Assembly: GCF_003182195.1 (NCBI RefSeq)
Contig: NZ_QGTM01000005.1
Coordinates: forward strand, 1 to 64,000
Reading direction: 5' to 3'
DNA length: 64,000 nt
Origin: Halomonas sp. A11-A
GTDB taxonomy: Bacteria > Pseudomonadota > Gammaproteobacteria > Pseudomonadales > Halomonadaceae
Shown here: positions 1 through 64,000 of the stretch, one piece after another
Layout: each line of letters opens with the position of its first letter
Numbering within the stretch: position 1 is the first letter of the stretch
Notes under the pieces: model-generated
Seen by the model: the letters and a program-made list of their open reading frames with translations, nothing else
What the model was told of the DNA's origin: nothing
The model's database searches: none
Program-made: the position numbers and the translations under genes

Positions 1-872
1 TGGTCACCCAGCACCGTGTCGATGTGGGCCTTGGCGCGTGACGGGGAAAAGGTGAAGCTGATCTCGTCGTGGTCACCGTACAGCGGCCAGAACCATGCCT
101 CCTGCATCTTGCCCTTGATCTTGCGGCCCGCCTTGATCGGCGTCTCGTCCATGGCCAGCACCTGGCTTTGCAGCACGTGCTCCAGCTGGGCCAGGTGGAT
201 CGGCGACAGCAACGCCGCAGCTCGCGCCACCTGCTGAGTCAGTGTGGTGCGACTGAGCTGGATGCCGGCCTGCTGCAGGCGCTGATGCTGGCGATAGAGC
301 GGCAGGTGGTAGCAGAACTTGTCGACCAGCAGGCCGGCGATGAAGCTGACGTCGGCCAGTGAGCCGTCGAACAGCGTGGCCGGCGCTGACGTTGCCTGGG
401 GCGGCGCCGCCTTGCTGACCTTGAACACCGGGCAACGATACTCCAGCACCTCGAAGCTGGCCCGGCGCTGCGCCAGGCGGAAGGTGCTGCGCGTGGCGAT
501 CACCTCGACGTCGTCCAGGCTCATGCCCTCGGGCAGGTCCGGTGCCACCTCAATCACCTTGACCGGCACCGAGGCATCGAAGCGCAGCCCGGTGTCGTTG
601 ACGGCATCACGACGCGTCTTGCGTGACGGCGTCTTGGCGGGTGAGGCGTCTTCATCAGGCTCGGGCGGCGGCGGAGCCGGCAGATCCTGCATACTGCCGA
701 GCAGGCTCTGTTGCACGGCCGGGTCGATCGCCAGCAGGCGCTCCGACTTGCGACCGAACAGCTGCCGCTTGAACCAGTCGAGCTGGCGTTGGAGCGACGC
801 ATTCTCTTCCCTGAGGACCGAGTTTTCGGCCAGAGATTGCTGGTATTTCTGCTCCAGAGACGGCGACGACAC
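1..872 (-). CDS. tnpC: IS66 transposase TnpC, N-terminal part only
   Basis: This is the DDE transposase of the element. The first 290 codons are open and the frame leaves the window at base 1. The chosen start is GTG at 872 (reads VSSPSLEQKYQ), because it begins the family-typical N-terminal coiled coil followed by the LDWFKRQLFGRKSE-like zone. The readable region also has the zinc-finger-like YRCPVF stretch and the first catalytic aspartate in AMDETPIKAG near residue 242. The start has no ideal ribosome site, so a few codons' difference is possible. The remaining catalytic residues lie outside the window, so intactness is unknown. Confidence 0.88.
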   Translation of the reverse strand, partial: MSSPSLEQKYQQSLAENSVLREENASLQRQLDWFKRQLFGRKSERLLAIDPAVQQSLLGSMQDLPAPPPPEPDEDASPAKTPSRKTRRDAVNDTGLRFDASVPVKVIEVAPDLPEGMSLDDVEVIATRSTFRLAQRRASFEVLEYRCPVFKVSKAAPPQATSAPATLFDGSLADVSFIAGLLVDKFCYHLPLYRQHQRLQQAGIQLSRTTLTQQVARAAALLSPIHLAQLEHVLQSQVLAMDETPIKAGRKIKGKMQEAWFWPLYGDHDEISFTFSPSRAKAHIDTVLGD

Positions 873-917
873 GAGGCGATATTTCCTGGTGAATCAGGCC
901 GTTATTTTACCATGCCA

Positions 918-1274
918 TCAGGCCGCTGACACCTTGGGATGCCAGCGTTTGCGGCGTTTCGTGACCACCAGATCGAGTCCCTCGATCAGGGCTTCGAGCT
1001 CGGCAGGGCTGAGCGTGATCGCCTGGCCGGCGGTGGACGACGACAGGGTGGCGAAACGTCCGCGCTCCAGGCGCTTGCTCCACACGCAGTAGCCGCCGGC
1101 CTGGAAGTACAGGCACTTGAGCTGGGTGCGCCGCCGGTTGATGAAGATGAAACCGTGCCCGCTCAGCGGATTCTGACCCAGCTGTCGGCGAACCAGGGCG
1201 GCCAGCCCATCATACGAGCAACGCATGTCGGTGGGCTGGGTGCACAGCCAGAGCGTGATCGGCGGGCGCATCAT
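918..1274 (-). CDS. tnpB: IS66 accessory protein TnpB
   Basis: A 118-residue protein of the IS66 Orf2 family, needed with TnpA for transposition by this family. It carries the diagnostic SGHGFIFINRRRTQLK-like core followed by a C-terminal basic region (TKRRKRW). The length matches the family (about 115-120). Its ATG overlaps the tnpA stop by four bases (1271-1274), which implies translational coupling. It ends 45 bases before the tnpC start. There is no frameshift or internal stop, so this part of the element looks intact. Confidence 0.92.
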   Translation of the reverse strand: MMRPPITLWLCTQPTDMRCSYDGLAALVRRQLGQNPLSGHGFIFINRRRTQLKCLYFQAGGYCVWSKRLERGRFATLSSSTAGQAITLSPAELEALIEGLDLVVTKRRKRWHPKVSAA

Positions 1275-1579
1275 GCCCCCCGGCGAAAGCGCAGACAGAC
1301 ACCATCCCCCAGGTCGAGCTCGATCTCCCAGCCGCGTGGCTCGTCACTAATGGCATCTTCCTCTGGCACTGACACGGGTGCGAAGAGCGCCGGCTCGGCA
1401 GCCCTGTGATAAGGCATTGGTGCGTCGCCGGCCAGTCGCCGCTTCCAGAGCTTGAAGGAACTGACGGGAAGCCCTACCTGCCGACAGAAGGCTTGCTGGG
1501 AGAGCCCGCTTTGGGCCTGTTCGTCGACCCAGGCCTGCCATTGCGAGGCGGGGTGGCGGGAGTGGCGTCGCTTCGACAT
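1271..1579 (-). CDS. tnpA: IS66 accessory protein TnpA
   Basis: A 102-residue IS66 Orf1 protein. The N-terminal half (WQAWVDEQAQSGLSQQAFCR followed by VSSFKLWKRR) is a helix-turn-helix of the kind found in IS66 TnpA. The C-terminal part ending in GDGVCLRFRR is also typical. It is the promoter-proximal gene of the element, starting 87 bases inside the inferred IS end at 1666. Its stop overlaps the tnpB start. Confidence 0.9.
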   Translation of the reverse strand: MSKRRHSRHPASQWQAWVDEQAQSGLSQQAFCRQVGLPVSSFKLWKRRLAGDAPMPYHRAAEPALFAPVSVPEEDAISDEPRGWEIELDLGDGVCLRFRRGA

Positions 1580-1645
1580 GGGGACTGATGCTCCGTCGGT
1601 GAATGACGGGATCAGCGTAGGGGGTCAGGCCATTTCAAGAAACGA

Positions 1646-1666
1646 CGCGCCAGGATGGCCGCTTAC
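1646..1666. repeat. IS66 terminal inverted repeat (right end in window)
   Basis: Read on the minus strand these bases start GTAAGCGGCC, matching the conserved GTAAGCG tip of IS66 elements. It sits upstream of tnpA as expected. The partner repeat is outside the window, so the exact length of the repeat is a guess. Confidence 0.6.
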
Positions 1667-1668
1667 TG

Positions 1669-1734
1669 TTGAACAGCCAGTATCCGGAGCAGGACCTCTT
1701 CCTGATGTTGGCCAGCAAGCTGGTGCCGGGATAG
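1669..1734 (+). pseudogene. possible C-terminal tail of a gene cut by the IS
   Basis: Immediately outside the IS end, the plus strand reads LNSQYPEQDLFLMLASKLVPG and then a TAG stop. The codons end in G or C as in neighbouring real genes, and the frame is open right up to the IS. This would fit the 3' tail of a gene split by the insertion, with its 5' part beyond the other IS end. The stretch is too short to assign a family, and it may be chance. The remaining bases up to 1943 show no convincing gene, and in particular no hsdS start. Confidence 0.25.
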
Positions 1735-1943
1735 CGTCGCGGCGTGCTGTCCCCGGCACAGAAAAGACATGGGGGTGGGGGGAGGTGCGCCCTGAGCACA
1801 GGAACTTGATCAAAAAACAGCCAAACTCCACCCCAGATCCCTTTTATCCCCACCGAGCCTGGCATCTGAGGACTTCTGACTGACCCGGTGCAACATCCGG
1901 GCTAACCCCTGAGGCCAACTCTCCAAGACTGCCACGTACCCAC

Positions 1944-4367
1944 TCAGACATACCCAAGCCCCTCCAGGTACAGCTGCAGCTCCCGGGCAGCGGCATCCCG
2001 CTCTTTCTCGATGTCGGCCAGCGTCACCCGATACTTGTCCCACCAGGTCTCGAAGGCGGCGATCACCTGCTGGCGCTGCTGGCGGATATAGCGCTCGAGG
2101 ATGCCCTTGAGATCGTTATGCAGGATGTCTCCCACCAGCTTGGCGGCGTCGGGCTCGTCGAGGGCGTCCACGGCGGCGTTGAGGTGGGTCTCGAAGCTGG
2201 CGATCTTGGCCTTGTGCTGCTTCTTCACCTGGGTGCGCTGGCTCTTCCAGGCCTTGATCTGCTCCGGGGTTGGGGCGTCGTCGCCATCGCCGCTATCGGC
2301 GTCGGCTTCGTCGCCGTCATCGCCCTCGGGCTTGGCCTCGGCGGCCTTGATCTGGGCGTCCAGCTCCGCCTTGCGGGCGGCGAGTTCCTCCAGCTCGGCG
2401 ACGTACTCCTCCAGCAGGAAGTGGACCAGGCGGTGATCCAGCGGGTTGGCCTTGCTCTGCTCGTCCTCCAGCAGGCTCACGATGCTGGTGCGCCAGGCAT
2501 CCACCACGCCCAGGCAGCCGCGGGCCTGCAGGGTGCGGAACTCGTTCTTGTTGTCGAACCAGAAGCCCGCGATGATGCCGCGCACCGCGAAGCGATCGAG
2601 CATGGCGGTGGGCTCCAGGGCCGCTGTGAAGCTGCCCAGCAGCTCGTCGCGCAGTTGGGTGAGGCGACCGCCGTTGCCGGTCAGCCCGGTGATGCTGGCG
2701 CCGTGCTCGGCCCACCAGGCCTCGAAGGCGGCCATCACGCTGGCCTCCTTCTGTCGCAGGCCGGCGTCGGCCTCGATGGCAGGCTTGAGGTCGCGCTTCT
2801 CGCTCAGATGCTCGGCGAAATCCACATAGTCGGGGTCGTTCGCCCTGTGGATAAAGAGCGCCATGGGGTCGAGGCCCTGGGCGTCGAAGAGCGGGCGCTT
2901 GGCGTCGATCTCGGCCACCGGCACGCCGCCCTTGAGGTGGGCGTGCACGTCCTGGGGCTCCGGCGGCGGGGTGTTGTCGGCGTAGCGGCGGATGTTGAGG
3001 TTGTAGTCGTTATCGCGCAGCTCGTTGATGGGCACCACCCGGGCGAAGCCGGGCACGTCCTCGAAGGCGTCGTAGGTGCTGGCGATCTTTTCGATGTGCT
3101 CGGGCAGCAGGTGGTTCTGGGCGCGGCCTTCAAAGAACTCGCGGTCGGCGTTGATGAACAGCACCTTGCCCCGGCGCTCCTCGGGCTTGGCGCCCTTGGC
3201 GCGCAGCACCAGGATGCTCGCCGGGATGCCGGTGCCGTAGAAGAGGTTGGGGGCGAGGCCGATCACCGCCTCCACCAGGTCGTCCTCCAGCATGCCGGCG
3301 CGGATGCGCTTCTCGTCGCCGCCGCGGAACAGCACGCCATGGGGCATGACGGTGGCCAGGCGGCCGTCGGACTTGAGGCAGGCGACCATGTGCTGCAGGA
3401 ACATCAGGTCAGCCTTCTTGGCTCCCTCCGGCACGCTGCCGTAGTGGAAGCGCTCCGGGAAGTGCTGGCTCGGCGTGAAGCCGATGGAGAAGGGCGGGTT
3501 GGTGAGGATGCGGTCGAAGCGCGTCAGCTCGCCGCCCTCGACGTGCTGCGGGTCGGTGAGGGTGTCGTCGTTGCGCAGGTCGGCGCTATTCACCCCGTGC
3601 AGCAGCATGTTCATTTTGGCGATGGCCCACACCGAGCCGGAGGCCTCCTGGCCGAAGAGGTTGAGCCGGCGCGGGTCGCCACCCTGCTCCTCCAGGTACT
3701 CCTTGGAAAGGATCAGCATACCGCCCGAGCCCATACATGGGTCATAGACGCTGTGGCCCTCCTGGGGGTCCATCAGCTGCACCATCATGCGGACCACTGG
3801 GCGCGGGGTATAGAACTCGCCGCCCTTCTTGCCGGCGGAGTCGGCGAAGTCGCGGATCAGGTACTCGTAGGCCGCACCCAGCAGGTCGGGGAACTCGAAG
3901 TCCTCGTTGCGCAGCCGGTACTCGCTGAAGTGGACGATCAGATCCCGGAGCTTCTTGTCCGGCAGGGTGGTGGAGCCTACCTTGCGGGTGAAGTCGATGT
4001 GCTCCAACACCCCGGCGAGGCTGGGGTTGTGCTCCTCCAGGCCCGCCAGTGCCTTGTTGAGGGCGCTGCCGACGCCCTGGTGGGCCTCCTTCAGCAGGTG
4101 CGACCAGCGCGACTGCGGTGGCACGTAGAAGGTGGCGCGATACCAGTCGGGAAACTCGACCTGGTGGGCGATATCGATCTCGCCTGCGCCGGCCTGCTTG
4201 AGCTGGTCGCGGACTTCCTCCTGGCGCTGCTCGAAGACGTCCGAGCAGCGTTTCAGGAAGAGCATGCCGAAGATGTACTCCTTGAACTCCGAGGCGTCCA
4301 TACGCCCGCGCAGGATATCGGCGGCCTTGAAGAGGTGCCGCTCCAGCTGGTTGAGGGTGAGGATCAT
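1944..4367 (-). CDS. hsdM: type I restriction-modification DNA methyltransferase, M subunit
   Basis: An N6-adenine methyltransferase of the HsdM family (807 residues). The N-terminal HsdM_N helical domain spans roughly residues 5-150. The catalytic domain follows, with [10 protein letters not shown] near 183, the AdoMet-binding motif DPCMGSGGM at 209-217 and catalytic NPPF at 290-293. HsdM proteins are usually near 500 residues. Here about 300 extra residues follow, including a highly acidic linker (roughly 680-710) and charged coiled-coil-like helices; some subfamilies carry such an extension. The start ATG at 4367 lacks a strong ribosome site. No hsdS or hsdR is visible. The downstream side is only 277 bases from an IS66 copy, so the rest of the system is either beyond the IS or lost. 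Assignment as M subunit is firm; activity of a complete system is not shown. Confidence 0.9.
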
Positions 4368-4529
4368 GTACAGCGGTTCCCTTTGCGATGAGCCGGCCGC
4401 ATCGAGCGGCCGTGGTGACAGGCACCTATCTCATCAAACTTGGGGCGGGAAGGCCACGGGCGATTGGTGGGGTAGATGAAGTGGACGGGGTGGACGAAAG
4501 CGATCGCGACGACCCCGGCGGGGCTGAAC

Positions 4530-4535
4530 TATGAT
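4530..4535 (+). promoter_or_regulatory. candidate -10 box for the repeat protein gene
   Basis: TATGAT lies 23 bases before the start codon at 4559, with a strong ribosome site (AAGGAGGG, 4548-4555) in between. No good -35 hexamer is visible, so this is a weak call. Confidence 0.3.
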
Positions 4536-4558
4536 GAGGGCTCACCCAAGGAGGGACC

Positions 4559-4909
4559 ATGAAGAAATTACTCATCATCGCCGGCATCGCACTGTTCTCT
4601 GCCACTGCCGCGGCCCAGAGCCTGCTCCACGGCCAGCCCGGGACCAACTATCAGAACATCGGCGGCAACACCTACGGCTCGGATGGCTCGACCTACCAGA
4701 ACATCGGCAATACCACCTATGGGCCCGGTGGCAGCACCTCGCAAAGGATCGGCAACACCACCTACCACTCTGGTGGCCAAACCTCTCAGCAGATCGGTAA
4801 CACGCTCTACAACTCGGATGGCACGACCGTGCAGAGAATCGGCAACACGACCTATGGGTCCGACGGCACCACCTGCCAGCGAATCGGCAATCAGACCTAC
4901 TGCAACTGA
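4559..4909 (+). CDS. secreted protein of six 15-residue repeats
   Basis: A 116-residue protein with a clear Sec signal peptide (MKK, a hydrophobic stretch, then cleavage after ATAAA near residue 19). Almost all of the mature chain is six consecutive copies of a 15-residue unit, T-x-Q-x-I-G-N-T-x-Y-x-S-D-G-x (residues 29-116). The last two copies carry cysteines (TCQRIG, TYCN) that could form a disulphide. The ribosome site is excellent. I do not recognise a function. The repeats suggest a small exported beta-rich or surface-associated protein. It sits alone between hsdM (divergent) and the inferred island end, so it probably travels as cargo with the island. Confidence 0.8.
   Translation: MKKLLIIAGIALFSATAAAQSLLHGQPGTNYQNIGGNTYGSDGSTYQNIGNTTYGPGGSTSQRIGNTTYHSGGQTSQQIGNTLYNSDGTTVQRIGNTTYGSDGTTCQRIGNQTYCN
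4643..4906 (+). repeat. tandem 45-bp coding repeat
   Basis: Six successive 45-bp units encode the 15-residue repeats. They are diverged at the DNA level but share ATCGGCAA(C/T)A and TACxxCTCxG(A/G)TGGC-like segments. This kind of array can expand or contract by slippage. Confidence 0.7.
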
Positions 4910-4943
4910 GCCGGCTCTCCCGAGGGGGTAGAACCTTCTCGAA

Positions 4944-5040
4944 GGGGGCATATATGGGGGCATAAAGCCAAACTTAGAAAAATAAAAACATTTTACATCA
5001 AATGGTTGTGCGGTTTTTTGGTTGGACGCCGCCTCCACCA
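4944..5040 (+). other. putative attachment site: end of a genomic island at a tmRNA/tRNA 3' end
   Basis: GGGGGCATA occurs twice with an exact 12-base period (4944-4952 and 4956-4964), resembling integrase arm-type repeats beside islands. After an A+T-rich stretch, 5023-5040 ends CGCCTCCACCA. This matches the 3' acceptor strand, discriminator and CCA of many tmRNA genes, whose 5' end GGGGGCG would pair with CGCCTCC. The sequence just upstream does not form a T-arm, so only the 3' end is present, as expected at the far end of an integrated element. A terminator follows 15 bases later. No integrase is in the window. The DNA to the left (IS66, hsdM, repeat protein) is accessory and that to the right is core. 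Confidence 0.6.
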
Positions 5041-5055
5041 AACAGTCGACGAATC

Positions 5056-5079
5056 AAGCACCTACGGGTGCTTTTTTCG
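5056..5079 (+). terminator. rho-independent terminator
   Basis: AAGCACC pairs with GGTGCTT around a four-base TACG loop (a UNCG-class tetraloop in RNA), followed by TTTTT. It lies 15 bases after the CCA-ending sequence and would terminate the tmRNA/tRNA gene whose 3' end was restored there. The bases from here to 5367 hold no gene. They include another hairpin (CCTGCGAC/GTCGCAGG, about 5160-5182) without a T tract. Confidence 0.75.
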
Positions 5080-5367
5080 TTTCTGGCCCTGCCGGGCGGC
5101 TGCCATCGGCCCGTCATGATGCGCGCGGCAGAATGACCTGGCCTCCCCTGAGCACCCTGGCCTGCGACTTTGGTCGCAGGCTTGACTCGAAAACCACTTG
5201 ATACCAGCCTCAGGGGGAGCCATTATCTGCGCCCACTCGTCATCCCCCCCTGCGGGGAGCCGGGCGAGGCCAAGACCGGGGTGGCATCGGGTCGGGGGCG
5301 CCGAGGCGCTTCACTACCGATAAGACCCTACCACTGTTGACATTTCCCGATCTGGATTCGAAACCCC

Positions 5368-6567
5368 ATGAGCAAAGTCCTGATTATTGGCGCCGGCGGC
5401 GTCGGCGGCGTGGTGACCCACAAGTGCGCCCAGCACCCCGAGGTCTTCAGCGAGATCATGCTGGCCAGCCGCAACGAAGCGAAGTGCAAGGCGATCGCCG
5501 CCCAGCTGGATCGCCAGATCCAGACCGCCCAGGTGGACGCCGACAGCGTCGATGATCTGGTCAAGCTGATCGAGTCGTTCAAGCCCGACGTGCTGATCCA
5601 CGTGGCCCTGCCCTATCAGGACCTGACCATCATGGAGGCCTGCCTGAAGACCGGCGTGCCCTACCTCGACACCGCCAACTACGAGCATCCCGACGAGGCG
5701 AAGTTCGAGTACAAGGAGCAATGGGCCTTCCAGGAGCGCTACCAGGCGGCCGGCAACATGGCCACCCTGGGCTGCGGCTTCGACCCGGGCATGACCAACA
5801 TCTACTGCGCCTACGCCCAGAAGAACCTGTTCGACGAGATCCACCGCATCGACATCCTGGACGCCAACGGCGGCGACCACGGCTACCCCTTCGCCACCAA
5901 CTTCAACCCGGAGATCAACATTCGCGAGATCACCGCGAAGGGTCGCTACTGGGAGAAGGGCGAGTGGAAGGAGACCGACCCGCTGGCCGTGAAGCGCAAG
6001 TTCGACTTCGACGGCATCGGCGAGAAGGACATCTACCTCCTCTACCACGAGGAGCTCGAGTCCCTGTGCCGGAACATCAAGGGGCTGGAGCGCATCCGCT
6101 TCTGGATGACCTTCTCCGAGAAGTACATCACTCACCTCAAGGTGCTCGAGAACGTCGGCATGACCAGCATCGAGCCGATCGAGGTAGGTGGCGCCAAGAT
6201 CGCCCCGCTGGAGTTCCTCAAGGCGGTGCTGCCCGACCCGGCCTCGCTGGGCCCGCGCACCAAGGGCAAGACCAACATCGGCATCATCGCCGACGGCATC
6301 AAGGACGGTAAGCGTCGCAAGGTGTACATCTACAACATCTGCGACCACGAGAAGTGCTACGAGGAGGTCAAGTCCCAGGCGATCTCCTACACCACCGGCG
6401 TGCCGGCGGTGACCGGCGCCATGCTGATGCTGGAAGGGATCTGGAAGGGCGCGGGCGTGTTCAACGTCGAGCAGCTCGACCCCGACCCCTTCATGGCGCG
6501 CATCGGCGAGATGGGGCTGCCCTGGCAGGTGGTCGAGCTCGACCCCGACCACGACCCCCTGGCCTGA
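5368..6567 (+). CDS. carboxynorspermidine dehydrogenase (saccharopine dehydrogenase family)
   Basis: The 399-residue cytoplasmic enzyme condenses diaminopropane or putrescine with aspartate-beta-semialdehyde, using NADPH, to give carboxynorspermidine or carboxyspermidine. The N-terminus has a Rossmann dinucleotide site (VLIIGAGGVGGVV, residues 4-16). The rest, including GCGFDPGMTN near 132, is typical of saccharopine-dehydrogenase-like synthases. It is four bases upstream of the decarboxylase gene nspC, so the two form an operon for the alternative (nor)spermidine route known from Vibrio. The ATG has no strong ribosome site, and a TTGACA at 5336 may be part of its promoter. The family is certain. 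Whether the diamine is putrescine or diaminopropane is not visible. Confidence 0.92.
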   Translation: MSKVLIIGAGGVGGVVTHKCAQHPEVFSEIMLASRNEAKCKAIAAQLDRQIQTAQVDADSVDDLVKLIESFKPDVLIHVALPYQDLTIMEACLKTGVPYLDTANYEHPDEAKFEYKEQWAFQERYQAAGNMATLGCGFDPGMTNIYCAYAQKNLFDEIHRIDILDANGGDHGYPFATNFNPEINIREITAKGRYWEKGEWKETDPLAVKRKFDFDGIGEKDIYLLYHEELESLCRNIKGLERIRFWMTFSEKYITHLKVLENVGMTSIEPIEVGGAKIAPLEFLKAVLPDPASLGPRTKGKTNIGIIADGIKDGKRRKVYIYNICDHEKCYEEVKSQAISYTTGVPAVTGAMLMLEGIWKGAGVFNVEQLDPDPFMARIGEMGLPWQVVELDPDHDPLA

Positions 6568-6570
6568 GCC

Positions 6571-7749
<1,179 letters not shown>

Positions 7750-7810
7750 GCCGAAGCCGGCCCTGGCACCGCCACCGTCCCGCCCCCCCCCTGGCGCCCG
7801 CCATAGCAGG

Positions 7811-8659
7811 TCAGCGCAGCGCCAGGATGCCCAGCCCCAAGGTAATCACCACCATGCCCAGCACGCGCCGCCGCCAGGCGGCGCGCTCCCTGAACAGGAA
7901 GATTGACAGCAGAGTGGCAAACACGATGCCGGCGTTGGTGTAGGCCACCACCTCAGCCGCCGGCAGCTCGCGCATGGCGTGGATGACAAGGGCATAGGCC
8001 AGGCCGATGCAGCTGCCACCGACCAGCCCCGCCACGGCGCCGATCCGCTGTGGCGGTCGCCAGCGCCGGGTCTGGCCATGCATACGCCAGGTCAGGCACA
8101 GCCAGGCGGCCAGGTAACCCACCGAGAGGAACCCGACCAGCGCCATGAACGTCGGCAGGTGCGGCGTGGCCGCCTTGTCGCTAAGCGAATAGAGGCTGGT
8201 CGCCAGCATGGCCAGCAGGGCCCACGGCAGCGCGCGACGGTCCGTGGCATGGCGCGCCGTCGAGGCCATGATCCAGAGGCCGAACACGCTGACGCCGATG
8301 CCCACCCAGGCCAGCAGCGGGAGCGACTGTCCCAGCAGCAGCGAACCCCATAGCGCGATGAGCAGCGGAGAGCTGCGCACCAGCGGGTAGACCAGCGCCA
8401 CCGGAGCCTGCTCATAGGCACGGGCCAGGCCCAGGAAGTAGATCGCATTGGCCGTCGCCGAGACCGCCAGCAAGGCCACCAGCTCCAGCGACCACGCCGC
8501 GCGGCTTGCCAGTTCCCAGAAACCCCAGGGGGCAAACAGCAGCAGGTGCGCGAGCAGCACCCACCATAGCGGGTTGGCCTCCCGCGGCAGATGGCGCGCC
8601 ATCAGGTTCCAGATCACGTGCATCGTCACGGACAGCGCCAGCGCCAGCGAGGCGCTCAT
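7811..8659 (-). CDS. EamA/DMT-family transporter, last gene of the phn operon
   Basis: A 282-residue inner-membrane protein with about ten hydrophobic segments in two EamA-like halves (SLALALSVTMHVIWNLMA near the start; the second half from about residue 145). It belongs to the drug/metabolite transporter superfamily. Its ATG overlaps the phnP stop by four bases (8656-8659), so it is translated as part of the phosphonate operon. This suggests a link to phosphonate use, such as exporting or importing a by-product. The substrate cannot be told from the sequence. Confidence 0.85.
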   Translation of the reverse strand: MSASLALALSVTMHVIWNLMARHLPREANPLWWVLLAHLLLFAPWGFWELASRAAWSLELVALLAVSATANAIYFLGLARAYEQAPVALVYPLVRSSPLLIALWGSLLLGQSLPLLAWVGIGVSVFGLWIMASTARHATDRRALPWALLAMLATSLYSLSDKAATPHLPTFMALVGFLSVGYLAAWLCLTWRMHGQTRRWRPPQRIGAVAGLVGGSCIGLAYALVIHAMRELPAAEVVAYTNAGIVFATLLSIFLFRERAAWRRRVLGMVVITLGLGILALR

Positions 8660-9423
8660 CGATCATCCGCCGAGATCTCCACGATATCGCCATCGCCGGC
8701 CACCGCCACCCCTGGCGGCGTGTCGGCGCCTTCGGCGATCCGCCACGCGTCCAGCTCATGGCCGATATGGGTGAGCCAGGTACGGTGTGCTCCCGCCTCG
8801 GTGGCGAGCCGCCGGGCCAGGTGCCAGTCGTTGTGGTTGCGCGGCTCGTCCCGGGGAGGGAAGGTGCAGTCGAGCGCCATCTCGAACGCCCCCCACCCCT
8901 GCAGGAAACCCATGGTCCCGGGTGGCAGGCCGAGGGTGTCGGTGAGGTAGGCGAAGCGCCCGCCCTGGCCATCCTCGATGGCATAGCCCAGGGTGGGCTT
9001 GGAGTGGATGAGCGGCAGAGGCGTGAAGCGCAGCCCCCCAACCTCGAAGGGCGCGTACTTGCGGGCCGTCTCGAAGGCCAGCAGGCCGGGGTGCTTGAAG
9101 AGGTCGGCACACCCCTCGCTGTCCGGCGGGCCGAAGACGGGAATCGCGTCACCGCGCCCCCAGCGCAGATGCAACAGTCCCTGCACATGGTCGGCATGGT
9201 AGTGAGTGAGCACGATGGCATCCAGCCAGCCAGGCGGGAAGCGCTCGTGGAGATCCATCAGCCCGGCATCGATCAGCACCCGGGTACCGCCGCTCTCGAC
9301 CAGTGCGCTGGACGGCAGACGCACATGTCGCGGGTCAACCCTCGCCCGCTCGCAGGCCGGGCAGTCACAGCCGAAGAGGGGCACGCCCCCCACGGCCCCG
9401 GTACCGAGAAAGGTCACGCGCAT
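8656..9423 (-). CDS. phnP: phosphoribosyl 1,2-cyclic phosphate phosphodiesterase
   Basis: The 255-residue metallo-beta-lactamase-fold enzyme opens the cyclic phosphate made by C-P lyase, giving ribose 1,5-bisphosphate. The metal-binding motif THYHADH is at 73-79. CDCPAC at 19-24 supplies cysteines corresponding to the structural zinc site described for E. coli PhnP. The start overlaps the end of phnN by ten bases, and the stop overlaps the exporter start. Confidence 0.94.
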   Translation of the reverse strand: MRVTFLGTGAVGGVPLFGCDCPACERARVDPRHVRLPSSALVESGGTRVLIDAGLMDLHERFPPGWLDAIVLTHYHADHVQGLLHLRWGRGDAIPVFGPPDSEGCADLFKHPGLLAFETARKYAPFEVGGLRFTPLPLIHSKPTLGYAIEDGQGGRFAYLTDTLGLPPGTMGFLQGWGAFEMALDCTFPPRDEPRNHNDWHLARRLATEAGAHRTWLTHIGHELDAWRIAEGADTPPGVAVAGDGDIVEISADDR

Positions 9424-10001
9424 GGCAGCACCTCCCGGTGGCCTTCCCGGATCAGCCGCACCAGGGCCTCGCCGGCATCCTCGATCGTGCCGTCGTTGTC
9501 GATCCGGTGGCCCGCGAGACCCTCCGTGCGCAGCGCCGCGTGGCGCGCCAGACGCTGCTCGATGGCCACCGGCGTCTCACGGCCACGCGCCAGCAGGCGC
9601 TCGCGCAGGGTCTCGGTGGAGACCTCGATGGAAACCGGCACCAGCCGCGGATAGCGCGCTCGAGCCTGTTCCAGATAGCCCCGCGAGCCGTTGACCACCA
9701 CGCTGATGTCGCCCGCCAGCCAGGCATCGATCTCGATGCCGATGGCGTAGCGCAGGCCGTGGCTCTCCCAGTGCATGGCGAACATCCCGCGCACCAGCCG
9801 TGCGGCGAACTCCACCTCGCTCAGCGCCACGTGGTTCTCGCCACCGGCCCCGGCCTCCCGGGTGATGTAGCGGTGGGCGAAGCACGCCGCGCCCGTATCC
9901 GCCAGTCGCTGCCTGGCGTAGCTCATCAGGGTATCCTTGCCGCTGCCCGAGGCGCCCATCACGTAGATCAGGCGTGCCTCGCTGCCGTTCTCCCTGCCCA
10001 T
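9414..10001 (-). CDS. phnN: ribose 1,5-bisphosphate phosphokinase
   Basis: The kinase converts ribose 1,5-bisphosphate to PRPP, feeding phosphonate-derived ribose into central metabolism. The P-loop GASGSGKDT is at residues 16-24, a guanylate-kinase-like fold. I chose ATG at 10001 because AGGAG lies seven bases upstream. An in-frame ATG at 10016 overlaps the phnM stop by four bases and would add five residues (MRSRG). The length (195) is close to the family's usual 185-195. Confidence 0.92.
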   Translation of the reverse strand: MGRENGSEARLIYVMGASGSGKDTLMSYARQRLADTGAACFAHRYITREAGAGGENHVALSEVEFAARLVRGMFAMHWESHGLRYAIGIEIDAWLAGDISVVVNGSRGYLEQARARYPRLVPVSIEVSTETLRERLLARGRETPVAIEQRLARHAALRTEGLAGHRIDNDGTIEDAGEALVRLIREGHREVLPCA

Positions 10002-10012
10002 GCCCCTGCTCC

Positions 10013-11167
10013 TCATCCGTGGTCGAAGTGGGCGACCAGTGCCGGCACGCCCCCCGACCAGACCCGCTCGGCCTGAGGCAGCCCGCCCAGGGTCTTCACC
10101 GCCACCAGGTCGGCGCGCTGGCCCACGGCAATCTCGCCGCGATCGGCCAGGCCCGCCGCCCGGGCCGGATTTCGCGTCACCAGCGCCACCGCCTCGGCCA
10201 GCGAGATGCCGGCCAGGTCGGGGAGGCGCATCACCGAGGGCAGCAGGGCCGCCGGCGAGTAGTCACCGCACAGGCAGTCGGCCACCTCCGCCAGCACCGC
10301 ATCCAGCGCGCGCATGTTGCCGGACTGGGACTGGCCACGCAGGATGTTGGGCGCACCGAACAGGGTCGCCATGCCCTGCCTGCGGGCCGCCTGGGCGGTC
10401 TCAAGATTGACCGGGAACTCGGAGATGGCCGCTCCCAGCGTCCTGACGGTCGCCACCTTCTCGGGCGTGTCATCGTCGTGGCTTGCGATGGCCACGCGCT
10501 GCTCGCGAGCCAGCTCGGCAAGCCCTTTCATCCGCTGCATGGCCCCCTCGGCGGCGGCCGCCTTCTGGGCCAGGAGCGCATCGATCTGTGCCCCGTCGGT
10601 TCGGTAGGTGCGGGACAGGTAGGTGCGGTAGGCCTCGACATCGCGGAACTGCCCCTGGCCAGGGCTGTGGTCCATGAACGAGATCAGGTGGGCATGCCCC
10701 TCGTTCAACAGGGCCGCGATGACCGGCGGCGCCGAGTCGTCGGTGACCTCATAGCGAACGTGGACACGGTTGTCGATCAGGGCGTGGGCGCGCCAGTCGC
10801 CGATGGCCCGGGCGATCTCGGCGGCGAAGGCGTTGTTGCGCACCCCCAGCTCATGGTTGGCGAACGACAGGGCGTGGTACACGGTGGTGACGCCGGCCGT
10901 GGCGTTGCGCTTGTCGGCCTGGGCGCAGGCGAACTCCAGCGGGAAATGCACACCGGGGCGAGGCTCCACCTCCTTCTCCATGGCATCGCAGTGCAGGTCG
11001 ATCATCCCGGGCATCAGCACCCGGCCGCGCAGGTCGAGCTCGATGGCCCCGGCATGGCCGGCGGGGTCCAGGGCGGCGATGCGCCCCTCCTCGATCAGCA
11101 CGGCGACATCGTCACGCACTTCGTCGGGCAGCACCACGCGGGCATGGGTCAGCAGGATCGCGGTCAT
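10013..11167 (-). CDS. phnM: alpha-D-ribose 1-methylphosphonate 5-triphosphate diphosphatase
   Basis: The 384-residue amidohydrolase-superfamily enzyme removes pyrophosphate from the triphosphate formed by PhnGHIL, giving the substrate of PhnJ. The metal-binding segment GMIDLHCD lies near residues 54-61, and IASHDDDTPEKV and GAPNILRGQSQSGN are characteristic. The start ATG at 11167 overlaps the phnL stop (ATGA). The frame is open further upstream, but that extension runs through phnL and is not used. Confidence 0.95.
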   Translation of the reverse strand: MTAILLTHARVVLPDEVRDDVAVLIEEGRIAALDPAGHAGAIELDLRGRVLMPGMIDLHCDAMEKEVEPRPGVHFPLEFACAQADKRNATAGVTTVYHALSFANHELGVRNNAFAAEIARAIGDWRAHALIDNRVHVRYEVTDDSAPPVIAALLNEGHAHLISFMDHSPGQGQFRDVEAYRTYLSRTYRTDGAQIDALLAQKAAAAEGAMQRMKGLAELAREQRVAIASHDDDTPEKVATVRTLGAAISEFPVNLETAQAARRQGMATLFGAPNILRGQSQSGNMRALDAVLAEVADCLCGDYSPAALLPSVMRLPDLAGISLAEAVALVTRNPARAAGLADRGEIAVGQRADLVAVKTLGGLPQAERVWSGGVPALVAHFDHG

Positions 11168-11889
11168 GGGGTCGTCTCCTCCAGCAGGGCGGAAGCAGCA
11201 ACCGGCGAGGAGAGCGTCACCACACGGTCGGCCAGCCGCTCCACCAGTTGCGGCTGGTGGAAGATGGCGAGCATTCCCACCCCCTCCGCCTTGATGGCGT
11301 TGAGCAGGTCCACCACGCGGTCGGTGGTGGCAGGGTCGAGGCTCGCGGTGGGCTCGTCGAGGAGCAGCAGCCGCGGCCTGGCGATCAGGCCCCGGGCGAG
11401 GTTTACGCGCTGTTTCTCGCCCCCCGAGAAGGTCGCCGGCGGCACCCGCCACAGGCGCTCGGGCACGTTGAGCAGTTCGAGCAGCCCGCAGGCGCGTTCG
11501 ACGGCGAGCTCGCGGGAGGTGCCGCGCATCACCAGGGGCTCGGCCACCACCTCCATCGCCGACTTGCGCGGCAGGCAGTGCAGGAACTGGGTCACGAAGC
11601 CCAGGTCCTGGCGACGCAGTTCCAGTATGCGGTGTTCGCTGGCCAGTGCCAGGTCGGTGATGGCGCCGTTGGCATCGCGATAGAGGATGCGGCCGCTGCT
11701 CGGCAGGTAGGTGCGGTAGATGGCCTTGAGCACCGAGGACTTGCCGGCGCCGGTGGGGCCCACCAGGGCGGTCAGCTCGCCCGCATGGACCGCCAGGTCG
11801 ACCCGAGCGCAGGAGGGAATCAGCGCATTCTGGTCATGCAGCTGGAACTGCTTGGAGAGACCTTCGATCTCGAGAATAGGAGGGTGCAC
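11164..11889 (-). CDS. phnL: C-P lyase complex ABC-type protein PhnL
   Basis: A 241-residue ABC ATPase-like subunit that acts with PhnG, H and I in attaching phosphonate to the ribose of ATP. Walker A GPTGAGKSS is near 43-51, the signature FSGGEKQRV near 158, and Walker B LLLLDEP follows. It starts with GTG at 11889, supported by AAGGAG eight bases upstream. The gene overlaps phnM by four bases and is ten bases after phnK. Confidence 0.95.
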   Translation of the reverse strand: MHPPILEIEGLSKQFQLHDQNALIPSCARVDLAVHAGELTALVGPTGAGKSSVLKAIYRTYLPSSGRILYRDANGAITDLALASEHRILELRRQDLGFVTQFLHCLPRKSAMEVVAEPLVMRGTSRELAVERACGLLELLNVPERLWRVPPATFSGGEKQRVNLARGLIARPRLLLLDEPTASLDPATTDRVVDLLNAIKAEGVGMLAIFHQPQLVERLADRVVTLSSPVAASALLEETTP

Positions 11890-11899
11890 GTCGGGCTCC

Positions 11900-12730
11900 T
11901 TACAGCGCAGAGGCCACCAGACGCTGGGTATAGGCGTGCTGGGGGTCTTCGAGGATTTGGTCGGTCAGGCCGGATTCGATGATGCGGCCATACTTCATGA
12001 CGATGGTGCGCCCCGCCAGGAGCCGGATAACGCCCAGGTCGTGGGTTACCACGATCATGGCGGTGCCCAGCTCCTGCTGGATCTCCAGGATCAGGTCGAG
12101 GATGCGCGCCTGCACCGAGAGGTCGAGCCCGGTGGTCACCTCGTCGAGGTAGAGCAGCGGGGGCTGGGTGGCCAGCGCCTTGGCGATCTGCACGCGCTGC
12201 TGCATGCCACCGGAAAACTGCCTGGGAGACTCGTCCATGCGCTCCGGCAGCACCTCGGTACGCGCCAGCAGCCGTCGGGCACGCTGACGAATCTCGCCGT
12301 AGTGGGTCAGGTCGCTCATCAACAGGCGCTCGGCGATGTTGCCGCCGGACGACACATTGAAGTTCAGCCCCAGGTGGGGGTTCTGGTAGACCATGCCCAG
12401 GCGGTGGTTGCGCAGCCAGCGTTGCTGGGCGGCATTCAGGCTGAACAGGTCCCACTGGCGCGCCTCATCGAAGAGCAGCGCCTCTCCCGCGGTGGGCTGG
12501 TCATCGAAGTACAGCGTCTTGACCACGGTGGACTTGCCACTGCCGGATTCGCCCATGATCCCCAGGATCTCGCCCTGGTGCAGATCGAAGTCGATCCCGT
12601 GGCAGGCCACGACCGAGTGACAGTGCGGACAGATGTTGGTGTCCATCTCCGGGCCGGTGCTGTCGGTACACTGGGCGCAGCCGTGACCGTGAATCTTGGT
12701 CAGGCCGCGCACCTCGAGAATCTTCTTCAT
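11900..12730 (-). CDS. phnK: C-P lyase complex ABC-type protein PhnK with a cysteine-knuckle insert
   Basis: A 276-residue ABC ATPase subunit that docks on PhnJ in the C-P lyase core complex. Walker A GESGSGKST is at 60-68, the signature is FSGGMQQRV, and Walker B is LLYLDEV. The ATG at 12730 overlaps the phnJ stop (ATGA). An odd feature is an insert in the A-loop region, with CAQC at 18-21 and CPHC at 34-37. This Cx2C-x12-Cx2C pattern could bind zinc or iron. E. coli PhnK (about 252 residues), as I recall it, lacks it. The Walker B residue after Asp-Glu is Val instead of the common Pro. Confidence 0.95.
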   Translation of the reverse strand: MKKILEVRGLTKIHGHGCAQCTDSTGPEMDTNICPHCHSVVACHGIDFDLHQGEILGIMGESGSGKSTVVKTLYFDDQPTAGEALLFDEARQWDLFSLNAAQQRWLRNHRLGMVYQNPHLGLNFNVSSGGNIAERLLMSDLTHYGEIRQRARRLLARTEVLPERMDESPRQFSGGMQQRVQIAKALATQPPLLYLDEVTTGLDLSVQARILDLILEIQQELGTAMIVVTHDLGVIRLLAGRTIVMKYGRIIESGLTDQILEDPQHAYTQRLVASAL

Positions 12731-13632
12731 GACATCGCCTCCCCGGGGATGGTGTCGTGTTCGGCCAGGCGCGAGTGGCAGTAGTCGGAATCGGAGCACT
12801 GCCACTGCTTGTTGCCGTCGTCGTCGATCAGCTCATCGAGGAAGCTGTCGGTGGCGCCGCAACGGGCACAGGGTCGGCGCGCCCCCTGGGCATCGCGGAA
12901 CTCCTCGACGCGAAACGGCACATCATCGAAGGCCAGCGGCTCGGCCCGGGTGTAGGGCGGCACGGCGTAGATCTTCTTCTCGCGACCGGCACCAAGCAGG
13001 ATCAGCGCCGGGCTGTTGTCCAGGCGCGGTACGTCATAGCGCGGGATCGGGCTGGGGTCGATCACGTAGTGGCCGTTGATGCGCGTCGGATAGCGGTGCG
13101 AGATGGTGATCTCGTCGAACTGCACGATGTCCTCGTAGAGCTTGGTGAGCAGCCGCGAGTAGTCGGCCTCGCCGTGCATCACCTTGCGCCGCGCCTCTGA
13201 GGGCTCCACCACCACCAGCGGGTCGGGATAGGGCACCTGCAGGATCATCACCTGGGACTCGCTCAGCGCCACTTCGGGGATACGGTGGCGGGACTGGATC
13301 AGGCTCGCCTCGGTAGTGCGTTCGGTGGTGTCGACGCCCGGGCAGGTCAGCTCGACGAAGTGACGAAGGTTGACCGCGTTGACCGAGTCGTCGGCACCTT
13401 GGTCGATTACCTTGAGGGTGTCGCCCTCGCCGATCAGCGACAGCGTCACCTGCAGGCCACCGGTGCCGAAGCCACGCCCCATGGGCATCTCCCGCGAGGC
13501 GTAGGGGGTCTGGTAGCCGGGAATGCAGATCGCCTTGAGGATGGTGCGGCGCACCTCGCGCTTGGCGTACTCGTCAAGGAAACCGAAGCTGTAGGCCGCA
13601 TCATCCAGCGGCAGTTCATAGCTCACGTTCAT
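12727..13632 (-). CDS. phnJ: alpha-D-ribose 1-methylphosphonate 5-phosphate C-P lyase
   Basis: The radical-SAM catalytic subunit that cleaves the carbon-phosphorus bond (301 residues). The conserved cysteines are at 255, 258, 279 and 285 (Cx2Cx20Cx5C, in PCARCG and CSDSDYC). They correspond to the [4Fe-4S] ligands and thiyl-radical cysteine of E. coli PhnJ. IPGYQTPYASREMPMGRG and VIDQGADDS are strongly conserved. The start overlaps the phnI stop by four bases. Confidence 0.97.
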   Translation of the reverse strand: MNVSYELPLDDAAYSFGFLDEYAKREVRRTILKAICIPGYQTPYASREMPMGRGFGTGGLQVTLSLIGEGDTLKVIDQGADDSVNAVNLRHFVELTCPGVDTTERTTEASLIQSRHRIPEVALSESQVMILQVPYPDPLVVVEPSEARRKVMHGEADYSRLLTKLYEDIVQFDEITISHRYPTRINGHYVIDPSPIPRYDVPRLDNSPALILLGAGREKKIYAVPPYTRAEPLAFDDVPFRVEEFRDAQGARRPCARCGATDSFLDELIDDDGNKQWQCSDSDYCHSRLAEHDTIPGEAMS

Positions 13633-14750
13633 GACTCGACTCCTTGCGAGGACTGAGCGGCATCGGCCTTGCCCTGGGTGGTGCGCAGGCGGTCCATGTC
13701 GGACTGGAAGGTGACGTAGTGCGGCATCTTGTAGTGACTGGCAAAGCCCATCGAATCAACACCGTCCACGTGCAGCAGCACGAACTCCGGGTCCTCCGAG
13801 GGGTTGGCGGGGCCGTCACGCATGCCCTTCTGCAGGGCCCGGTCAAGGATCGCCATGGAGATGGCCTTGACCTCGTTGTGGCCGAAGCAGGCGCCATAGC
13901 CGAGGGTGAAGGTGGGGGGGCCATCGCTGTCGGCGCCCTCGTACATCGCCACCACCTCACACTCGGTGACCAGCACCTCGCCGGCCTCGACCGGCTCCCC
14001 GGTGACCGGATGCGGCAGCACCACGGGCAGGTAGCCCACGCGAAGCTCGGCAATGGTGGGGTGCACGTCGCCGTAACCGCGCATGTTCGAGTAGGCGATG
14101 GCCAGCAGCGAGCCGGTCTCGGCGCGCGCCATGGTGGCCAGCGCCGCCGAACGTGGCACCGGGAACACCAGCGGGTCACGGGTGATATCGAAGGCAGCCT
14201 CCCGCGAGCGCGTGAGCGGCGGCAACAGCCCCTCCTCGCGCAGGGCGTCGACCACCTTGGGGTAGCTGTCGGGCAAGTCGCTGTCGGCAACCCCTTCCAT
14301 GAAGCGCCGCGAGACGGAGCGGAACGCCTCGGGTGACTCGTCGGCCAGATCGAGGCGCATCAGCCGCAGCGCGTAGTCGGTGGTGGGGCCGAGCATCTGC
14401 CCACCGGGGATGTCCTTGAAGGCACTCGAGATGCGTCGGATCAGCCGCATCTGGCGTGTCTCCTGCACCGGCAGGTCGAGCAAGCGCGGCTTGGTGGAGC
14501 GGTAGGCACGCAGCGCGAAGGCCGCCTCCAGGGTATCGCCCTGCATCTGCTTGATGGCCAGCGCCGCCAGGCGCGGATGATAGAGCCCCCCCTCGGAGAC
14601 TACCCGGGAGGTGAGCAGCCGCAACTGCTGCTCGATAGCAGTAAGGCTCAGCGGTGTGCCGGCCTCGCCTTCGGCGCAGCGCAGCGCCTCCATGGCGGCC
14701 TCGGCCCCGGCGATCGCCCGGCCGCCGCCCTTGATGGCAACATATCCCAT
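13629..14750 (-). CDS. phnI: alpha-D-ribose 1-methylphosphonate 5-triphosphate synthase subunit PhnI
   Basis: A 373-residue subunit carrying the nucleosidase activity that couples phosphonates to ribose triphosphate. The start MGYVAIKGGGRAI and the internal GYGACFGHNEVKAISMAILD are family hallmarks. Its length matches the family (about 355-375). Its ATG shares a base with the phnH stop (TGATG at 14750), and its stop overlaps phnJ, so translation is tightly coupled. Confidence 0.96.
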   Translation of the reverse strand: MGYVAIKGGGRAIAGAEAAMEALRCAEGEAGTPLSLTAIEQQLRLLTSRVVSEGGLYHPRLAALAIKQMQGDTLEAAFALRAYRSTKPRLLDLPVQETRQMRLIRRISSAFKDIPGGQMLGPTTDYALRLMRLDLADESPEAFRSVSRRFMEGVADSDLPDSYPKVVDALREEGLLPPLTRSREAAFDITRDPLVFPVPRSAALATMARAETGSLLAIAYSNMRGYGDVHPTIAELRVGYLPVVLPHPVTGEPVEAGEVLVTECEVVAMYEGADSDGPPTFTLGYGACFGHNEVKAISMAILDRALQKGMRDGPANPSEDPEFVLLHVDGVDSMGFASHYKMPHYVTFQSDMDRLRTTQGKADAAQSSQGVES

Positions 14751-15334
14751 CAGTGCACTCCTTCTACAGTCAGCCGAGTGGTACGCGGTAGCACCGCCAC
14801 CGCCTGCTCACTCGCCAGGACCAGGTCCACGCCCAGGGGGAAGTGGACGTTCCACTCGTCGCGCAGTCGCCACCAGGCGGGATCGACGCCGGCTACCCGC
14901 AGCGTCTGCTCGGCCTGGATTCCCGGGCCGGTCAGGTGCAGTTCGATGCCCTCCTCCAGCGCCGGCACCTGGATGATCAGGGTGGCGCCCTGCTCGGGGT
15001 TCTCCAGCGAGCCTAGGCGGGGCGTCACCTCCGGCGGATGGGCGCCGGTGCAGAGCACGAAATCGGCGGATTCGACCGCGCTGCTGCGCACGCCCAGGCG
15101 CCTGACATCATCCTCCGACAGGCGCCGCTCGGGATCGGCCAGGCGGGAGGCACCATCGGTGAGGGTCGCCAGCAGCAGTAGGGTGGCCAACTCACCGTCG
15201 TCGGCCAGGCGCACGACCCGTCCCGGGTAGGAGAACGCCGTCAGCAATCCCCGGAAGGCTCGCTGCTGGCGTGGCGGCTGCCAGACGCCCATGCGGACAT
15301 CGCCAGGGGCATCGAGGGTCATGGGATCATTCAT
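14750..15334 (-). CDS. phnH: C-P lyase core subunit PhnH
   Basis: A 194-residue structural subunit of the PhnGHIJ core, the same size as E. coli PhnH. The frame is open further upstream, but ATG at 15334 (MNDPMTL) sits six bases after GAGGAGG and gives the family length. The ATG at 15340 directly abuts that ribosome site. GAGTHPP-like signature here reads CTGAHPPEV, followed by the RDEWNVHFPLGVDL tail typical of PhnH. The start overlaps phnG by eight bases. Confidence 0.94.
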   Translation of the reverse strand: MNDPMTLDAPGDVRMGVWQPPRQQRAFRGLLTAFSYPGRVVRLADDGELATLLLLATLTDGASRLADPERRLSEDDVRRLGVRSSAVESADFVLCTGAHPPEVTPRLGSLENPEQGATLIIQVPALEEGIELHLTGPGIQAEQTLRVAGVDPAWWRLRDEWNVHFPLGVDLVLASEQAVAVLPRTTRLTVEGVH

Positions 15335-15803
15335 CGCCATCCTCCTCGGCAGTGCCCAGCAGGGCGAAATCCACGCGGGTGGCGGCCAGCAGGGCGCGCC
15401 GCTGGTGGTCGCTTTCGGCCACCACCGTCGCCCCCTGCGCCAGCAGCTCGACGGCGCTCTCGTGGCCCGGCAGGCGGGCACTCACGGCGGCGTCGAGAAT
15501 GGCCAGGTCACGCACCAGGCCCACCCGGTCGTCGACCAGGGTGGCCGCCCCCTCTACCGGGCCCTGTGCCGGACTGGCCAGTCGCACCTGCGAGCGGGCC
15601 AGGGGCACCTCGCCGATGAAGTAGGTCTCGCCCAAGGCGCTGTCGGCGAGCGGCATCAGCCCAAGGCCGGACTGCGCCAGCTCCAGGTCCTCGACCTCGT
15701 AACGCTCGGCCAGCTGTCGTGCCGTGGCCCGCACCAGCGTCGCAGGGAGCGCCGACCAGAGCCGCAGCCACTGCCCTCTGGGCCATTCATTCATTGAATT
15801 CAT
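15327..15803 (-). CDS. phnG: C-P lyase core subunit PhnG
   Basis: A roughly 158-residue subunit of the PhnGHIJ core complex. The motif GETYFIGEVPLARSQVRL and the C-terminal RRALLAATRVDFALL are typical. I chose ATG at 15803 because AAGG lies seven bases upstream. An ATG at 15818 would add five residues and has a poorer context. The E. coli protein is about 150 residues. It lies 28 bases after phnE, where the transport part of the operon meets the lyase part. Confidence 0.92.
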   Translation of the reverse strand: MNSMNEWPRGQWLRLWSALPATLVRATARQLAERYEVEDLELAQSGLGLMPLADSALGETYFIGEVPLARSQVRLASPAQGPVEGAATLVDDRVGLVRDLAILDAAVSARLPGHESAVELLAQGATVVAESDHQRRALLAATRVDFALLGTAEEDGDE

Positions 15804-15830
15804 GGGATTGCCTTGCATGTCGGTTGGCGA

Positions 15831-16856
15831 TCAGATCAGTCGGGCACGGATGCGCGCCTGCAGCTGATCGAGCAGGAAGACGAAGATGAAGATGGCGATC
15901 AGGATGGTCATCACATGGCCATACTGGAACATGTCGAAGCGGCCCTTGAGCTCCTGGCCGATGCCGCCTGCCCCCACCAGCCCCACCACCGTGGCCATGC
16001 GCAGGTTGCGGTCCATGATGTAGGCGGTGTAGGCGATGTACTGCGGCAGCACCTGGGGCAGCACGCCGTACCACAATGTCTTGATCTTGCCGGCACCGAT
16101 GGCCTCCAGTGCCTCCTGGGGCTTCTTGTCGGCGTTCTCGATGTCCTCGGCGTAGAACTTGCCGAGGAAGCCCGCGGCATGCAGGCCCAGGGCCAGCACC
16201 CCGGCAATCGGGCCGAAGCCATAGGCCAGCACCAGAAACAGGGCCACGATCAGCTCGGGAACGGAGCGCAGCAGGCTGATGAACCCTCGGGCGGCGGTGT
16301 AGGTGAAGCGGTTGGCGCTGTAGTTGCGCGCCGCGAAGTAGGCCAGGGGAATGGAGAGCACCACCGAGAGCAGCGTTCCCCACAGGGCGATCTCCAGGGT
16401 CTCGACCATCTTGACGAAGACGGTCCAGACGTAGCCGAGCGGCTTGACCAGCACCTCGACCTGCTCGGTGGCCGCCTCCAGTTGCAGCGTCTCGAGGTTC
16501 ATGCGCTGCTCGACACGCTCCTGCACCTCGATGTAGGAGAACAGGGGCAGGCGGTCGCGATCGAGGTCGCCCATGCGGTTGACCTCCTCGACCTCGCCGA
16601 TCACCGGGGGCCACATCGCCGTGCCGACTCGCGAGAGGCCGCGCACCACCTGGGAGTCATCCGCCACGCCGATCAGGTTGCCCACCGCCTGGGTGGTCAT
16701 CGCCACCATGCGATCCATGTCGGTACGCTGGCCGGTCACCAGCAGCAGGGCAACGATCAGCACCAGCCACAGCAGGTGCCTGGCGCTGTAGGGGGGCGAC
16801 AGGTGCCACTTCACTTCCGCCCCCTTGGGGGGCACGGGAATAGGTCGCGTCGTCAT
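15831..16856 (-). CDS. phnE: phosphonate ABC transporter permease PhnE (long form)
   Basis: The inner-membrane permease of the PhnCDE phosphonate importer, 341 residues. One transmembrane helix near residues 20-37 is followed by a long, charged, probably periplasmic region (about 40-130). The core permease domain follows, with the transport motif EALEAIGAGKIKTLWYGVLPQV. Family members are usually 260-290 residues, so the extra loop is unusual. Only one phnE is present, although many operons carry two. Start ATG 16856 follows AAGGAGAG. Ten bases separate it from phnC. Confidence 0.93.
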   Translation of the reverse strand: MTTRPIPVPPKGAEVKWHLSPPYSARHLLWLVLIVALLLVTGQRTDMDRMVAMTTQAVGNLIGVADDSQVVRGLSRVGTAMWPPVIGEVEEVNRMGDLDRDRLPLFSYIEVQERVEQRMNLETLQLEAATEQVEVLVKPLGYVWTVFVKMVETLEIALWGTLLSVVLSIPLAYFAARNYSANRFTYTAARGFISLLRSVPELIVALFLVLAYGFGPIAGVLALGLHAAGFLGKFYAEDIENADKKPQEALEAIGAGKIKTLWYGVLPQVLPQYIAYTAYIMDRNLRMATVVGLVGAGGIGQELKGRFDMFQYGHVMTILIAIFIFVFLLDQLQARIRARLI

Positions 16857-16866
16857 GGCTCTCTCC

Positions 16867-17673
16867 TTACGCCAGGGAGACATTGGTCGTGCCCAGAGCC
16901 AGCGATGACCCGTCCGCTTCTTCCGATGTGGTGTCGTCCCACACCGCGCCGTGGTAGAGCGATTCCACGCACTCGTCGGTGAAGGCCTCCGGCGAGCCAT
17001 CGAAGACGACCTGGCCATCGCGCATGCCGACGATGCGGTCACCGAACTCCCGCGCCAGCTCGACCTGGTGCAGGCTGCACAGCACGGTGGCATTGCGCTC
17101 CCGCGCCGCGTCGCGAATCAGGCTCAGGATGTCGCTGGAGATCTTGGGGTCGAGGCTGGCGACCGGCTCGTCGGCCAGCACCACCTCGGGGTCGAGCATG
17201 AAGGCCCGGGCGATACCGACGCGCTGCTGCTGCCCGCCGGAGAGATCCACGGCGCGGCGCTTGAGGTGTGCCGGGGAGAGCCCCACCTGGGCGAGCAGCT
17301 CGCAGGCCTTCTGGCGCTGCTCCGGCCGGAACCAGCCCGACATCGCCCGCATGGTGGATACCGTGGGCAGCAGCCCGGCAAGCACGTTGGCGGCCACGCT
17401 CATGCGGTTGGTCAGGTTGAAGTGCTGGTGGACCATGGCCACGCGACGGCGCAGCGCCGACTGGGTCCTGACACTGAGCTCGGTGCCATCGATCACCACC
17501 CGCCCCGAGGAAGGCTGCATCAGGCCGTTGACGGCCCGTAGCAGGGTGGACTTGCCCGCCCCGGAGGGGCCCAGGATCACGCAGAACTGCCCACGGGGTA
17601 CCTCGAGGGAGACATCGCGAATGGCGTGGGTGCCGTCGGGCCATACCTTGTTGAGTGACTCGAAGCGAATCAT
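16867..17673 (-). CDS. phnC: phosphonate ABC transporter ATP-binding protein
   Basis: The 268-residue ATPase of the phosphonate importer. Walker A GPSGAGKST is at 35-43, the Q-loop VHQHFNL near 81, the signature LSGGQ at 144-148 and Walker B VVLADEP at 164-170. The last 25 residues (after SLYHG) are a variable tail. It lies between phnD and phnE in the usual order. Confidence 0.96.
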   Translation of the reverse strand: MIRFESLNKVWPDGTHAIRDVSLEVPRGQFCVILGPSGAGKSTLLRAVNGLMQPSSGRVVIDGTELSVRTQSALRRRVAMVHQHFNLTNRMSVAANVLAGLLPTVSTMRAMSGWFRPEQRQKACELLAQVGLSPAHLKRRAVDLSGGQQQRVGIARAFMLDPEVVLADEPVASLDPKISSDILSLIRDAARERNATVLCSLHQVELAREFGDRIVGMRDGQVVFDGSPEAFTDECVESLYHGAVWDDTTSEEADGSSLALGTTNVSLA

Positions 17674-17757
17674 GTCATTGCCTCTTGCTGACGCCCGGGC
17701 GGTGCCGGCCCGTGGTAACGGGCCGGCCTCCCGGGGCGTGAAGGGGGAACCGGCCGC

Positions 17758-18699
17758 TCAGCGGACGCTGCTCTTGCGGATGATGTCCTGCTTGAGGGGA
17801 TCGTTGACCCGCTCGAACATCTCGCCGGCCTTGGTCATCACCTCTTCGCTGACGTCGGCGGTGTAGCCGTCCACCCGGCCGCCGCCGTAGCCGCGAATCT
17901 GCTCTGGGGTGATGCCCGGCAGCTGGTCGATGCGGTTGAAGACGTCGCGCAGGGTCGCCTTGACTCCCCCATCGACATCGGGATGGATGGCCAGCGGCGG
18001 GTAGGGAATCGGCTCGCTCTTGGCCACCACGGTGATCCGGCTCGGGTCGATCGACCCGCCGTTGACCGCGCGCTCGTAGGAATCGAAGGAGGCACCGCCG
18101 GCATCCACCAGGCCCTCGGCCAGGGCCTGGAGCACGTTGGCGTGGCTGCCGGCCATGTTGATGGCACCGAGATCGTTCACCGGGTCGATCTCCGCCTCGA
18201 GCATCATCGCCAACGGCACCGCGAAGCTGGAGGTGGAGTTGACGTCGCCCAGCGCCACCCGCTTGCCGGGGAAGTCGGCCAGTGTCTCGATGCCGCTGTC
18301 GGCATGGGCGAAGAGGCCGGAGTAGTAAACGGAGCCGCCGTCGCGCACGGCCAGCGCCAGCAGTTCGGCGCAGCCCTGATCGCGGGCCTGCAGGTAGCTC
18401 AGCGGGCCAAACCAGGCGATGTCGGCCACGCCGTTGCACATCGCCTCCACCACCGAGCCGTAGCTCTGGCCCACCTTGATGTCGAAATGCAGGCCGGTCA
18501 CCTGCTCGATGGCCGAGAAGACCGGCTGGAAGTCGCGGCGTGTGCCGTCCTCGGTTCCGCCATCGGCGGGCACCAGGATCACCCGCAGGGGGCTGCCGGC
18601 GCTGCCGTCGTTCTGCGTGGCCATGGCGGCAAGCGGAAGCGCCAGCAGCAGGGTGGCAGCGGCAAGCGGTTTGATCGAGGCAAGAGGTTTCAGATACAT
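17758..18699 (-). CDS. phnD: periplasmic phosphonate-binding protein
   Basis: The 313-residue substrate-binding protein of PhnCDE. The signal peptide (MYLKPLASIK, hydrophobic core, cleavage near LAAMA) fixes the start at ATG 18699, preceded by AGGAG. An ATG at 18753 overlaps the phnF stop but lacks a ribosome site and would place 18 non-signal residues in front. The mature protein has the family features FDIKVGQSYGSVVEAMCNG, DIAWFGPLSYL, and the S-rich ligand loop GDVNSTSSFAVP. Confidence 0.95.
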   Translation of the reverse strand: MYLKPLASIKPLAAATLLLALPLAAMATQNDGSAGSPLRVILVPADGGTEDGTRRDFQPVFSAIEQVTGLHFDIKVGQSYGSVVEAMCNGVADIAWFGPLSYLQARDQGCAELLALAVRDGGSVYYSGLFAHADSGIETLADFPGKRVALGDVNSTSSFAVPLAMMLEAEIDPVNDLGAINMAGSHANVLQALAEGLVDAGGASFDSYERAVNGGSIDPSRITVVAKSEPIPYPPLAIHPDVDGGVKATLRDVFNRIDQLPGITPEQIRGYGGGRVDGYTADVSEEVMTKAGEMFERVNDPLKQDIIRKSSVR

Positions 18700-18749
18700 T
18701 GCAGGAGCTCCTGTGGGGGGAATGACGTTCAGCGAGGTTTGCGAGACCT

Positions 18750-19478
18750 TCATGGGTTGAGGCGCAGTTGGATCCGGTCTGCGCGGAACCGGGTGATGGC
18801 GTACTCGACCGGGGTACCATCCCGGTCATTCACGTTCACGCTCTTGACCCGCAGCACCGGTCGGTTCTGCGGCATGCCCAGCATCCTGGCGTCGTCCCCT
18901 TGCGGGAGCACCGCCGTCACCAGGCTCTCGGTACGACGCAGTCGGCAGCCGTAGCCCGCCTCCAGCAACGCATGCAGCGAATCGCGCTCGAAGCGCTCCA
19001 GCAGATCGGGAAAGCGCTCGGCCGGAGCGAAGTGCGAGATCACACACAGCGGGCGCCCCTCCACCAACCGCAGCGTCTCGATCCAGTGCACCGCCTCTCC
19101 CACGCCAATATCCAGCCGCTCGGCCACTCCTGCGATGGCGCCGAGGGTCTGCTTGCGCAGGATGCGCAGGTCGGTCATCAGGCCGAGCGAGGCCAGGTTC
19201 TCGGTGAAGCGGGTCGCCTGGGTGATCCGGTAGTCCAGTTGGGTATCCAGCACGAACACGCCGAGCCCATGGCGCCGCTCCAGCAGCCCCGCCTCGACCA
19301 GCTCATCCACGGCACGGCGCAAGGTATGGCGATTGACGCCGAACTGTTCGGCGAGGGCGGTCTCGGAGGGCAGGCCGTCACCCGGGACGAAACGGTGACG
19401 CACCTCCTGTTCGAGTCGGCTGGCGATCTGGCGGTAAAGGGCCAGCCCGGACTCACGGTCAACGGCGTAGAGGCTCAT
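18750..19478 (-). CDS. phnF: GntR/UTRA-family transcriptional regulator of the phn operon
   Basis: A 242-residue regulator, the size of E. coli PhnF. The N-terminal winged helix (SETALAEQFGVNRHTLRRAV, residues about 38-57) is followed by a UTRA effector domain (ITQATRFTENLASLG onwards). The chosen start is ATG 19478 (MSLYAVDRESG). It is the first gene of the leftward operon and probably autoregulates it. Which ligand it senses is not shown. Confidence 0.92.
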   Translation of the reverse strand: MSLYAVDRESGLALYRQIASRLEQEVRHRFVPGDGLPSETALAEQFGVNRHTLRRAVDELVEAGLLERRHGLGVFVLDTQLDYRITQATRFTENLASLGLMTDLRILRKQTLGAIAGVAERLDIGVGEAVHWIETLRLVEGRPLCVISHFAPAERFPDLLERFERDSLHALLEAGYGCRLRRTESLVTAVLPQGDDARMLGMPQNRPVLRVKSVNVNDRDGTPVEYAITRFRADRIQLRLNP

Positions 19479-19481
19479 GTG

Positions 19482-19500
19482 TAGTCGTCTAGATAAGTGG
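19482..19500. promoter_or_regulatory. candidate PhnF operator with TCTAGA core
   Basis: Four bases upstream of phnF, TCTAGA (19488-19493) sits in an imperfect palindrome (TCGTCTAGATAA). UTRA-type regulators such as mycobacterial PhnF bind TGGTATAGACCA-like sites with a similar centre. The location fits autoregulation, but the match is partial. The rest of the 156-base divergent region shows no clear promoter hexamers. Confidence 0.3.
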
Positions 19501-19634
19501 ACAGGTGCCACACTAGCGACGCTTGATGACGGCAAGGTGTCGGTTACGTGATAGTTGCCTTGCGCACCGCGGCACTTTCCAGCGGCGGCCCTGGCCTCTA
19601 AGGTGGAGGAAACCCATCGTGAAGGGAGTCAGTG

Positions 19635-20927
19635 ATGCCCCGGGTCTACAAGTTCGGCGGCGCCTCGATCCAGGATGCCGACGCCATTCGCCGCCTGGGC
19701 GCGCTGCTCGCCGAGGGGGTGGCGCGCCCCCGCGCCATGGTGGTCTCGGCCATGGGCAAGACCACCAACGCCCTGGAGGCGCTGCTCGCGGCGGCCCGCC
19801 GGGATGACCAGGCCGACTACCGCCGGTGGCTCGCGGCGATCCGCGACGACCACCTGGCCGTGGCCCGCGCGCTGTTCGGCCCGGACAGCCAGGTGGCGGC
19901 CGAGCTGTCACGGCTTGTCGATGAGCTGGACGCCGCCCATGGCGCCCACCGCGAGGCCCCCTACCCCTTTCACTACGATCAGACCGTGGGCATGGGCGAG
20001 CTGCTCTCCACCACCCTGGTGGCCGCCTGGCTCAACGAGATCGGCGTGGCGACCCGCTGGTGCGACGCCCGGGCGCTGATCGTCACCGACGACCGCCACC
20101 AGACGGCCGAGATCGACTGGGCGGCCACCCACGAGCGCATCGCCTCGCTTGCCGCCGAGAGCGACGAGGTGCTGCTGACCCAGGGCTTCATCGGTGCCAC
20201 CGAGGGCGGCGCCATGACCACCCTGGGCCGCGAGGGCTCCGACTTCAGCGCGGCGATCCTCGCCGAGGCCCTGGGCGCCGACGAGCTGACCATCTGGAAG
20301 GACGTGACGGGGCTCTTCAACGCCGACCCGAGGCGCTTCACCAACGCGCGCCAGATTGCCCGCCTCAGCTATGACGAGGCCCTGGAGCAGACCTGGTACG
20401 GCGCCAAGGTGATCCACCCCCGCACCCTGGCCCCGCTGCAGCGGGCCGGCATTCCGCTGACGGTGCGCTCCTTCCTGGAGCCCGAGGCCCCGCCCAGCAC
20501 CATCGGCCCCGAGCCGGGCGAGGGCGACCGCCAGCCCGCCTTCATGCTGCGCGACGACCAGGTGCTGCTCGATGTCAGCCCCCGGGACGGCGGCTTCCTG
20601 GACGAAGCGCGCATGGCGGAGATACTGGCTCGGCTCGCCGAGGCCGGCCTGCATGCCAACCTGCTCGACGTCGAGGCCCTGCGGCTGCGGCTCTGCGTCG
20701 ACCCGGCGCCCGAGAAGCTCGAACCGCTGGCCGACGCCTTGGCCACCGACTACCGCGTCCGTCGCCATGAGAAGCTGACGCTGCTCACCGTGCGCCACCC
20801 CGACAAGGCACTGCTGGCCCGCCTGGACGGGCACAGGACGCGACTCGCCGAGCGCTGCAGCGCCACCACCGCCCAGCGCCTCTATCCCGCCGCCGAGTGT
20901 CCCGATACCTGGCAGATCCCGGAGTGA
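19635..20927 (+). CDS. aspartate kinase (KFGGAS-type)
   Basis: This enzyme phosphorylates L-aspartate, the first step toward aspartate-semialdehyde and so lysine/DAP, threonine, methionine, ectoine and carboxynorspermidine. At 430 residues it has KFGGASI at 6-12 (the more common form is KFGGTS), TTLGREGSDFSA in the ATP/aspartate site, and WYGAKVIHPRTL. The C-terminal 150 residues resemble a regulatory ACT region. ATG 19635 has AAGGGAG upstream; a GTG three bases earlier is possible. It is not the Ask_Ect type as I recall that sequence. It diverges from phnF and is not obviously functionally linked to it. Confidence 0.85.
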   Translation: MPRVYKFGGASIQDADAIRRLGALLAEGVARPRAMVVSAMGKTTNALEALLAAARRDDQADYRRWLAAIRDDHLAVARALFGPDSQVAAELSRLVDELDAAHGAHREAPYPFHYDQTVGMGELLSTTLVAAWLNEIGVATRWCDARALIVTDDRHQTAEIDWAATHERIASLAAESDEVLLTQGFIGATEGGAMTTLGREGSDFSAAILAEALGADELTIWKDVTGLFNADPRRFTNARQIARLSYDEALEQTWYGAKVIHPRTLAPLQRAGIPLTVRSFLEPEAPPSTIGPEPGEGDRQPAFMLRDDQVLLDVSPRDGGFLDEARMAEILARLAEAGLHANLLDVEALRLRLCVDPAPEKLEPLADALATDYRVRRHEKLTLLTVRHPDKALLARLDGHRTRLAERCSATTAQRLYPAAECPDTWQIPE

Positions 20928-20931
20928 GCCC

Positions 20932-21327
20932 TCAGGCCCCGGCCAGCCGCCGCCCCACGCCGTGGCCGTGCCAGGCGGCGGCCAGCCACAGCAGCAGGCT
21001 GGCCAGGCCGTAGCCCAGCGCGGCCAGCGGCCGCGCCTGGGTCAGCAGCGCCATGACCTCCAGCCCGAACAGCGAGAAGGTGGTGAAGCCGCCACAGAAG
21101 CCGGCCACCAGGAAGGGCTGCCAGCGCGCCACCCGACCGTGCCGTCGGCCGACGGCATAGGCCGCGAAGAGGGCGATCAGCCAGGAGCCCAGCCCATTGA
21201 CCGCGAGCGTCGCCCAGGGGAACCAGGGCCCCGGCACCGCCAGCAGCGCCAGGCTGAGCTGGTAGCGCAGCGAGGTGCCGAGGGCACTGCCGGCCCCCAC
21301 GGCGGCATAGGCACGCCAGTCGATCAT
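20932..21327 (-). CDS. crcB: fluoride ion channel CrcB (second of pair)
   Basis: A 131-residue inner-membrane fluoride exporter with four transmembrane helices. Family motifs are GTSLRYQ, ATLAVNGLGSWLIAL and the channel-lining GFCGGFTTFSLF. ATG 21327 overlaps the stop of the upstream crcB copy by four bases. Tandem crcB pairs are known to form heterodimers in several bacteria. The gene ends five bases from the convergent aspartate kinase stop. Confidence 0.9.
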   Translation of the reverse strand: MIDWRAYAAVGAGSALGTSLRYQLSLALLAVPGPWFPWATLAVNGLGSWLIALFAAYAVGRRHGRVARWQPFLVAGFCGGFTTFSLFGLEVMALLTQARPLAALGYGLASLLLWLAAAWHGHGVGRRLAGA

Positions 21328-21707
21328 GCCAGGCCTCCCGCCAGCCAGGCGCCCAGGGCCACCGCGACAAGCCCCATCCCCAGGGTGGCCGCCACATTGG
21401 CCAGTGCCGCCGTGGCCCGCCCCTGCTGCCACAGGGTCAGGGTCTGCAGGCTGAAGGACGACACCGTGGTATAGCCGCCCAGCAGGCCAATCGCCGCCAG
21501 GGACCAGGCGCGGCTCTCCTCGCCGACCGTTGGCAGCCCCATGAGCCCCGCCAGCAGGCCGATCACCAGGGCACCGCTGAGGTTGACCGCCAGGGTGCCA
21601 AAGGGAAAGGCGCTGCCGAGCCTTCGGCTCACCGCATTGCCGACCGCCAGGCGCGCCATGCCCCCCAAGGCCCCTCCGGCCGCCACCAGCAGCAGGCTGA
21701 TCGCCAT
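21324..21707 (-). CDS. crcB: fluoride ion channel CrcB (first of pair)
   Basis: A 127-residue four-helix protein with GGMARLAV, GTLAVNLSGALVIGL and GLLGGYTTVSSFSLQ, the last being the Phe-box/pore motif of Fluc channels. I prefer ATG 21707, six bases after GAGGAG, to the ATG two codons upstream that abuts the ribosome site. I searched the leader (21714-21800) for a fluoride riboswitch and saw only a GC-rich hairpin (CGCGCGC arms), nothing matching the crcB motif. Confidence 0.9.
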   Translation of the reverse strand: MAISLLLVAAGGALGGMARLAVGNAVSRRLGSAFPFGTLAVNLSGALVIGLLAGLMGLPTVGEESRAWSLAAIGLLGGYTTVSSFSLQTLTLWQQGRATAALANVAATLGMGLVAVALGAWLAGGLA

Positions 21708-21927
21708 CCCCATCTCCTCTTCCTTCGCCTGAAATCGCGCGCCCTGCGCGCGCCTGCCCCCCAGTATCGCATGCCATGAACGGTCTACATGACCTGTACA
21801 GCGCTGTGCCGCCGCGACAGGTCGGGTCGAGGTCTCGCCGCAAAGCCCGTATCATGCCAAACCAGCGTTACCCCTGGATTCACACGACACGACACATCGC
21901 CAACACGCAAGAGACGGAGGTCACAGC

Positions 21928-24243
21928 GTGAACCCCATGCGAGCCCTACCCCTGATGCTCGGCTGGCTGCTGATCGCCCTGCTGGCGCTGGCCGGCCCGG
22001 CCCAGGCCCAGCCGGCCGACGCAGCGGGCAGCCAGCCGGCGAATGCCACCCTGGCCGACCTGCTCGAGAACGAGGAGACCCGCCGGCAGCTGATCGAGCA
22101 GCTGCGCGGCATGGCCGAGGCGCCCGCCGCCGAGCCACCCGCGGAGGAGGCCGCCACGGCCTCGCTGCCCCGTCAGCTGGCCGAGCTGACCAGCCGCATC
22201 GCCAGCGACATCGGCGGCCAGTTCGGCAGTGCCGTGGAGGCGGTCGGCGACCTCTTCACCGGCGGCCTGGAAGACAGCACCTTCGACACCGCGGCCTTCA
22301 CCAGCGCGACCATCAACCTGGGCCTGGTGATCCTGGCGACCCTCGTGCTGTTCATGGCCTTCCGGCGCCTGGCCAAGCCGCTGTTCACCGGGATCAGTCA
22401 GTGGTCGCTCAACGGCGAGGGGCTCACCCCGGTACTGCGTCTGGTGATCTGCGTGGCCCTGGCCGCCCTGGTGGACGTGCTGGTGGTGGCGCTGGCCTAT
22501 GTGGGCGGCAACCTGGTTGCCACCTTCGCCATCGGCGAGACCGGCGAGCTCTCCACCCGCGCCTCGCTGTTCCTCAACGCCTTCCTGGTGATCGAGCTGC
22601 TCAAGGCGGCGCTGCGGGTGCTCTTCTCGTCGCGCTACGAGGGGCTGCGCCTGCTGCCGATCACCGCCGCCGAGGCCTCCTACTGGAACCGCTGGATCGC
22701 CCGGCTGATCGGCCTGGTGGGCTACGGCCTGATGGTGGTGGTCCCGCTGATCAACGTCTACATCGCCCCGGCCCTGGGCCAGGGGGTCGGCACCCTGATC
22801 ATGTTCGGCGCCTTCCTCTACGCGGTGATCGTGGTGATGAAGAACCGCCTGCGCCTGCGCGACGCCATCAACGACAAGGCCAACCGCGCCACCATGGCCG
22901 CCACCCGGGTGAGCCTGCAGCTCTTCGCCCGCACCTGGCACCTGTTCGCCCTGGCCTACTTCGTGATGGTGCTGGTGGTGACCCTGACGCGCCCGGTGGA
23001 TGCCCTGCCCTTCGTACTCTTCGCCACCCTCAGGACCATCGCCGCGGTGGTGGTGGGCATGCTGCTCTCCAGCTTCCTGACCCAGACCATCGGCCGACGC
23101 ATCACCCTCTCCGATGACCTGCGCCGCAAGCTGCCGCTGCTGGAGCCGCGCCTCAACAGCTACGTACCCAACGCCCTGCGGGTGATCCGCACCGTGATCC
23201 TGATCCTGGTGATCATGCTGGTGCTCAGCGCCTGGGGCGCCTTCGACCTGGCGGGCTGGTACGCCTCCGAGGCGGGCCGCGGTCTGGTCGGCAAGGTAGT
23301 CAGCGTGGCGATGATCCTGGTGATCGCCATCGGCGCCTGGCTCGGCCTGGCCAGCCTGATCGAGCACAAGCTCAACCCAGAGACGGGCGCCGGCGAGCCC
23401 GACGCCCGCGCCAAGACCCTGCTGACGCTGTTCCGCAACGCCCTGGCCATCGCCCTGATCACCATGACGGCGATGATCGTGCTGGCCGAGATCGGCATCA
23501 ACATCGGCCCGCTGATCGCCGGTGCCGGTGTGCTGGGTCTGGCCATCGGCTTCGGCGCCCAGAAGCTGGTCCAGGACATCATCACCGGCATCTTCATCCA
23601 GGTGGAGAACGCCATGAACACCGGGGACGTGGTGACCGTGGGCGGCATCACCGGCACCGCCGAGCGCCTGAGCATCCGCTCGGTGGGCATCCGCGACCTC
23701 AACGGCACCTACCACATCGTGCCCTTCTCCAGCGTGGATACCGTCTCCAACTACATGCGCGAGTTCGGCTACCACGTGGGCGAGTACGGCATCGCCTATC
23801 GCGAGAGCATCGATGACGCCATCGTGGCGCTGCGCGAGGCCTTCGACGAGCTGGCCGGCGACGAGGAGCACAAGATGAACATCCTCGCCCCGCTGGAGGT
23901 CGCCGGCGTCACCGCCCTGGCCGACAGCTCGGTGAACATCCGGGTGCGCATCAAGACCACCCCGGGCACCCAGTGGGCCACCGGCCGCGCCTACAACCGC
24001 CTGGTCAAGCTGCACTTCGACGGCAAGGGCATCGAGATCCCCTTCCCCCACACCACCCTCTACTTCGGGGTCGGCAAGGAGGGCGAGGCGCCCCCCGCGA
24101 ACCTGCGCCTCATGCAGCAGAACTTCGATATCGACGGGCGCCCCGGTGGGCAGCCGCGCTCCGGCGAGAGCAGCCGCGCCGGCGAGGAGGACCCGCGCTC
24201 GAAGCCCAACCCCGAGTTCAAGGGGGACTTCGACGAGGACTGA
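21928..24243 (+). CDS. large MscS-family mechanosensitive channel
   Basis: A 771-residue inner-membrane channel that probably opens on osmotic down-shock. The signal peptide ends at AQAQ near residue 28. A periplasmic segment and many transmembrane helices follow. The MscS core covers about residues 510-720, with the pore-helix region GAGVLGLAIGFGAQKLVQD (about 530-550) and the beta-domain NGTYHIVPFSSV. The size and layout resemble YbiO-type channels. It starts with GTG 21928, seven bases after GGAGG. The last 50 residues are charged and probably disordered. A strong terminator follows. Confidence 0.9.
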   Translation: MNPMRALPLMLGWLLIALLALAGPAQAQPADAAGSQPANATLADLLENEETRRQLIEQLRGMAEAPAAEPPAEEAATASLPRQLAELTSRIASDIGGQFGSAVEAVGDLFTGGLEDSTFDTAAFTSATINLGLVILATLVLFMAFRRLAKPLFTGISQWSLNGEGLTPVLRLVICVALAALVDVLVVALAYVGGNLVATFAIGETGELSTRASLFLNAFLVIELLKAALRVLFSSRYEGLRLLPITAAEASYWNRWIARLIGLVGYGLMVVVPLINVYIAPALGQGVGTLIMFGAFLYAVIVVMKNRLRLRDAINDKANRATMAATRVSLQLFARTWHLFALAYFVMVLVVTLTRPVDALPFVLFATLRTIAAVVVGMLLSSFLTQTIGRRITLSDDLRRKLPLLEPRLNSYVPNALRVIRTVILILVIMLVLSAWGAFDLAGWYASEAGRGLVGKVVSVAMILVIAIGAWLGLASLIEHKLNPETGAGEPDARAKTLLTLFRNALAIALITMTAMIVLAEIGINIGPLIAGAGVLGLAIGFGAQKLVQDIITGIFIQVENAMNTGDVVTVGGITGTAERLSIRSVGIRDLNGTYHIVPFSSVDTVSNYMREFGYHVGEYGIAYRESIDDAIVALREAFDELAGDEEHKMNILAPLEVAGVTALADSSVNIRVRIKTTPGTQWATGRAYNRLVKLHFDGKGIEIPFPHTTLYFGVGKEGEAPPANLRLMQQNFDIDGRPGGQPRSGESSRAGEEDPRSKPNPEFKGDFDED

Positions 24244-24273
24244 GCCGCCGGCTCAGCACCCTCGCAAGGCAAG

Positions 24274-24305
24274 GCGGGGCTGCCATCGGCAGCCCCGCTT
24301 TTTTT
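24274..24305 (+). terminator. rho-independent terminator of the MscS-family gene
   Basis: GCGGGGCTGCC and GGCAGCCCCGC form an 11-bp stem around ATC, followed by seven T residues. It is 30 bases after the stop codon. Confidence 0.92.
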
Positions 24306-24364
24306 CGGCTGCACGGCGTCGCCCCCTGGCCTCGCCGCGGCCGTGTCCCGCGGGCTCATGCCGG

Positions 24365-24423
24365 CAACAACGAAGAAGCAGGAAGCAGAAGCAAGGAAGA
24401 AACAGGAAGCTGAAAGCAGGAAG
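24365..24423 (+). repeat. purine-rich low-complexity stretch
   Basis: About 59 bases made almost wholly of A, G and C in degenerate units such as GAAGCAGGAAGCAGAAGC. On the minus strand it is a pyrimidine-rich stretch just after the hemY terminator hairpin. No gene is supported here. Confidence 0.6.
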
Positions 24424-24450
24424 GGGGCGCCGGATGGCGCCCCCTTCTCG
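24424..24450 (-). terminator. hairpin downstream of hemY, probable terminator
   Basis: GGGGGCGCC and GGCGCCCCC form a 9-bp perfect stem with a GGAT loop, 33 bases past the hemY stop. On the minus strand the hairpin is followed by TTCCTGCTTTC, a poor T tract, so efficiency is uncertain. Confidence 0.5.
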
Positions 24451-24482
24451 GGTGGTGGCAGGGCGGCCGGAGCCGCCCGGCC

Positions 24483-25805
24483 TCAGGCCGGCTTCTTCTC
24501 GCCGGCCTGCGCTCCTGCAGGCGTGTCGCCCTTGTCCGCGCTGCCCTCGGACTTCGCCTTCGAGGGCCGCTTCTCGGCCAGCACGTCCTTGTCCTCGCGG
24601 GGCTGGGGCAGCGAGGGCAGTGACTTGTCGAGCAGCTCCACGCTCTGGCGGTAGTAGAGCTGGCTCTTGTTGTGCTCGCCAAGGTTGGCGTAGAGCCGCG
24701 CCAGCTCGGCACAGACCACGCCGCTGGGACGCTGGCGCTGGCTCGCCTCGAAGTACTCCTGGGCCTTGCCCCAGTAGGCGTTGCGCAGCGACAGGCGGCC
24801 CAGGGTGAGCAGCAGGTCCGGGTCGTTGGGCCGCTCCTGCAGCCACTTCTCGGCGGTGACCAGCTGGCGGGCGGCATCCACGTCGAGCAGGCCGTAGCGC
24901 AGCACCAGGCGGCTGTCCCAGTGCTCCTTGAGGGAGTGACGCAGCAGGCGCTCGGCGATGGGCTCCTGGCGACCACGCACCAGCGCCTCGGCGTAGAGCA
25001 CGATCAGGTCGATATTGCCGCGCAGGTGGTCAGGCATGTCGGCCCACAGGCTGCGTACCCTCTCGATATCGCTGCCCTCGCGGGCCTCGCGCACGATCAG
25101 CTCGCGGTAGGCGCGCTGCTCGAGCTGGTCGCGCTCCTCCTTCGAGATCAGCTGCTGGGCGCCGAGGCGCGGCATCAGGCGGCGCAGGCCGTCCCAGTCG
25201 CTGACGCTGAGGTAGGCCTGCTTGAGCTGCTTGAGCACCTGGGGGTGGTTGGGCAGCTGGCGATCCAGGCGGGTGAGGATGGCCAGGGCCTCCTCGTACT
25301 GCTGGCGGTCCAGCATCAGCTGGGCCTGCATCATGCCCACCGCGGTATCGGCGCCCTCGGTGCTCAGGTGCGCCCGCTTGAGCAGGGTGTCGGCCTGGTC
25401 GAAGCGGCCCTGGTAGTGGGCCGCCAGCGCCGCGGAGAGGTAGTTGACCAGCGGGGTGCTGGAGTCGTCCGCCGCCTTGACCAGCGACTTCTCGGCCTTC
25501 TTCCAACGCCCCTCGGCCAGCGCCACCAGGCCGCGCACGGTGCGCTTCATGGCGTTGCGGTTGCGGGCGCGGCTGTTCCACACCTTGAAGCGCGAGACCG
25601 GGCGGGTCAGGCGCATCAGCACGCGCAGGGCGAAGTGCAGCACCAGGAAGCCGGCCAGCAGGATCACCAGACCGAACCAGAAGGAGGTCTGCACCGAGGT
25701 GTCGCCGACGCGCACCAGCCAGTAGCCAGGCACGGACATCATCAGCTGGCCGAACAGCGCGCCGAGCGCCAGGCCCAGGACGACGATCAGGATCAGCTTT
25801 CTCAT
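24483..25805 (-). CDS. hemY: HemY-like inner-membrane TPR protein
   Basis: A 440-residue protein with two N-terminal transmembrane helices (residues 3-24 and 42-65) and a periplasmic or cytoplasmic TPR-like helical array, as in E. coli HemY (about 400 residues). It is named for its place in the hem operon; its role in haem synthesis is unproven. The last 40 residues are lysine/glutamate-rich. Start ATG 25805 overlaps the hemX stop by four bases. Confidence 0.88.
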   Translation of the reverse strand: MRKLILIVVLGLALGALFGQLMMSVPGYWLVRVGDTSVQTSFWFGLVILLAGFLVLHFALRVLMRLTRPVSRFKVWNSRARNRNAMKRTVRGLVALAEGRWKKAEKSLVKAADDSSTPLVNYLSAALAAHYQGRFDQADTLLKRAHLSTEGADTAVGMMQAQLMLDRQQYEEALAILTRLDRQLPNHPQVLKQLKQAYLSVSDWDGLRRLMPRLGAQQLISKEERDQLEQRAYRELIVREAREGSDIERVRSLWADMPDHLRGNIDLIVLYAEALVRGRQEPIAERLLRHSLKEHWDSRLVLRYGLLDVDAARQLVTAEKWLQERPNDPDLLLTLGRLSLRNAYWGKAQEYFEASQRQRPSGVVCAELARLYANLGEHNKSQLYYRQSVELLDKSLPSLPQPREDKDVLAEKRPSKAKSEGSADKGDTPAGAQAGEKKPA

Positions 25806-27127
25806 GCGTCATCTCCCCGGCGCGACTCGAAGCGGCGCTCGATGAAGGTGGCCAGGGCCTGCTGGGAGCCACTGATATCCGGAAGCTCCGGGCGAATCGC
25901 CTGGGCCTTGAGCTCGCGCAGGCGCTCGACGACCGACTGGACGCCGGAGGCGTCGGTGTCGTAGTAGCCCTCGATCAGGGTCAGCGCCTTGTCGAGGCTC
26001 GCCTCGAAGAGTTCCTGCTCCTCCTTGAGCAGCGCCAGCTGAGACTGCTCCAGCACCAGGCGCACGCTCTGGCGCAGGTAGGACTCCTGCTCCGGGGTAA
26101 TCAGCGCCTCCAGGTCGGCGTCGTGGTGGCGGATGGTGACCAGCTCCTTGAGCTCCTGGCCGAAGCGTGAAAGCTGCTGCTGCCAGGTGCCGCTGGGCGC
26201 TTCCGTGATGCCGGAGCGCACGGTGACCTCCTCGATCTCCTGGGAGAGCGGCTGGCGGGCGATCTGCTGCTGCTGGGCGTTGAGGGCCAGCCACAGGCCG
26301 GTGCGGTCGACCCGCGGTACGGCATCCAGGGCGGCCAGCTCGCTGGCGATCTCGCGGCGCACCGGCACCAGGGCGGGGTTGTCCGCCTCGCGCAGGCGAT
26401 CATCGGCGGTACGCAGCAGGGCCGCGGCGCCCTGGACATCGCGCTCCAGCTGCAGGCGCTGGTTGGCCAGGCGCAGCAGGTAGGCGGCCTCGGCGTGGAG
26501 CCAGTCGCGCTCGTCGGCCTCCTGCTCGCTGGAGAGCTCGTCGAGCACCCGGTCGAGGGTCTGGTTGACCTCGTCGCGATAGTCGGCGAACTCGCCCTGC
26601 AGGCTGGCGATGGCGGCGTCGCGCTCGCGCTCGCCCTCGTCCAGGCGGCTCTCCAGGCCCGCCAGGTCGGCGGCGCTGGCGAACTGACCGGAGGCGGACT
26701 CCAGCTCGGCGATGCGCGCCTGCTGGGCCTCGAGCTTCTGCCACGCCTGCCAGCCAAACAGCACCACGGCGATGGCCAGCAGGATCACCAGCACGATGGC
26801 GGCGAGGCCCGCCTTGCCGCCCTTGCCGTCACCGCCGCCAGCCGGGGGAGCCGCGGCACCCGCGCCGCTGCCGCCGGATACCGGCCGGGGCTCGGCGGGC
26901 TTAACCTTGTCGTCGGCAGCGCCAGCGGCCTTGGAGGCAGCGGTCGGCTTGGCCGGCGCGGCGACGCTGTTCGCCGCCGGCTGCGCCGAGTCCTGGGTGG
27001 TCTTGTCGTAGCGCCGCGAACGACGCCGGTTCTGGTGATTGCCCTTGCCGGCGTCGCCGCCCGAGGTCGCCGCTTGCGCGCCGTCAGACGCCTTCTGCTC
27101 ATCCTGCTCGTGTGGTTGCTTGCTCAT
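25802..27127 (-). CDS. hemX: HemX-like protein (uroporphyrinogen-III C-methyltransferase-like)
   Basis: A 441-residue membrane-anchored protein. A long Ala/Ser/Lys-rich N-terminal region (about 1-125) is followed by one transmembrane helix (LAAIVLVILLAIAVVLFGW), then a coiled coil and a helical domain exported to the periplasm. The DUF513/HemX family is found after hemD in gammaproteobacteria, and the old methyltransferase label is not supported by any motif here. ATG 27127 has AAAGGG about ten bases upstream. An in-frame ATG at 27166 would overlap hemD. Confidence 0.85.
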   Translation of the reverse strand: MSKQPHEQDEQKASDGAQAATSGGDAGKGNHQNRRRSRRYDKTTQDSAQPAANSVAAPAKPTAASKAAGAADDKVKPAEPRPVSGGSGAGAAAPPAGGGDGKGGKAGLAAIVLVILLAIAVVLFGWQAWQKLEAQQARIAELESASGQFASAADLAGLESRLDEGERERDAAIASLQGEFADYRDEVNQTLDRVLDELSSEQEADERDWLHAEAAYLLRLANQRLQLERDVQGAAALLRTADDRLREADNPALVPVRREIASELAALDAVPRVDRTGLWLALNAQQQQIARQPLSQEIEEVTVRSGITEAPSGTWQQQLSRFGQELKELVTIRHHDADLEALITPEQESYLRQSVRLVLEQSQLALLKEEQELFEASLDKALTLIEGYYDTDASGVQSVVERLRELKAQAIRPELPDISGSQQALATFIERRFESRRGDDA

Positions 27128-27134
27128 CTTGTCG

Positions 27135-27929
27135 CTAGCCCTTTTCGAGATCGTCTTGATCGACATCGGCTTCCTGCGGGTGGCAGGCGGCGGCCAAGGC
27201 CGTCGTCAGCGCGGTCGGCGTGGCGCCGGACGCCACGACAGGGGCACGAAACCCCAGTTTGCCGGCCAGTGTAGCCAACCGGGCGCTGGAAACGATTAGC
27301 GGTTGGTTCAAGGCGGCACCTGTGCACCATCTTGCCAGATGTTCGAGGATTTCTCCGCTGCTGACCACCAGGGCACGAAAGTCGCCCCGGGCCAGGCGGC
27401 GCTGCATGTCGGGAGAGGGGGGGAGCGGGGTGCGGCGATAGACCGCCAGGCGGGTCAGGCGGGCGCCGCGTTCGGCGAGGGTCTCGGCCAGCAGGGTGCG
27501 CCCCCCCTCGCCGGCCACCAGCAGGACCTTCTCGCCATCGAGGCGCTGCAGGGAGCCCAGCCGCAGCAGCGCCTCGCTGGTGTCCTCGCCGGCCGCGGCA
27601 GGCGGCACATGCACCCGCACGCCGAGCGCCTGGTGCAGGGCGGCGGCGGTGGCCGCCCCCACGGCGTAGTAGTCGATGCCCACAGGCAGCTGCGGCCAGT
27701 AGCGGTCCAGCGCCTCGGCCAGACACTCGGCGGCGAAGGGGCTCACCACCACTACCCGCCGGAACTGGTCGAAGTCGAGCCAGGCGGCGCGCTGCTCCGG
27801 CGTCTCGGGCAGCGCCTCGAGGCACAGCGCCTCGAGGCGGGCCACCGGCAGGCCCTGAGCCTCGATGGCCGCGGCCAGCACGCCGCCCCGCTCGCCGGGG
27901 CGTGTGATCACGACCGGCTGGGCGCCCAT
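27135..27929 (-). CDS. hemD: uroporphyrinogen-III synthase
   Basis: The 264-residue cytosolic enzyme cyclises hydroxymethylbilane to uroporphyrinogen III. The N-terminal VVITRPGERGGVLAAAI, central FYAVGxAT-like YYAVGAATAAAL and VSSGEILEHL fit the bilobed HemD fold. HemD is poorly conserved, so position directly after hemC is strong support. ATG 27929 shares one base with the hemC stop (TGATG). Confidence 0.92.
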   Translation of the reverse strand: MGAQPVVITRPGERGGVLAAAIEAQGLPVARLEALCLEALPETPEQRAAWLDFDQFRRVVVVSPFAAECLAEALDRYWPQLPVGIDYYAVGAATAAALHQALGVRVHVPPAAAGEDTSEALLRLGSLQRLDGEKVLLVAGEGGRTLLAETLAERGARLTRLAVYRRTPLPPSPDMQRRLARGDFRALVVSSGEILEHLARWCTGAALNQPLIVSSARLATLAGKLGFRAPVVASGATPTALTTALAAACHPQEADVDQDDLEKG

Positions 27930-28870
27930 CAGCCGGCGCCGTAGACCTCGGCGAGGATCTCGCCGGCGCCCATCTCGAGCAGCTCCTCGGCGACGCGGAT
28001 GCCCAGCGCCTCCGGCTCGTGGATGGAGCCGCGCCCCTCGGCGCGCAGCACCCGGCTGCCGTCCGGGGTGCCCACCAGGGCGCGCAGCCACAGGGTCTGG
28101 CCGTCATTCTCGAACACCGCATGGCCGCCGATGGGGACCTGGCAACCGCCCTCCAGGCGGGTGTTCATGGCGCGCTCGGCGCGCACCCGGGTGGCGGTAT
28201 CGGGGTCGTCCAGGGGCGCCAGCAGGGCGATCAGCTCGGGGTCGCGGAGGCGGCACTCGATGCCCAGCGCCCCCTGGCCGCAGGCCGGCAGGCACACCTC
28301 GGGGGGCAGCTCCATGGCAATGCGCTCGTCGAGGCCCAGGCGGCGCAGCCCGGAGGTGGCCAGGATGATGGCGTCGAACTCGCCGGCGTCGAGCTTGGCC
28401 AGGCGGGTCTGGACGTTGCCGCGCAGGGAGAGGATCTCGAAGTCCGGGCGCGCCTCCTGCATCTGCAGGCCGCGGCGCAGGCTGGAGGTGCCGATGCGCG
28501 CCCCTTCGGGCAGCTCGTCGAGGCTCCGGTAGTGGTTGGAGACGAAGGCGTCGGTGGCCTCGGCGCCGGCGAAGATCACCGAGAGGCCGAGCCCCTCGGG
28601 GAAGTGCATCGGCACGTCCTTCATGGAGTGCACGGCGATGTCGGCGCGGCCGTCGAGCATCGCCTCCTCCAGCTCCTTCACGAACAGCCCCTTGCCCCCC
28701 ACCTTGGCCAGCGGCGTATCGAGGATCTTGTCGCCGCGGGTGGACATGGCCACCAGCTCCACCTCAAGGCCGGGGTGGAGCTCCATGAGGCGGTCGCGGA
28801 CATGTTCGGCCTGCCACAGGGCCAGTTGACTCTTGCGGGTGGCAATACGCAGCTTGGTGATAGCTTGCAC
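27929..28870 (-). CDS. hemC: hydroxymethylbilane synthase (porphobilinogen deaminase)
   Basis: The enzyme condenses four porphobilinogens. It has 313 residues, as in E. coli, when started at GTG 28870, which has AGGGAGAA upstream; the open frame extends further but without family similarity. The dipyrromethane-cofactor cysteine is C243 in [32 protein letters not shown] and HSMKDVP are conserved. It is the first gene of the leftward hemCDXY operon, divergent from argH. The 28871-28990 stretch upstream is relatively A+T-rich and probably holds its promoter. Confidence 0.96.
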
Positions 28871-29029
28871 GAAGTTCTCCCTGTCCCGGTCCCCTGCCGG
28901 CGTCCAGCGTCGCCGGCGCCCGATGATATTGGCATTCTCTAGAGCATATCGGCTGTCATCATAAAGCACCCGGCAGGGCAGGAGAAACCGACGCCCCGGA
29001 CGCCCCCTCGCCAGGCCGACGGACTCTGG

Positions 29030-29035
29030 TACACT
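29030..29035 (+). promoter_or_regulatory. candidate extended -10 promoter for argH
   Basis: TGGTACACT contains TACACT with an upstream TGG, an extended -10-like pattern, about 90 bases before the argH start. No clear -35 was found. Confidence 0.4.
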
Positions 29036-29125
29036 GCCCGGCATGTCCAGCCAGCGCCGCCGCGGCGGCGCCGGGGCCCTGTGGCCCCGCTTCACCGCAA
29101 CCCGTTACGCAGGATGCAAAGTCCG

Positions 29126-30556
29126 ATGAGCGCAGATTCCACCACCGCCGGCACCAACCAGTCCTGGGGCGGCCGCTTCAACGAGCCCACCGACGCCTTC
29201 GTCGCCCGCTTCACCGCCTCGGTCGGCTTCGACCAGCGGCTGGCCTTCCACGACATCCAGGGCTCCATCGCCCATGCCACCATGCTGGCCCGGGTCGGGG
29301 TGCTCAGCGAGGCCGAGCGCGACGCCATCGTCCAGGGCTTGACCGAGATCCGCGGAGAGATCGAGCGCGGCGAGTTCCAGTGGTCGGTGGCGCTGGAAGA
29401 CGTGCACATGAACATCGAGGCACGCCTCACCGACAAGATCGGCATCACCGGCAAGAAGTTGCATACCGGCCGCTCCCGCAACGACCAGGTGGCCACCGAC
29501 ATCCGCCTCTTCCTGCGCGACGAGATCGACCGGGTGGCCGCCGAGCTCGCCCGCCTGCGCCGCGGCCTGATCGAACTGGCCGACCGCGAGGCCGACACCA
29601 TCATGCCCGGCTTCACCCACCTGCAGACGGCCCAGCCGGTCACCTTCGGCCACCATCTGCTGGCCTGGCACGAGATGCTGGCCCGCGACCACGAGCGGCT
29701 GCTCGACTGCCGCCGCCGGCTCAACGTGATGCCCCTGGGCGCGGCCGCCCTGGCCGGCACCACCTACCCCATCGATCGCCACGTCACCGCCGAGCTGCTG
29801 GGCTTCGCGCGCCCCGCCGAGAACAGCCTGGACGCGGTGAGCGATCGGGACTTCGCCATCGAGTTCACCGCCTTCGCCAGCCTGCTGCTGATGCACCTGT
29901 CGCGGATGAGCGAGGAGCTGGTGCTGTGGACCAGCGCCCAGTTCGATTTCATCGACCTGCCCGACCGCTTCTGCACCGGCTCCTCGATCATGCCGCAGAA
30001 GAAGAACCCGGACGTGCCGGAGCTGGTGCGCGGCAAGACCGGCCGGGTCTACGGCCACCTGATGGGCCTGCTGACCCTGATGAAGTCCCAGCCGCTGGCC
30101 TACAACAAGGACAACCAGGAGGACAAGGAGCCGCTGTTCGATGCCGTGGACACCGTCAAGGACTGCCTCAAGGCGTTCGCCGACATGGTGCCGGCCATCG
30201 AGCCGAAGAAGGCGCAGATGGCCGAGGCGGCCCGCCGCGGCTTCTCCACCGCCACCGACCTGGCCGACTACCTGGTGCGCCGTGGCGTGGCATTCCGCGA
30301 CGCCCACGAGATCGTCGGCCTCTCCGTGGCCTACGGCCTCAAGCAGCAGAAGGACCTCTCCGAGATGAGCCTCGAGGAGCTCCGGCAGTTCTCGGACGTC
30401 ATCGAGGGTGACGTCTTCGCGGTGCTGACCCTGGAGGGCTCGGTGGCCGCCCGCAACCATATCGGCGGCACCGCCCCGGATCAGGTGCGCGCCGCCGCCC
30501 AGCGGGCCCGCGACGCCCTGGCCGCGATGGAGAGCGCCGCGGAGGCCGGCGCCTGA
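29126..30556 (+). CDS. argH: argininosuccinate lyase
   Basis: The last step of arginine synthesis, splitting argininosuccinate into arginine and fumarate. The protein has 476 residues with the fumarase/aspartase-superfamily signature [11 protein letters not shown] around residues 288-298 and the N-terminal WGGRF at 14-18. ATG 29126 (MSADSTT) is chosen because upstream in-frame ATGs add unrelated sequence. The N-terminus before WGGRF is still slightly long. The stop shares one base with lptM, the next gene. Confidence 0.96.
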
Positions 30557-30720
30557 TGCGCCGCCTGGCACTCGCCGTCCTGCCCCTGGCGCTGGTCATG
30601 GCGCTGGGCCTGGCCGGCTGCGGCCAGAAGGGCCCCCTCTACCTGCCCGATGACGAGCAGGCGGCCGAGCAGTACGGCCCCCGCGACGCCGACAACGCCC
30701 CCGACGACAGCGAGACCTAG
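30556..30720 (+). CDS. lptM: LPS translocon maturation chaperone LptM (YifL-type lipoprotein)
   Basis: A 54-residue lipoprotein. The hydrophobic signal ([20 protein letters not shown]) is followed by the lipobox cysteine C22 in LAGCGQKGPLYLP. The GCGQKGPLYLP block is the hallmark of the YifL family, shown in E. coli to help LptD fold and form its disulphides at the outer membrane. Its ATG overlaps the argH stop (TGATG), and lysA begins two bases after its stop. The placement just ahead of lysA/dapF is the usual one in this class. Confidence 0.9.
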   Translation: MRRLALAVLPLALVMALGLAGCGQKGPLYLPDDEQAAEQYGPRDADNAPDDSET

Positions 30721-30722
30721 GC

Positions 30723-32000
30723 ATGGATCATTTCGAGTATCGCGACGGCGTGCTCTACGGCGAGGAGGTCCCCCTGACCCGCATCGCCGAGCAGTTCGGC
30801 ACGCCCTGCTACGTCTACTCCAAGGCCACCCTGGCCCGGCACTTCCGCGCCTATACCGAGGCGCTGGGCGGCCACCCCCACCTGATCTGCTACGCGGTGA
30901 AGGCCAACTCCAACCTCGCCGTGCTGGGCCTGCTGGCCCGCCTGGGCGCCGGCTTCGACATCGTCTCCGTGGGCGAGCTGGAGCGGGTGCTGGCCGCCGG
31001 CGGCGACCCCGCCAAGGTGGTCTTCTCCGGTGTGGCCAAGCAGGAGGCCGAGATGGCCCGGGCGCTGGAGGTGGGCATCAAGTGCTTCAACGTGGAGTCG
31101 CGCCCCGAGCTCGAGCGTCTGAATGAGGTGGCAGGCCGGCTCGGCAAGGTGGCCCCGGTGTCGCTGCGGGTCAACCCGGACGTGGACGCCGGCACCCACC
31201 CCTACATCTCCACCGGGCTCAAGGACAACAAGTTCGGCATCCCGGTGGACGAGGCGCTGGCGGTCTACGAACTGGCCGCGAGCCTGCCCCATGTGAAGGT
31301 GACCGGCCTGGACTGCCATATCGGCTCCCAGCTCACCGAGCTCTCGCCCTTCCTGGACGCCCTGGACCGCCTGCTGGTGCTGCTCGAGCGCCTGCGCGAG
31401 CGGGGCATCGAGGTGGAGCACCTGGACCTCGGCGGCGGCCTCGGCGTGCCCTATCGCGACGAGCATCCGCCGGCGCCCTTCGACTACGCCTCGGCCCTGC
31501 TGGAGCGCCTCTCCCGCTGGGCCGGCAGCGAGCGGCTGACCCTGCTCTTCGAGCCGGGCCGCTCGATTGCCGCCAACGCCGGCGTGCTGCTGACCCGGGT
31601 GGAGTTCCTCAAGCCCGGCGAGACCCAGAACTTCGCCATCGTCGACGCCGGCATGAACGACCTGATCCGCCCCGCCCTCTACCAGGCGTGGCAGGCGATC
31701 CTGCCGGTGGATACCCGCCGCGCCCGGGAGAGCGCCACCTACGACGTGGTGGGCCCGGTGTGCGAGACCGGCGACTTCCTGGGCAAGGAGCGCGAGCTTG
31801 CCATCGCCCCGGGCGACCTGCTGGCGGTGCGCTCCGCCGGCGCCTACGGCTTCGTGATGGCCTCCAACTACAACAGCCGCCCGCGCCCCGCCGAGGTGAT
31901 GGTGGACGGCGAGGCCAGCCACCTGGTGCGCCGCCGCGAGCGCCTCGAGGAGCTGTGGGCCGGCGAGGCGCTACTGCCCGACGAGGAGGGCGCTCGCTGA
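30723..32000 (+). CDS. lysA: diaminopimelate decarboxylase
   Basis: A 425-residue PLP enzyme of the alanine-racemase fold that converts meso-DAP to lysine. The PLP lysine is in CYAVKANSN near residue 61. Further family motifs are [31 protein letters not shown] and the C-terminal CETGDFLGK with the catalytic cysteine. The stop overlaps the dapF start by one base. Confidence 0.97.
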
Positions 32001-32833
32001 TGCTGCTGCACTTCACCAAGATGCATGGGCTGGGCAACGACTTCATGGTGATCGACCTGGTCACCCAGCGGGCGCGTCTGCAGGACGACCAGATCCGCCG
32101 CCTGGCCGACCGCCGCTTCGGCGTCGGCTTCGACCAGCTGCTGATCGTCGAGCCGCCCCGGGACCCGGACATGGACTTCCGCTACCGGATCTTCAACGCC
32201 GACGGCAGCGAGGTGGAGAACTGCGGCAACGGGGCGCGCTGCTTCGCCCGCTTCGTGCGCGACCAGCGCCTGACCCACAAGCACGAGATCCACGTGGAGA
32301 CCGCCGGCGGCCCGCTGGTGCTGCTGGTGGAGGACGACGGGCGAGTGCGGGTCGACATGGGTGAGCCGCGCTTCGCCCCCGAGGCACTGCCCTTCGATGC
32401 CGCCGAGGATCGCCCGCTGCACCCCCTGGTGGTCGACGGCGAGCGCATCGAGATCGGCGTCGTCTCCATGGGCAACCCCCACGCGGTGCTGCGGGTCGAC
32501 GACGTCGACACTGCCCCCGTCGAGCGCCTGGGGCCCGCCATCGAGGCCCACCCACGCTTTCCGAAGCGGGTCAACGCGGGCTTCATGCAGATCGTCTCCC
32601 CCCACGAGATCCGCCTGAGGGTGTACGAACGCGGCAGCGGCGAGACCCTGGCCTGCGGCACCGGCGCCTGCGCCGCGGTGGCCTGCGGCATCCGCCAGGG
32701 GCTGCTCGAGAGCCCGGTCACCGTGCACCTGCCCGGAGGCGACCTGAGCATCGAATGGGGAGGCCCCGGCACCTCTCTGGCCATGAGCGGCCCCGCCGAA
32801 CGCGTCTATGACGGCCGCATCATCCTGACCTGA
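32000..32833 (+). CDS. dapF: diaminopimelate epimerase
   Basis: The 277-residue PLP-independent epimerase makes meso-DAP from LL-DAP for peptidoglycan and lysine. The two catalytic cysteines lie in ENCGNGARC (about residue 75) and LACGTGACA (about 219), in two pseudo-symmetric halves. It starts at ATG 32000, which overlaps the lysA stop. Confidence 0.97.
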
Positions 32834-32863
32834 GCCCACCGGGCCGACCGCCGAGGAATCCGC

Positions 32864-33580
32864 ATGTCACGAGCCGCCCCCGAACCGCGCAAGACCCTCG
32901 ACCCGGACCGGGTCGCCGAATGGCTGGCCACCCGCCCGGACTTCTTCGTCGGTCGCGAGGGCCTGCTGCAGCAGCTCAAGGTGCCGCATCCCGAGGCCCG
33001 CGGCGCCACCTCGCTGCTGGAGCGGCTGGTCCACGATCTGCGCACCCGCGCCGAGCAGGCCGAGTGGCGCCTCGAGCAGCTGCTGGAGTCGGCCCGCCAC
33101 AACGAGGCCCAGTACCGCCGCACCCGGGAGCTGGTGCTGGCCCTGCTGGAGGCCGAGGATGGCGACGCCCTGGGCCAGGCCCTGGCCACCCAGTTCTGCG
33201 AGCGCTTCTCCACGCCGGCGGTGGCACTGTGGTGTCCAGCCAGCCTCACCGACGCCGAGCCCCAGCCGCCCCAGGCGCCGCGCCAGGTGCTCGACGAGCA
33301 CGCCGGCTCACGCCTGGCGGCCCTGCTCGACGGCCGCACCAGCCGCTGCACCCGGCTCACCCCCACCGACTGGAAGCGGCTGCTGCCCCATACCACGGCG
33401 CCACGGCGCTCCGGCTCCTGCGCCATCACCCGACTGACCCTGGGCGAGCCGCTGGGCTACCTGGTGCTGGCCAGCCCCGACGCCGATCACTTCCGCGCCA
33501 GCATGGATACCCTGTTCACCGAATACGTGGGCGACGTGGTGGCCCGGCTGCTGGTGCGCCACGCCCGGCGCCATGACTGA
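32864..33580 (+). CDS. DUF484 family protein
   Basis: A 238-residue soluble protein. The N-terminal LDPDRVAEWLATRPDFFVGREGLLQQLKVPH is the DUF484 signature, a short coiled coil follows (about 45-85), and the C-terminal half has a GAF-like fold. The family is always found between dapF and xerC in this group of bacteria, but its function is unknown. Its end overlaps the xerC start by eight bases. Confidence 0.9.
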   Translation: MSRAAPEPRKTLDPDRVAEWLATRPDFFVGREGLLQQLKVPHPEARGATSLLERLVHDLRTRAEQAEWRLEQLLESARHNEAQYRRTRELVLALLEAEDGDALGQALATQFCERFSTPAVALWCPASLTDAEPQPPQAPRQVLDEHAGSRLAALLDGRTSRCTRLTPTDWKRLLPHTTAPRRSGSCAITRLTLGEPLGYLVLASPDADHFRASMDTLFTEYVGDVVARLLVRHARRHD

Positions 33581-34508
33581 GCGCCCCCCTGCCACGCCCC
33601 TGGCCCGCGAGGTCGAGGCCTTCCTGGCCGGGCTCGCCCGCACCGCGAGCCCGGCCACCCTGGACGCCTACCGCCGCGACCTCGCCGCCCTGCTGGCCTT
33701 CCTGGACGAGCGCGGCATCGAGGAGTGGTCACGGCTGAACGCCGCCCTGCTGCGCCGCTTCCTGGGCGATGAGCGCGCCCGGGGCCTGGCCCCGCGCAGC
33801 CTGGCCCGGCGGCGCTCGGCGATCTCGCGGCTGGCCGACCACCTGGTGGCCGCCGGTCGGCTGACCCACAATCCGGTGGCCCTGACCCGGGCGCCGCGCC
33901 AGCCGCGCCACCTGCCGCGGCCGGTGGACGTCGACCGCCTGAAGGGCTTCCTGGAGACCCCTCACGACGGCTCGCCGCTGGCGGTGCGCGACCAGGCGAT
34001 GCTGGAGCTCTTCTACTCCAGCGGCCTGCGCCTGGCCGAGTTGGCGGGCCTCGACCTGACCGACCTGCAGCCCGAGCGGGTGCGGGTGCTGGGCAAGGGC
34101 GGCAAGCCCCGCCAGGTGCCGGTGGGCCGCCATGCGCGCCGCGCGCTGGACACCTGGCTCGCCCTGCGCGAGACCCTGGCGGCGCCCGGCGAGACGGCGC
34201 TCTTCGTGGGCCAGCGCGGCACCCGCCTCGGCCACCGCGCCATCCAGCAGCGCCTGGCGCTGATCGCTCGCCGCCGCGGCCTCGACGAGCACCTGCACCC
34301 CCACCGCCTGCGCCACTCCTTCGCCAGCCATCTGCTGGAGTCGAGCCAGGACCTGCGCGCCGTCCAGGAGCTGCTGGGCCACGCCAACCTGGCTACCACC
34401 CAGGTCTATACCCGCCTCGACTGGCAGCACCTGGCGGCCAGCTACGACGCTGCCCACCCGCGGGCGCGGCGCCGGCCCGCCGCGGCACCCGACGAGGAAC
34501 CATCGTGA
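33573..34508 (+). CDS. xerC: tyrosine recombinase XerC
   Basis: A 311-residue site-specific recombinase that, with XerD, resolves chromosome dimers at dif. The N-terminal SAM-like core-binding domain covers about 9-95. The catalytic residues are R153, K175, H244 and R247 (HPHRLRH), H270 (LLGHANL) and nucleophile Y279 (TTQVYTRLD). Its place in the dapF-DUF484-xerC-yigB cluster identifies the housekeeping enzyme rather than an island integrase. Confidence 0.96.
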   Translation: MTERPPATPLAREVEAFLAGLARTASPATLDAYRRDLAALLAFLDERGIEEWSRLNAALLRRFLGDERARGLAPRSLARRRSAISRLADHLVAAGRLTHNPVALTRAPRQPRHLPRPVDVDRLKGFLETPHDGSPLAVRDQAMLELFYSSGLRLAELAGLDLTDLQPERVRVLGKGGKPRQVPVGRHARRALDTWLALRETLAAPGETALFVGQRGTRLGHRAIQQRLALIARRRGLDEHLHPHRLRHSFASHLLESSQDLRAVQELLGHANLATTQVYTRLDWQHLAASYDAAHPRARRRPAAAPDEEPS

Positions 34509-35290
34509 GACTCGAGGCGATCACCTTCGACCTGGACGACACCCTGTGGGACAACGGCGGGGTGATGCGGCGCACCGAGGAGGGCCACTACGCCTGGCTG
34601 GACGCGGCGCTGCACGCATGGCTGGAAGAGCGGAGGCAAGATCGGCTGGAAGAGCGCCTCGGCGGCCACGCCGACGGGGCAGAGCCGTCAGGCGCCCGCG
34701 GCCGCTTCGCCGAACGCTTCCCGCTGGCGGCCTTCATCGAGCGCCGCCTTCGCCTGGCCGGCGCCCACCCGCTGCGCCGCGGCGACTTCACCTGGCTGCG
34801 CCACCGTGCATTGACCGAACTGCTTAACGAGTATGGCCTGGCCGCGGAGCACGCCGACCATTGGGCCAGCCGTGCCATGGCGCGCTTCATGGTGCTGAGG
34901 CACGAGGTCACGCCCCACGCCGAAGTGGACGAGCTGCTGGACGAGCTGGGCAGGCGCTACCGGCTGGCCAGCATCACCAACGGCAACGTGGAGATCGCCC
35001 GCCTGGCGCTGGGGCGCCACTTCCCGGTGGCCATCGCCGCGGGCGAGCTGCTCGCCCCCAAGCCCGACCCACGCCCCTTCCTGGCCGCCCTGGCCCGGCT
35101 CGGCACCCCGCCATCACGGGCGCTGCACGTGGGAGACTCCTGGGCCGAGGATGCCCTGCCGGCGCGCCGCCTGGGCATGCAGGCGGCCTGGATCGGCCCG
35201 GACGACCGCGCCCTGCCCGCCGGCATCCACCGCCTGGACCACGTCCGCGAGCTGCCCGAGCTGATCGCCTGGCTGGAGAGGCGGCGCTAG
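34505..35290 (+). CDS. yigB: HAD-family phosphatase (YigB-like)
   Basis: A 261-residue HAD hydrolase. Motif [10 protein letters not shown] is at 9-17, motif II ITNGNVE near 158, motif III lysine in [10 protein letters not shown], and motif [16 protein letters not shown]. coli YigB acts on FMN and sugar phosphates, and the genomic position is the same. GTG 34505 is the start and overlaps the xerC stop by four bases. The gene ends on a CTAG shared with the convergent engB stop. Confidence 0.88.
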
Positions 35291-35904
35291 CCCTCCTCGC
35301 TGCCCAGCAGCCAGGCGTCCAGGCGCGCATGCGCCTCCTCGATGCCCTGCCCCTTGAGGGACGAGAAGAGCTGGACGGTCACCAGGTCCTCCCACTCGCG
35401 CAGGCGCGAGCGAACCTGCTGCAGGGCGCTGGCCGCCGCGCCGCGCTTCAGCTTGTCGGCCTTGGTGAGCAGGATATGCACCGGCATCGACTGGTCGTCG
35501 GCCCAGCCCAGCAGGGTCTGGTCGAACTCGGAGAGCGGGTGGCGCACGTCCATCACCAGCACCAGGCCGCGCAGCGAGGCGCGCCGCTGCAGGTAGTCCG
35601 AGAGGTGGCGCTGCCACTCCAGCTTGACCTGCTCGGGCACCTTGGCGAAACCGTAGCCGGGCAGGTCCACCAGGCGCCGGTCGGCATCCTCGCCCAGGGT
35701 GAAGAAGTTGATCAGCTGGGTCCTGCCGGGGGTCTTGGAGGTGCGCGCCAGGGCCTTCTGACGGGTCAGGGTATTGATGGCGCTGGACTTGCCGGCGTTG
35801 GAGCGTCCGGCGAAGGCCACCTCGGCGCCGCTGTCGAGCGGACACTGGGCCAGGGTCGGGGCGCTGGTGAGGAAACGGGCAGTCTGATAGTTGAGTCGCG
35901 CCAT
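35287..35904 (-). CDS. engB: ribosome biogenesis GTPase YsxC/EngB
   Basis: A 205-residue GTPase needed for large ribosomal subunit assembly. The G1 motif is GRSNAGKSS (about 31-39), G3 is DLPGYGF and G4 is TKADK. ATG 35904 gives the family length (about 200-210). The open frame upstream is not used. Its stop TAG and that of yigB are the two strands of one CTAG. Confidence 0.94.
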
Positions 35905-35976
35905 GGCGGTGACATCCTGACGATGGTCGAAGGGAGACGGGGCGCGGCTTGCATTCCCGCCGCCGGGGTGATTCGG

Positions 35977-35982
35977 TATAAT
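35977..35982 (+). promoter_or_regulatory. consensus -10 box upstream of cytochrome c4
   Basis: A perfect TATAAT lies 160 bases before the cytochrome start, predicting a leader of about 150 bases. The -35 region is weak (TTCCCG at a 17-base spacing). The 35905-36142 region has no gene; its position next to engB is where some gammaproteobacteria encode an sRNA, but I see no terminator before the cytochrome gene. Confidence 0.5.
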
Positions 35983-36142
35983 GCAGTGTCTTTTGTCTGC
36001 GACCCGGGGCACGCTAGTGTACCACCGCGCCCTCGACGTCCGCGAACCGCCGGCGCCTGCGCAAGGCCCCGAGCAGGCTCGCGATCCGGGCGGCTCCCAG
36101 GGTACGTACCGGTCAACAATGTAACGGCAAAGTGGATTAGCG

Positions 36143-36766
36143 ATGAGAAAGTTACTGGCAAGCCTGGCATTTACCATGGGCGCCGTCGGCGCCGCCCACG
36201 CCGACCTGGAGGCCGACGCCGATGCGGCGGCAGGCCGCGAGAAAGCGCAGAGCTGCGCCGCCTGCCACGGCCCGTCCGGCATCAGCCCCTCCTCGGCCTT
36301 CCCGCATCTCGCCGGCCAGCAGATGTCCTACACCGCCAAGCAGATCATGGACATCCGCGACGGCCGCCGCCTGGTGCCCCAGATGGCCGGCCAGGTGGAC
36401 GACTTCTCGGACCAGGACGCCTGGGATGTCGCCAAGTACTTCGCCGAGCAGGATGCGAACCTGGGCCAGGTCGATCCCGACAACACCGAGCAGCTGGCTC
36501 GCGGCGAGGAGCTTTACCGGGCCGGCGACCTCTCCAGGGGTATCCCGGCCTGCGCCGCCTGCCACACCCCCACCGGGGAAGGCATCGGCAGCGCCGCCTA
36601 CCCGGCGCTCTCCGGGCAGTTCGTCGAGTACACCGTCGCCACCCTGCAGGCCTTCGCCTCCGGCGAGCGGGCCAACGACCCGGCCAACATCATGCGCGAC
36701 ATCGCCGCCAAGATGAGCGATGACGACATGGAAGCCGTGGCCAACTACATGTACGGCCTGCACTAA
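36143..36766 (+). CDS. cytochrome c4 (dihaem)
   Basis: A 207-residue periplasmic electron carrier. The signal peptide ends at AHA (residue 20). Two CAACH haem sites (C38-H42 and near residue 136) sit in two similar c-type domains, each followed by a GPSGIS or TPTGEG loop and a distal methionine candidate. Its likely role is electron transfer to a terminal oxidase. It is upstream of dsbA, as in several pseudomonad-like genomes. Confidence 0.92.
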
Positions 36767-36810
36767 GCCCGGCCCGTCGCAGGCAGCGGCGCCACGCTCA
36801 GTTCTCGCCA

Positions 36811-36835
36811 GGGCGGCCCTCGGGCCGCCCTTGTC
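36811..36835 (+). terminator. probable terminator after cytochrome c4
   Basis: GGGCGGCCC and GGGCCGCCC form a perfect 9-bp stem with a two-base loop, followed by TTGTC. The T tract is short. Confidence 0.6.
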
Positions 36836-36938
36836 GTATCATCGAAGGCCCGGCCGCCACCGGGGAACCCTCGGTGGTGAACGCGCTCAAAGGCAGCGAC
36901 GCCCGGCCTCGCCGGATCATCCAAGGAGAGAGTACGTG

Positions 36939-37574
36939 ATGTTCAAGCCCCTGATGTTCGCCCTTGCCGGCCTCGGCCTGTCGAGCCTGGCCACCGCCTC
37001 CCCGCTGGTCGAGGGCCAGCACTACGAGGTGCTGCCCCAGCCCGTCGAGACCCGTGTCGCCGAGGGCCAGATCGAGGTCACCGAGGCGTTCTGGTACGGC
37101 TGCCCGCACTGCTACAACCTGCAGCAGCACGTCACCGCCTGGTACGAGACCCTCGATGAGGACGTCAGCGTGGTGCACCTGCCCGGCACCATGGGCGGCG
37201 ACTGGAACAAGCACGCCGCGGCCTTCTACGCCGCCGAGGAGCTCGGCATCGTCGAGGCGGTCCACGCCGACTTCTTCGACGCCATCCACCAGCAGAACCG
37301 TCGCCTCACCGAGACCGATGACCTGGCCGACTTCTTCAGCGGCTATGGCGTCAGCGAGGAGGAGGCTCGCCAGGCACTCGGCTCCTTCGCGGTGAAGAGC
37401 AAGGTCAACCAGGCCCACTCGCGGCTGCGCGCCATGCGCCTGATGGGGGTGCCCGCCCTGGTGATCGACGGCCGCTACCTGGTCACGCCCAGCAGCGCCG
37501 GCAGCCTCTCCAACATGCCCCAGATCGCCGACGCGCTGATCGAGAAGGTCCGCGAGGAGCGTAGTGACAGCTGA
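36939..37574 (+). CDS. dsbA: periplasmic thiol:disulphide interchange protein DsbA
   Basis: A 211-residue oxidoreductase that introduces disulphides in exported proteins. The signal peptide ends near TASA (about residue 20). The active site CPHC in FWYGCPHCYNL lies near residue 52, and the cis-proline loop is GVPALVIDG. ATG 36939 follows AAGGAGAG by nine bases; a GTG one codon earlier has tighter spacing. It may serve the cysteine-containing secreted proteins nearby, including cytochrome c4. Confidence 0.94.
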   Translation: MFKPLMFALAGLGLSSLATASPLVEGQHYEVLPQPVETRVAEGQIEVTEAFWYGCPHCYNLQQHVTAWYETLDEDVSVVHLPGTMGGDWNKHAAAFYAAEELGIVEAVHADFFDAIHQQNRRLTETDDLADFFSGYGVSEEEARQALGSFAVKSKVNQAHSRLRAMRLMGVPALVIDGRYLVTPSSAGSLSNMPQIADALIEKVREERSDS

Positions 37575-38400
37575 GATGTCACATCTGGCCGAGGCAAGGA
37601 CGCCGCCCCTCGAGGGCGGCCACCTGAAGCTGCTCACCTTCAACATGCAGGTGGGCATTCAGACCTCGGCCTATCACCACTACCTGACCCGCAGCTGGCA
37701 ACACCTGCTGCCCCACCCCAAGCGCCTGCGCCGGCTGGACATGGTCAGCGAGGTGCTGGGGCGCTTCGATATCGTCGGCCTCCAGGAGGTGGACGGCGGC
37801 AGCTTTCGCTCCAGCAACGTCAACCAGGTAGAGTATCTCGCCGGCCGCGGGGGCTTCCCGCACCATTTCAAGCAGCTCAACCGCAACCTGGGCCGCATCG
37901 CGCAGCACAGCAACGGGCTGCTGTCGCGGCTAGCCCCCAGCCGGATCGAGGAGCACCGCCTGCCCGGCACCCTGCCGGGACGGGGTGCCATCCACGCCCG
38001 CTTCGGCGAGGGCCCCAACGCTCTGCACCTCTTCGTGGCCCATCTGGCGCTGGGTCATCGCACCCGAGTGCGCCAGCTCGACTATCTCTCCGAGATCATC
38101 CAGCCGCTGCGCCACGTGGTGGTGATGGGCGACCTCAACTGCACACCCGAGCAGCTCCACGGCCACCAGCGCTTCTGCGCCTCGCTGTCGCTGCATCCGG
38201 TGCGCCCGCTCCTCAGCTACCCCTCCTGGCAGCCACGCCGCGCCCTGGACCACATCTTGTTGTCGAACTCGCTGCAGGCCGACGACGTGCGGGTCCTGGA
38301 CCACCTGTTCTCCGACCACCTGCCGATCGCCGTGGATGTCCGGCTGCCTGCCGCCTGCCTGCAGGCCATGACTGCCCGCCTCAAGGGCGAGCCAGGCTGA
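37564..38400 (+). CDS. endonuclease/exonuclease/phosphatase-fold protein
   Basis: A 278-residue protein of the EEP (DNase I-like) superfamily. Key motifs are LKLLTFNMQVG, the metal-ligand glutamate in GLQEVDGG, GDLNCTP and the terminal SDHLPIAVDV. No signal peptide is seen, so it is likely cytosolic. The substrate (nucleic acid or phosphoester) is not evident. I chose GTG 37564, which overlaps dsbA and has AGGAG four bases before it; ATG 37576 is possible. Confidence 0.85.
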   Translation: MTAEMSHLAEARTPPLEGGHLKLLTFNMQVGIQTSAYHHYLTRSWQHLLPHPKRLRRLDMVSEVLGRFDIVGLQEVDGGSFRSSNVNQVEYLAGRGGFPHHFKQLNRNLGRIAQHSNGLLSRLAPSRIEEHRLPGTLPGRGAIHARFGEGPNALHLFVAHLALGHRTRVRQLDYLSEIIQPLRHVVVMGDLNCTPEQLHGHQRFCASLSLHPVRPLLSYPSWQPRRALDHILLSNSLQADDVRVLDHLFSDHLPIAVDVRLPAACLQAMTARLKGEPG

Positions 38401-38488
38401 GGAGAGCCAGGCGCCGGGGGATACGCGAGAGTGACGCTCGAGGGTGACACCCAGGGTTGAGAGCCCGGATTGAGAGCCGGGGATGACG

Positions 38489-38511
38489 ATCGTCGCCGAA
38501 TCGGCGATGAT
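38489..38511. promoter_or_regulatory. 23-bp palindrome upstream of TRAP genes, candidate operator
   Basis: TCGCCGA-A-TCGGCGA is a perfect inverted repeat, extended by outer ATC...GAT to 23 bases. It lies 34 bases before the start of the small TRAP permease gene, a normal place for a repressor site. The regulator is unknown. Confidence 0.4.
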
Positions 38512-38544
38512 GCCCGTCGTTTCCGCTTCTGCACGAGACTTCCC

Positions 38545-39093
38545 ATGACACCCCCTGCCCGCGAACCGGCCCTGCTCCGGGGCCTGGACGCCTTTACCGA
38601 CCGCATCGGCACCAGCATCGCCTGGCTGGTGCTCCTCATGATGCTGGTGCAGTTCACCATCGTGGTGATGCGCTACGTCTTCAGCATCCATAACACCGTG
38701 ATGCAGGAGTCGGTGATGTACATGCACGCCGCGGTCTTCATGCTCGGCGCCGCCTGGACCCTGCGCCGCGACGGCCATGTGCGTGTGGATATCTTCTACC
38801 GCCGCCTCACTGCCCGGGGGCGCGCCTGGGTCGACCTCTGCGGCACCCTCTTCCTGCTGATCCCGGTGGTGCTCTTCATCGCCATCGGCAGCTTCGCCTA
38901 TGTGCGCAGCAGCTGGGCGATCATGGAGCGCTCGCCGGACGGCGGCATTCCCGGCGTCTACCTGCTCAAGACCCTGATACTCGTGATGATGGCGCTGCTG
39001 CTGATCCAGGGCATCGCCCAGCTGATCCGCCAGGTGCTGATCATCCGCCACCGCCTGCCCAACGACACCCCGCAGCACGAGGAGCTCCTGTGA
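38545..39093 (+). CDS. TRAP transporter small permease subunit (DctQ-type)
   Basis: A 182-residue inner-membrane protein with four transmembrane helices (about 28-48, 62-82, 100-122, 145-165) and the family's RRDGHVRVDIFYRRL loop. It is the small subunit of a sodium-coupled TRAP transporter. ATG 38545 is chosen; the open frame upstream is not homologous. It overlaps the large subunit. No binding-protein gene is adjacent in this window. Confidence 0.9.
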   Translation: MTPPAREPALLRGLDAFTDRIGTSIAWLVLLMMLVQFTIVVMRYVFSIHNTVMQESVMYMHAAVFMLGAAWTLRRDGHVRVDIFYRRLTARGRAWVDLCGTLFLLIPVVLFIAIGSFAYVRSSWAIMERSPDGGIPGVYLLKTLILVMMALLLIQGIAQLIRQVLIIRHRLPNDTPQHEELL

Positions 39094-40508
39094 TGCTGGC
39101 CACCCTCCTCGAGTTCATGCCGCTGATCATGTTCGCCGCGGTCTGCGGCGTGCTGATGCTGGGCTACCCGGTGGCGCTGTCGCTGGCCGGCACCGCCCTG
39201 ATCTTCGCCGGCATCGGCTATGCGCTGATCCAGATGGGCGTGCCGGTGCCCTTCGAGACCCGCTACCTGGGCGCCATGCCCAACCGCCTCTACGGCATCA
39301 TGACCAACCAGACGCTGCTGGCGGTGCCGCTCTTCGTGCTGATGGGGGTGCTGCTGGAGAAGTCGCGCATCGCCGAGACCCTGCTCGACGCCATGTCGCT
39401 AGCCTTCGGCGCCCTGCGCGGTGGGCTGGGCATCGCCGTGGTGCTGGTGGGCATGCTGCTGGCGGCCTCCACCGGCATCGTCGGCGCCACCGTGGTGACC
39501 ATGGGGCTGCTCTCGCTGCCCACCATGCTCAAGCGCGGCTACTCGCCGTCGCTGGCCACCGGCAGCATCTGCGCCACCGGCACCCTGGGGCAGATCATCC
39601 CGCCCTCCATCGCCCTGGTGCTGCTGGGCGACGTGCTCAACAACGCCTACCAGCAGGCCCAGCTCTCCATGGGGGTGTGGAGCCCTCGCACCCTCTCGGT
39701 GGGCGATCTCTTCATCGGCGCCCTGGTGCCGGGCCTGCTGCTGGTGGTGGCCTATATCGTCTACCTGGTGATCACCGCCTGGGTGAAGCCCGATGCCGCC
39801 CCACCCGCCGACCGTGACTCCCTGATGAAGGAGCTGGGCCACACCGGCAGCCTCTGGCCGCTGCTGCTCAAGGGGCTGGTGCCGCCGGTGCTGCTGATCG
39901 TGGCGGTGCTGGGCTCGATCCTGGGCGGCTTCGCCACCCCCACCGAGGCCTCGGCGGTGGGTGCCTTCGGCGCCTTCCTGCTGGCGCTGGTGAACCGTCG
40001 CCTGAGCGTGCCGGTGCTGCGCGACGTGGTGCAGTCCACCGCCCAGGTCACCAGCATGGTGTTCCTGATCCTGATCGGCGCCGCGCTCTTCTCGCTGGTG
40101 TTCCGCGCCTTCGGCGGCGAGGAGCTGGTCACCGAGCTGTTCGAGGCGCTGCCCGGCGGCGTGGTGGGCGCCACCCTGGTGGTGATGCTGGTGATCTTCC
40201 TGCTGGGCTTCATCCTCGACTTCATCGAGATCACCTTCGTGGTGGTGCCCATCGTCGGGCCGGTGCTGCTGGCCATGGGGGTCGACCCGATCTGGCTCGG
40301 CATCATGATCGCGGTGAACCTGCAGACCTCCTTCCTGACGCCGCCCTTCGGCTTCGCGCTCTTCTATCTGCGCGGGGTGACGCCGGACTCCGTGCCCACC
40401 TCGGCGATCTATCGGGGGGTGACGCCCTTCATCGCCATGCAGCTGGCCATGCTGCTCGCGCTGGCGCTGATGCCGGGGCTCGCCACCTGGCTGCCCTCGG
40501 TGCTCTAG
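39090..40508 (+). CDS. TRAP transporter large permease subunit (DctM-type)
   Basis: A 472-residue inner-membrane protein with about 12 helices. SIGATGTLGQIIPPSIALVL-like (reads SICATGTLGQIIPPSIALVL), GGFATPTEASAVGA and LQTSFLTPPFGFALFYLRG are DctM hallmarks. The length and small partner fit the mannitol/chloroaromatic-type subfamily. The start overlaps the small permease stop by GTGA; ATG three bases later is equally likely. The substrate is unknown. Confidence 0.92.
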   Translation: MMLATLLEFMPLIMFAAVCGVLMLGYPVALSLAGTALIFAGIGYALIQMGVPVPFETRYLGAMPNRLYGIMTNQTLLAVPLFVLMGVLLEKSRIAETLLDAMSLAFGALRGGLGIAVVLVGMLLAASTGIVGATVVTMGLLSLPTMLKRGYSPSLATGSICATGTLGQIIPPSIALVLLGDVLNNAYQQAQLSMGVWSPRTLSVGDLFIGALVPGLLLVVAYIVYLVITAWVKPDAAPPADRDSLMKELGHTGSLWPLLLKGLVPPVLLIVAVLGSILGGFATPTEASAVGAFGAFLLALVNRRLSVPVLRDVVQSTAQVTSMVFLILIGAALFSLVFRAFGGEELVTELFEALPGGVVGATLVVMLVIFLLGFILDFIEITFVVVPIVGPVLLAMGVDPIWLGIMIAVNLQTSFLTPPFGFALFYLRGVTPDSVPTSAIYRGVTPFIAMQLAMLLALALMPGLATWLPSVL

Positions 40509-40533
40509 CCAAGGACTGGCGCCTCCTGCCGGC

Positions 40534-40965
40534 TTACTGGCAAAGCGGCGCCAGCCACTGGTGGGCGAGCAGCAGCACCACCGCGTAGCGCCCGCCCTTG
40601 GCCACGGTGATCAGCAGGATGGCCCGCCACCAGGGCAGCCGGAACACGCCGGCCAGCACGGTGAGCGGGTCGCCCACCACCGGGGCCCAGGAGAAGAGCA
40701 GGCTCCACTCGCCGAAGCGGAAGTACCAGCGCTCGGCCCGGGCCAGCCCCGCCGGCGAGGCGGGAAACCAGCGCCGGTCCTGGAAGCGGCGCGCATAGCG
40801 CCCCATCCAGACGTTGATCAGGCTGCCCAGGGTGTTGCCGGCGGTGGCCACCGCCCACAGCATCAGGGCCGGCTCGCCCAGGCACCAGAGCCGCGCCAGC
40901 CAGACCTCGGAGCCCCCCGGCAGCAGGGTGGCGCTGACCAGGGCCACCACGAACAGACTCAGCAT
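40534..40965 (-). CDS. yqaA: YqaA-family (SNARE-associated/DedA-like) membrane protein
   Basis: A 143-residue inner-membrane protein with several hydrophobic segments. The pattern LLPGGSEVWL at the start, GNTLGSLINVWMGRYARRF and FSWAPVVGDPLTVLAGVFRLPWW is that of the YqaA branch of the VTT/DedA superfamily. Its function is not established (possibly lipid scrambling). ATG 40965 follows AAGGGAAGAG. It is divergent from thiD with only 24 bases between the starts, so the two promoters must overlap the genes. Confidence 0.85.
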   Translation of the reverse strand: MLSLFVVALVSATLLPGGSEVWLARLWCLGEPALMLWAVATAGNTLGSLINVWMGRYARRFQDRRWFPASPAGLARAERWYFRFGEWSLLFSWAPVVGDPLTVLAGVFRLPWWRAILLITVAKGGRYAVVLLLAHQWLAPLCQ

Positions 40966-40989
40966 TCTCTTCCCTTCTCAGGTGACCGC

Positions 40990-41817
40990 ATGACCGACGC
41001 ATCCGCCCCGTCCACGCGCGTGATTCCCAATGTGCTGACCATCGCCGGCTCCGACCCCAGCGGCGGCGCCGGCATCCAGGCCGATCTCAAGACCTTCTCG
41101 GCGCTGGGCGCCTATGGTACCAGCGTGATCACCGCCCTGACCGCCCAGAACACCCGCGGCGTCACCGGCGTGCACCCGGTGCCCGCCGAGTTCATCGCCG
41201 CCCAGCTCGAGACCCTGCTCGACGACGTACGCATCGACGCGGTGAAGATCGGCATGGTGGCGAGCCGCGAGGTGGCCGAGGTGATCCGCGAGGCGCTGAC
41301 CCGTCGCCGCCCCCGCTGGGTGGTGCTCGACCCGGTGATGGTGGCCAAGAGCGGCGACATCCTGGTAGACGATGCCGGCATCCGCGCGGTGCGCGAGGTG
41401 CTGGTGCCGCTGGCCGACCTGGTCACCCCCAACCTGCCGGAGGCCGCGGTGCTGCTCGACGCCCCGGTGCCGGACGACCGCGACGGCATGCTGGCCCTGG
41501 CGCCGGCGCTGCGGGCGCTGGGTGCCGGTGCCACCCTGCTCAAGGGCGGCCACCTCTCCGGCGAGGAGTGCCCCGACCTCTTGATCACCGACGAGGCGAC
41601 CCACTGGATCGAGGGCGCCCGGGTCGACACCGCCAACCTGCACGGCACCGGCTGCACCCCCTCCTCGGCCATCGCCGCCCGCCTGGCCCTGGGCGAGGCC
41701 CTGCCGGCCGCGGTGGCGGGCGCCAAGCAGTGGCTGGGCGCGGCCCTGGCCGCGAGCCGGCGCCTTGATGTGGGTCAAGGGCGCGGCCCGGTGCACCACT
41801 TCCACGCCTGGTGGTAG
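40990..41817 (+). CDS. thiD: hydroxymethylpyrimidine/phosphomethylpyrimidine kinase
   Basis: A 275-residue ribokinase-fold enzyme of thiamine synthesis. The N-terminal [21 protein letters not shown] is diagnostic, and [14 protein letters not shown] and the anion-hole/catalytic [14 protein letters not shown] complete the fold. The other thiamine genes in the window (thiS, thiG) are 12 kb away in a separate operon. Confidence 0.95.
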
Positions 41818-41957
41818 GGCGATCTCCTGGAGGTGCTGATGACCCGCCTGCGCCGCCAGCCCCCCGACCAGCTGGCCCTGGGCAGCCGCGAGCAGGAACG
41901 TGCTACGCTCTCTGCTTCCAGTCAGGCAGCAGTCGTGAATCATCGGGGAGAGCAGAG

Positions 41958-42395
41958 ATGAAGGCACTGATCCAGCGGGTCACCCGGGCCAGCGTGGTCG
42001 TGGAGGGGCGCACGGTGGGCGCCATCGGCCACGGCCTGCTGGCCCTGGTGGGCGTGGAGAAGGGCGACGACGAGGCCGCCGCCGACCGGCTGCTGCACAA
42101 GCTGCTGCACTACCGGGTGTTCGGCGACGCCGATGACAAGATGAACCTCAACCTGCAGCAGGTCGACGGCGGGCTGCTGCTGGTCTCCCAGTTCACCCTG
42201 GCGGCCGACACCCGCAAGGGGCTCAGGCCCAGCTTCTCCAGTGCCGCCCCGCCCGACGAGGGCCACCGGCTGTTCCACTACCTGCTGGCGCGGGCCGAGA
42301 CGGCCTGGCCCCGGGTGGAGAGCGGCGAGTTCGCCGCCAACATGGAGGTCTCGCTGGTCAACGACGGGCCGGTAACCTTCCTGCTGGAGAGCTAG
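41958..42395 (+). CDS. dtd: D-aminoacyl-tRNA deacylase
   Basis: A 145-residue proofreading enzyme that removes D-amino acids and glycine from mischarged tRNAs. Motifs are [15 protein letters not shown] at the start, [15 protein letters not shown] and the catalytic-face [17 protein letters not shown] near the end (the NXGPXT motif). ATG 41958 gives exactly the family length. The gene overlaps the convergent ABC-F stop by four bases. Confidence 0.96.
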
Positions 42396-44320
42396 CCGCC
42401 AAGCTCCGCCTCCATGGCCTCCAGCGCCTCCTCGGCGGCGAGCCACTCGGCCTCCAGGTCATCCAGGCGCGACTTGAGCTCGCCCTGGCGCGCCAGGGTG
42501 GCGGTAAGCTCCGCCTTGCGGGCAGCGTCGGTGTAGAGCGCGGCGTCGCTCAGCACCCCTTCCACCTCGGCCAGCTCCGCCTGGACCTTCTCCATGGCCT
42601 GCTCGGCGCGGTCGCGCTGCTTCTTGAGCGGACGCAGCTTCTCACGCAGCTCGGCGGCGGCGCGTCGTGCCGCGCGGCGATCCTCCCTGGGCGCCTCCTC
42701 GCCCCTGTCGGCACGCGCCTCGCGGCGCTCGCCCTCGAGGCGCGCCTTGAGCCAGGCCCGATAGTCCTCCAGGTCGCCGTCGAAGGGCTCGACCCGGTGG
42801 TCGGCCACCCGCCAGAACTCGTCCACGGTGGCACGCAGCAGGTGGCGATCGTGGGAGACGATGATCACCGTGCCCTCGAAGGCCGCCAGCGCCTCGGTGA
42901 GCGCCTCGCGCATCTCCAGGTCCAGGTGGTTGGTGGGCTCGTCCAGCAGCAGCAGGTTGGGCTTCTGCCAGGCCACCAGCGAGAGCGCCAGGCGCGCCTT
43001 CTCGCCGCCGGAGAAGCGCCCCACCTCGCCGAAGGCGTCGTCGCCCTGGAAACCGAAGCCGCCCAGGAAGTTGCGGATCTCCTGCTCGCTGGCCTTCGGT
43101 GAGAGCCGCTGCACGTGCATGAAGGGGGTCGAGGCGAGGTCCAGACCCTCGAGCTGGTGCTGGGCGAAGTAGCCGATGGCCAGGTGCTCGCCGGGTATGC
43201 GCTTGCCGGCCAGCAGCGCCAGCTCGCCGGTCAGCGACTTGATCAGGGTCGACTTGCCGGCCCCGTTGGGTCCCAGCAGGCCGATGCGTTGGCCGGGCAG
43301 CAGGGTCAGCCTAACCTGGTCGAGCTGGACCTTCGCCTCCCCCGCCTCGTCGCGATAGCCGAGCCGCGCCTCGTCCAGCACCAGCAGCGGGTGGGAGTTC
43401 CTGTCGGAGGCGGGAATGGTGAAGTGGAAGGGGGAGTCGGCGTGGGCCATGGCGATATCGCCCATGCGCTCCAACATCTTGAGGCGGCTCTGGGCCTGGC
43501 GCGCCTTGGTGGCCTTGGCCCGGAAGCGCGCCACGAAACGCTCGATCTCCTCGCGTCGCGCCTGCTGCTTGGCCGCCTCGGCCTGCTGCAGCGCCAGCTT
43601 CTCGGCCCGGGTACGCTCGAAGGTGGAGTAGTTGCCGCGGTAGAGCACCAGACTCTGGCGGTCGAAGTGCACGATGTGATCGCACACCGCATCCAGGAAG
43701 TCGCGGTCGTGAGAGATCAGCAGCAGGGTGCCGGGGTAGCGGGCAAGCCACTGCTCCAGCCACAGCAGGGCGTCCAGATCCAGGTGGTTGGTGGGTTCGT
43801 CCAGCAGCAGCAGATCGGAGGGCATGAAGAGGGTGCGGGCCAGGTTGACCCGCATCCGCCAGCCGCCGGAGAAGTCCGACAGCGGGCGCGCCAGGTCCGC
43901 CTGGGCAAATCCAAGCCCCACCAGCAGCTGGGCCGCGCGGGCCGGCGCGCTGTAGCCGTCCAGGGCCTCGATGGCGCCGTGCAGCTCCGCCTCGCGGTGG
44001 GCGTCGTGGGCCTCCCGGGCCGCCTCGAGCGCCGCCTGGGTGGCGCGCAGCTCGCGATCACCGTCCAGCACGTACTCGACGATGGGGCGATCGAGGGCCT
44101 CCACCTCCTGGGCCATGTGGGCGATGCGCTGGCCGCCGCTCATCTCGACCTCGCCGCGGTCCGGGGCCAGCTCGCCGAGCAGCAGCTTGAAGAGGCTCGA
44201 CTTGCCGGCGCCGTTGGGGCCGACGATCCCCGCCTTGTGACCGGCGTGCAGGGTCAGGTCGGCCCCCTCCAGCAGGGCCTGGGTGCCGCGTTGCAGGGAA
44301 ACTTGGCGCAGTGCGATCAT
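42392..44320 (-). CDS. ABC-F family ATPase (YheS-like)
   Basis: A 642-residue soluble protein with two ABC domains and no membrane segments. Walker A sites are GPNGAGKSS (about 33) and GPNGAGKST (about 350). The signatures are FSGGWRMRV and FSGGEKARL, and DEPTNHLDL occurs twice. A linker of about 80 residues joins them, and a C-terminal coiled coil (about 540-640) follows. This layout matches E. coli YheS (about 637 residues), a ribosome-associated translation factor. Confidence 0.93.
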
Positions 44321-44376
44321 GCGGGCTCCACGGGCTGTGCATGGGGGTCGCCGCCCTGTCGGCGACGACCGATGAA

Positions 44377-44913
44377 ATGAACGATGATTCTACCGAAATG
44401 ACGGCCGTCCTGCGGCGCCGTCTGAGCGAACACTCCCTGTGGGCGTTCGCCCTGGCCCTCTACGCCCGCCCCGGGGTCGAGGCGGCCTGCCTGGCGCTGC
44501 AGGACGAGGCCGGCGTCGACGTCTGCGAGCTGCTGTGGCGCTGCTGGCTGCTGCAACATGGTGCCCGGCCCGGCCCGGCAGCCGAGGCGGGAGTGGCCGA
44601 GGTGCGCCGCTGGCAGGCCGAGGTCACCGCCCCGCTGCGCACCCTGCGCCGCCGGCTCAAGCCCGAAGCGGCCAGCGATGCCGGGGTCGCCGCGCTGCGC
44701 GAGACCCTCAAGCGCGCCGAGCTCGAGGCCGAACGCGAGACCCTGACGCGACTCGAGCGACTGGTCCTCACGGGTGAAAATCGGCTGTCTCCGGCCACCG
44801 GCATAAGTACCGAAAAAGTCCTGGAAAGTGCCCTTCTCCTGCAGAAAAAAATCCATCTTTCAACGCTTCAGACGCTGATTGCCTCGCTTGACCCTCCCCC
44901 GACCCCACGCTAG
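44377..44913 (+). CDS. TIGR02444/DUF2390 family protein
   Basis: A 178-residue, mostly helical soluble protein. LWAFALALYARPGVEAACLALQDEAGVDVCELLWRCWLL is the characteristic N-terminal block of this uncharacterised family, which is often next to the YheS-like ABC-F gene. ATG 44377 is chosen, but an ATG at 44398 is possible and neither has a strong ribosome site. The last 40 codons are less GC-biased, probably because the teaA promoter overlaps them. Confidence 0.8.
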   Translation: MNDDSTEMTAVLRRRLSEHSLWAFALALYARPGVEAACLALQDEAGVDVCELLWRCWLLQHGARPGPAAEAGVAEVRRWQAEVTAPLRTLRRRLKPEAASDAGVAALRETLKRAELEAERETLTRLERLVLTGENRLSPATGISTEKVLESALLLQKKIHLSTLQTLIASLDPPPTPR

Positions 44914-44916
44914 CCT
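44888..44916 (+). promoter_or_regulatory. candidate sigma-70 promoter of teaABCD
   Basis: TTGACC (44888-44893) and TAGCCT (44911-44916) with a 17-base spacer lie inside the end of the preceding gene, about 90 bases before the teaA start. Osmotic induction is known for this transporter in H. elongata. No additional operator is recognised. Confidence 0.45.
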
Positions 44917-45004
44917 GAAAACCACATGTGCGAGCGAAAGGCCCGTGTCGTGCCTGTCATTTTCGCAAGAACGTAACCATCCAAACCGTAAGGGGACTAC
45001 AAGA

Positions 45005-46021
45005 ATGAAGGCAACCAAGCTGTTGACCACGGCCACCGTCGGCGCCCTGCTTTTCGGCATGTCCGCGGCGGCCCATTCCGCCAACTGGCGCTATGCCCAT
45101 GAAGAGTTCGAGGGCGATGTCCAGGACGTCTTTGCGATGGCGTTCAAGGAGTATATCGAGGAGAACTCCGACAATACCGTCCAGGTCTATCGCTTCGGCG
45201 AGCTGGGCGAATCCGACGACATCATGGAGCAGACCCAGGCGGGCATCCTGCAGTTCGTCAACCAGTCACCCGGCTTTACCGGCGCGCTGATCCCCGAGGC
45301 GCAGATCTTCTTCGTGCCCTACCTGCTGCCCACCGATGAAGCGCAGGTCATCGAGTTCTTCAACACCAGCGTGGCCATCAACGAGATGTTCCCGGAGCTC
45401 TACGCCGAACAGGGCCTGGAGCTGCTCAAGATGTACCCGGAAGGCGAGATGGTCGTCACCCTCGACGAGCCCTTCACCACCCCGGAAGAGCTGCGCGGCA
45501 AGAACATCCGCACCATGACCAATCCGCTGCTCTCCGAGACCTACCGCGCCTTCGGCGCCAGCCCGACGCCGCTGCCCTGGGGCGAGGTCTACGGCGGCCT
45601 GCAGACCGGCATCCTGCAGGGTCAGGAGAACCCGATCTTCTGGATCGAGTCCGGCGGCCTCTACGAGGTCTCTCCGAACTTGGTCTACACCGGCCACGGC
45701 TGGTTCACCACCGCCATGATGGCCAACCAGGACTTCTTCAACAGCCTCTCCGAGGAGGAGCAGCAGCTGGTGCGTGACGCCAGCGAGCATGCCTACGCGA
45801 TCATCATCGAGCATATCTCGGGCCTGGCCGACGAGTCCCTGGCCAAGATCCAGGAGGCCTCCGACGAGGTCACCGTCACCCGCCTGACCGAGGAGCAGAT
45901 CCAGGCCTTCCGCGACCGCGCCCCGCAGGTCGAGGAGCGCTTCATCGAGATGACCGGTGAGCGCGGTGCGGCCCTGCTGGAGCAGTTCAAGGCCGATCTG
46001 GAAGCCGTGAGCGGCGACTAG
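45005..46021 (+). CDS. teaA: ectoine/hydroxyectoine-binding TRAP periplasmic protein
   Basis: A 338-residue substrate-binding protein of the osmoregulated TeaABC TRAP transporter. The signal peptide ends near AAHS (about residue 24). Long stretches (NWRYAHEEFEGDVQDVFA, YRFGELGESDDIMEQTQ, GILQGQENPIFWIESGGLYE) match H. elongata TeaA as I remember it, including the Trp/Phe/Glu-rich binding region. It follows AAGGGG. A hairpin separates it from teaB, so it may be made in excess over the permeases. Confidence 0.93.
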   Translation: MKATKLLTTATVGALLFGMSAAAHSANWRYAHEEFEGDVQDVFAMAFKEYIEENSDNTVQVYRFGELGESDDIMEQTQAGILQFVNQSPGFTGALIPEAQIFFVPYLLPTDEAQVIEFFNTSVAINEMFPELYAEQGLELLKMYPEGEMVVTLDEPFTTPEELRGKNIRTMTNPLLSETYRAFGASPTPLPWGEVYGGLQTGILQGQENPIFWIESGGLYEVSPNLVYTGHGWFTTAMMANQDFFNSLSEEEQQLVRDASEHAYAIIIEHISGLADESLAKIQEASDEVTVTRLTEEQIQAFRDRAPQVEERFIEMTGERGAALLEQFKADLEAVSGD

Positions 46022-46054
46022 CGCCTCCGGCGCCTGATCGTCACACGAGGAGTC

Positions 46055-46085
46055 CGGGGCAGCCACTTGGCTGCCCCGCTTGTTT
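46055..46085 (+). terminator. intra-operon hairpin between teaA and teaB
   Basis: CGGGGCAGCC and GGCTGCCCCG form a 10-bp stem with a short loop, followed by CTTGTTTCC. The weak T tract suggests partial termination, common after binding-protein genes, so that teaA transcript exceeds teaBC. Confidence 0.6.
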
Positions 46086-46223
46086 CCTCCCCATCCGCTT
46101 CTCCGTTTCGGCTCGCCGGCCAATCAGCGTTGGCGGACCGCATGGTCGTCGCCACGGCCCTTGCCATACCCTGAGGGGCAGGCGGCGAGCAACGCCCAGG
46201 GAAGACCACAGGAGCATGGGCAC

Positions 46224-46802
46224 ATGACCGAAGAAGAATCCGAAAAGAACTATCGCTCGACCCTGCCCGGGCCGCTGGGGCCCATCGACACCTGGATCAG
46301 CCGGATCGAGGCGGTGATCCTGGCCATGGGGGTGATCCTCATGGCCATCAACACCATCGCCAACGTGCTGAGCCGCTTCCTCCTCGGCGAGAGCCTGCAC
46401 TTCTCCGAGGAGATCAACCGCATCCTGATCGTGATGATCACCTTCGCCGGCATCGGCTATGCGGCCCGCCACGGGCGCCATATCCGCATGTCGGCCATCT
46501 ATGACGCCGTGCCCACCGGCGGGCGACGCTGGATGATGATCGTCATCAGCCTGTTCACCGCCCTGGTGATGTTCGTGCTCTGCTACTACTCGATCGGCTA
46601 CATCTCCACCCTCTACGGCCGCGGTCGCGTGCTCCCCTCGCTGAGCATCCCGGTGTGGATGATGTACGTCTGGGTGCCGATCGGCTTCGCCATCACCGGC
46701 ATCCAGTACCTGCTCACCGCCATCAAGAACCTGACCTCCCGCGACGTCTACCTCTCGACCCATGTGGTGGACGGCTACAAGGACACGGAAACGGAAGTCT
46801 GA
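46224..46802 (+). CDS. teaB: ectoine TRAP transporter small permease
   Basis: A 192-residue inner-membrane protein with four helices. The start ([18 protein letters not shown]), [19 protein letters not shown] and [17 protein letters not shown] resemble H. elongata TeaB. ATG 46224 has AGGAG nine bases upstream; the open frame before it is not homologous. It lies between teaA and teaC in the expected order. Confidence 0.92.
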
Positions 46803-46832
46803 TCTCGATCGGGCTAGCGAGGACACCTCACC

Positions 46833-48116
46833 ATGACAGCCACCATCCTCTCCATCATGATCGTGCTGCTGCTGCTCGGCTTCCCGATGATGATCCCCCT
46901 GGCGACGGCGGCGTTCGTCGGGTTCTACATGACCTTCGGCGGCCTCGGTCAGATGGAAACCCTGATCCAGCAGATGATGGGCGGCATCCGCCCCACCGCG
47001 CTGATCGCCGTGCCGATGTTCATCCTGGCCGCCGACATCATGACCCGCGGCCAGTCCGCCAACCGCCTGATCAACATGGTCATGGCCTTCGTGGGGCACA
47101 TCAAGGGGGGCCTGGCGGTCTCCACCGCCGCCTCCTGCACGCTGTTCGGCGCCGTCTCCGGCTCCACCCAGGCCACCGTGGTAGCGGTGGGGTCGCCGCT
47201 GCGCCCGCGCATGCTCAAGGCGGGCTACAAGGACCCCTTCACCCTGGCGCTGATCATCAACTCCAGCGACATCGCCTTCCTGATCCCGCCGAGCATCGGC
47301 ATGATCATCTACGGGGTCATCTCCGGCACCTCCATCGGCGAGCTGTTCATCGCCGGCATCGGCCCGGGCCTGCTGATCCTGGCCATGTTCTCGGCCTACT
47401 GCGTCGCCTACGCCACCATCCACAAGGTGCCGACCGAGCCCAAGGCGACCTGGAAGCAGCGCGCCGTCTCGGTGAAGGACGCCCTCTGGCCGTTGGGCTT
47501 CCCGGTGCTGATCGTCGGCGGCATCTATGGCGGCATCTTCAGCCCCACCGAGGCCGCGGCCGCCTGCGTGCTCTATGCGGTGATCCTCGAGTTCGCGGTG
47601 TTCCGTTCGCTGAAGCTGCACCACATCTACGCCATCGCCAAGTCCACCGGCCTGATCACCTCGGTGGTCTTCATCCTGGTGGCTGTGGGCAACGGCTTCT
47701 CCTGGATCATCTCCTTCGCCCAGATTCCCCAGACGGTCCTCGCCGCCGTGGGCATCAACGAGGCCGGCCCGGTGGGGGTGCTGATCGCCATCTCCATCGC
47801 CTTCTTCGTGGCCTGCATGTTCGTGGACCCCATCGTGGTGATCCTGGTGCTGACGCCGATCTTCGCCCCGGCCATCGCCGCCTCGGGCCTCGACCCGGTG
47901 CTGGTGGGCGTGCTGATCACTCTGCAGGTGGCGATAGGCTCGGCGACGCCACCCTTCGGCTGCGACATCTTCACCGCCATCGCCATCTTCAAGCGGCCCT
48001 ACTGGGAGGTGATCCGCGGCACGCCGCCCTTCATCTTCATGCTGGTGCTGGCCGCCGCGCTGATCATCATGTTCCCGCAGATCGCCCTGTTCCTCCGGGA
48101 TCTGGCGTTCCGCTGA
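46833..48116 (+). CDS. teaC: ectoine TRAP transporter large permease
   Basis: A 427-residue inner-membrane protein with about 12 helices, the sodium-dependent translocation subunit. Typical DctM motifs are FGAVSGSTQATVVAVG, LIPPSIGMIIYGVISGTSIGEL, GIFSPTEAAAACVLYA and IGSATPPFGCDIFTAI. It starts 30 bases after teaB and is followed by teaD. Confidence 0.93.
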   Translation: MTATILSIMIVLLLLGFPMMIPLATAAFVGFYMTFGGLGQMETLIQQMMGGIRPTALIAVPMFILAADIMTRGQSANRLINMVMAFVGHIKGGLAVSTAASCTLFGAVSGSTQATVVAVGSPLRPRMLKAGYKDPFTLALIINSSDIAFLIPPSIGMIIYGVISGTSIGELFIAGIGPGLLILAMFSAYCVAYATIHKVPTEPKATWKQRAVSVKDALWPLGFPVLIVGGIYGGIFSPTEAAAACVLYAVILEFAVFRSLKLHHIYAIAKSTGLITSVVFILVAVGNGFSWIISFAQIPQTVLAAVGINEAGPVGVLIAISIAFFVACMFVDPIVVILVLTPIFAPAIAASGLDPVLVGVLITLQVAIGSATPPFGCDIFTAIAIFKRPYWEVIRGTPPFIFMLVLAAALIIMFPQIALFLRDLAFR

Positions 48117-48157
48117 TCCACTGAGCACCGCCCCAACAACCCCCAGGGAGACACGCC

Positions 48158-48601
48158 ATGTTCAATCGGATACTGGTCCCGGTGGATGGCTCCAAGGGAG
48201 CGCTGAAGGCCCTGGAGAAGGGCGTCGGCCTGCAGATGCTGACCGGCGCCGAGCTCTATATCCTGTGCGTCTTCAAGCACCACAGCCTGCTCGAGGCCTC
48301 GCTCTCCATGGTGCGCCCGGACAGGCTCGAGATCCCCGACGACGCCCTCAAGGAGTACGCCACCGAGATCGCCGTGCAGGCCAAGGCCCAGGCCCTGGAG
48401 CTGGGCGTGCCGGCAGACAAGCTGCGTGCCTTCGTCAAGGGTGGGCGCCCCTCGCGCATCATCGTGCGCTTCGCCCGCAAGCGGGAGTGCGACCTGATCG
48501 TGATCGGCTCCCAGGGCACCAACGGCGACAAGAGCCTGCTGCTCGGCAGCGTGGCCCAGCGCGTGGCCGGCTCCGCCCACTGTCCCACCCTGGTCGTCTG
48601 A
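48158..48601 (+). CDS. teaD: UspA-like nucleotide-binding protein TeaD
   Basis: A 147-residue universal-stress-type protein. The ATP-binding motif is [20 protein letters not shown] (G-2x-G-9x-G-S/T type, about residues 112-131). In H. elongata TeaD binds ATP and down-regulates TeaABC uptake. It is the last gene of the operon, 41 bases after teaC. Confidence 0.92.
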
Positions 48602-48729
48602 GCCAGGTGGTATCATGGCCGCGGCCGGGGCGGTCTTGCACCCTCATCGTGCGGAACCGGCCCGCCCCCGTGGAGTCCCATGGTCTCCAACCACCGATGG
48701 CGCTTCGCGCCTAACCACAAGGCCCGTTC

Positions 48730-49416
48730 ATGAAGAGACTGCTGACCACCGCTTCCCTGACCGCCCTGCTGGGCGCCGCCCCCCTGGCGCTGGCTGCGCC
48801 GGAGACCGACGAGGGGCGTCTCGGCTACAGCCTGGGCGTGACCCTTGGCCAGAGCATCCAGCAGGACGTCAGAGACCTGGACGTGGACGCCTTCACCCAG
48901 GCGATCCAGGACGTCTTCGCCGGTGGCGAACTGGCGATGAGCGACGAGGAGATGGCCGAGACCCTGATGCAGTTCCAGCAGCAGGCGATGGCCTCTCGCC
49001 AGGCCGAGGCCGAGCAGCGGGCCGAGAACAACCGCGCCGAAGGCGAGGCCTTCCTGGCCGCCAACGCCGAGGCGGAGGGCGTCGAGGTCACCGCCTCCGG
49101 CCTGCAGTACCGGGTGCTGGAGTCCGGCGACGGCGCCACCCCGGGCCCCGAGGACAGCGTCGAGGTGCACTACGAAGGCACCCTGATCGACGGCACCGTC
49201 TTCGACAGCTCCCTGGAGCGCGGCGAGCCGGTCAGCTTCCGCGTCGATCAGGTCATCGACGGCTGGCAGGAGGCCCTGCAGCTGATGAGCGTCGGCGATA
49301 GCTGGGAGATCGTGATCCCCGCCGAGCTGGCCTACGGCGTCCAGGGCCAGGGGCCCATCGGTCCCAACGAGACCCTGATCTTCCGCGTCGACCTGCTCGA
49401 CGTCATTGATGACTGA
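48730..49416 (+). CDS. FKBP-type peptidyl-prolyl cis-trans isomerase, exported
   Basis: A 228-residue protein with a signal peptide (cleavage after ALAA, about residue 22), an N-terminal helical dimerisation domain (LGYSLGVTLGQSIQQDV) and a C-terminal FKBP domain (about 118-226). In that domain VHYEGTLIDGTVFDSS and VIPAELAYG form the active site. It belongs to the Mip/FkpA/FklB group of periplasmic folding helpers. A TGGTATCAT at 48608-48616 may be its -10 region. Confidence 0.92.
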   Translation: MKRLLTTASLTALLGAAPLALAAPETDEGRLGYSLGVTLGQSIQQDVRDLDVDAFTQAIQDVFAGGELAMSDEEMAETLMQFQQQAMASRQAEAEQRAENNRAEGEAFLAANAEAEGVEVTASGLQYRVLESGDGATPGPEDSVEVHYEGTLIDGTVFDSSLERGEPVSFRVDQVIDGWQEALQLMSVGDSWEIVIPAELAYGVQGQGPIGPNETLIFRVDLLDVIDD

Positions 49417-49434
49417 GCCCGACGCCGGAGCCCC

Positions 49435-50517
49435 ATGATCCCTTCCTCCCTTCCCGCCGCCGGCCTTGTGCTGGCGGCGTTCGTCGCTGCCCCGGCGGCC
49501 GCCGACGCCCTCCCCGAGCTGCCCCGGCTGGGGCTTTCCGGGAGCGACACCAGCGTGATCGGCGTCTCTTCCGGCGGCTACATGGCCACCCAGCTCGCCG
49601 TGGCCTGGCCCGAGCGTTTCCAGGGGCTTGCCGTGCTCGGCACTGGCCCCTGGTCCTGCGCCCAGGGCACCCTGCGCCGCGCCCTGGGGCAGTGCATGAC
49701 CACCCGGCTCGGCCCGCCGCCCCTCGATGAGCTGGAGCAGCGCCTCGCCGGTTACCGCGAGCATGACCGCGTGGGCAGCGCCGAGGCCCTGGCCGAACTG
49801 CGCGCCTTCGTCTGGCATGGCAACGCGGACGAGACCGTCGCCCCGGCTCTGGGCGCGGCCCTGGCCGAGCAGCTCGCCGGCTGGCTGGCGGACCCCGAGG
49901 CGCAGCTGCGCTTCGTGACCAGTGACAACGTCGGCCACGGCTGGCCCATCGGCCAGCAGGCGACCCCGCCCCCGGCCACCGAGCTGGGCGACTGCCGCCA
50001 GGGCGGCGGCACCCACCTGCTGGGCTGCGACCAGGACCTCGCCGGTGAGGCGATGGCCTGGCTCCACAATGCGCCGTCAGAGACAAACGAGGCAGCGGAA
50101 CCGGGGGCCAACGAGGCGCCGGAGGCGCCCGCCGGCGACCTGCTGCACTTCGATCAGGGCGATTTCGCCGTCAAGGGGCTCGATGACTCGGGCTACCTGT
50201 TCGTGCCGGAGGCGTGCAACGAGGGGGGCTGTGCACTGACGGTCGCGCTGCACGGCTGCGGCATGGGCGCGGAGCAGATCGGCGAGACCTTCGTGCGCCA
50301 CAGCGGCCTCAACGAGTGGGCCGCCGCCCACGATCGGGTGGTGCTCTATCCCCAGGCCGAGACCAGCCTGGCCAACCCCCAGGGGTGCTGGGACTGGTGG
50401 GGCTTCGCCGAGAGCACCTGGCAGCTCCATCCGCTGCACGATACCCGGGAGGGCACCCAGGTTCGCGCCCTCATGGCGATGATCGAGCGACTGCAGGAAG
50501 CCGCGAGCCCGCATTAA
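49435..50517 (+). CDS. exported PHB-depolymerase-like esterase with circularly permuted motif order
   Basis: A 360-residue protein with a signal peptide (cleavage near AAADA, residue 25). The lipase box GVSSG (Ser45), Asp132 in HGNADETV and His168 in NVGHGWP come first. The oxyanion-hole motif ALHGCG (His273), LYPQAE and GCWDWWGF come last. In most Esterase_PHB proteins the LHGC...CWNWW part precedes the lipase box. The order seen here is that of the type II (circularly permuted) catalytic domains known from some PHB depolymerases. An Ala/Glu/Pro-rich linker (about 212-234) joins the halves. It probably hydrolyses polyhydroxybutyrate or oligomers outside the cytoplasm. No substrate-binding domain is seen. 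Confidence 0.8.
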   Translation: MIPSSLPAAGLVLAAFVAAPAAADALPELPRLGLSGSDTSVIGVSSGGYMATQLAVAWPERFQGLAVLGTGPWSCAQGTLRRALGQCMTTRLGPPPLDELEQRLAGYREHDRVGSAEALAELRAFVWHGNADETVAPALGAALAEQLAGWLADPEAQLRFVTSDNVGHGWPIGQQATPPPATELGDCRQGGGTHLLGCDQDLAGEAMAWLHNAPSETNEAAEPGANEAPEAPAGDLLHFDQGDFAVKGLDDSGYLFVPEACNEGGCALTVALHGCGMGAEQIGETFVRHSGLNEWAAAHDRVVLYPQAETSLANPQGCWDWWGFAESTWQLHPLHDTREGTQVRALMAMIERLQEAASPH

Positions 50518-50540
50518 GCTGGCTAAGGCGCGATAGCGAG

Positions 50541-50640
50541 AGGCGCCGGGGACAGGCCGGAGAGGGGGTCCGAGGACCAGGGATGGCCGAGGTAGCCTAC
50601 AAGGAAGTATTCATAGCGCCCCCTCGCAGGCCTGTCGACG
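50541..50640. repeat. palindromic intergenic repeat element
   Basis: GACAGGCC (50551-50558) pairs with GGCCTGTC (50629-50636), and AGGGGG (50563-50568) with CCCCCT (50619-50624). Together they form a long hairpin with an internal region that contains no gene. The mosaic of nested arms resembles dispersed intergenic elements of Halomonas genomes. Only one copy is in the window, so its repeated nature is inferred. The rest of the 50518-50674 gap is unremarkable. Confidence 0.5.
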
Positions 50641-50674
50641 GAACAGCCTCGAGCGAGGCCTCCATTCTGAGCTT

Positions 50675-51268
50675 TCAGAGCGCCTCGTCGAGGGCCGAGA
50701 GCAGGGCATGGGGCGCCGGCGAGTAGAGCACTCGCCGCAGGATGGTCCCCTCGCGATCCACCAGGTAGAGCGACGAGCTGTGGTCGACGGTATAGGCCAT
50801 GGCCGACTCCGGGGTTTCGACCCGCCGCCAGATCACGCCGTAGCGCTCGGCGAGCGCCTCGAGCTCGGCCTCGCTGCCGGTGGCGCCGATGAAGGCATCG
50901 CCGAAGAAGCCAGTGTACTCCGCCAGCCGCTCGATGGTGTCACGCTCGGGGTCCACCGAGATCATCAGCGGTACCACCCGCGCGCGCTCCGCCTCGTCCA
51001 GCTCGGCCAGCGCCTGGCGTACCACGGCGAGGCTCATGGGGCAGACGTCGGGGCAGTAGGTATAGCCGAAGAAGACCACCGCCAGCTGGTCCTCCTCGAG
51101 CTGGGCAAGGGAGAACTCCCCGCGGGTCGAGGAGAGCTCGATGGGGCCGCCGGTCGGGCCATTGCCCGCAACGCTCGTCGCGAACTGCTGCTGGAACCAG
51201 CCGTAGCCGCCCACCCCCAGCACCAGCACGATCAGCGCGATCCCCGCCCAGAGTCCCTGTCGTTTCAT
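50675..51268 (-). CDS. SCO1/SenC-family copper chaperone
   Basis: A 197-residue membrane-anchored thioredoxin-fold protein that delivers copper to the CuA site of cytochrome oxidase. One N-terminal helix (residues 8-24) anchors it. The copper ligands are C72 and C76 in YCPDVCP and a histidine in TVDHSSSLYLVD near 162. Its start overlaps the stop of the next upstream gene by four bases. Confidence 0.93.
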   Translation of the reverse strand: MKRQGLWAGIALIVLVLGVGGYGWFQQQFATSVAGNGPTGGPIELSSTRGEFSLAQLEEDQLAVVFFGYTYCPDVCPMSLAVVRQALAELDEAERARVVPLMISVDPERDTIERLAEYTGFFGDAFIGATGSEAELEALAERYGVIWRRVETPESAMAYTVDHSSSLYLVDREGTILRRVLYSPAPHALLSALDEAL

Positions 51269-51777
51269 AGTCGGCTTCTCTCCGCCTCGAAGTTGAATCC
51301 GCTGCCCAGGCGGTGGTCGCCGCGGGTGACGATCACCCTGGCCCGCCAGGGCATCACCGCCTCGGTGCAGATCGGGATTTGCCCCTCACCGCGGAAGGCG
51401 CCATCGGCCTGTCGGACCAGCGGATAACGATGCAGCCCCATGTCCATGTCGCGGCCGATGAAGTCCACCATCACTGACTCCGCCTCGACGCCCTCCAGGG
51501 CCACCGTCATCGCCAGGACCTCCAGGGCGCGGATCTCGCCCTCGGCCCCCAGGTCCAGCGTCAGTCTCCCCCCCTCACCCAGGGGCGCCCGGCAGGGGCC
51601 CTGGCTCAGCTCGCAGCCGGCCTCCTCTGGGTACCAGCGCACATCGCCGTCACCGCGAAGACTGTAGCTGGTCAGGTACCAGAGTGCCACGGCCACGGTG
51701 CCCAGGGTAAGGAGGACCAGCAGCCGCAGCAGCGGAGGGCGCGAGATGGCCGGGCCGGAGGAGACAGAAGTCGGCAT
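51265..51777 (-). CDS. membrane-anchored periplasmic protein paired with Sco
   Basis: A 170-residue protein with one N-terminal transmembrane helix (about 17-38) and a beta-rich exported domain. It has a Cys pair (CELSQGPC) and a methionine-rich GRDMDMGLHRYPL followed by GQIPICTEAVMPW. The Met/Cys/His pattern and overlap with the Sco gene suggest it binds copper or assists oxidase assembly. I do not recognise a named family with certainty. Confidence 0.75.
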   Translation of the reverse strand: MPTSVSSGPAISRPPLLRLLVLLTLGTVAVALWYLTSYSLRGDGDVRWYPEEAGCELSQGPCRAPLGEGGRLTLDLGAEGEIRALEVLAMTVALEGVEAESVMVDFIGRDMDMGLHRYPLVRQADGAFRGEGQIPICTEAVMPWRARVIVTRGDHRLGSGFNFEAERSRL

Positions 51778-51888
51778 GGTGACGAGGGAGGGTGCTCACG
51801 AGAGGACATGTCGCGGTAAGCTTATCAGCATTCGCCTGTGGCAGAGTGCGCAAGGATGTCGCAGGGCAACCCGACCAAGGAGATGACC

Positions 51889-52803
51889 ATGACAGGCGTG
51901 GCAAACGCGCTGGGGCCGCTGTTCCTGCTGATTCTACTGGGCGCCGCCCTGGGCCGGCTGCGCCAGCCGGGCGGCGACTTCTGGCCCCAGCTGGAGCGGC
52001 TGATCTACTTCCTACTGTTCCCCGCCATGCTGGTATCGACCCTGGCCACCGCCGACGTCAGCCAGGTGCCGGTGGCGCGCGTGGCCCTGACCCTGCTGGG
52101 CGCCATGGGTCTCTTCGGCGCCCTGTTGTGGAGGCTGCGCGGCTGGCTGGGCCTCGACCCGCCGGCCTTCACCTCAGCCTTCCAGGGGGCGCTGCGCTTC
52201 AACACCTACGTGGGGGTGGCGGGGGCCGCCGCCCTGCACGGCACGCCGGGCGCCACCGTGGCCGCCGTGGCCGTGGCGCTGATGGTGCCGGTGGTCAACG
52301 TGATGTGCGTGGCGAGCTTCATTGCTGCCGGGACCCTCGGCGCCGGTAGCCTCGCCAGGAGCCTGGCGGCACTGGCCCGCAACCCGCTGATCCTCGGCTG
52401 TCTGATCGGCATCGGCCTGAACGTGAGCGGCATCGGGCTGCCGGGGTGGAGCGCAGACACGGTGGAGCTGCTCGGCCGCGCCGCCCTGCCGCTGGGCCTG
52501 GTGGCGGTAGGGGTGGCGCTGCGCCCCGAGGCGCTGCTACGCCTCGATCGCGGCGTCTGGGTCACCAACGCCATCAAGCTGGGGCTGATGCCCGCCCTGG
52601 TGCTGCTGCTGGCCCTGGCGCTGGGGCTCGACCCAGTGAGCCGAGACGTGGCGCTGCTGTTCGCCGCCCTGCCCACCGCTACCTCCGCCTATATCTTGGC
52701 GCGCCAGCTGGGCGGCGACGCCGAGATGATGGCGGCGCTGATCACCGCCCAGACCCTGCTGGCCATGGCCACCCTGCCCCTCTGGCTGCGCCTGGCGGGG
52801 TGA
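51889..52803 (+). CDS. AEC-family transporter
   Basis: A 304-residue inner-membrane protein with about ten helices in two inverted halves (LLFPAMLVSTLA early; LPLGLVAVGVAL near the middle; ALPTATSAYILARQLG near the end). It belongs to the auxin efflux carrier/malonate permease family, and the substrate is unknown. ATG 51889 is six bases after AAGGAG; ATG 51883 abuts that site. Confidence 0.88.
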   Translation: MTGVANALGPLFLLILLGAALGRLRQPGGDFWPQLERLIYFLLFPAMLVSTLATADVSQVPVARVALTLLGAMGLFGALLWRLRGWLGLDPPAFTSAFQGALRFNTYVGVAGAAALHGTPGATVAAVAVALMVPVVNVMCVASFIAAGTLGAGSLARSLAALARNPLILGCLIGIGLNVSGIGLPGWSADTVELLGRAALPLGLVAVGVALRPEALLRLDRGVWVTNAIKLGLMPALVLLLALALGLDPVSRDVALLFAALPTATSAYILARQLGGDAEMMAALITAQTLLAMATLPLWLRLAG

Positions 52804-52842
52804 GGCCGAACCGGCAATAAATAAAAACCGTTCGCATTACTA

Positions 52843-52871
52843 TTGACGCCGCAAATGAGAATGATTACGAT
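52843..52871 (+). promoter_or_regulatory. promoter overlapped by a Fur box
   Basis: TTGACG (52843-52848), a 17-base spacer and TACGAT (52866-52871) make a sigma-70 promoter. TGAGAAT-G-ATTACGA (52856-52870) matches the 7-1-7 Fur pattern TGATAAT-n-ATTATCA at 11 of 14 positions and covers the spacer and -10. Iron-bound Fur would therefore block transcription of the downstream RNA. Confidence 0.75.
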
Positions 52872-52877
52872 ATCTCC

Positions 52878-52994
52878 AGTGGCGTTGATGAGCCGCCACT
52901 GCCAGGGCAGGCCCCGCCAGTCGCCTGCCGTGGTTTCTCCCTCCTCATTGCTAGTCACGGTCTTGCCGCCGCCCCATCGAGGGCGGCTTTTTTT
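52878..52994 (+). ncRNA. putative Fur-repressed small RNA (RyhB/PrrF-like)
   Basis: Starting about seven bases after the -10 box, this stretch has no reading frame of note but has clear RNA structure. It has a 5' hairpin (AGTGGCG/CGCCACT, 52878-52900), a second hairpin (GGCAGG/CCTGCC, 52906-52929), then an unpaired pyrimidine-rich stretch TCCCTCCTCATTGCT (52938-52952). A strong terminator follows (GCCGCCC/GGGCGGC with CATCGA loop and seven T, 52968-52994). Predicted length is about 117 bases. The layout and Fur control are those of iron-sparing sRNAs, and the open CUCCUCAUU stretch could pair with Shine-Dalgarno regions. Identity with PrrF is not proven. Confidence 0.7.
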
Positions 52995-53130
52995 GGCCTG
53001 GCGAGTCCCTCCTCATTGCTGCTCCTTACCACCCCAGGGTCTTGCCGCCGCCCCATCGAGGGCGGCTTTTTTTGGTCTGAAGGGTCCCTCCTCATTGCTG
53101 CTCCTTACCGCCCCAAGGTCTTGCCGCCGC
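52938..53130 (+). repeat. three tandem sRNA-seed modules
   Basis: The 15-base TCCCTCCTCATTGCT is repeated exactly at 52938, 53006 and 53085, each followed by GGTCTTGCCGCCGCCC. Copies 2 and 3 also share an intervening GCTCCTTACC(A/G)CCCCA. Copies 1 and 2 end in identical terminators. In copy 3 the terminator is lost and the sequence runs into the trmB terminator. Copies 2 and 3 have no promoter of their own. Confidence 0.9.
53047..53073 (+). terminator. second copy of the sRNA terminator
   Basis: GCCGCCC, loop CATCGA and GGGCGGC followed by seven T, identical to the first terminator. It would stop read-through transcripts from the first unit. Confidence 0.85.
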
Positions 53131-53140
53131 CCTCAACCTC

Positions 53141-53171
53141 AAAAAAGAAGCCCCCGCAGGCGCGGGGGCTT
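53141..53171 (-). terminator. rho-independent terminator of trmB
   Basis: On the minus strand AAGCCCCCGC and GCGGGGGCTT form a 10-bp stem, followed by CTTTTTT. It lies 24 bases past the trmB stop and faces the sRNA modules. Confidence 0.9.
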
Positions 53172-53194
53172 CGAGGAGCGAGGGAGTCGCGTGA

Positions 53195-53938
53195 TCAGTC
53201 GACGCGGCGGTAGATCAGGTCCCAGACGCCGTGACCGAGGCGCTCGCCGCGGGCCTCGAACTTGGTGAGCGGGCGGAACTCCGGCCGCGGCACGTAGGGG
53301 GCGGTCTGGGGCTCGGCGGTGTTGGCATAGCCCGGGGCGGCGTCCATCACCTCGGCCATCCACTCGGCGTAGGCCTCCCAGTCGGTGGCCATATGGAAGG
53401 TGCCACCGACCTTGAGGCGGCTGCGTACCAGCTCGACGAAGGCGGGCTGCACGATGCGCCGCTTGTGGTGCTTCTTCTTCGGCCAGGGATCGGGGAAGAA
53501 GAGCTGCAGGGTGTCGAGGCTAGCCTCGGGCAGGCACTCCTCGAGCACCCGCAGGGCGTCCTCCTGGTAGACCCGCAGGTTGGTCAGGCCGCGCTTGTCG
53601 GCCTCGTCGAGCAGCTTGCCCACACCCGGGGCATGCACCTCGATGCCGATGAAGTCGGTGTCGGGGTGGGTCTCGGCCTGCTCGATCAGCGAGGCCCCCA
53701 TGCCGAAGCCGATCTCCACCACCCGGGGGGCGCAGCGGCCGAACAGGGCATCCAGGTCCTGGCGGCCATCGGCCAGGGCCAGGCCCAGCCGCGGCCAGAC
53801 CTCCTCGAGGCCGCGGGTCTGGGCCTGGGTCATGCGCCCGGCACGCAGCACATAGCTCTTGATGCCGCGGCGGTGCAGCGGGGCGTCCGGGCCTTCCGGT
53901 CCGGTGGTGGCGGTATCGTCGCGGGACTGGTCACTCAT
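53195..53938 (-). CDS. trmB: tRNA (guanine-N7-)-methyltransferase
   Basis: The 247-residue SAM-dependent enzyme forms m7G46 in tRNAs. The AdoMet motif is [11 protein letters not shown] (about 74-84), [10 protein letters not shown] follows, and the catalytic-region [22 protein letters not shown] is unmistakable. The first 25 residues are a variable tail. It is the last gene of the leftward thiS-thiG-trmB operon. Confidence 0.96.
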
Positions 53939-54005
53939 GGGGCGGTCGGGGCTCTCGTTCTGGGCGCGGGTGTCAGGCGTTCGGTGCGGGCGATCGCTGG
54001 AGGCG

Positions 54006-54803
54006 TCAGCCGTTGATGCGGCCGGCGAAGGGCGAGGAGGGGTCAGCGCTCTGGCGACGCGGCATGCGCCCGGCCAGGAAGGCCTCGCGGCCCGCCTCCA
54101 CCGCCTTCTTCATGGCGCTGGCCATCAGCACCGGCTGGCGGGCGTGGGCGATGGCGGTGTTCATCAGCACACCGTCGCAGCCCAGCTCCATGGCCATGGC
54201 GGCATCGGAGGCGGTGCCGATGCCGGCATCCACCAGCACCGGCACGCTGGCCTGCTCGATGATCAGGCGGATGTTGTGGGGGTTCTGGATGCCGTGCCCC
54301 GAGCCGATCAGCGAGCCCAGCGGCATGATGGCGCAGCAGCCCAGGCGCTCGAGTTCGCGGGCCACGATGGGGTCGTCGCTGGTATAAACCATGACGTCGA
54401 AGCCGTCCTTGATCAGCACCTCGGCGGCGGCCAGGGTCTCCACCACGTTGGGGTAGAGGGTCGAGTCGTCGCCCAGCACCTCGAGCTTCACCAGGTTGTG
54501 GCCGTCGAGCAGCTCGCGGGCCAGCCGACAGGTGCGCACCGCGTCCTTCGCCGTGTAGCAGCCGGCGGTGTTGGGCAGCAGCGTATAGCGCTCCGGGGAG
54601 ATCACGTCGAGCAGGTTGGGCTCACCGGCCTCCTGGCCCAGGTTGGTGCGCCGCACGGCGAAGGTGACCACCTCGGCGCCGGAGGCGGCGATCGCCTCGC
54701 CGGTCTCGTCGAAGTCCTTGTACTTGCCGGTACCGACCAGCAGGCGGGAGGCGAATTCGCGCCCGGCGACGCGCAGGGGCTGGTCCTGGAAGAAGTCTGT
54801 CAT
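54006..54803 (-). CDS. thiG: thiazole synthase
   Basis: A 265-residue TIM-barrel enzyme that builds the thiazole phosphate of thiamine using sulphur from ThiS thiocarboxylate. The Schiff-base lysine is in [10 protein letters not shown] (about residue 105). [25 protein letters not shown] and [12 protein letters not shown] are conserved. ATG 54803 is chosen. About 50 bases separate it from thiS. Confidence 0.96.
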
Positions 54804-54853
54804 CGAGTCTGCCTTGTGTGGTTGTCTTCGCGGGAGGGCGTCGGGCGCGGCGC

Positions 54854-55054
54854 TCAGCCGCCGCCGATGGCGTGCACGACCTCGACCCGGTCGCCCTCGG
54901 CCAGGCGAGTGGCGGCATGTTCGCTGCGAGGCACGATCTCCTCGTTCACCTCCACGGCGATGCGCCGGCCGGCGAGCCCCAGGGACTCGACCAGCTGGGC
55001 GACCGTGAGCTCGGGCGCCAGGGTATGCGCCTCGCCATTGAGCTGGATCTGCAT
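54854..55054 (-). CDS. thiS: sulphur carrier protein ThiS
   Basis: A 66-residue ubiquitin-fold protein ending in the essential Gly-Gly (HAIGGG), which is thiocarboxylated to supply sulphur to Thi[13 protein letters not shown] and [18 protein letters not shown] (reads [14 protein letters not shown]) are typical. It is the first gene of the operon. Confidence 0.95.
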
Positions 55055-55171
55055 GGCCTTCTCTCTGCGCTCCGGTGGCTGTCGTTACGTTGGCTTGCGG
55101 ACCCGACATTGTAGCCGAGTCCGCCCGGGCGGGGTACGGTGACGGCCATGATGCGAGATGAGGAGACCACG

Positions 55172-55552
55172 ATGCAGGACCGAGGCTGGTGGCTGGGGGC
55201 GGCGCTCTCCGGCGCCCTGGTGGTGATGGCGGGGGCCTTCGGCGCCCACGCCCTGGAGGGGCAGCTGGCCCCGCGCCTGGTGGCGGCCTTCGAGACCGGG
55301 GTGCGCTACCAGGCCTGGCACACCCTGGCGCTGCTCGCCGTGCTGGCCTGGCGCGCCGCGACGCCCCTGGCGGGACAGCGGCTGGCCATGGGCCTGTGGG
55401 CGGCCGGCATGGGACTCTTCTCGGGCTCGCTCTACGCCATGACGCTGAGCGGCGCCGGCGGCCTCGGCATGATCACCCCCGTCGGCGGGGTGCTGCTGAT
55501 CGCCGGCTGGCTGGCGCTGGCCGGTACGGTGCTGCGCGCTCCGCGGGGCTGA
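55172..55552 (+). CDS. DUF423 family membrane protein (YgdD-like)
   Basis: A 126-residue protein with four transmembrane helices. [28 protein letters not shown] and [14 protein letters not shown] are the DUF423 hallmarks. Its function is unknown. ATG 55172 follows GAGGAGA; upstream ATGs in frame lack a ribosome site. It diverges from thiS. Confidence 0.9.
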
Positions 55553-55581
55553 GCCCGCCCCACTTGGGCGCGCGAGCCGGT

Positions 55582-55995
55582 TCAGTCGCGATCGGGCAGG
55601 GCGTAGGTGGCGGTGACCAGCGCCACCGGCTCCTCGTCGCCGGCGGAGAAGAGCTGCACCTCACCCACCGCCAGGCGCCGGCCCAGCTTGAGGATGCGCG
55701 CCGTGGCGATGATGTCGCGATCGCCCCGGGGGCGGCGCAGGAAGCGGCAGTGCAGGTCGCTGGTGACCGCCATGGGCTCGGGGCCGATCTGGGCCAGGAT
55801 CGCCACGTAGAGGCAGATGTCGGCCAGCCCCATCAGGGTGGGGCCGGAGACGCTGGCGCCGGGACGCAGGTGGTCGTCGTCAATGGCCAGGCTCATGGTG
55901 GCGCGCATGTGATCGACGGCCTCGATGGTCCCGATACGCTGGGGGAACACCTCGTCGAGGAAGTCCTCGATGGCGGCGGCGGTCATCAGGGTCAT
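55582..55995 (-). CDS. PaaI-family hotdog thioesterase
   Basis: A 137-residue single-domain hotdog protein. The core LRPGASVSGPTLMGLADICLYVAIL carries the active-site region, followed by the DLHCRFLRRP strand of this family. It probably hydrolyses an acyl-CoA, but the substrate is unknown. It is separated from glcB by a terminator hairpin, so it is a separate unit. Confidence 0.85.
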   Translation of the reverse strand: MTLMTAAAIEDFLDEVFPQRIGTIEAVDHMRATMSLAIDDDHLRPGASVSGPTLMGLADICLYVAILAQIGPEPMAVTSDLHCRFLRRPRGDRDIIATARILKLGRRLAVGEVQLFSAGDEEPVALVTATYALPDRD

Positions 55996-56050
55996 TGGCG
56001 GGCTCCTTGCAGTGGATGGGGCGAAAGGACGCTGGCGTCAACATAACCGA

Positions 56051-56080
56051 AAGCGCCCCGGGCAGATACCCGGGGCGCTT
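56051..56080 (-). terminator. terminator hairpin downstream of glcB
   Basis: AAGCGCCCCGGG and CCCGGGGCGCTT form a perfect 12-bp stem with a six-base loop, about 30 bases past the glcB stop. On the minus strand it continues TTCGG, a short T tract. Confidence 0.7.
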
Positions 56081-56109
56081 CTGGTGCACGGCAGGCCGCG
56101 TCGGCCTCG

Positions 56110-58308
56110 CTATACCTTCTGGCTTCGGCTAGGTGACTTCGCCTTGTGCACGGCGCGCCAGTGGTGCAGGAGCGGCTCGGTGTAGCCGGAGGGCTGCACG
56201 CGGCCCTTGAAGATCAGGTCGCTGGCGGCCTGGAAGGCGCTGGAGCCCTCGAAGTCGGCACTCATCGGCGTGTAGGCCGGGTCGTCGGCGTTCTGCTGGT
56301 CGACCACCTTGGCCATGCGCTCCAGGGTCTCCTGGACGCGGGCGGCGTCGACCACGCCATGGTGCAGCCAGTTGGCGATGTGCTGGCTGGAGATCCGCAG
56401 GGTGGCGCGATCCTCCATCAGGCCCACATCGTGGATGTCCGGCACCTTGGAGCAGCCCACGCCGTGCTCGACCCAGCGCACCACATAGCCGAGGATGCCC
56501 TGGCAGTTGTTGTCCAGCTCCTGCTGGATCTCCTCGTCGCTCCAGTCGGCGCTCTCGGCCACCGGCACGGTGAGCAGGTCATCCAGGAGGTCCGGCTCGC
56601 CCTGGGCCTCCAGCTCGCGCTGGATGGCGGTGACGTCCACCTGATGGTAGTGCAGGGCGTGCAGGGTGGCGGCGGTGGGCGACGGCACCCAGGCGGTGTT
56701 GGCGCCGGCCTTGGGGTGGCCGATCTTCTGCTCCAGCATGGCGGCCATCAGGTCCGGCATGGCCCACATGCCCTTGCCGATCTGAGCCCGGCCGCGCAGG
56801 CCGCAGGCCAGGCCGACCTGGACGTTGTTCTTCTCGTAGGCCTGGATCCAGGTGGCGCCCTTCATGTCGCCCTTGCGGATCATTGGGCCCGCTTCCATGG
56901 CGGTGTGCATCTCGTCGCCGGTGCGGTCGAGGAAGCCGGTGTTGATGAAGACCACGCGGGAGGCGGCCTCGGCGATACACGCCTTGAGGTTCACCGTGGT
57001 GCGGCGCTCCTCGTCCATGATGCCCATCTTGAGGGTGTCGCGGGCCATGCCCAGCAGGTCCTCGACGCGACCGAACAGCTCGTTGGAGAAGGCGACCTCC
57101 TTCGGACCGTGCATCTTGGGCTTGACGATGTACATGGAGCCTTCGCGGGAGTTGCGTGGCTCGCCCTCGCCCTTCTTCAGGTCGTGCAGGGCGATCAGGC
57201 TGGTGACGATGCCGTCGAGGATGCCCTCGGGCAGCTCGTTGCCCTCGGCGTCGAGCACCGCCGGGGTGGTCATCAGGTGGCCGACGTTGCGCACGAACAT
57301 CAGTGAGCGGCCCGGCAGGGTCAGGCTGCCGCCGTCGGGGGTGGTGAAGGTCCGGTCGGCGTGCAGGCGGCGGGTAATGGTCTTGCCGCCCTTCTCCACC
57401 TGCTCCTCCAGGTCGCCCTTCATCAGGCCCAGCCAGTTACTGTAGACCCCGACCTTGTCCTCGGCGTCCACCGCAGCCACGGAGTCCTCGCAGTCCATGA
57501 TGGTGGTCAGTGCCGCCTCGACGACCACGTCCTTGACGCCGGCCGGGTCGGTCTTGCCGATCGGGTGACTCGGGTCGATCTGGATCTCCAGGTGCAGGCC
57601 GTGATTGACCAGCAGCACCGACTCGGGGCTCGCCGCCTCGCCGGTGTAGCCCACCAGCTTGCCCGGCTCCTTGAGGCCGGTCTCGCGGCCGCCCTCCAGG
57701 GTGACCACCAGGTGGCCATCACGCAGCGCGTACTTGACGGCGTCGCGGTGGGAGCCGGTGGCCAGCGGCGCGGCGCGGTCCAGAACGCCGCGGGCATAGG
57801 CGATGACCTTCTCGCCGCGCTTGGGGTTGAAGCTCGTGCCCTTCTCGGCGCCGTCCTCCTCGGAGATGGCGTCGGTGCCGTAGAGGGCGTCATAGAGGCT
57901 GCCCCAGCGCGCGTTGGCGGCATTCAGTGCATAGCGGGCGTTGCTCACCGGCACCACCAGCTGCGGGCCGGCCTGGACGGCGATCTCGCGATCCACGTTG
58001 GCGGTGGTGACCGCGACCTTGGCGGGGGCCTCGGTCAGGTAGCCGATCTCCTTGAGGAAGGCGCGATAGGCGGCCATGTCACCCACCGGACCGGGATTCT
58101 CACGGTGCCAGGCGTCGAGCTGCTCCTGCAGGCGATCGCGTTCGGCGAGCAGTTCGCGGTTCTTCGGGGTCAGATCATGGAAGAGGGCATCGACGCCGGC
58201 CCAGAACGCCTCGGCATCGACGCCGGTGCCCGGGAGCGCCTGCTCGTTGATGAACCGGTCCAGCTCGGCGGCCACCTGGAGGCGGTGGCGGATGACACGT
58301 TGGGTCAT
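56110..58308 (-). CDS. glcB: malate synthase G
   Basis: A 732-residue monomeric enzyme that condenses glyoxylate with acetyl-CoA to malate, the key step when growing on acetate, fatty acids, glycolate or ectoine-derived acetyl units. The size identifies isoform G (about 720) rather than [19 protein letters not shown] (catalytic acid/metal), [10 protein letters not shown] and the [13 protein letters not shown] [16 protein letters not shown] are conserved. ATG 58308 has GAGGAG seven bases upstream. No isocitrate lyase is nearby. The 235 bases to the divergent hydrolase gene hold no gene. Confidence 0.96.
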
Positions 58309-58543
58309 GGTGGATCTCCTCGTACTTGGCAGCCGGCGGGTCGCGTGCCAGGCTGCCGGGACAGGGGTGGAGTGACTGCTGTACCCGTGATTTTGTGGAA
58401 AATACTTCCATGTGTAAACCCGCAAAGCGCTGGGATCGCGCTCAGCTAGACCAAAAGATAAGGCAGGCCCGCACAGCTTGCCCGCCTTCCATGGTGCCGG
58501 TTCAAGCCCTGGGCCGGCATGGTCGTGCGCCGCGGAGGACTCG

Positions 58544-59527
58544 ATGAGCGACTTCACCCCCCTACAGGCCCTGGGCCCCTTCCGGCGGATCGACCCCGCC
58601 GAGGAGCTCCCCGCCGGCGACCACCTGGAGCGCTACCTGGGCCACTACGGCCTGGCGCCCCTGCTCGCCGAGCACGTGGGGCTGCACCTGGGCTTCCTGG
58701 AGGCCGGGGACTTCCGCCTGTGGGCCTCGGTGTGGAGCCCCGCCGCACCCATCGGCACCGCCTTCGTGGTGCACGGCTACTTCGACCACCTGGGCCTCTA
58801 CCGCCACCTGCTCGAGCACCTGCTGGAGCGAGGCTGGCGGGTGGTGCTCTGGGACCTGCCCGGCCACGGCCTCTCCAGCGGGCCGCGCGCCTCCATCGAC
58901 GACTTCGACGACTACGCCGGCTGCCTGCACGCCCTGCAGCGCCACCTCGAGGAGGAGGAACTGGCCCCGCACCCCTGGCTGGGCATCGGCCAGAGCACCG
59001 GGGCGGCGATACTGGCCACCGACGCCCTGACCCGCGGCGAGGAGGGCCGCTGGGCCGGGCTGGCGCTGCTGGCGCCGCTGGTGCGCCCCTGGGGCTGGCG
59101 CCAGTCGAGCTGGCTGCACCTGCTGGCGGGCCCCTTCGTGCGCTCCATCCCGCGCAAGTTCCGCGACAACTCCACGGATGCCGAATTCACCGCCTTCCTG
59201 CGCGAGCGCGACCCGCTGCAGGCCGACCGCGTGGCGGTGGACTGGGTCAGCGCCATGCGCCGCTGGATGCCCCGGTTGCTGGCGCTGCCTCCCAACCCCG
59301 TGCCGACCCTGATCCTGCAGGGGGAGCAGGACCTCACGGTGGACTGGGAGTGGAACCTGGAGGTGCTGCGCGAGAAGTTCCCCCATGCCGAGGTGCACCT
59401 CCACCCCGAGGCGCGCCACCACCTGGTCAACGAGGCCGAGCCGATCCGCCAGGCGCTCTTCGACATCCTGGACCGCTTCATCGACGAACTGGCGCCCCGC
59501 GCCGCCGTGGAGAAGACCTCACCATGA
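58544..59527 (+). CDS. alpha/beta hydrolase (lysophospholipase-like)
   Basis: A 327-residue hydrolase of the serine-aminopeptidase S33/Hydrolase_4 group. The oxyanion strand is [12 protein letters not shown], the nucleophile elbow is GQSTG in [10 protein letters not shown] (about residue 164), the acid is in [10 protein letters not shown] and the base in EARHHLVNE. No signal peptide is present. It overlaps the following lipoprotein gene by four bases, so the two may act together on envelope lipids. Confidence 0.85.
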
Positions 59528-60024
59528 AGCACCCACTCCCCCGCCTCACGGGCCTGCTGGCCCTCACCTCGCTGGCCCTGCTCGCCGGCTGCGCCGCCGC
59601 CCCCGATCGCCCCGAGACCCTGCGTCAGGCGCTGCTCAACCTCGGCGAGCGCGCCGCCGAGCGGGTGATGGCGGCCCCCGCCCTGCCCAAGCCCCCCGCC
59701 GACCAGGTACTGCTGCTGGCCACTCCGGAGGTGAACGGGGAACTCAGCATCGGCCAGGAGCGCTTCCGCGAGAGCCTCACCCGGGCGCTGCTGGCGGTGA
59801 GCGACGGCCCCCAGGTGCTCGACTGGAGCGACAGCATGGGAGAAGGGGGTGGGGAGAACCAGTGGCGCCTGGAGAGCCGGCTGATGGCCGACGGGCCGCG
59901 CCTGCGGCTCTCGGACCGGGAGCTTCTGCCCTACCGCCTGACCCTGGTGCTGCGCCGCCCCGGCGGCGACTCGGTGATGTGGGAGGAGAGCCTGCAGGGC
60001 GCCCTGGACGCCTCGGCACTGTAG
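59524..60024 (+). CDS. uncharacterised lipoprotein
   Basis: A 166-residue lipoprotein. The signal sequence and lipobox LLAGC (C23) are clear. The mature part has the pattern DQVLLLATPEVNGELSIGQERFRESLTRALLA, which faintly recalls LpoB/YcfM-type proteins, but I would not assign it. It is translationally coupled to the hydrolase gene (ATG at 59524 overlaps its stop). Confidence 0.75.
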   Translation: MKHPLPRLTGLLALTSLALLAGCAAAPDRPETLRQALLNLGERAAERVMAAPALPKPPADQVLLLATPEVNGELSIGQERFRESLTRALLAVSDGPQVLDWSDSMGEGGGENQWRLESRLMADGPRLRLSDRELLPYRLTLVLRRPGGDSVMWEESLQGALDASAL

Positions 60025-60035
60025 GAGGCGAGCCT

Positions 60036-61544
60036 CTACCCCTTGAGCAGCCGATCCAGCTGCCGATAGCCGACCGCCTCGATCAGCTGCTCCCGGGCCG
60101 GCTTCGGCTCGCCGGCCAGGTCGGCCAGGGTCAGCGCCACCCGCAGCACCCGGTGGTAGGCCCGTGCCGATAGCCTGAGCCGCTCCAGCACCTGCGCCAG
60201 CCAGGCGCGGTCGGTGCTGGCGAGGTCGCAGGCCACCTCCAGCTCCCGCCCCGCCAGGTGGGCATTGAGCGCCCCCCGCGCCAGCTGCCGCTCCCGGGCG
60301 GCCACCACCCGCCGGCGGACGATCGCCGAGGACTCCCCCGCTGTGGCCGCCGTGAGCTGCTCCGGCGGCAGCGCCGGCACCTCCACCTGCAGGTCGATGC
60401 GGTCGAGCAGCGGCCCGGAGAGCCGCGCCTGGTAGCGCTGGATCTGGGACGCGGTGCAGTGGCAGGCCTGGCGGGGATCGCCCAGGTGGCCGCAGGGACA
60501 GGGATTCATGGCCGCCACCAACTGGAAGCGCGCCGGAAAGCGGCGCTGGTGGCTGGCCCGGGCGATATGGATCTGGCCCGACTCCATGGGCTCGCGCATC
60601 ACCTCCAGCACGTGGCGCGAGAACTCCGGCAGCTCGTCGAGGAACAGCACCCCGTGGTGGGCCAGCGAGATCTCCCCGGGTCGCGGCTTCGAGCCGCCGC
60701 CTACCAGGGCCACGGCGCTGGCGGTATGGTGCGGCGCCCGAAAGGGGCGGCGACCCCACTCGGCGGCCAGCGGCAGGCCGCTCACCGACCGCACCGCCGC
60801 CACCTCCAGCGCCTCCTCCTCGGTCAGCGGCGGCAGGATGCCCGGCAGGCGGCTGGCCAGCATGGTCTTGCCAGTGCCCGGCGGGCCGGCGAAGAGCAGG
60901 TTGTGGGAGCCCGCGGCGGCCACCTCCAGGGCGCGGCGCGCCTGGTACTGGCCGCGCACCTCGGCGAGATCGGGCAGCGATGTCGCCGCCTCCGGCGGAG
61001 ACGCCAGCCGGTGCGGCGCGATGGGCGCCTGGCCCAGCAGATGGGCGACCACGTCCAGCAGGTGGTCGGCGGGCAGCACCTCGAGGTCGCCAGCGAGCGC
61101 CGCCTCGTCGGCGTTGGCCCGCGGCACGATCAGCCGTCGCCGGGCACGGCGGGTGGCCAGGGCCAGGGGCAGCACGCCGGTGATCGGCCGCAGGCCGCCG
61201 TCCAGAGCCAGCTCGCCGACGCTCTCGATGTCCGCAAGGGCCTCCGGGGGCAGCTGCCCCGAGGCCAGCAGCAGCCCCAGGGCGATGGGCAGGTCGAAGC
61301 GCCCTCCCTCCTTGGGCAGGTCGGCGGGGGCCAGGTTGAGGGTGATGCGGCGCAGGGGGTAGTCGAAGCCGGCGTTGACCAGGGCGCTGCGCACCCGCTC
61401 GCGGCTCTCCTTCACCGCCGCCTCGGGCAACCCCACCAGGGTCATCCCCGGCAGGCCGTTGGCCAGATGCACCTCCACCTGCACCTCGGGGGCCTCGAGG
61501 CCGAGGCCCGCACGGGTATGGACGATCGCCAGCGTCATGGGCAT
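60036..61544 (-). CDS. comM: YifB/ComM-family AAA ATPase
   Basis: A 502-residue protein with an N-terminal Lon-like ChlI domain (about 20-140), a Mg-chelatase-type AAA domain with Walker A AGPPGTGKTML (about 217) and Walker B VLFLDELPEF, a cysteine cluster (CPCGHLGDPRQACHC, likely zinc) and a C-terminal Mg_chelatase_C domain. ComM is a hexameric helicase that promotes branch migration during natural transformation. Its presence hints at competence but is widespread in non-competent species. Confidence 0.93.
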   Translation of the reverse strand: MPMTLAIVHTRAGLGLEAPEVQVEVHLANGLPGMTLVGLPEAAVKESRERVRSALVNAGFDYPLRRITLNLAPADLPKEGGRFDLPIALGLLLASGQLPPEALADIESVGELALDGGLRPITGVLPLALATRRARRRLIVPRANADEAALAGDLEVLPADHLLDVVAHLLGQAPIAPHRLASPPEAATSLPDLAEVRGQYQARRALEVAAAGSHNLLFAGPPGTGKTMLASRLPGILPPLTEEEALEVAAVRSVSGLPLAAEWGRRPFRAPHHTASAVALVGGGSKPRPGEISLAHHGVLFLDELPEFSRHVLEVMREPMESGQIHIARASHQRRFPARFQLVAAMNPCPCGHLGDPRQACHCTASQIQRYQARLSGPLLDRIDLQVEVPALPPEQLTAATAGESSAIVRRRVVAARERQLARGALNAHLAGRELEVACDLASTDRAWLAQVLERLRLSARAYHRVLRVALTLADLAGEPKPAREQLIEAVGYRQLDRLLKG

Positions 61545-61604
61545 TCCCTCGCCTGGAATCCTGCCCTCAGGCTAGCCCAGGAGACACCGGCCTGCCCGGC
61601 AGGC

Positions 61605-61937
61605 TTAGCGGCCGACTTCGCCGCCGCCGGCATCCCCCTCGGGAGCCTCGGGGGCCTCCGCCGACGGCGCCGGCGCCGGCACCTCGACGGTGCGCGCCTC
61701 GAGCAGACTCTCCAGCGCCGCCACCTGCTGCTCCAGCGCCTCGACACGGGCGCGGGTGCGCTGCAGCACATCCATCAGGATGTCGAAGTCCTCCCGGGAG
61801 ACCAGCTCCAGACGCTCGAAGGCGCCGCGCACCACCTGCTGAATCCCCTTCTGCACCTCCTCCGGCGCCTGGGACGCGCCCTGCAGGCGCTCGCCGATCT
61901 GCTGGGCCAGTCGACTGATACGGTCATGGCTCACCAT
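61605..61937 (-). CDS. ubiK: ubiquinone biosynthesis accessory factor UbiK
   Basis: A 110-residue protein of the YqiC/BMFP family. The N-terminal amphipathic part (ISRLAQQIGERLQG), SREDFDILMDVLQRTRARVEALEQQVAALE coiled coil and an Ala/Glu/Pro-rich tail are typical. UbiK helps assemble the ubiquinone-synthesis complex with UbiJ. ATG 61937 (MVSHDR) is the start; the frame runs open upstream without homology. It is divergent from glnK. Confidence 0.9.
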   Translation of the reverse strand: MVSHDRISRLAQQIGERLQGASQAPEEVQKGIQQVVRGAFERLELVSREDFDILMDVLQRTRARVEALEQQVAALESLLEARTVEVPAPAPSAEAPEAPEGDAGGGEVGR

Positions 61938-61950
61938 GGGTCTCTCCTGA

Positions 61951-62556
<606 letters not shown>

Positions 62557-62583
62557 TCGTTTCCTGCCTCTGGAGAGACTGCC

Positions 62584-63834
<1,251 letters not shown>

Positions 63835-63871
63835 TGGCCATGCTCACCGAGTGAGACGGCATGCTCCACCT

Positions 63872-63893
63872 GGCCCCTTCGGGGGCCTTTTTT
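63872..63893 (+). terminator. rho-independent terminator of glnK-amtB
   Basis: GGCCCC and GGGGCC around a TTCG tetraloop, followed by six T, 37 bases past the amtB stop. Confidence 0.93.
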
Positions 63894-63981
63894 CATCCCG
63901 CCCGCCGCGGTGTATGCTAGAGGGCGATCAGGCGCAAGCGAGTGGCTCGGCCACCGCACCGAACAGACGAGGAGTCCGACC

Positions 63982-64000
63982 ATGAAACTGGTGACCGCCA
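63982..64000 (+). CDS. start of a gene cut by the window end, possibly a second P-II gene
   Basis: ATG 63982 follows GAGGAG at nine bases and reads MKLVTA before the sequence ends. P-II proteins often start MKLVTAIIKPF, and another P-II gene next to amtB would be plausible, but six codons cannot prove it. TATGCT around 63912-63917 could be its -10 box. It is separated from amtB by a terminator. Confidence 0.35.

Follow-up and report, generated by a model that had tools for sequence, protein, structure and literature searches.

What becomes of a small RNA (sRNA) gene when its seed and terminator are repeated downstream without a promoter of their own? This question is raised by a locus of Halomonas sp. 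A11-A (NZ_QGTM01000005.1, assembly GCF_003182195.1), which was analysed within a window of 64,000 nucleotides (positions 1 to 64,000 of the contig). A first-pass annotation of this DNA had described a Fur-controlled sRNA followed by tandem copies of its seed and terminator, and had proposed that read-through of the first terminator yields a dosage ladder of RNAs with two or three identical seeds. The repeats could also be a modified extension of the sRNA, a source of independent short RNAs or the debris of a duplication, and these readings are weighed below against the anatomy of the locus, its relatives and its predicted targets.

Anatomy of the locus

The locus is flanked on one side by a Mem_trans transporter gene on the + strand and on the other by a Methyltransf_4 methyltransferase gene on the - strand; it consists of a primary sRNA gene followed by two partial copies, hereafter called satellite units (Table 1). 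The 15-mer TCCCTCCTCATTGCT occurs in exact copies at 52938, 53006 and 53085, spaced by 68 and 79 nt, and a 79-nt unit is repeated with an identity of 92%. The thrice-repeated seed, the terminator found twice and the periods of 68 and 79 bases were all recovered as first annotated, as was a Fur-box-like sequence on the spacer and -10 element of the promoter. The single-promoter architecture was borne out as well, the promoter listed in Table 1 being the only hit within 52700-53300 (shuffled sequences: mean 0.0, sd 0.2). The 5' end of the primary sRNA (52878) was deduced from the position of this promoter. The terminator of the second satellite unit is reduced to the 5' half of the stem, without a U-run, so that a three-seed RNA, as the annotation had envisaged, lacks an intrinsic end in this genome.

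Table 1. Features of the sRNA locus, in window coordinates
Feature	Position	Strand	Basis
Sigma-70-type promoter, TTGACG-17-TACGAT	52843..52871	+	Promoter scan; -35 and Fur-box region strongly conserved in 86 primaries
Fur-box-like 15-mer, 3 mismatches	52856..52870	+	Over spacer and most of -10; register equals Rfam PrrF model start
Primary sRNA gene, PrrF-like, ~117 nt	52878..52994	+	Rfam PrrF match 52843-52995; family-wide conservation
5' hairpin 1, loop TTGATGAG at 52885-52892	52878..52900	+	Both-sided changes in 4/9 pairs; mean z -2.25 in 86 primaries
5' hairpin 2	52901..52933	+	Fold -20.0 kcal/mol; mean z -1.13 in 85 primaries; absent from RNAalifold consensus
Predicted pairing core GGTTTCTCCCTCCTCATTGCTAGTCACGG	52932..52960	+	Largely invariant in 53 aligned primaries; predicted sdhC/sodB pairing
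Primary sRNA terminator (intrinsic)	52968..52994	+	Terminator scan
Satellite unit 1: linker, seed 53006-53020, spacer GCTCCTTACCACCC, CAGGGTCTTGCC, terminator 53047-53073	52995..53073	+	Repeat and terminator scans
Satellite unit 2: linker, seed 53085-53099, spacer, truncated terminator	53074..53132	+	Repeat scan
Terminator-like hairpin serving opposite strand (downstream methyltransferase gene)	53141..53172	-	No U-run on + strand

Fur-like sites with three mismatches were seen three times in the window, against 0.07 expected. The other two 15-mers (46426-46440 and 46534-46548) both lie within a 240-aa ORF (46080-46802). The genome encodes one Hfq and two Fur-family genes. Coding of a repeat peptide was rejected, since the unit spacings among arrays (for example 68/79, 74-76 and 81-84) are not constant multiples of three, and so was a dispersed repeat, the sole other exact CCTCCTCATTGCT in the genome being located inside an opposite-strand ORF of 312 aa.

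Kinship with PrrF and predicted targets

The core that the first-pass annotation had likened to PrrF was matched by the corresponding covariance model. Under permissive settings (52700-53250), Rfam PrrF (RF00444) was by far the best hit, covering model positions 1-150 of 150 (E 4.1e-5, 39 bits) with the -35, Fur box, core and terminator in register, and RyhB, the other model suggested for comparison, returned no row up to E 10. No Rfam family reached its gathering score in the window, the PrrF cut-off being 90 bits. Among 15 other loci of the family Halomonadaceae given to Rfam, 12 matched PrrF at E 0.01 (best 66 bits, E 2.6e-9) and three did not at this threshold; the score stayed under the Rfam cut-off in the window and in all 15 further loci. 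A core nearer to that of PrrF, TCTCCTCATCAAGCTAGTCACGG or almost so, is present in four loci from four other genera (L241-L244), whose scores range from 51 to 66 bits (lowest E 2.6e-9). From these matches we conclude that the gene is a distant PrrF homologue, the likely counterpart of PrrF in Halomonadaceae, although not a member by Rfam's rule.

The primary sRNA was found in 86 of the 90 genomes of the genus; it was not found in G062, G063, G066 and G072, G066 being a nearly complete genome. With a covariance model built from 53 of the 86 primary sequences, the gene was retrieved from 185 of the 201 family genomes sampled and from 21 of 24 genera. Across the order it was retrieved in 11 of 194 sampled genomes, 7 in its own family and 4 as weak hits elsewhere, the filters of the family and order searches being stricter, with loss of weak matches. 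Complete tandem genes occur at 8 of the 86 genus loci, and the second copy carries its own TTGAC and Fur-like sequence in all five loci where its start was seen. A second sRNA copy, located elsewhere in three genomes (L092, L093 and L094), has TTGATGAA as its loop, matches the Fur box poorly (7-8 of 14) and may be under different control.

Comparison of the 86 primaries established strong conservation of the -35 element, the AATGAGAATGATTA region, hairpin 1 with its loop TTGATGAG (exact in 79/86), GCCAG, GGTTTCTCC, TCATTGCTAGTCACGGTC and the terminator (53 aligned). The Fur-box match amounts to 8-11 of 14 positions in 82/86 primaries; shuffled controls reached 7-8 in 298/400 cases and 9 or more in 60/400, and satellite stretches 6-9. 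The site, conserved and in the PrrF register with a moderate match to the consensus, is regarded as a candidate Fur box.

Of the 12 pairs of the RNAalifold consensus, 6 show exchanges of both partners that leave the pair intact in some sequences. The minimum-energy fold of the lone sequence breaks hairpin 1, yet 4 of its 9 consensus pairs change on both sides in relatives. In this genome, the 5' loop TTGATGAG is predicted to pair with the primary seed (highest pair probability 0.82). CTCATTGCT is predicted to be unpaired with a mean probability of 0.36 in the primary RNA, compared with 0.93 and 0.78 in the two satellite seeds of the read-through RNAs; over the 86 primaries, the primary seed averages 0.43. 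The seed stretch, annotated as open, thus appears open in the satellites and not simply open in the primary, so that a read-through RNA might offer a different and more open pairing. Covariation speaks neither for nor against the loop-seed pairing, since none of the positions involved, in the loop or in the paired part of the seed, varies among the 53 sequences aligned. The loop is also exactly complementary to CTCATCAA, the form that the seed takes in L241-L244, four loci that are themselves without the loop.

A candidate target site is at the start of sdhC, which reads CCGTGAATAGCAA in 29 of 30 fetched loci and CCGTGAAAAGCAA in the thirtieth; in this genome it is CCGTGAATAGTAA. CCGTGAATAGCAA, in which GTG is the start codon, is complementary to TTGCTAGTCACGG at 12 of 13 positions. 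Searched genome-wide, the core complement CCGTGANNAGCAA gave 71 matches in 16 genomes, against 12 for the reversed control; assigned by eye, they comprise the sRNA itself (16 matches, 15 genomes), the sdhC start (16 matches, 16/16 genomes), the sodB leader (5 matches, in 5 of the 16 genomes) and 34 other places. For sodB of this genome, pairing is predicted between the leader sequence GGAGAAACC and GGTTTCTCC, and the duplex was reached by 1/200 shuffles (z -3.43). When only gapless helices are considered, sodB is reached by 66/500 shuffles and sdhC by 49/500, the latter value being 15-28 of 500 in nine relatives. Across loci, the duplex energy of sdhC was not beyond that of shuffles (mean z -0.26, 0/29 at 10 or fewer of 200; L180 left out, its genome having no sRNA match), and that of SOD was better (mean z -1.79, 13/29, one of the 13 being another SOD type, L166; L161 left out, its start not having been found).

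A broad duplex scan of whole sod and sdh loci gave hits mostly away from start sites. Perfect trans targets of the full core were discarded as candidates, since a 17-mer search with up to three mismatches in the own genome gave 3 non-self hits for 2 in the control, none of the three being assigned to a known target gene. A second SOD gene (L230, G000:C3:199100-200200), unlike the sodB-type gene in L165, is preceded by the Fur-box-like sequence AATGATTCTTATTGG.

Satellite units across the genus

Satellites were found in 14 of the 86 genus genomes, as 37 units with 1-5 per locus: two in this genome, two in the same-species relative G004 and 1 to 5 in the others. Hence the expectation that relatives would share the array held for part of the genus and not in general. 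The 37 units were retained from a looser search allowing three edits, after extra hits in downstream genes and elsewhere had been dropped by eye; a stricter pattern, limited to the counts of the loose search, recovered the same 37. An exact scan of named contigs, which may leave out records very near the window, returned five records, from Halomonas campaniensis and four Billgrantia species. As five one-contig genomes carry arrays (G004, G067, G073, G083 and G084), an assembly artefact is unlikely.

The satellites are half-units of the primary gene. They retain the central seed (TCATTGCTGCT exact in 34/37 units), but AGTCACGG is replaced by ~19 nt, the upstream GGTTTCTCC is absent, and the motif CTCATTGCTGCTnnTTACnnnnnCAGGGTCTTGCC, with a few variants, stands in place of CTCATTGCTAGTCACGGTCTTGCC. 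Between genomes, satellite identity is 0.986 for the seed, 0.93 for CAGGGTCTTGC, 0.62 for the spacer and 0.39 for the linker, the first two values being inflated and the conservation of the seed partly ascertained by the motif-based retrieval of the units, although its looser version tolerated three edits. A U-run of at least four follows 23/37 units and 4/14 last units; the remaining 10 arrays end in a unit without one, and in G007 none of the four units has it.

The lack of promoter hits in satellites is also general: none was obtained in the satellite stretch of any of the 14 arrays by the scan which scored the primary promoter in 12/14. Weaker primary terminators in array genomes were considered and rejected, as there is no clear difference from the others (-16.0 vs -17.3 kcal/mol; 7.2 vs 7.5 U). 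Since these terminators are nearly as strong as elsewhere, leakage may be slight. A satellite closing stem (linker CCC with CAGGG) was dropped likewise, lone units being no more structured than shuffles (mean z 0.24); their seed is fully open in the lone folds of 7/37 units.

The predicted pairing with sdhC and sodB uses the flanks AGTCACGG and GGTTTCTCC that satellites miss. For the first satellite, the best helix with these leaders was reached by fewer than 50/500 shuffles in only 2 of 12 tests, G007 being the clear exception to mostly chance-level pairing. No satellite-sdhC leader pairing is claimed: the shuffle counts were 1/500 in G007, 43/500 in G024 (at a different place) and 90-283/500 in the other eight. 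Nor were recurrent trans targets of the satellite extension retained, with single sites only outside arrays, in five of the 14 genomes.

The history of the arrays was traced on a malate synthase tree (728 codons) of 30 of the 90 genomes, including all 14 array genomes. Arrays occur in one deep group, in G013, in G026 and in the group to which this genome belongs; between the array genomes stand relatives that have no array or a degraded one, and some nodes are weak. G047, for example, which has no array, falls among G000 and G004 on weakly supported nodes (0.67-0.68). Sister genomes differ by five units versus a remnant (G067/G008) or four versus a remnant (G084/G089), and degenerate remnants persist in four more genomes. 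The spacer motif common to the arrays suggests one origin with repeated loss; transfer is also possible. Terminator loops of primary and satellites look homogenised in this genome and in G004.

A second type of array was found in genus g3. In G415 (L232), one promoter is followed by four ~135 nt units repeating the core, the last diverged; in G398 (L233), by three ~183 nt units repeating the core. The G415 units contain a weak 9-of-12 promoter-like match and the G398 units none, and the best Fur-like match in these units is 8 of 14, compared with 11 at the primary. Promoterless arrays seem to have originated on two or more occasions within the family.

Proposed working, rivals and known systems

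Collectively, these data are best read as a PrrF-type, Fur-controlled sRNA whose satellites are probably read-through extensions with less specific or shifted pairing. Under low iron, Fur would leave the promoter and a ~117-nt Hfq-type sRNA would be made, whose core GGUUUCUCC...CUCAUUGCUAGUCACGG would pair with the start regions of iron-protein mRNAs (sodB, sdhC). Satellites would be reached only through a leaky first terminator, giving a rarer ~196 nt RNA with a second seed, and rare longer RNAs would continue antisense to the downstream methyltransferase gene. The sequences themselves show the anatomy, the homology with PrrF, the conservation, the lack of promoter hits in the satellites and the variation in copy number; from these we infer Fur control, Hfq dependence, the targets, read-through and any function of the satellites. 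The satellites would supply a pairing site of lower or shifted specificity and not a further equal dose, this modified product being favoured over an equal-dose ladder because satellites lose the sdhC/sodB flanks. A fuller version, in which a Fur promoter drives a PrrF-type sRNA, the conserved loop TTGATGAG holds the primary seed, terminator read-through adds 1-5 open seeds with changed flanks in an array of variable copy number, and promoterless arrays arose at least twice in the family, is put forward tentatively, its probability being clearly below even.

The dosage ladder first proposed, in which each read-through transcript, with its two or three equivalent seeds, would titrate a larger amount of the same targets, has in its favour the 15-mer identical in all three units and the core retained by the promoterless units of G415 and G398. 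It seems distinctly improbable: in this genus, modules lacking AGTCACGG and GGTTTCTCC are not equal doses, the satellite helix stood out in just the two tests mentioned and most arrays end without a U-run. Lone satellite units, no more structured than shuffles and often followed by a U-run, could instead be released from a long RNA by RNase E as independent short sRNAs with their own targets, for which CcsR1-4 of Rhodobacter sphaeroides offers a precedent in the available part of the source (PMC10253847); with the extended satellite sequence found outside arrays at single sites only, this is rather unlikely.

In the strong rival reading, the satellites are neutral debris without function: the 3' half of the gene was partially duplicated in tandem, and the copies then expanded and shrank through recombination. 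The range from five or four units to a remnant between sisters, the missing or degraded arrays of close relatives such as G047, the 10/14 last units without a U-run, the four further remnants and the homogenised-looking loops all fit this account. It has less to say of a seed far better conserved than linker and spacer, conversion tracts confined to ~9 nt being unlikely, or of a different promoterless array in another genus, and we give it a serious but smaller than even chance.

If the satellites are transcribed as read-through extensions, terminator leakage would set the amount and kind of RNA made from one promoter. As the number of repeats varies between related species, they may be one means by which an iron-response RNA is naturally extended or retuned, and the variation from 0 to 5 satellites between close species can be used for probing repeated seeds and leaky terminators in sRNAs. 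The PrrF family is also extended to Halomonadaceae, where the Rfam cut-off had missed it in the window and 15 further loci. In the open-licence literature, as far as titles and the starts of abstracts go, no report of a native PrrF or of such an array in Halomonadaceae was found; mentions of PrrF in two Halomonas papers concern the PrrF1-based synthetic sRNA tools of Halomonas biotechnology, as far as the accessible parts of these sources indicate (PMC12164125, PMC13101641). Because such tools are in use, a native relative matters for their design.

Among known systems, read-through between two terminators gives rise to rrA, rrB and rrF in E. coli rRNA operons, according to the accessible portion of the source (PMC8144298), but there the transcript at the head is rRNA rather than a related sRNA. 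As here, one promoter precedes several homologous sRNA units in the cuckoo RNAs of Alphaproteobacteria, of which CcsR1-4 are cotranscribed and processed by RNase E, in the sections available (PMC10253847). However, these are cotranscribed with a DUF1127 gene and have the terminator at the 3' end, whereas no DUF1127 gene adjoins the present locus and terminators separate its units.

The closest likeness is to PrrF1 and PrrF2 of Pseudomonas, with which the primary sRNA shares the position of the putative Fur-box promoter, the core UCUCC..CUCAU..CUA.UCACGG, an intrinsic terminator and a full-length model match. Unlike these two complete genes, one promoter is followed here by promoterless 3' units, and the score is below the gathering cut-off. 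Tandem copies and PrrH are covered by a review of sibling sRNAs, as its available part indicates (PMC4211561). PrrH of P. aeruginosa, which starts at prrF1 and passes the prrF1 terminator in the text available (PMC2851614), is a precedent for transcription that runs past a first terminator into another copy. That second copy, however, has its own start and Fur site in P. aeruginosa, and PrrH includes a 95-nt intergenic part, in contrast to the satellites described here, which are half-units with no promoter hit in any of the 14 arrays.
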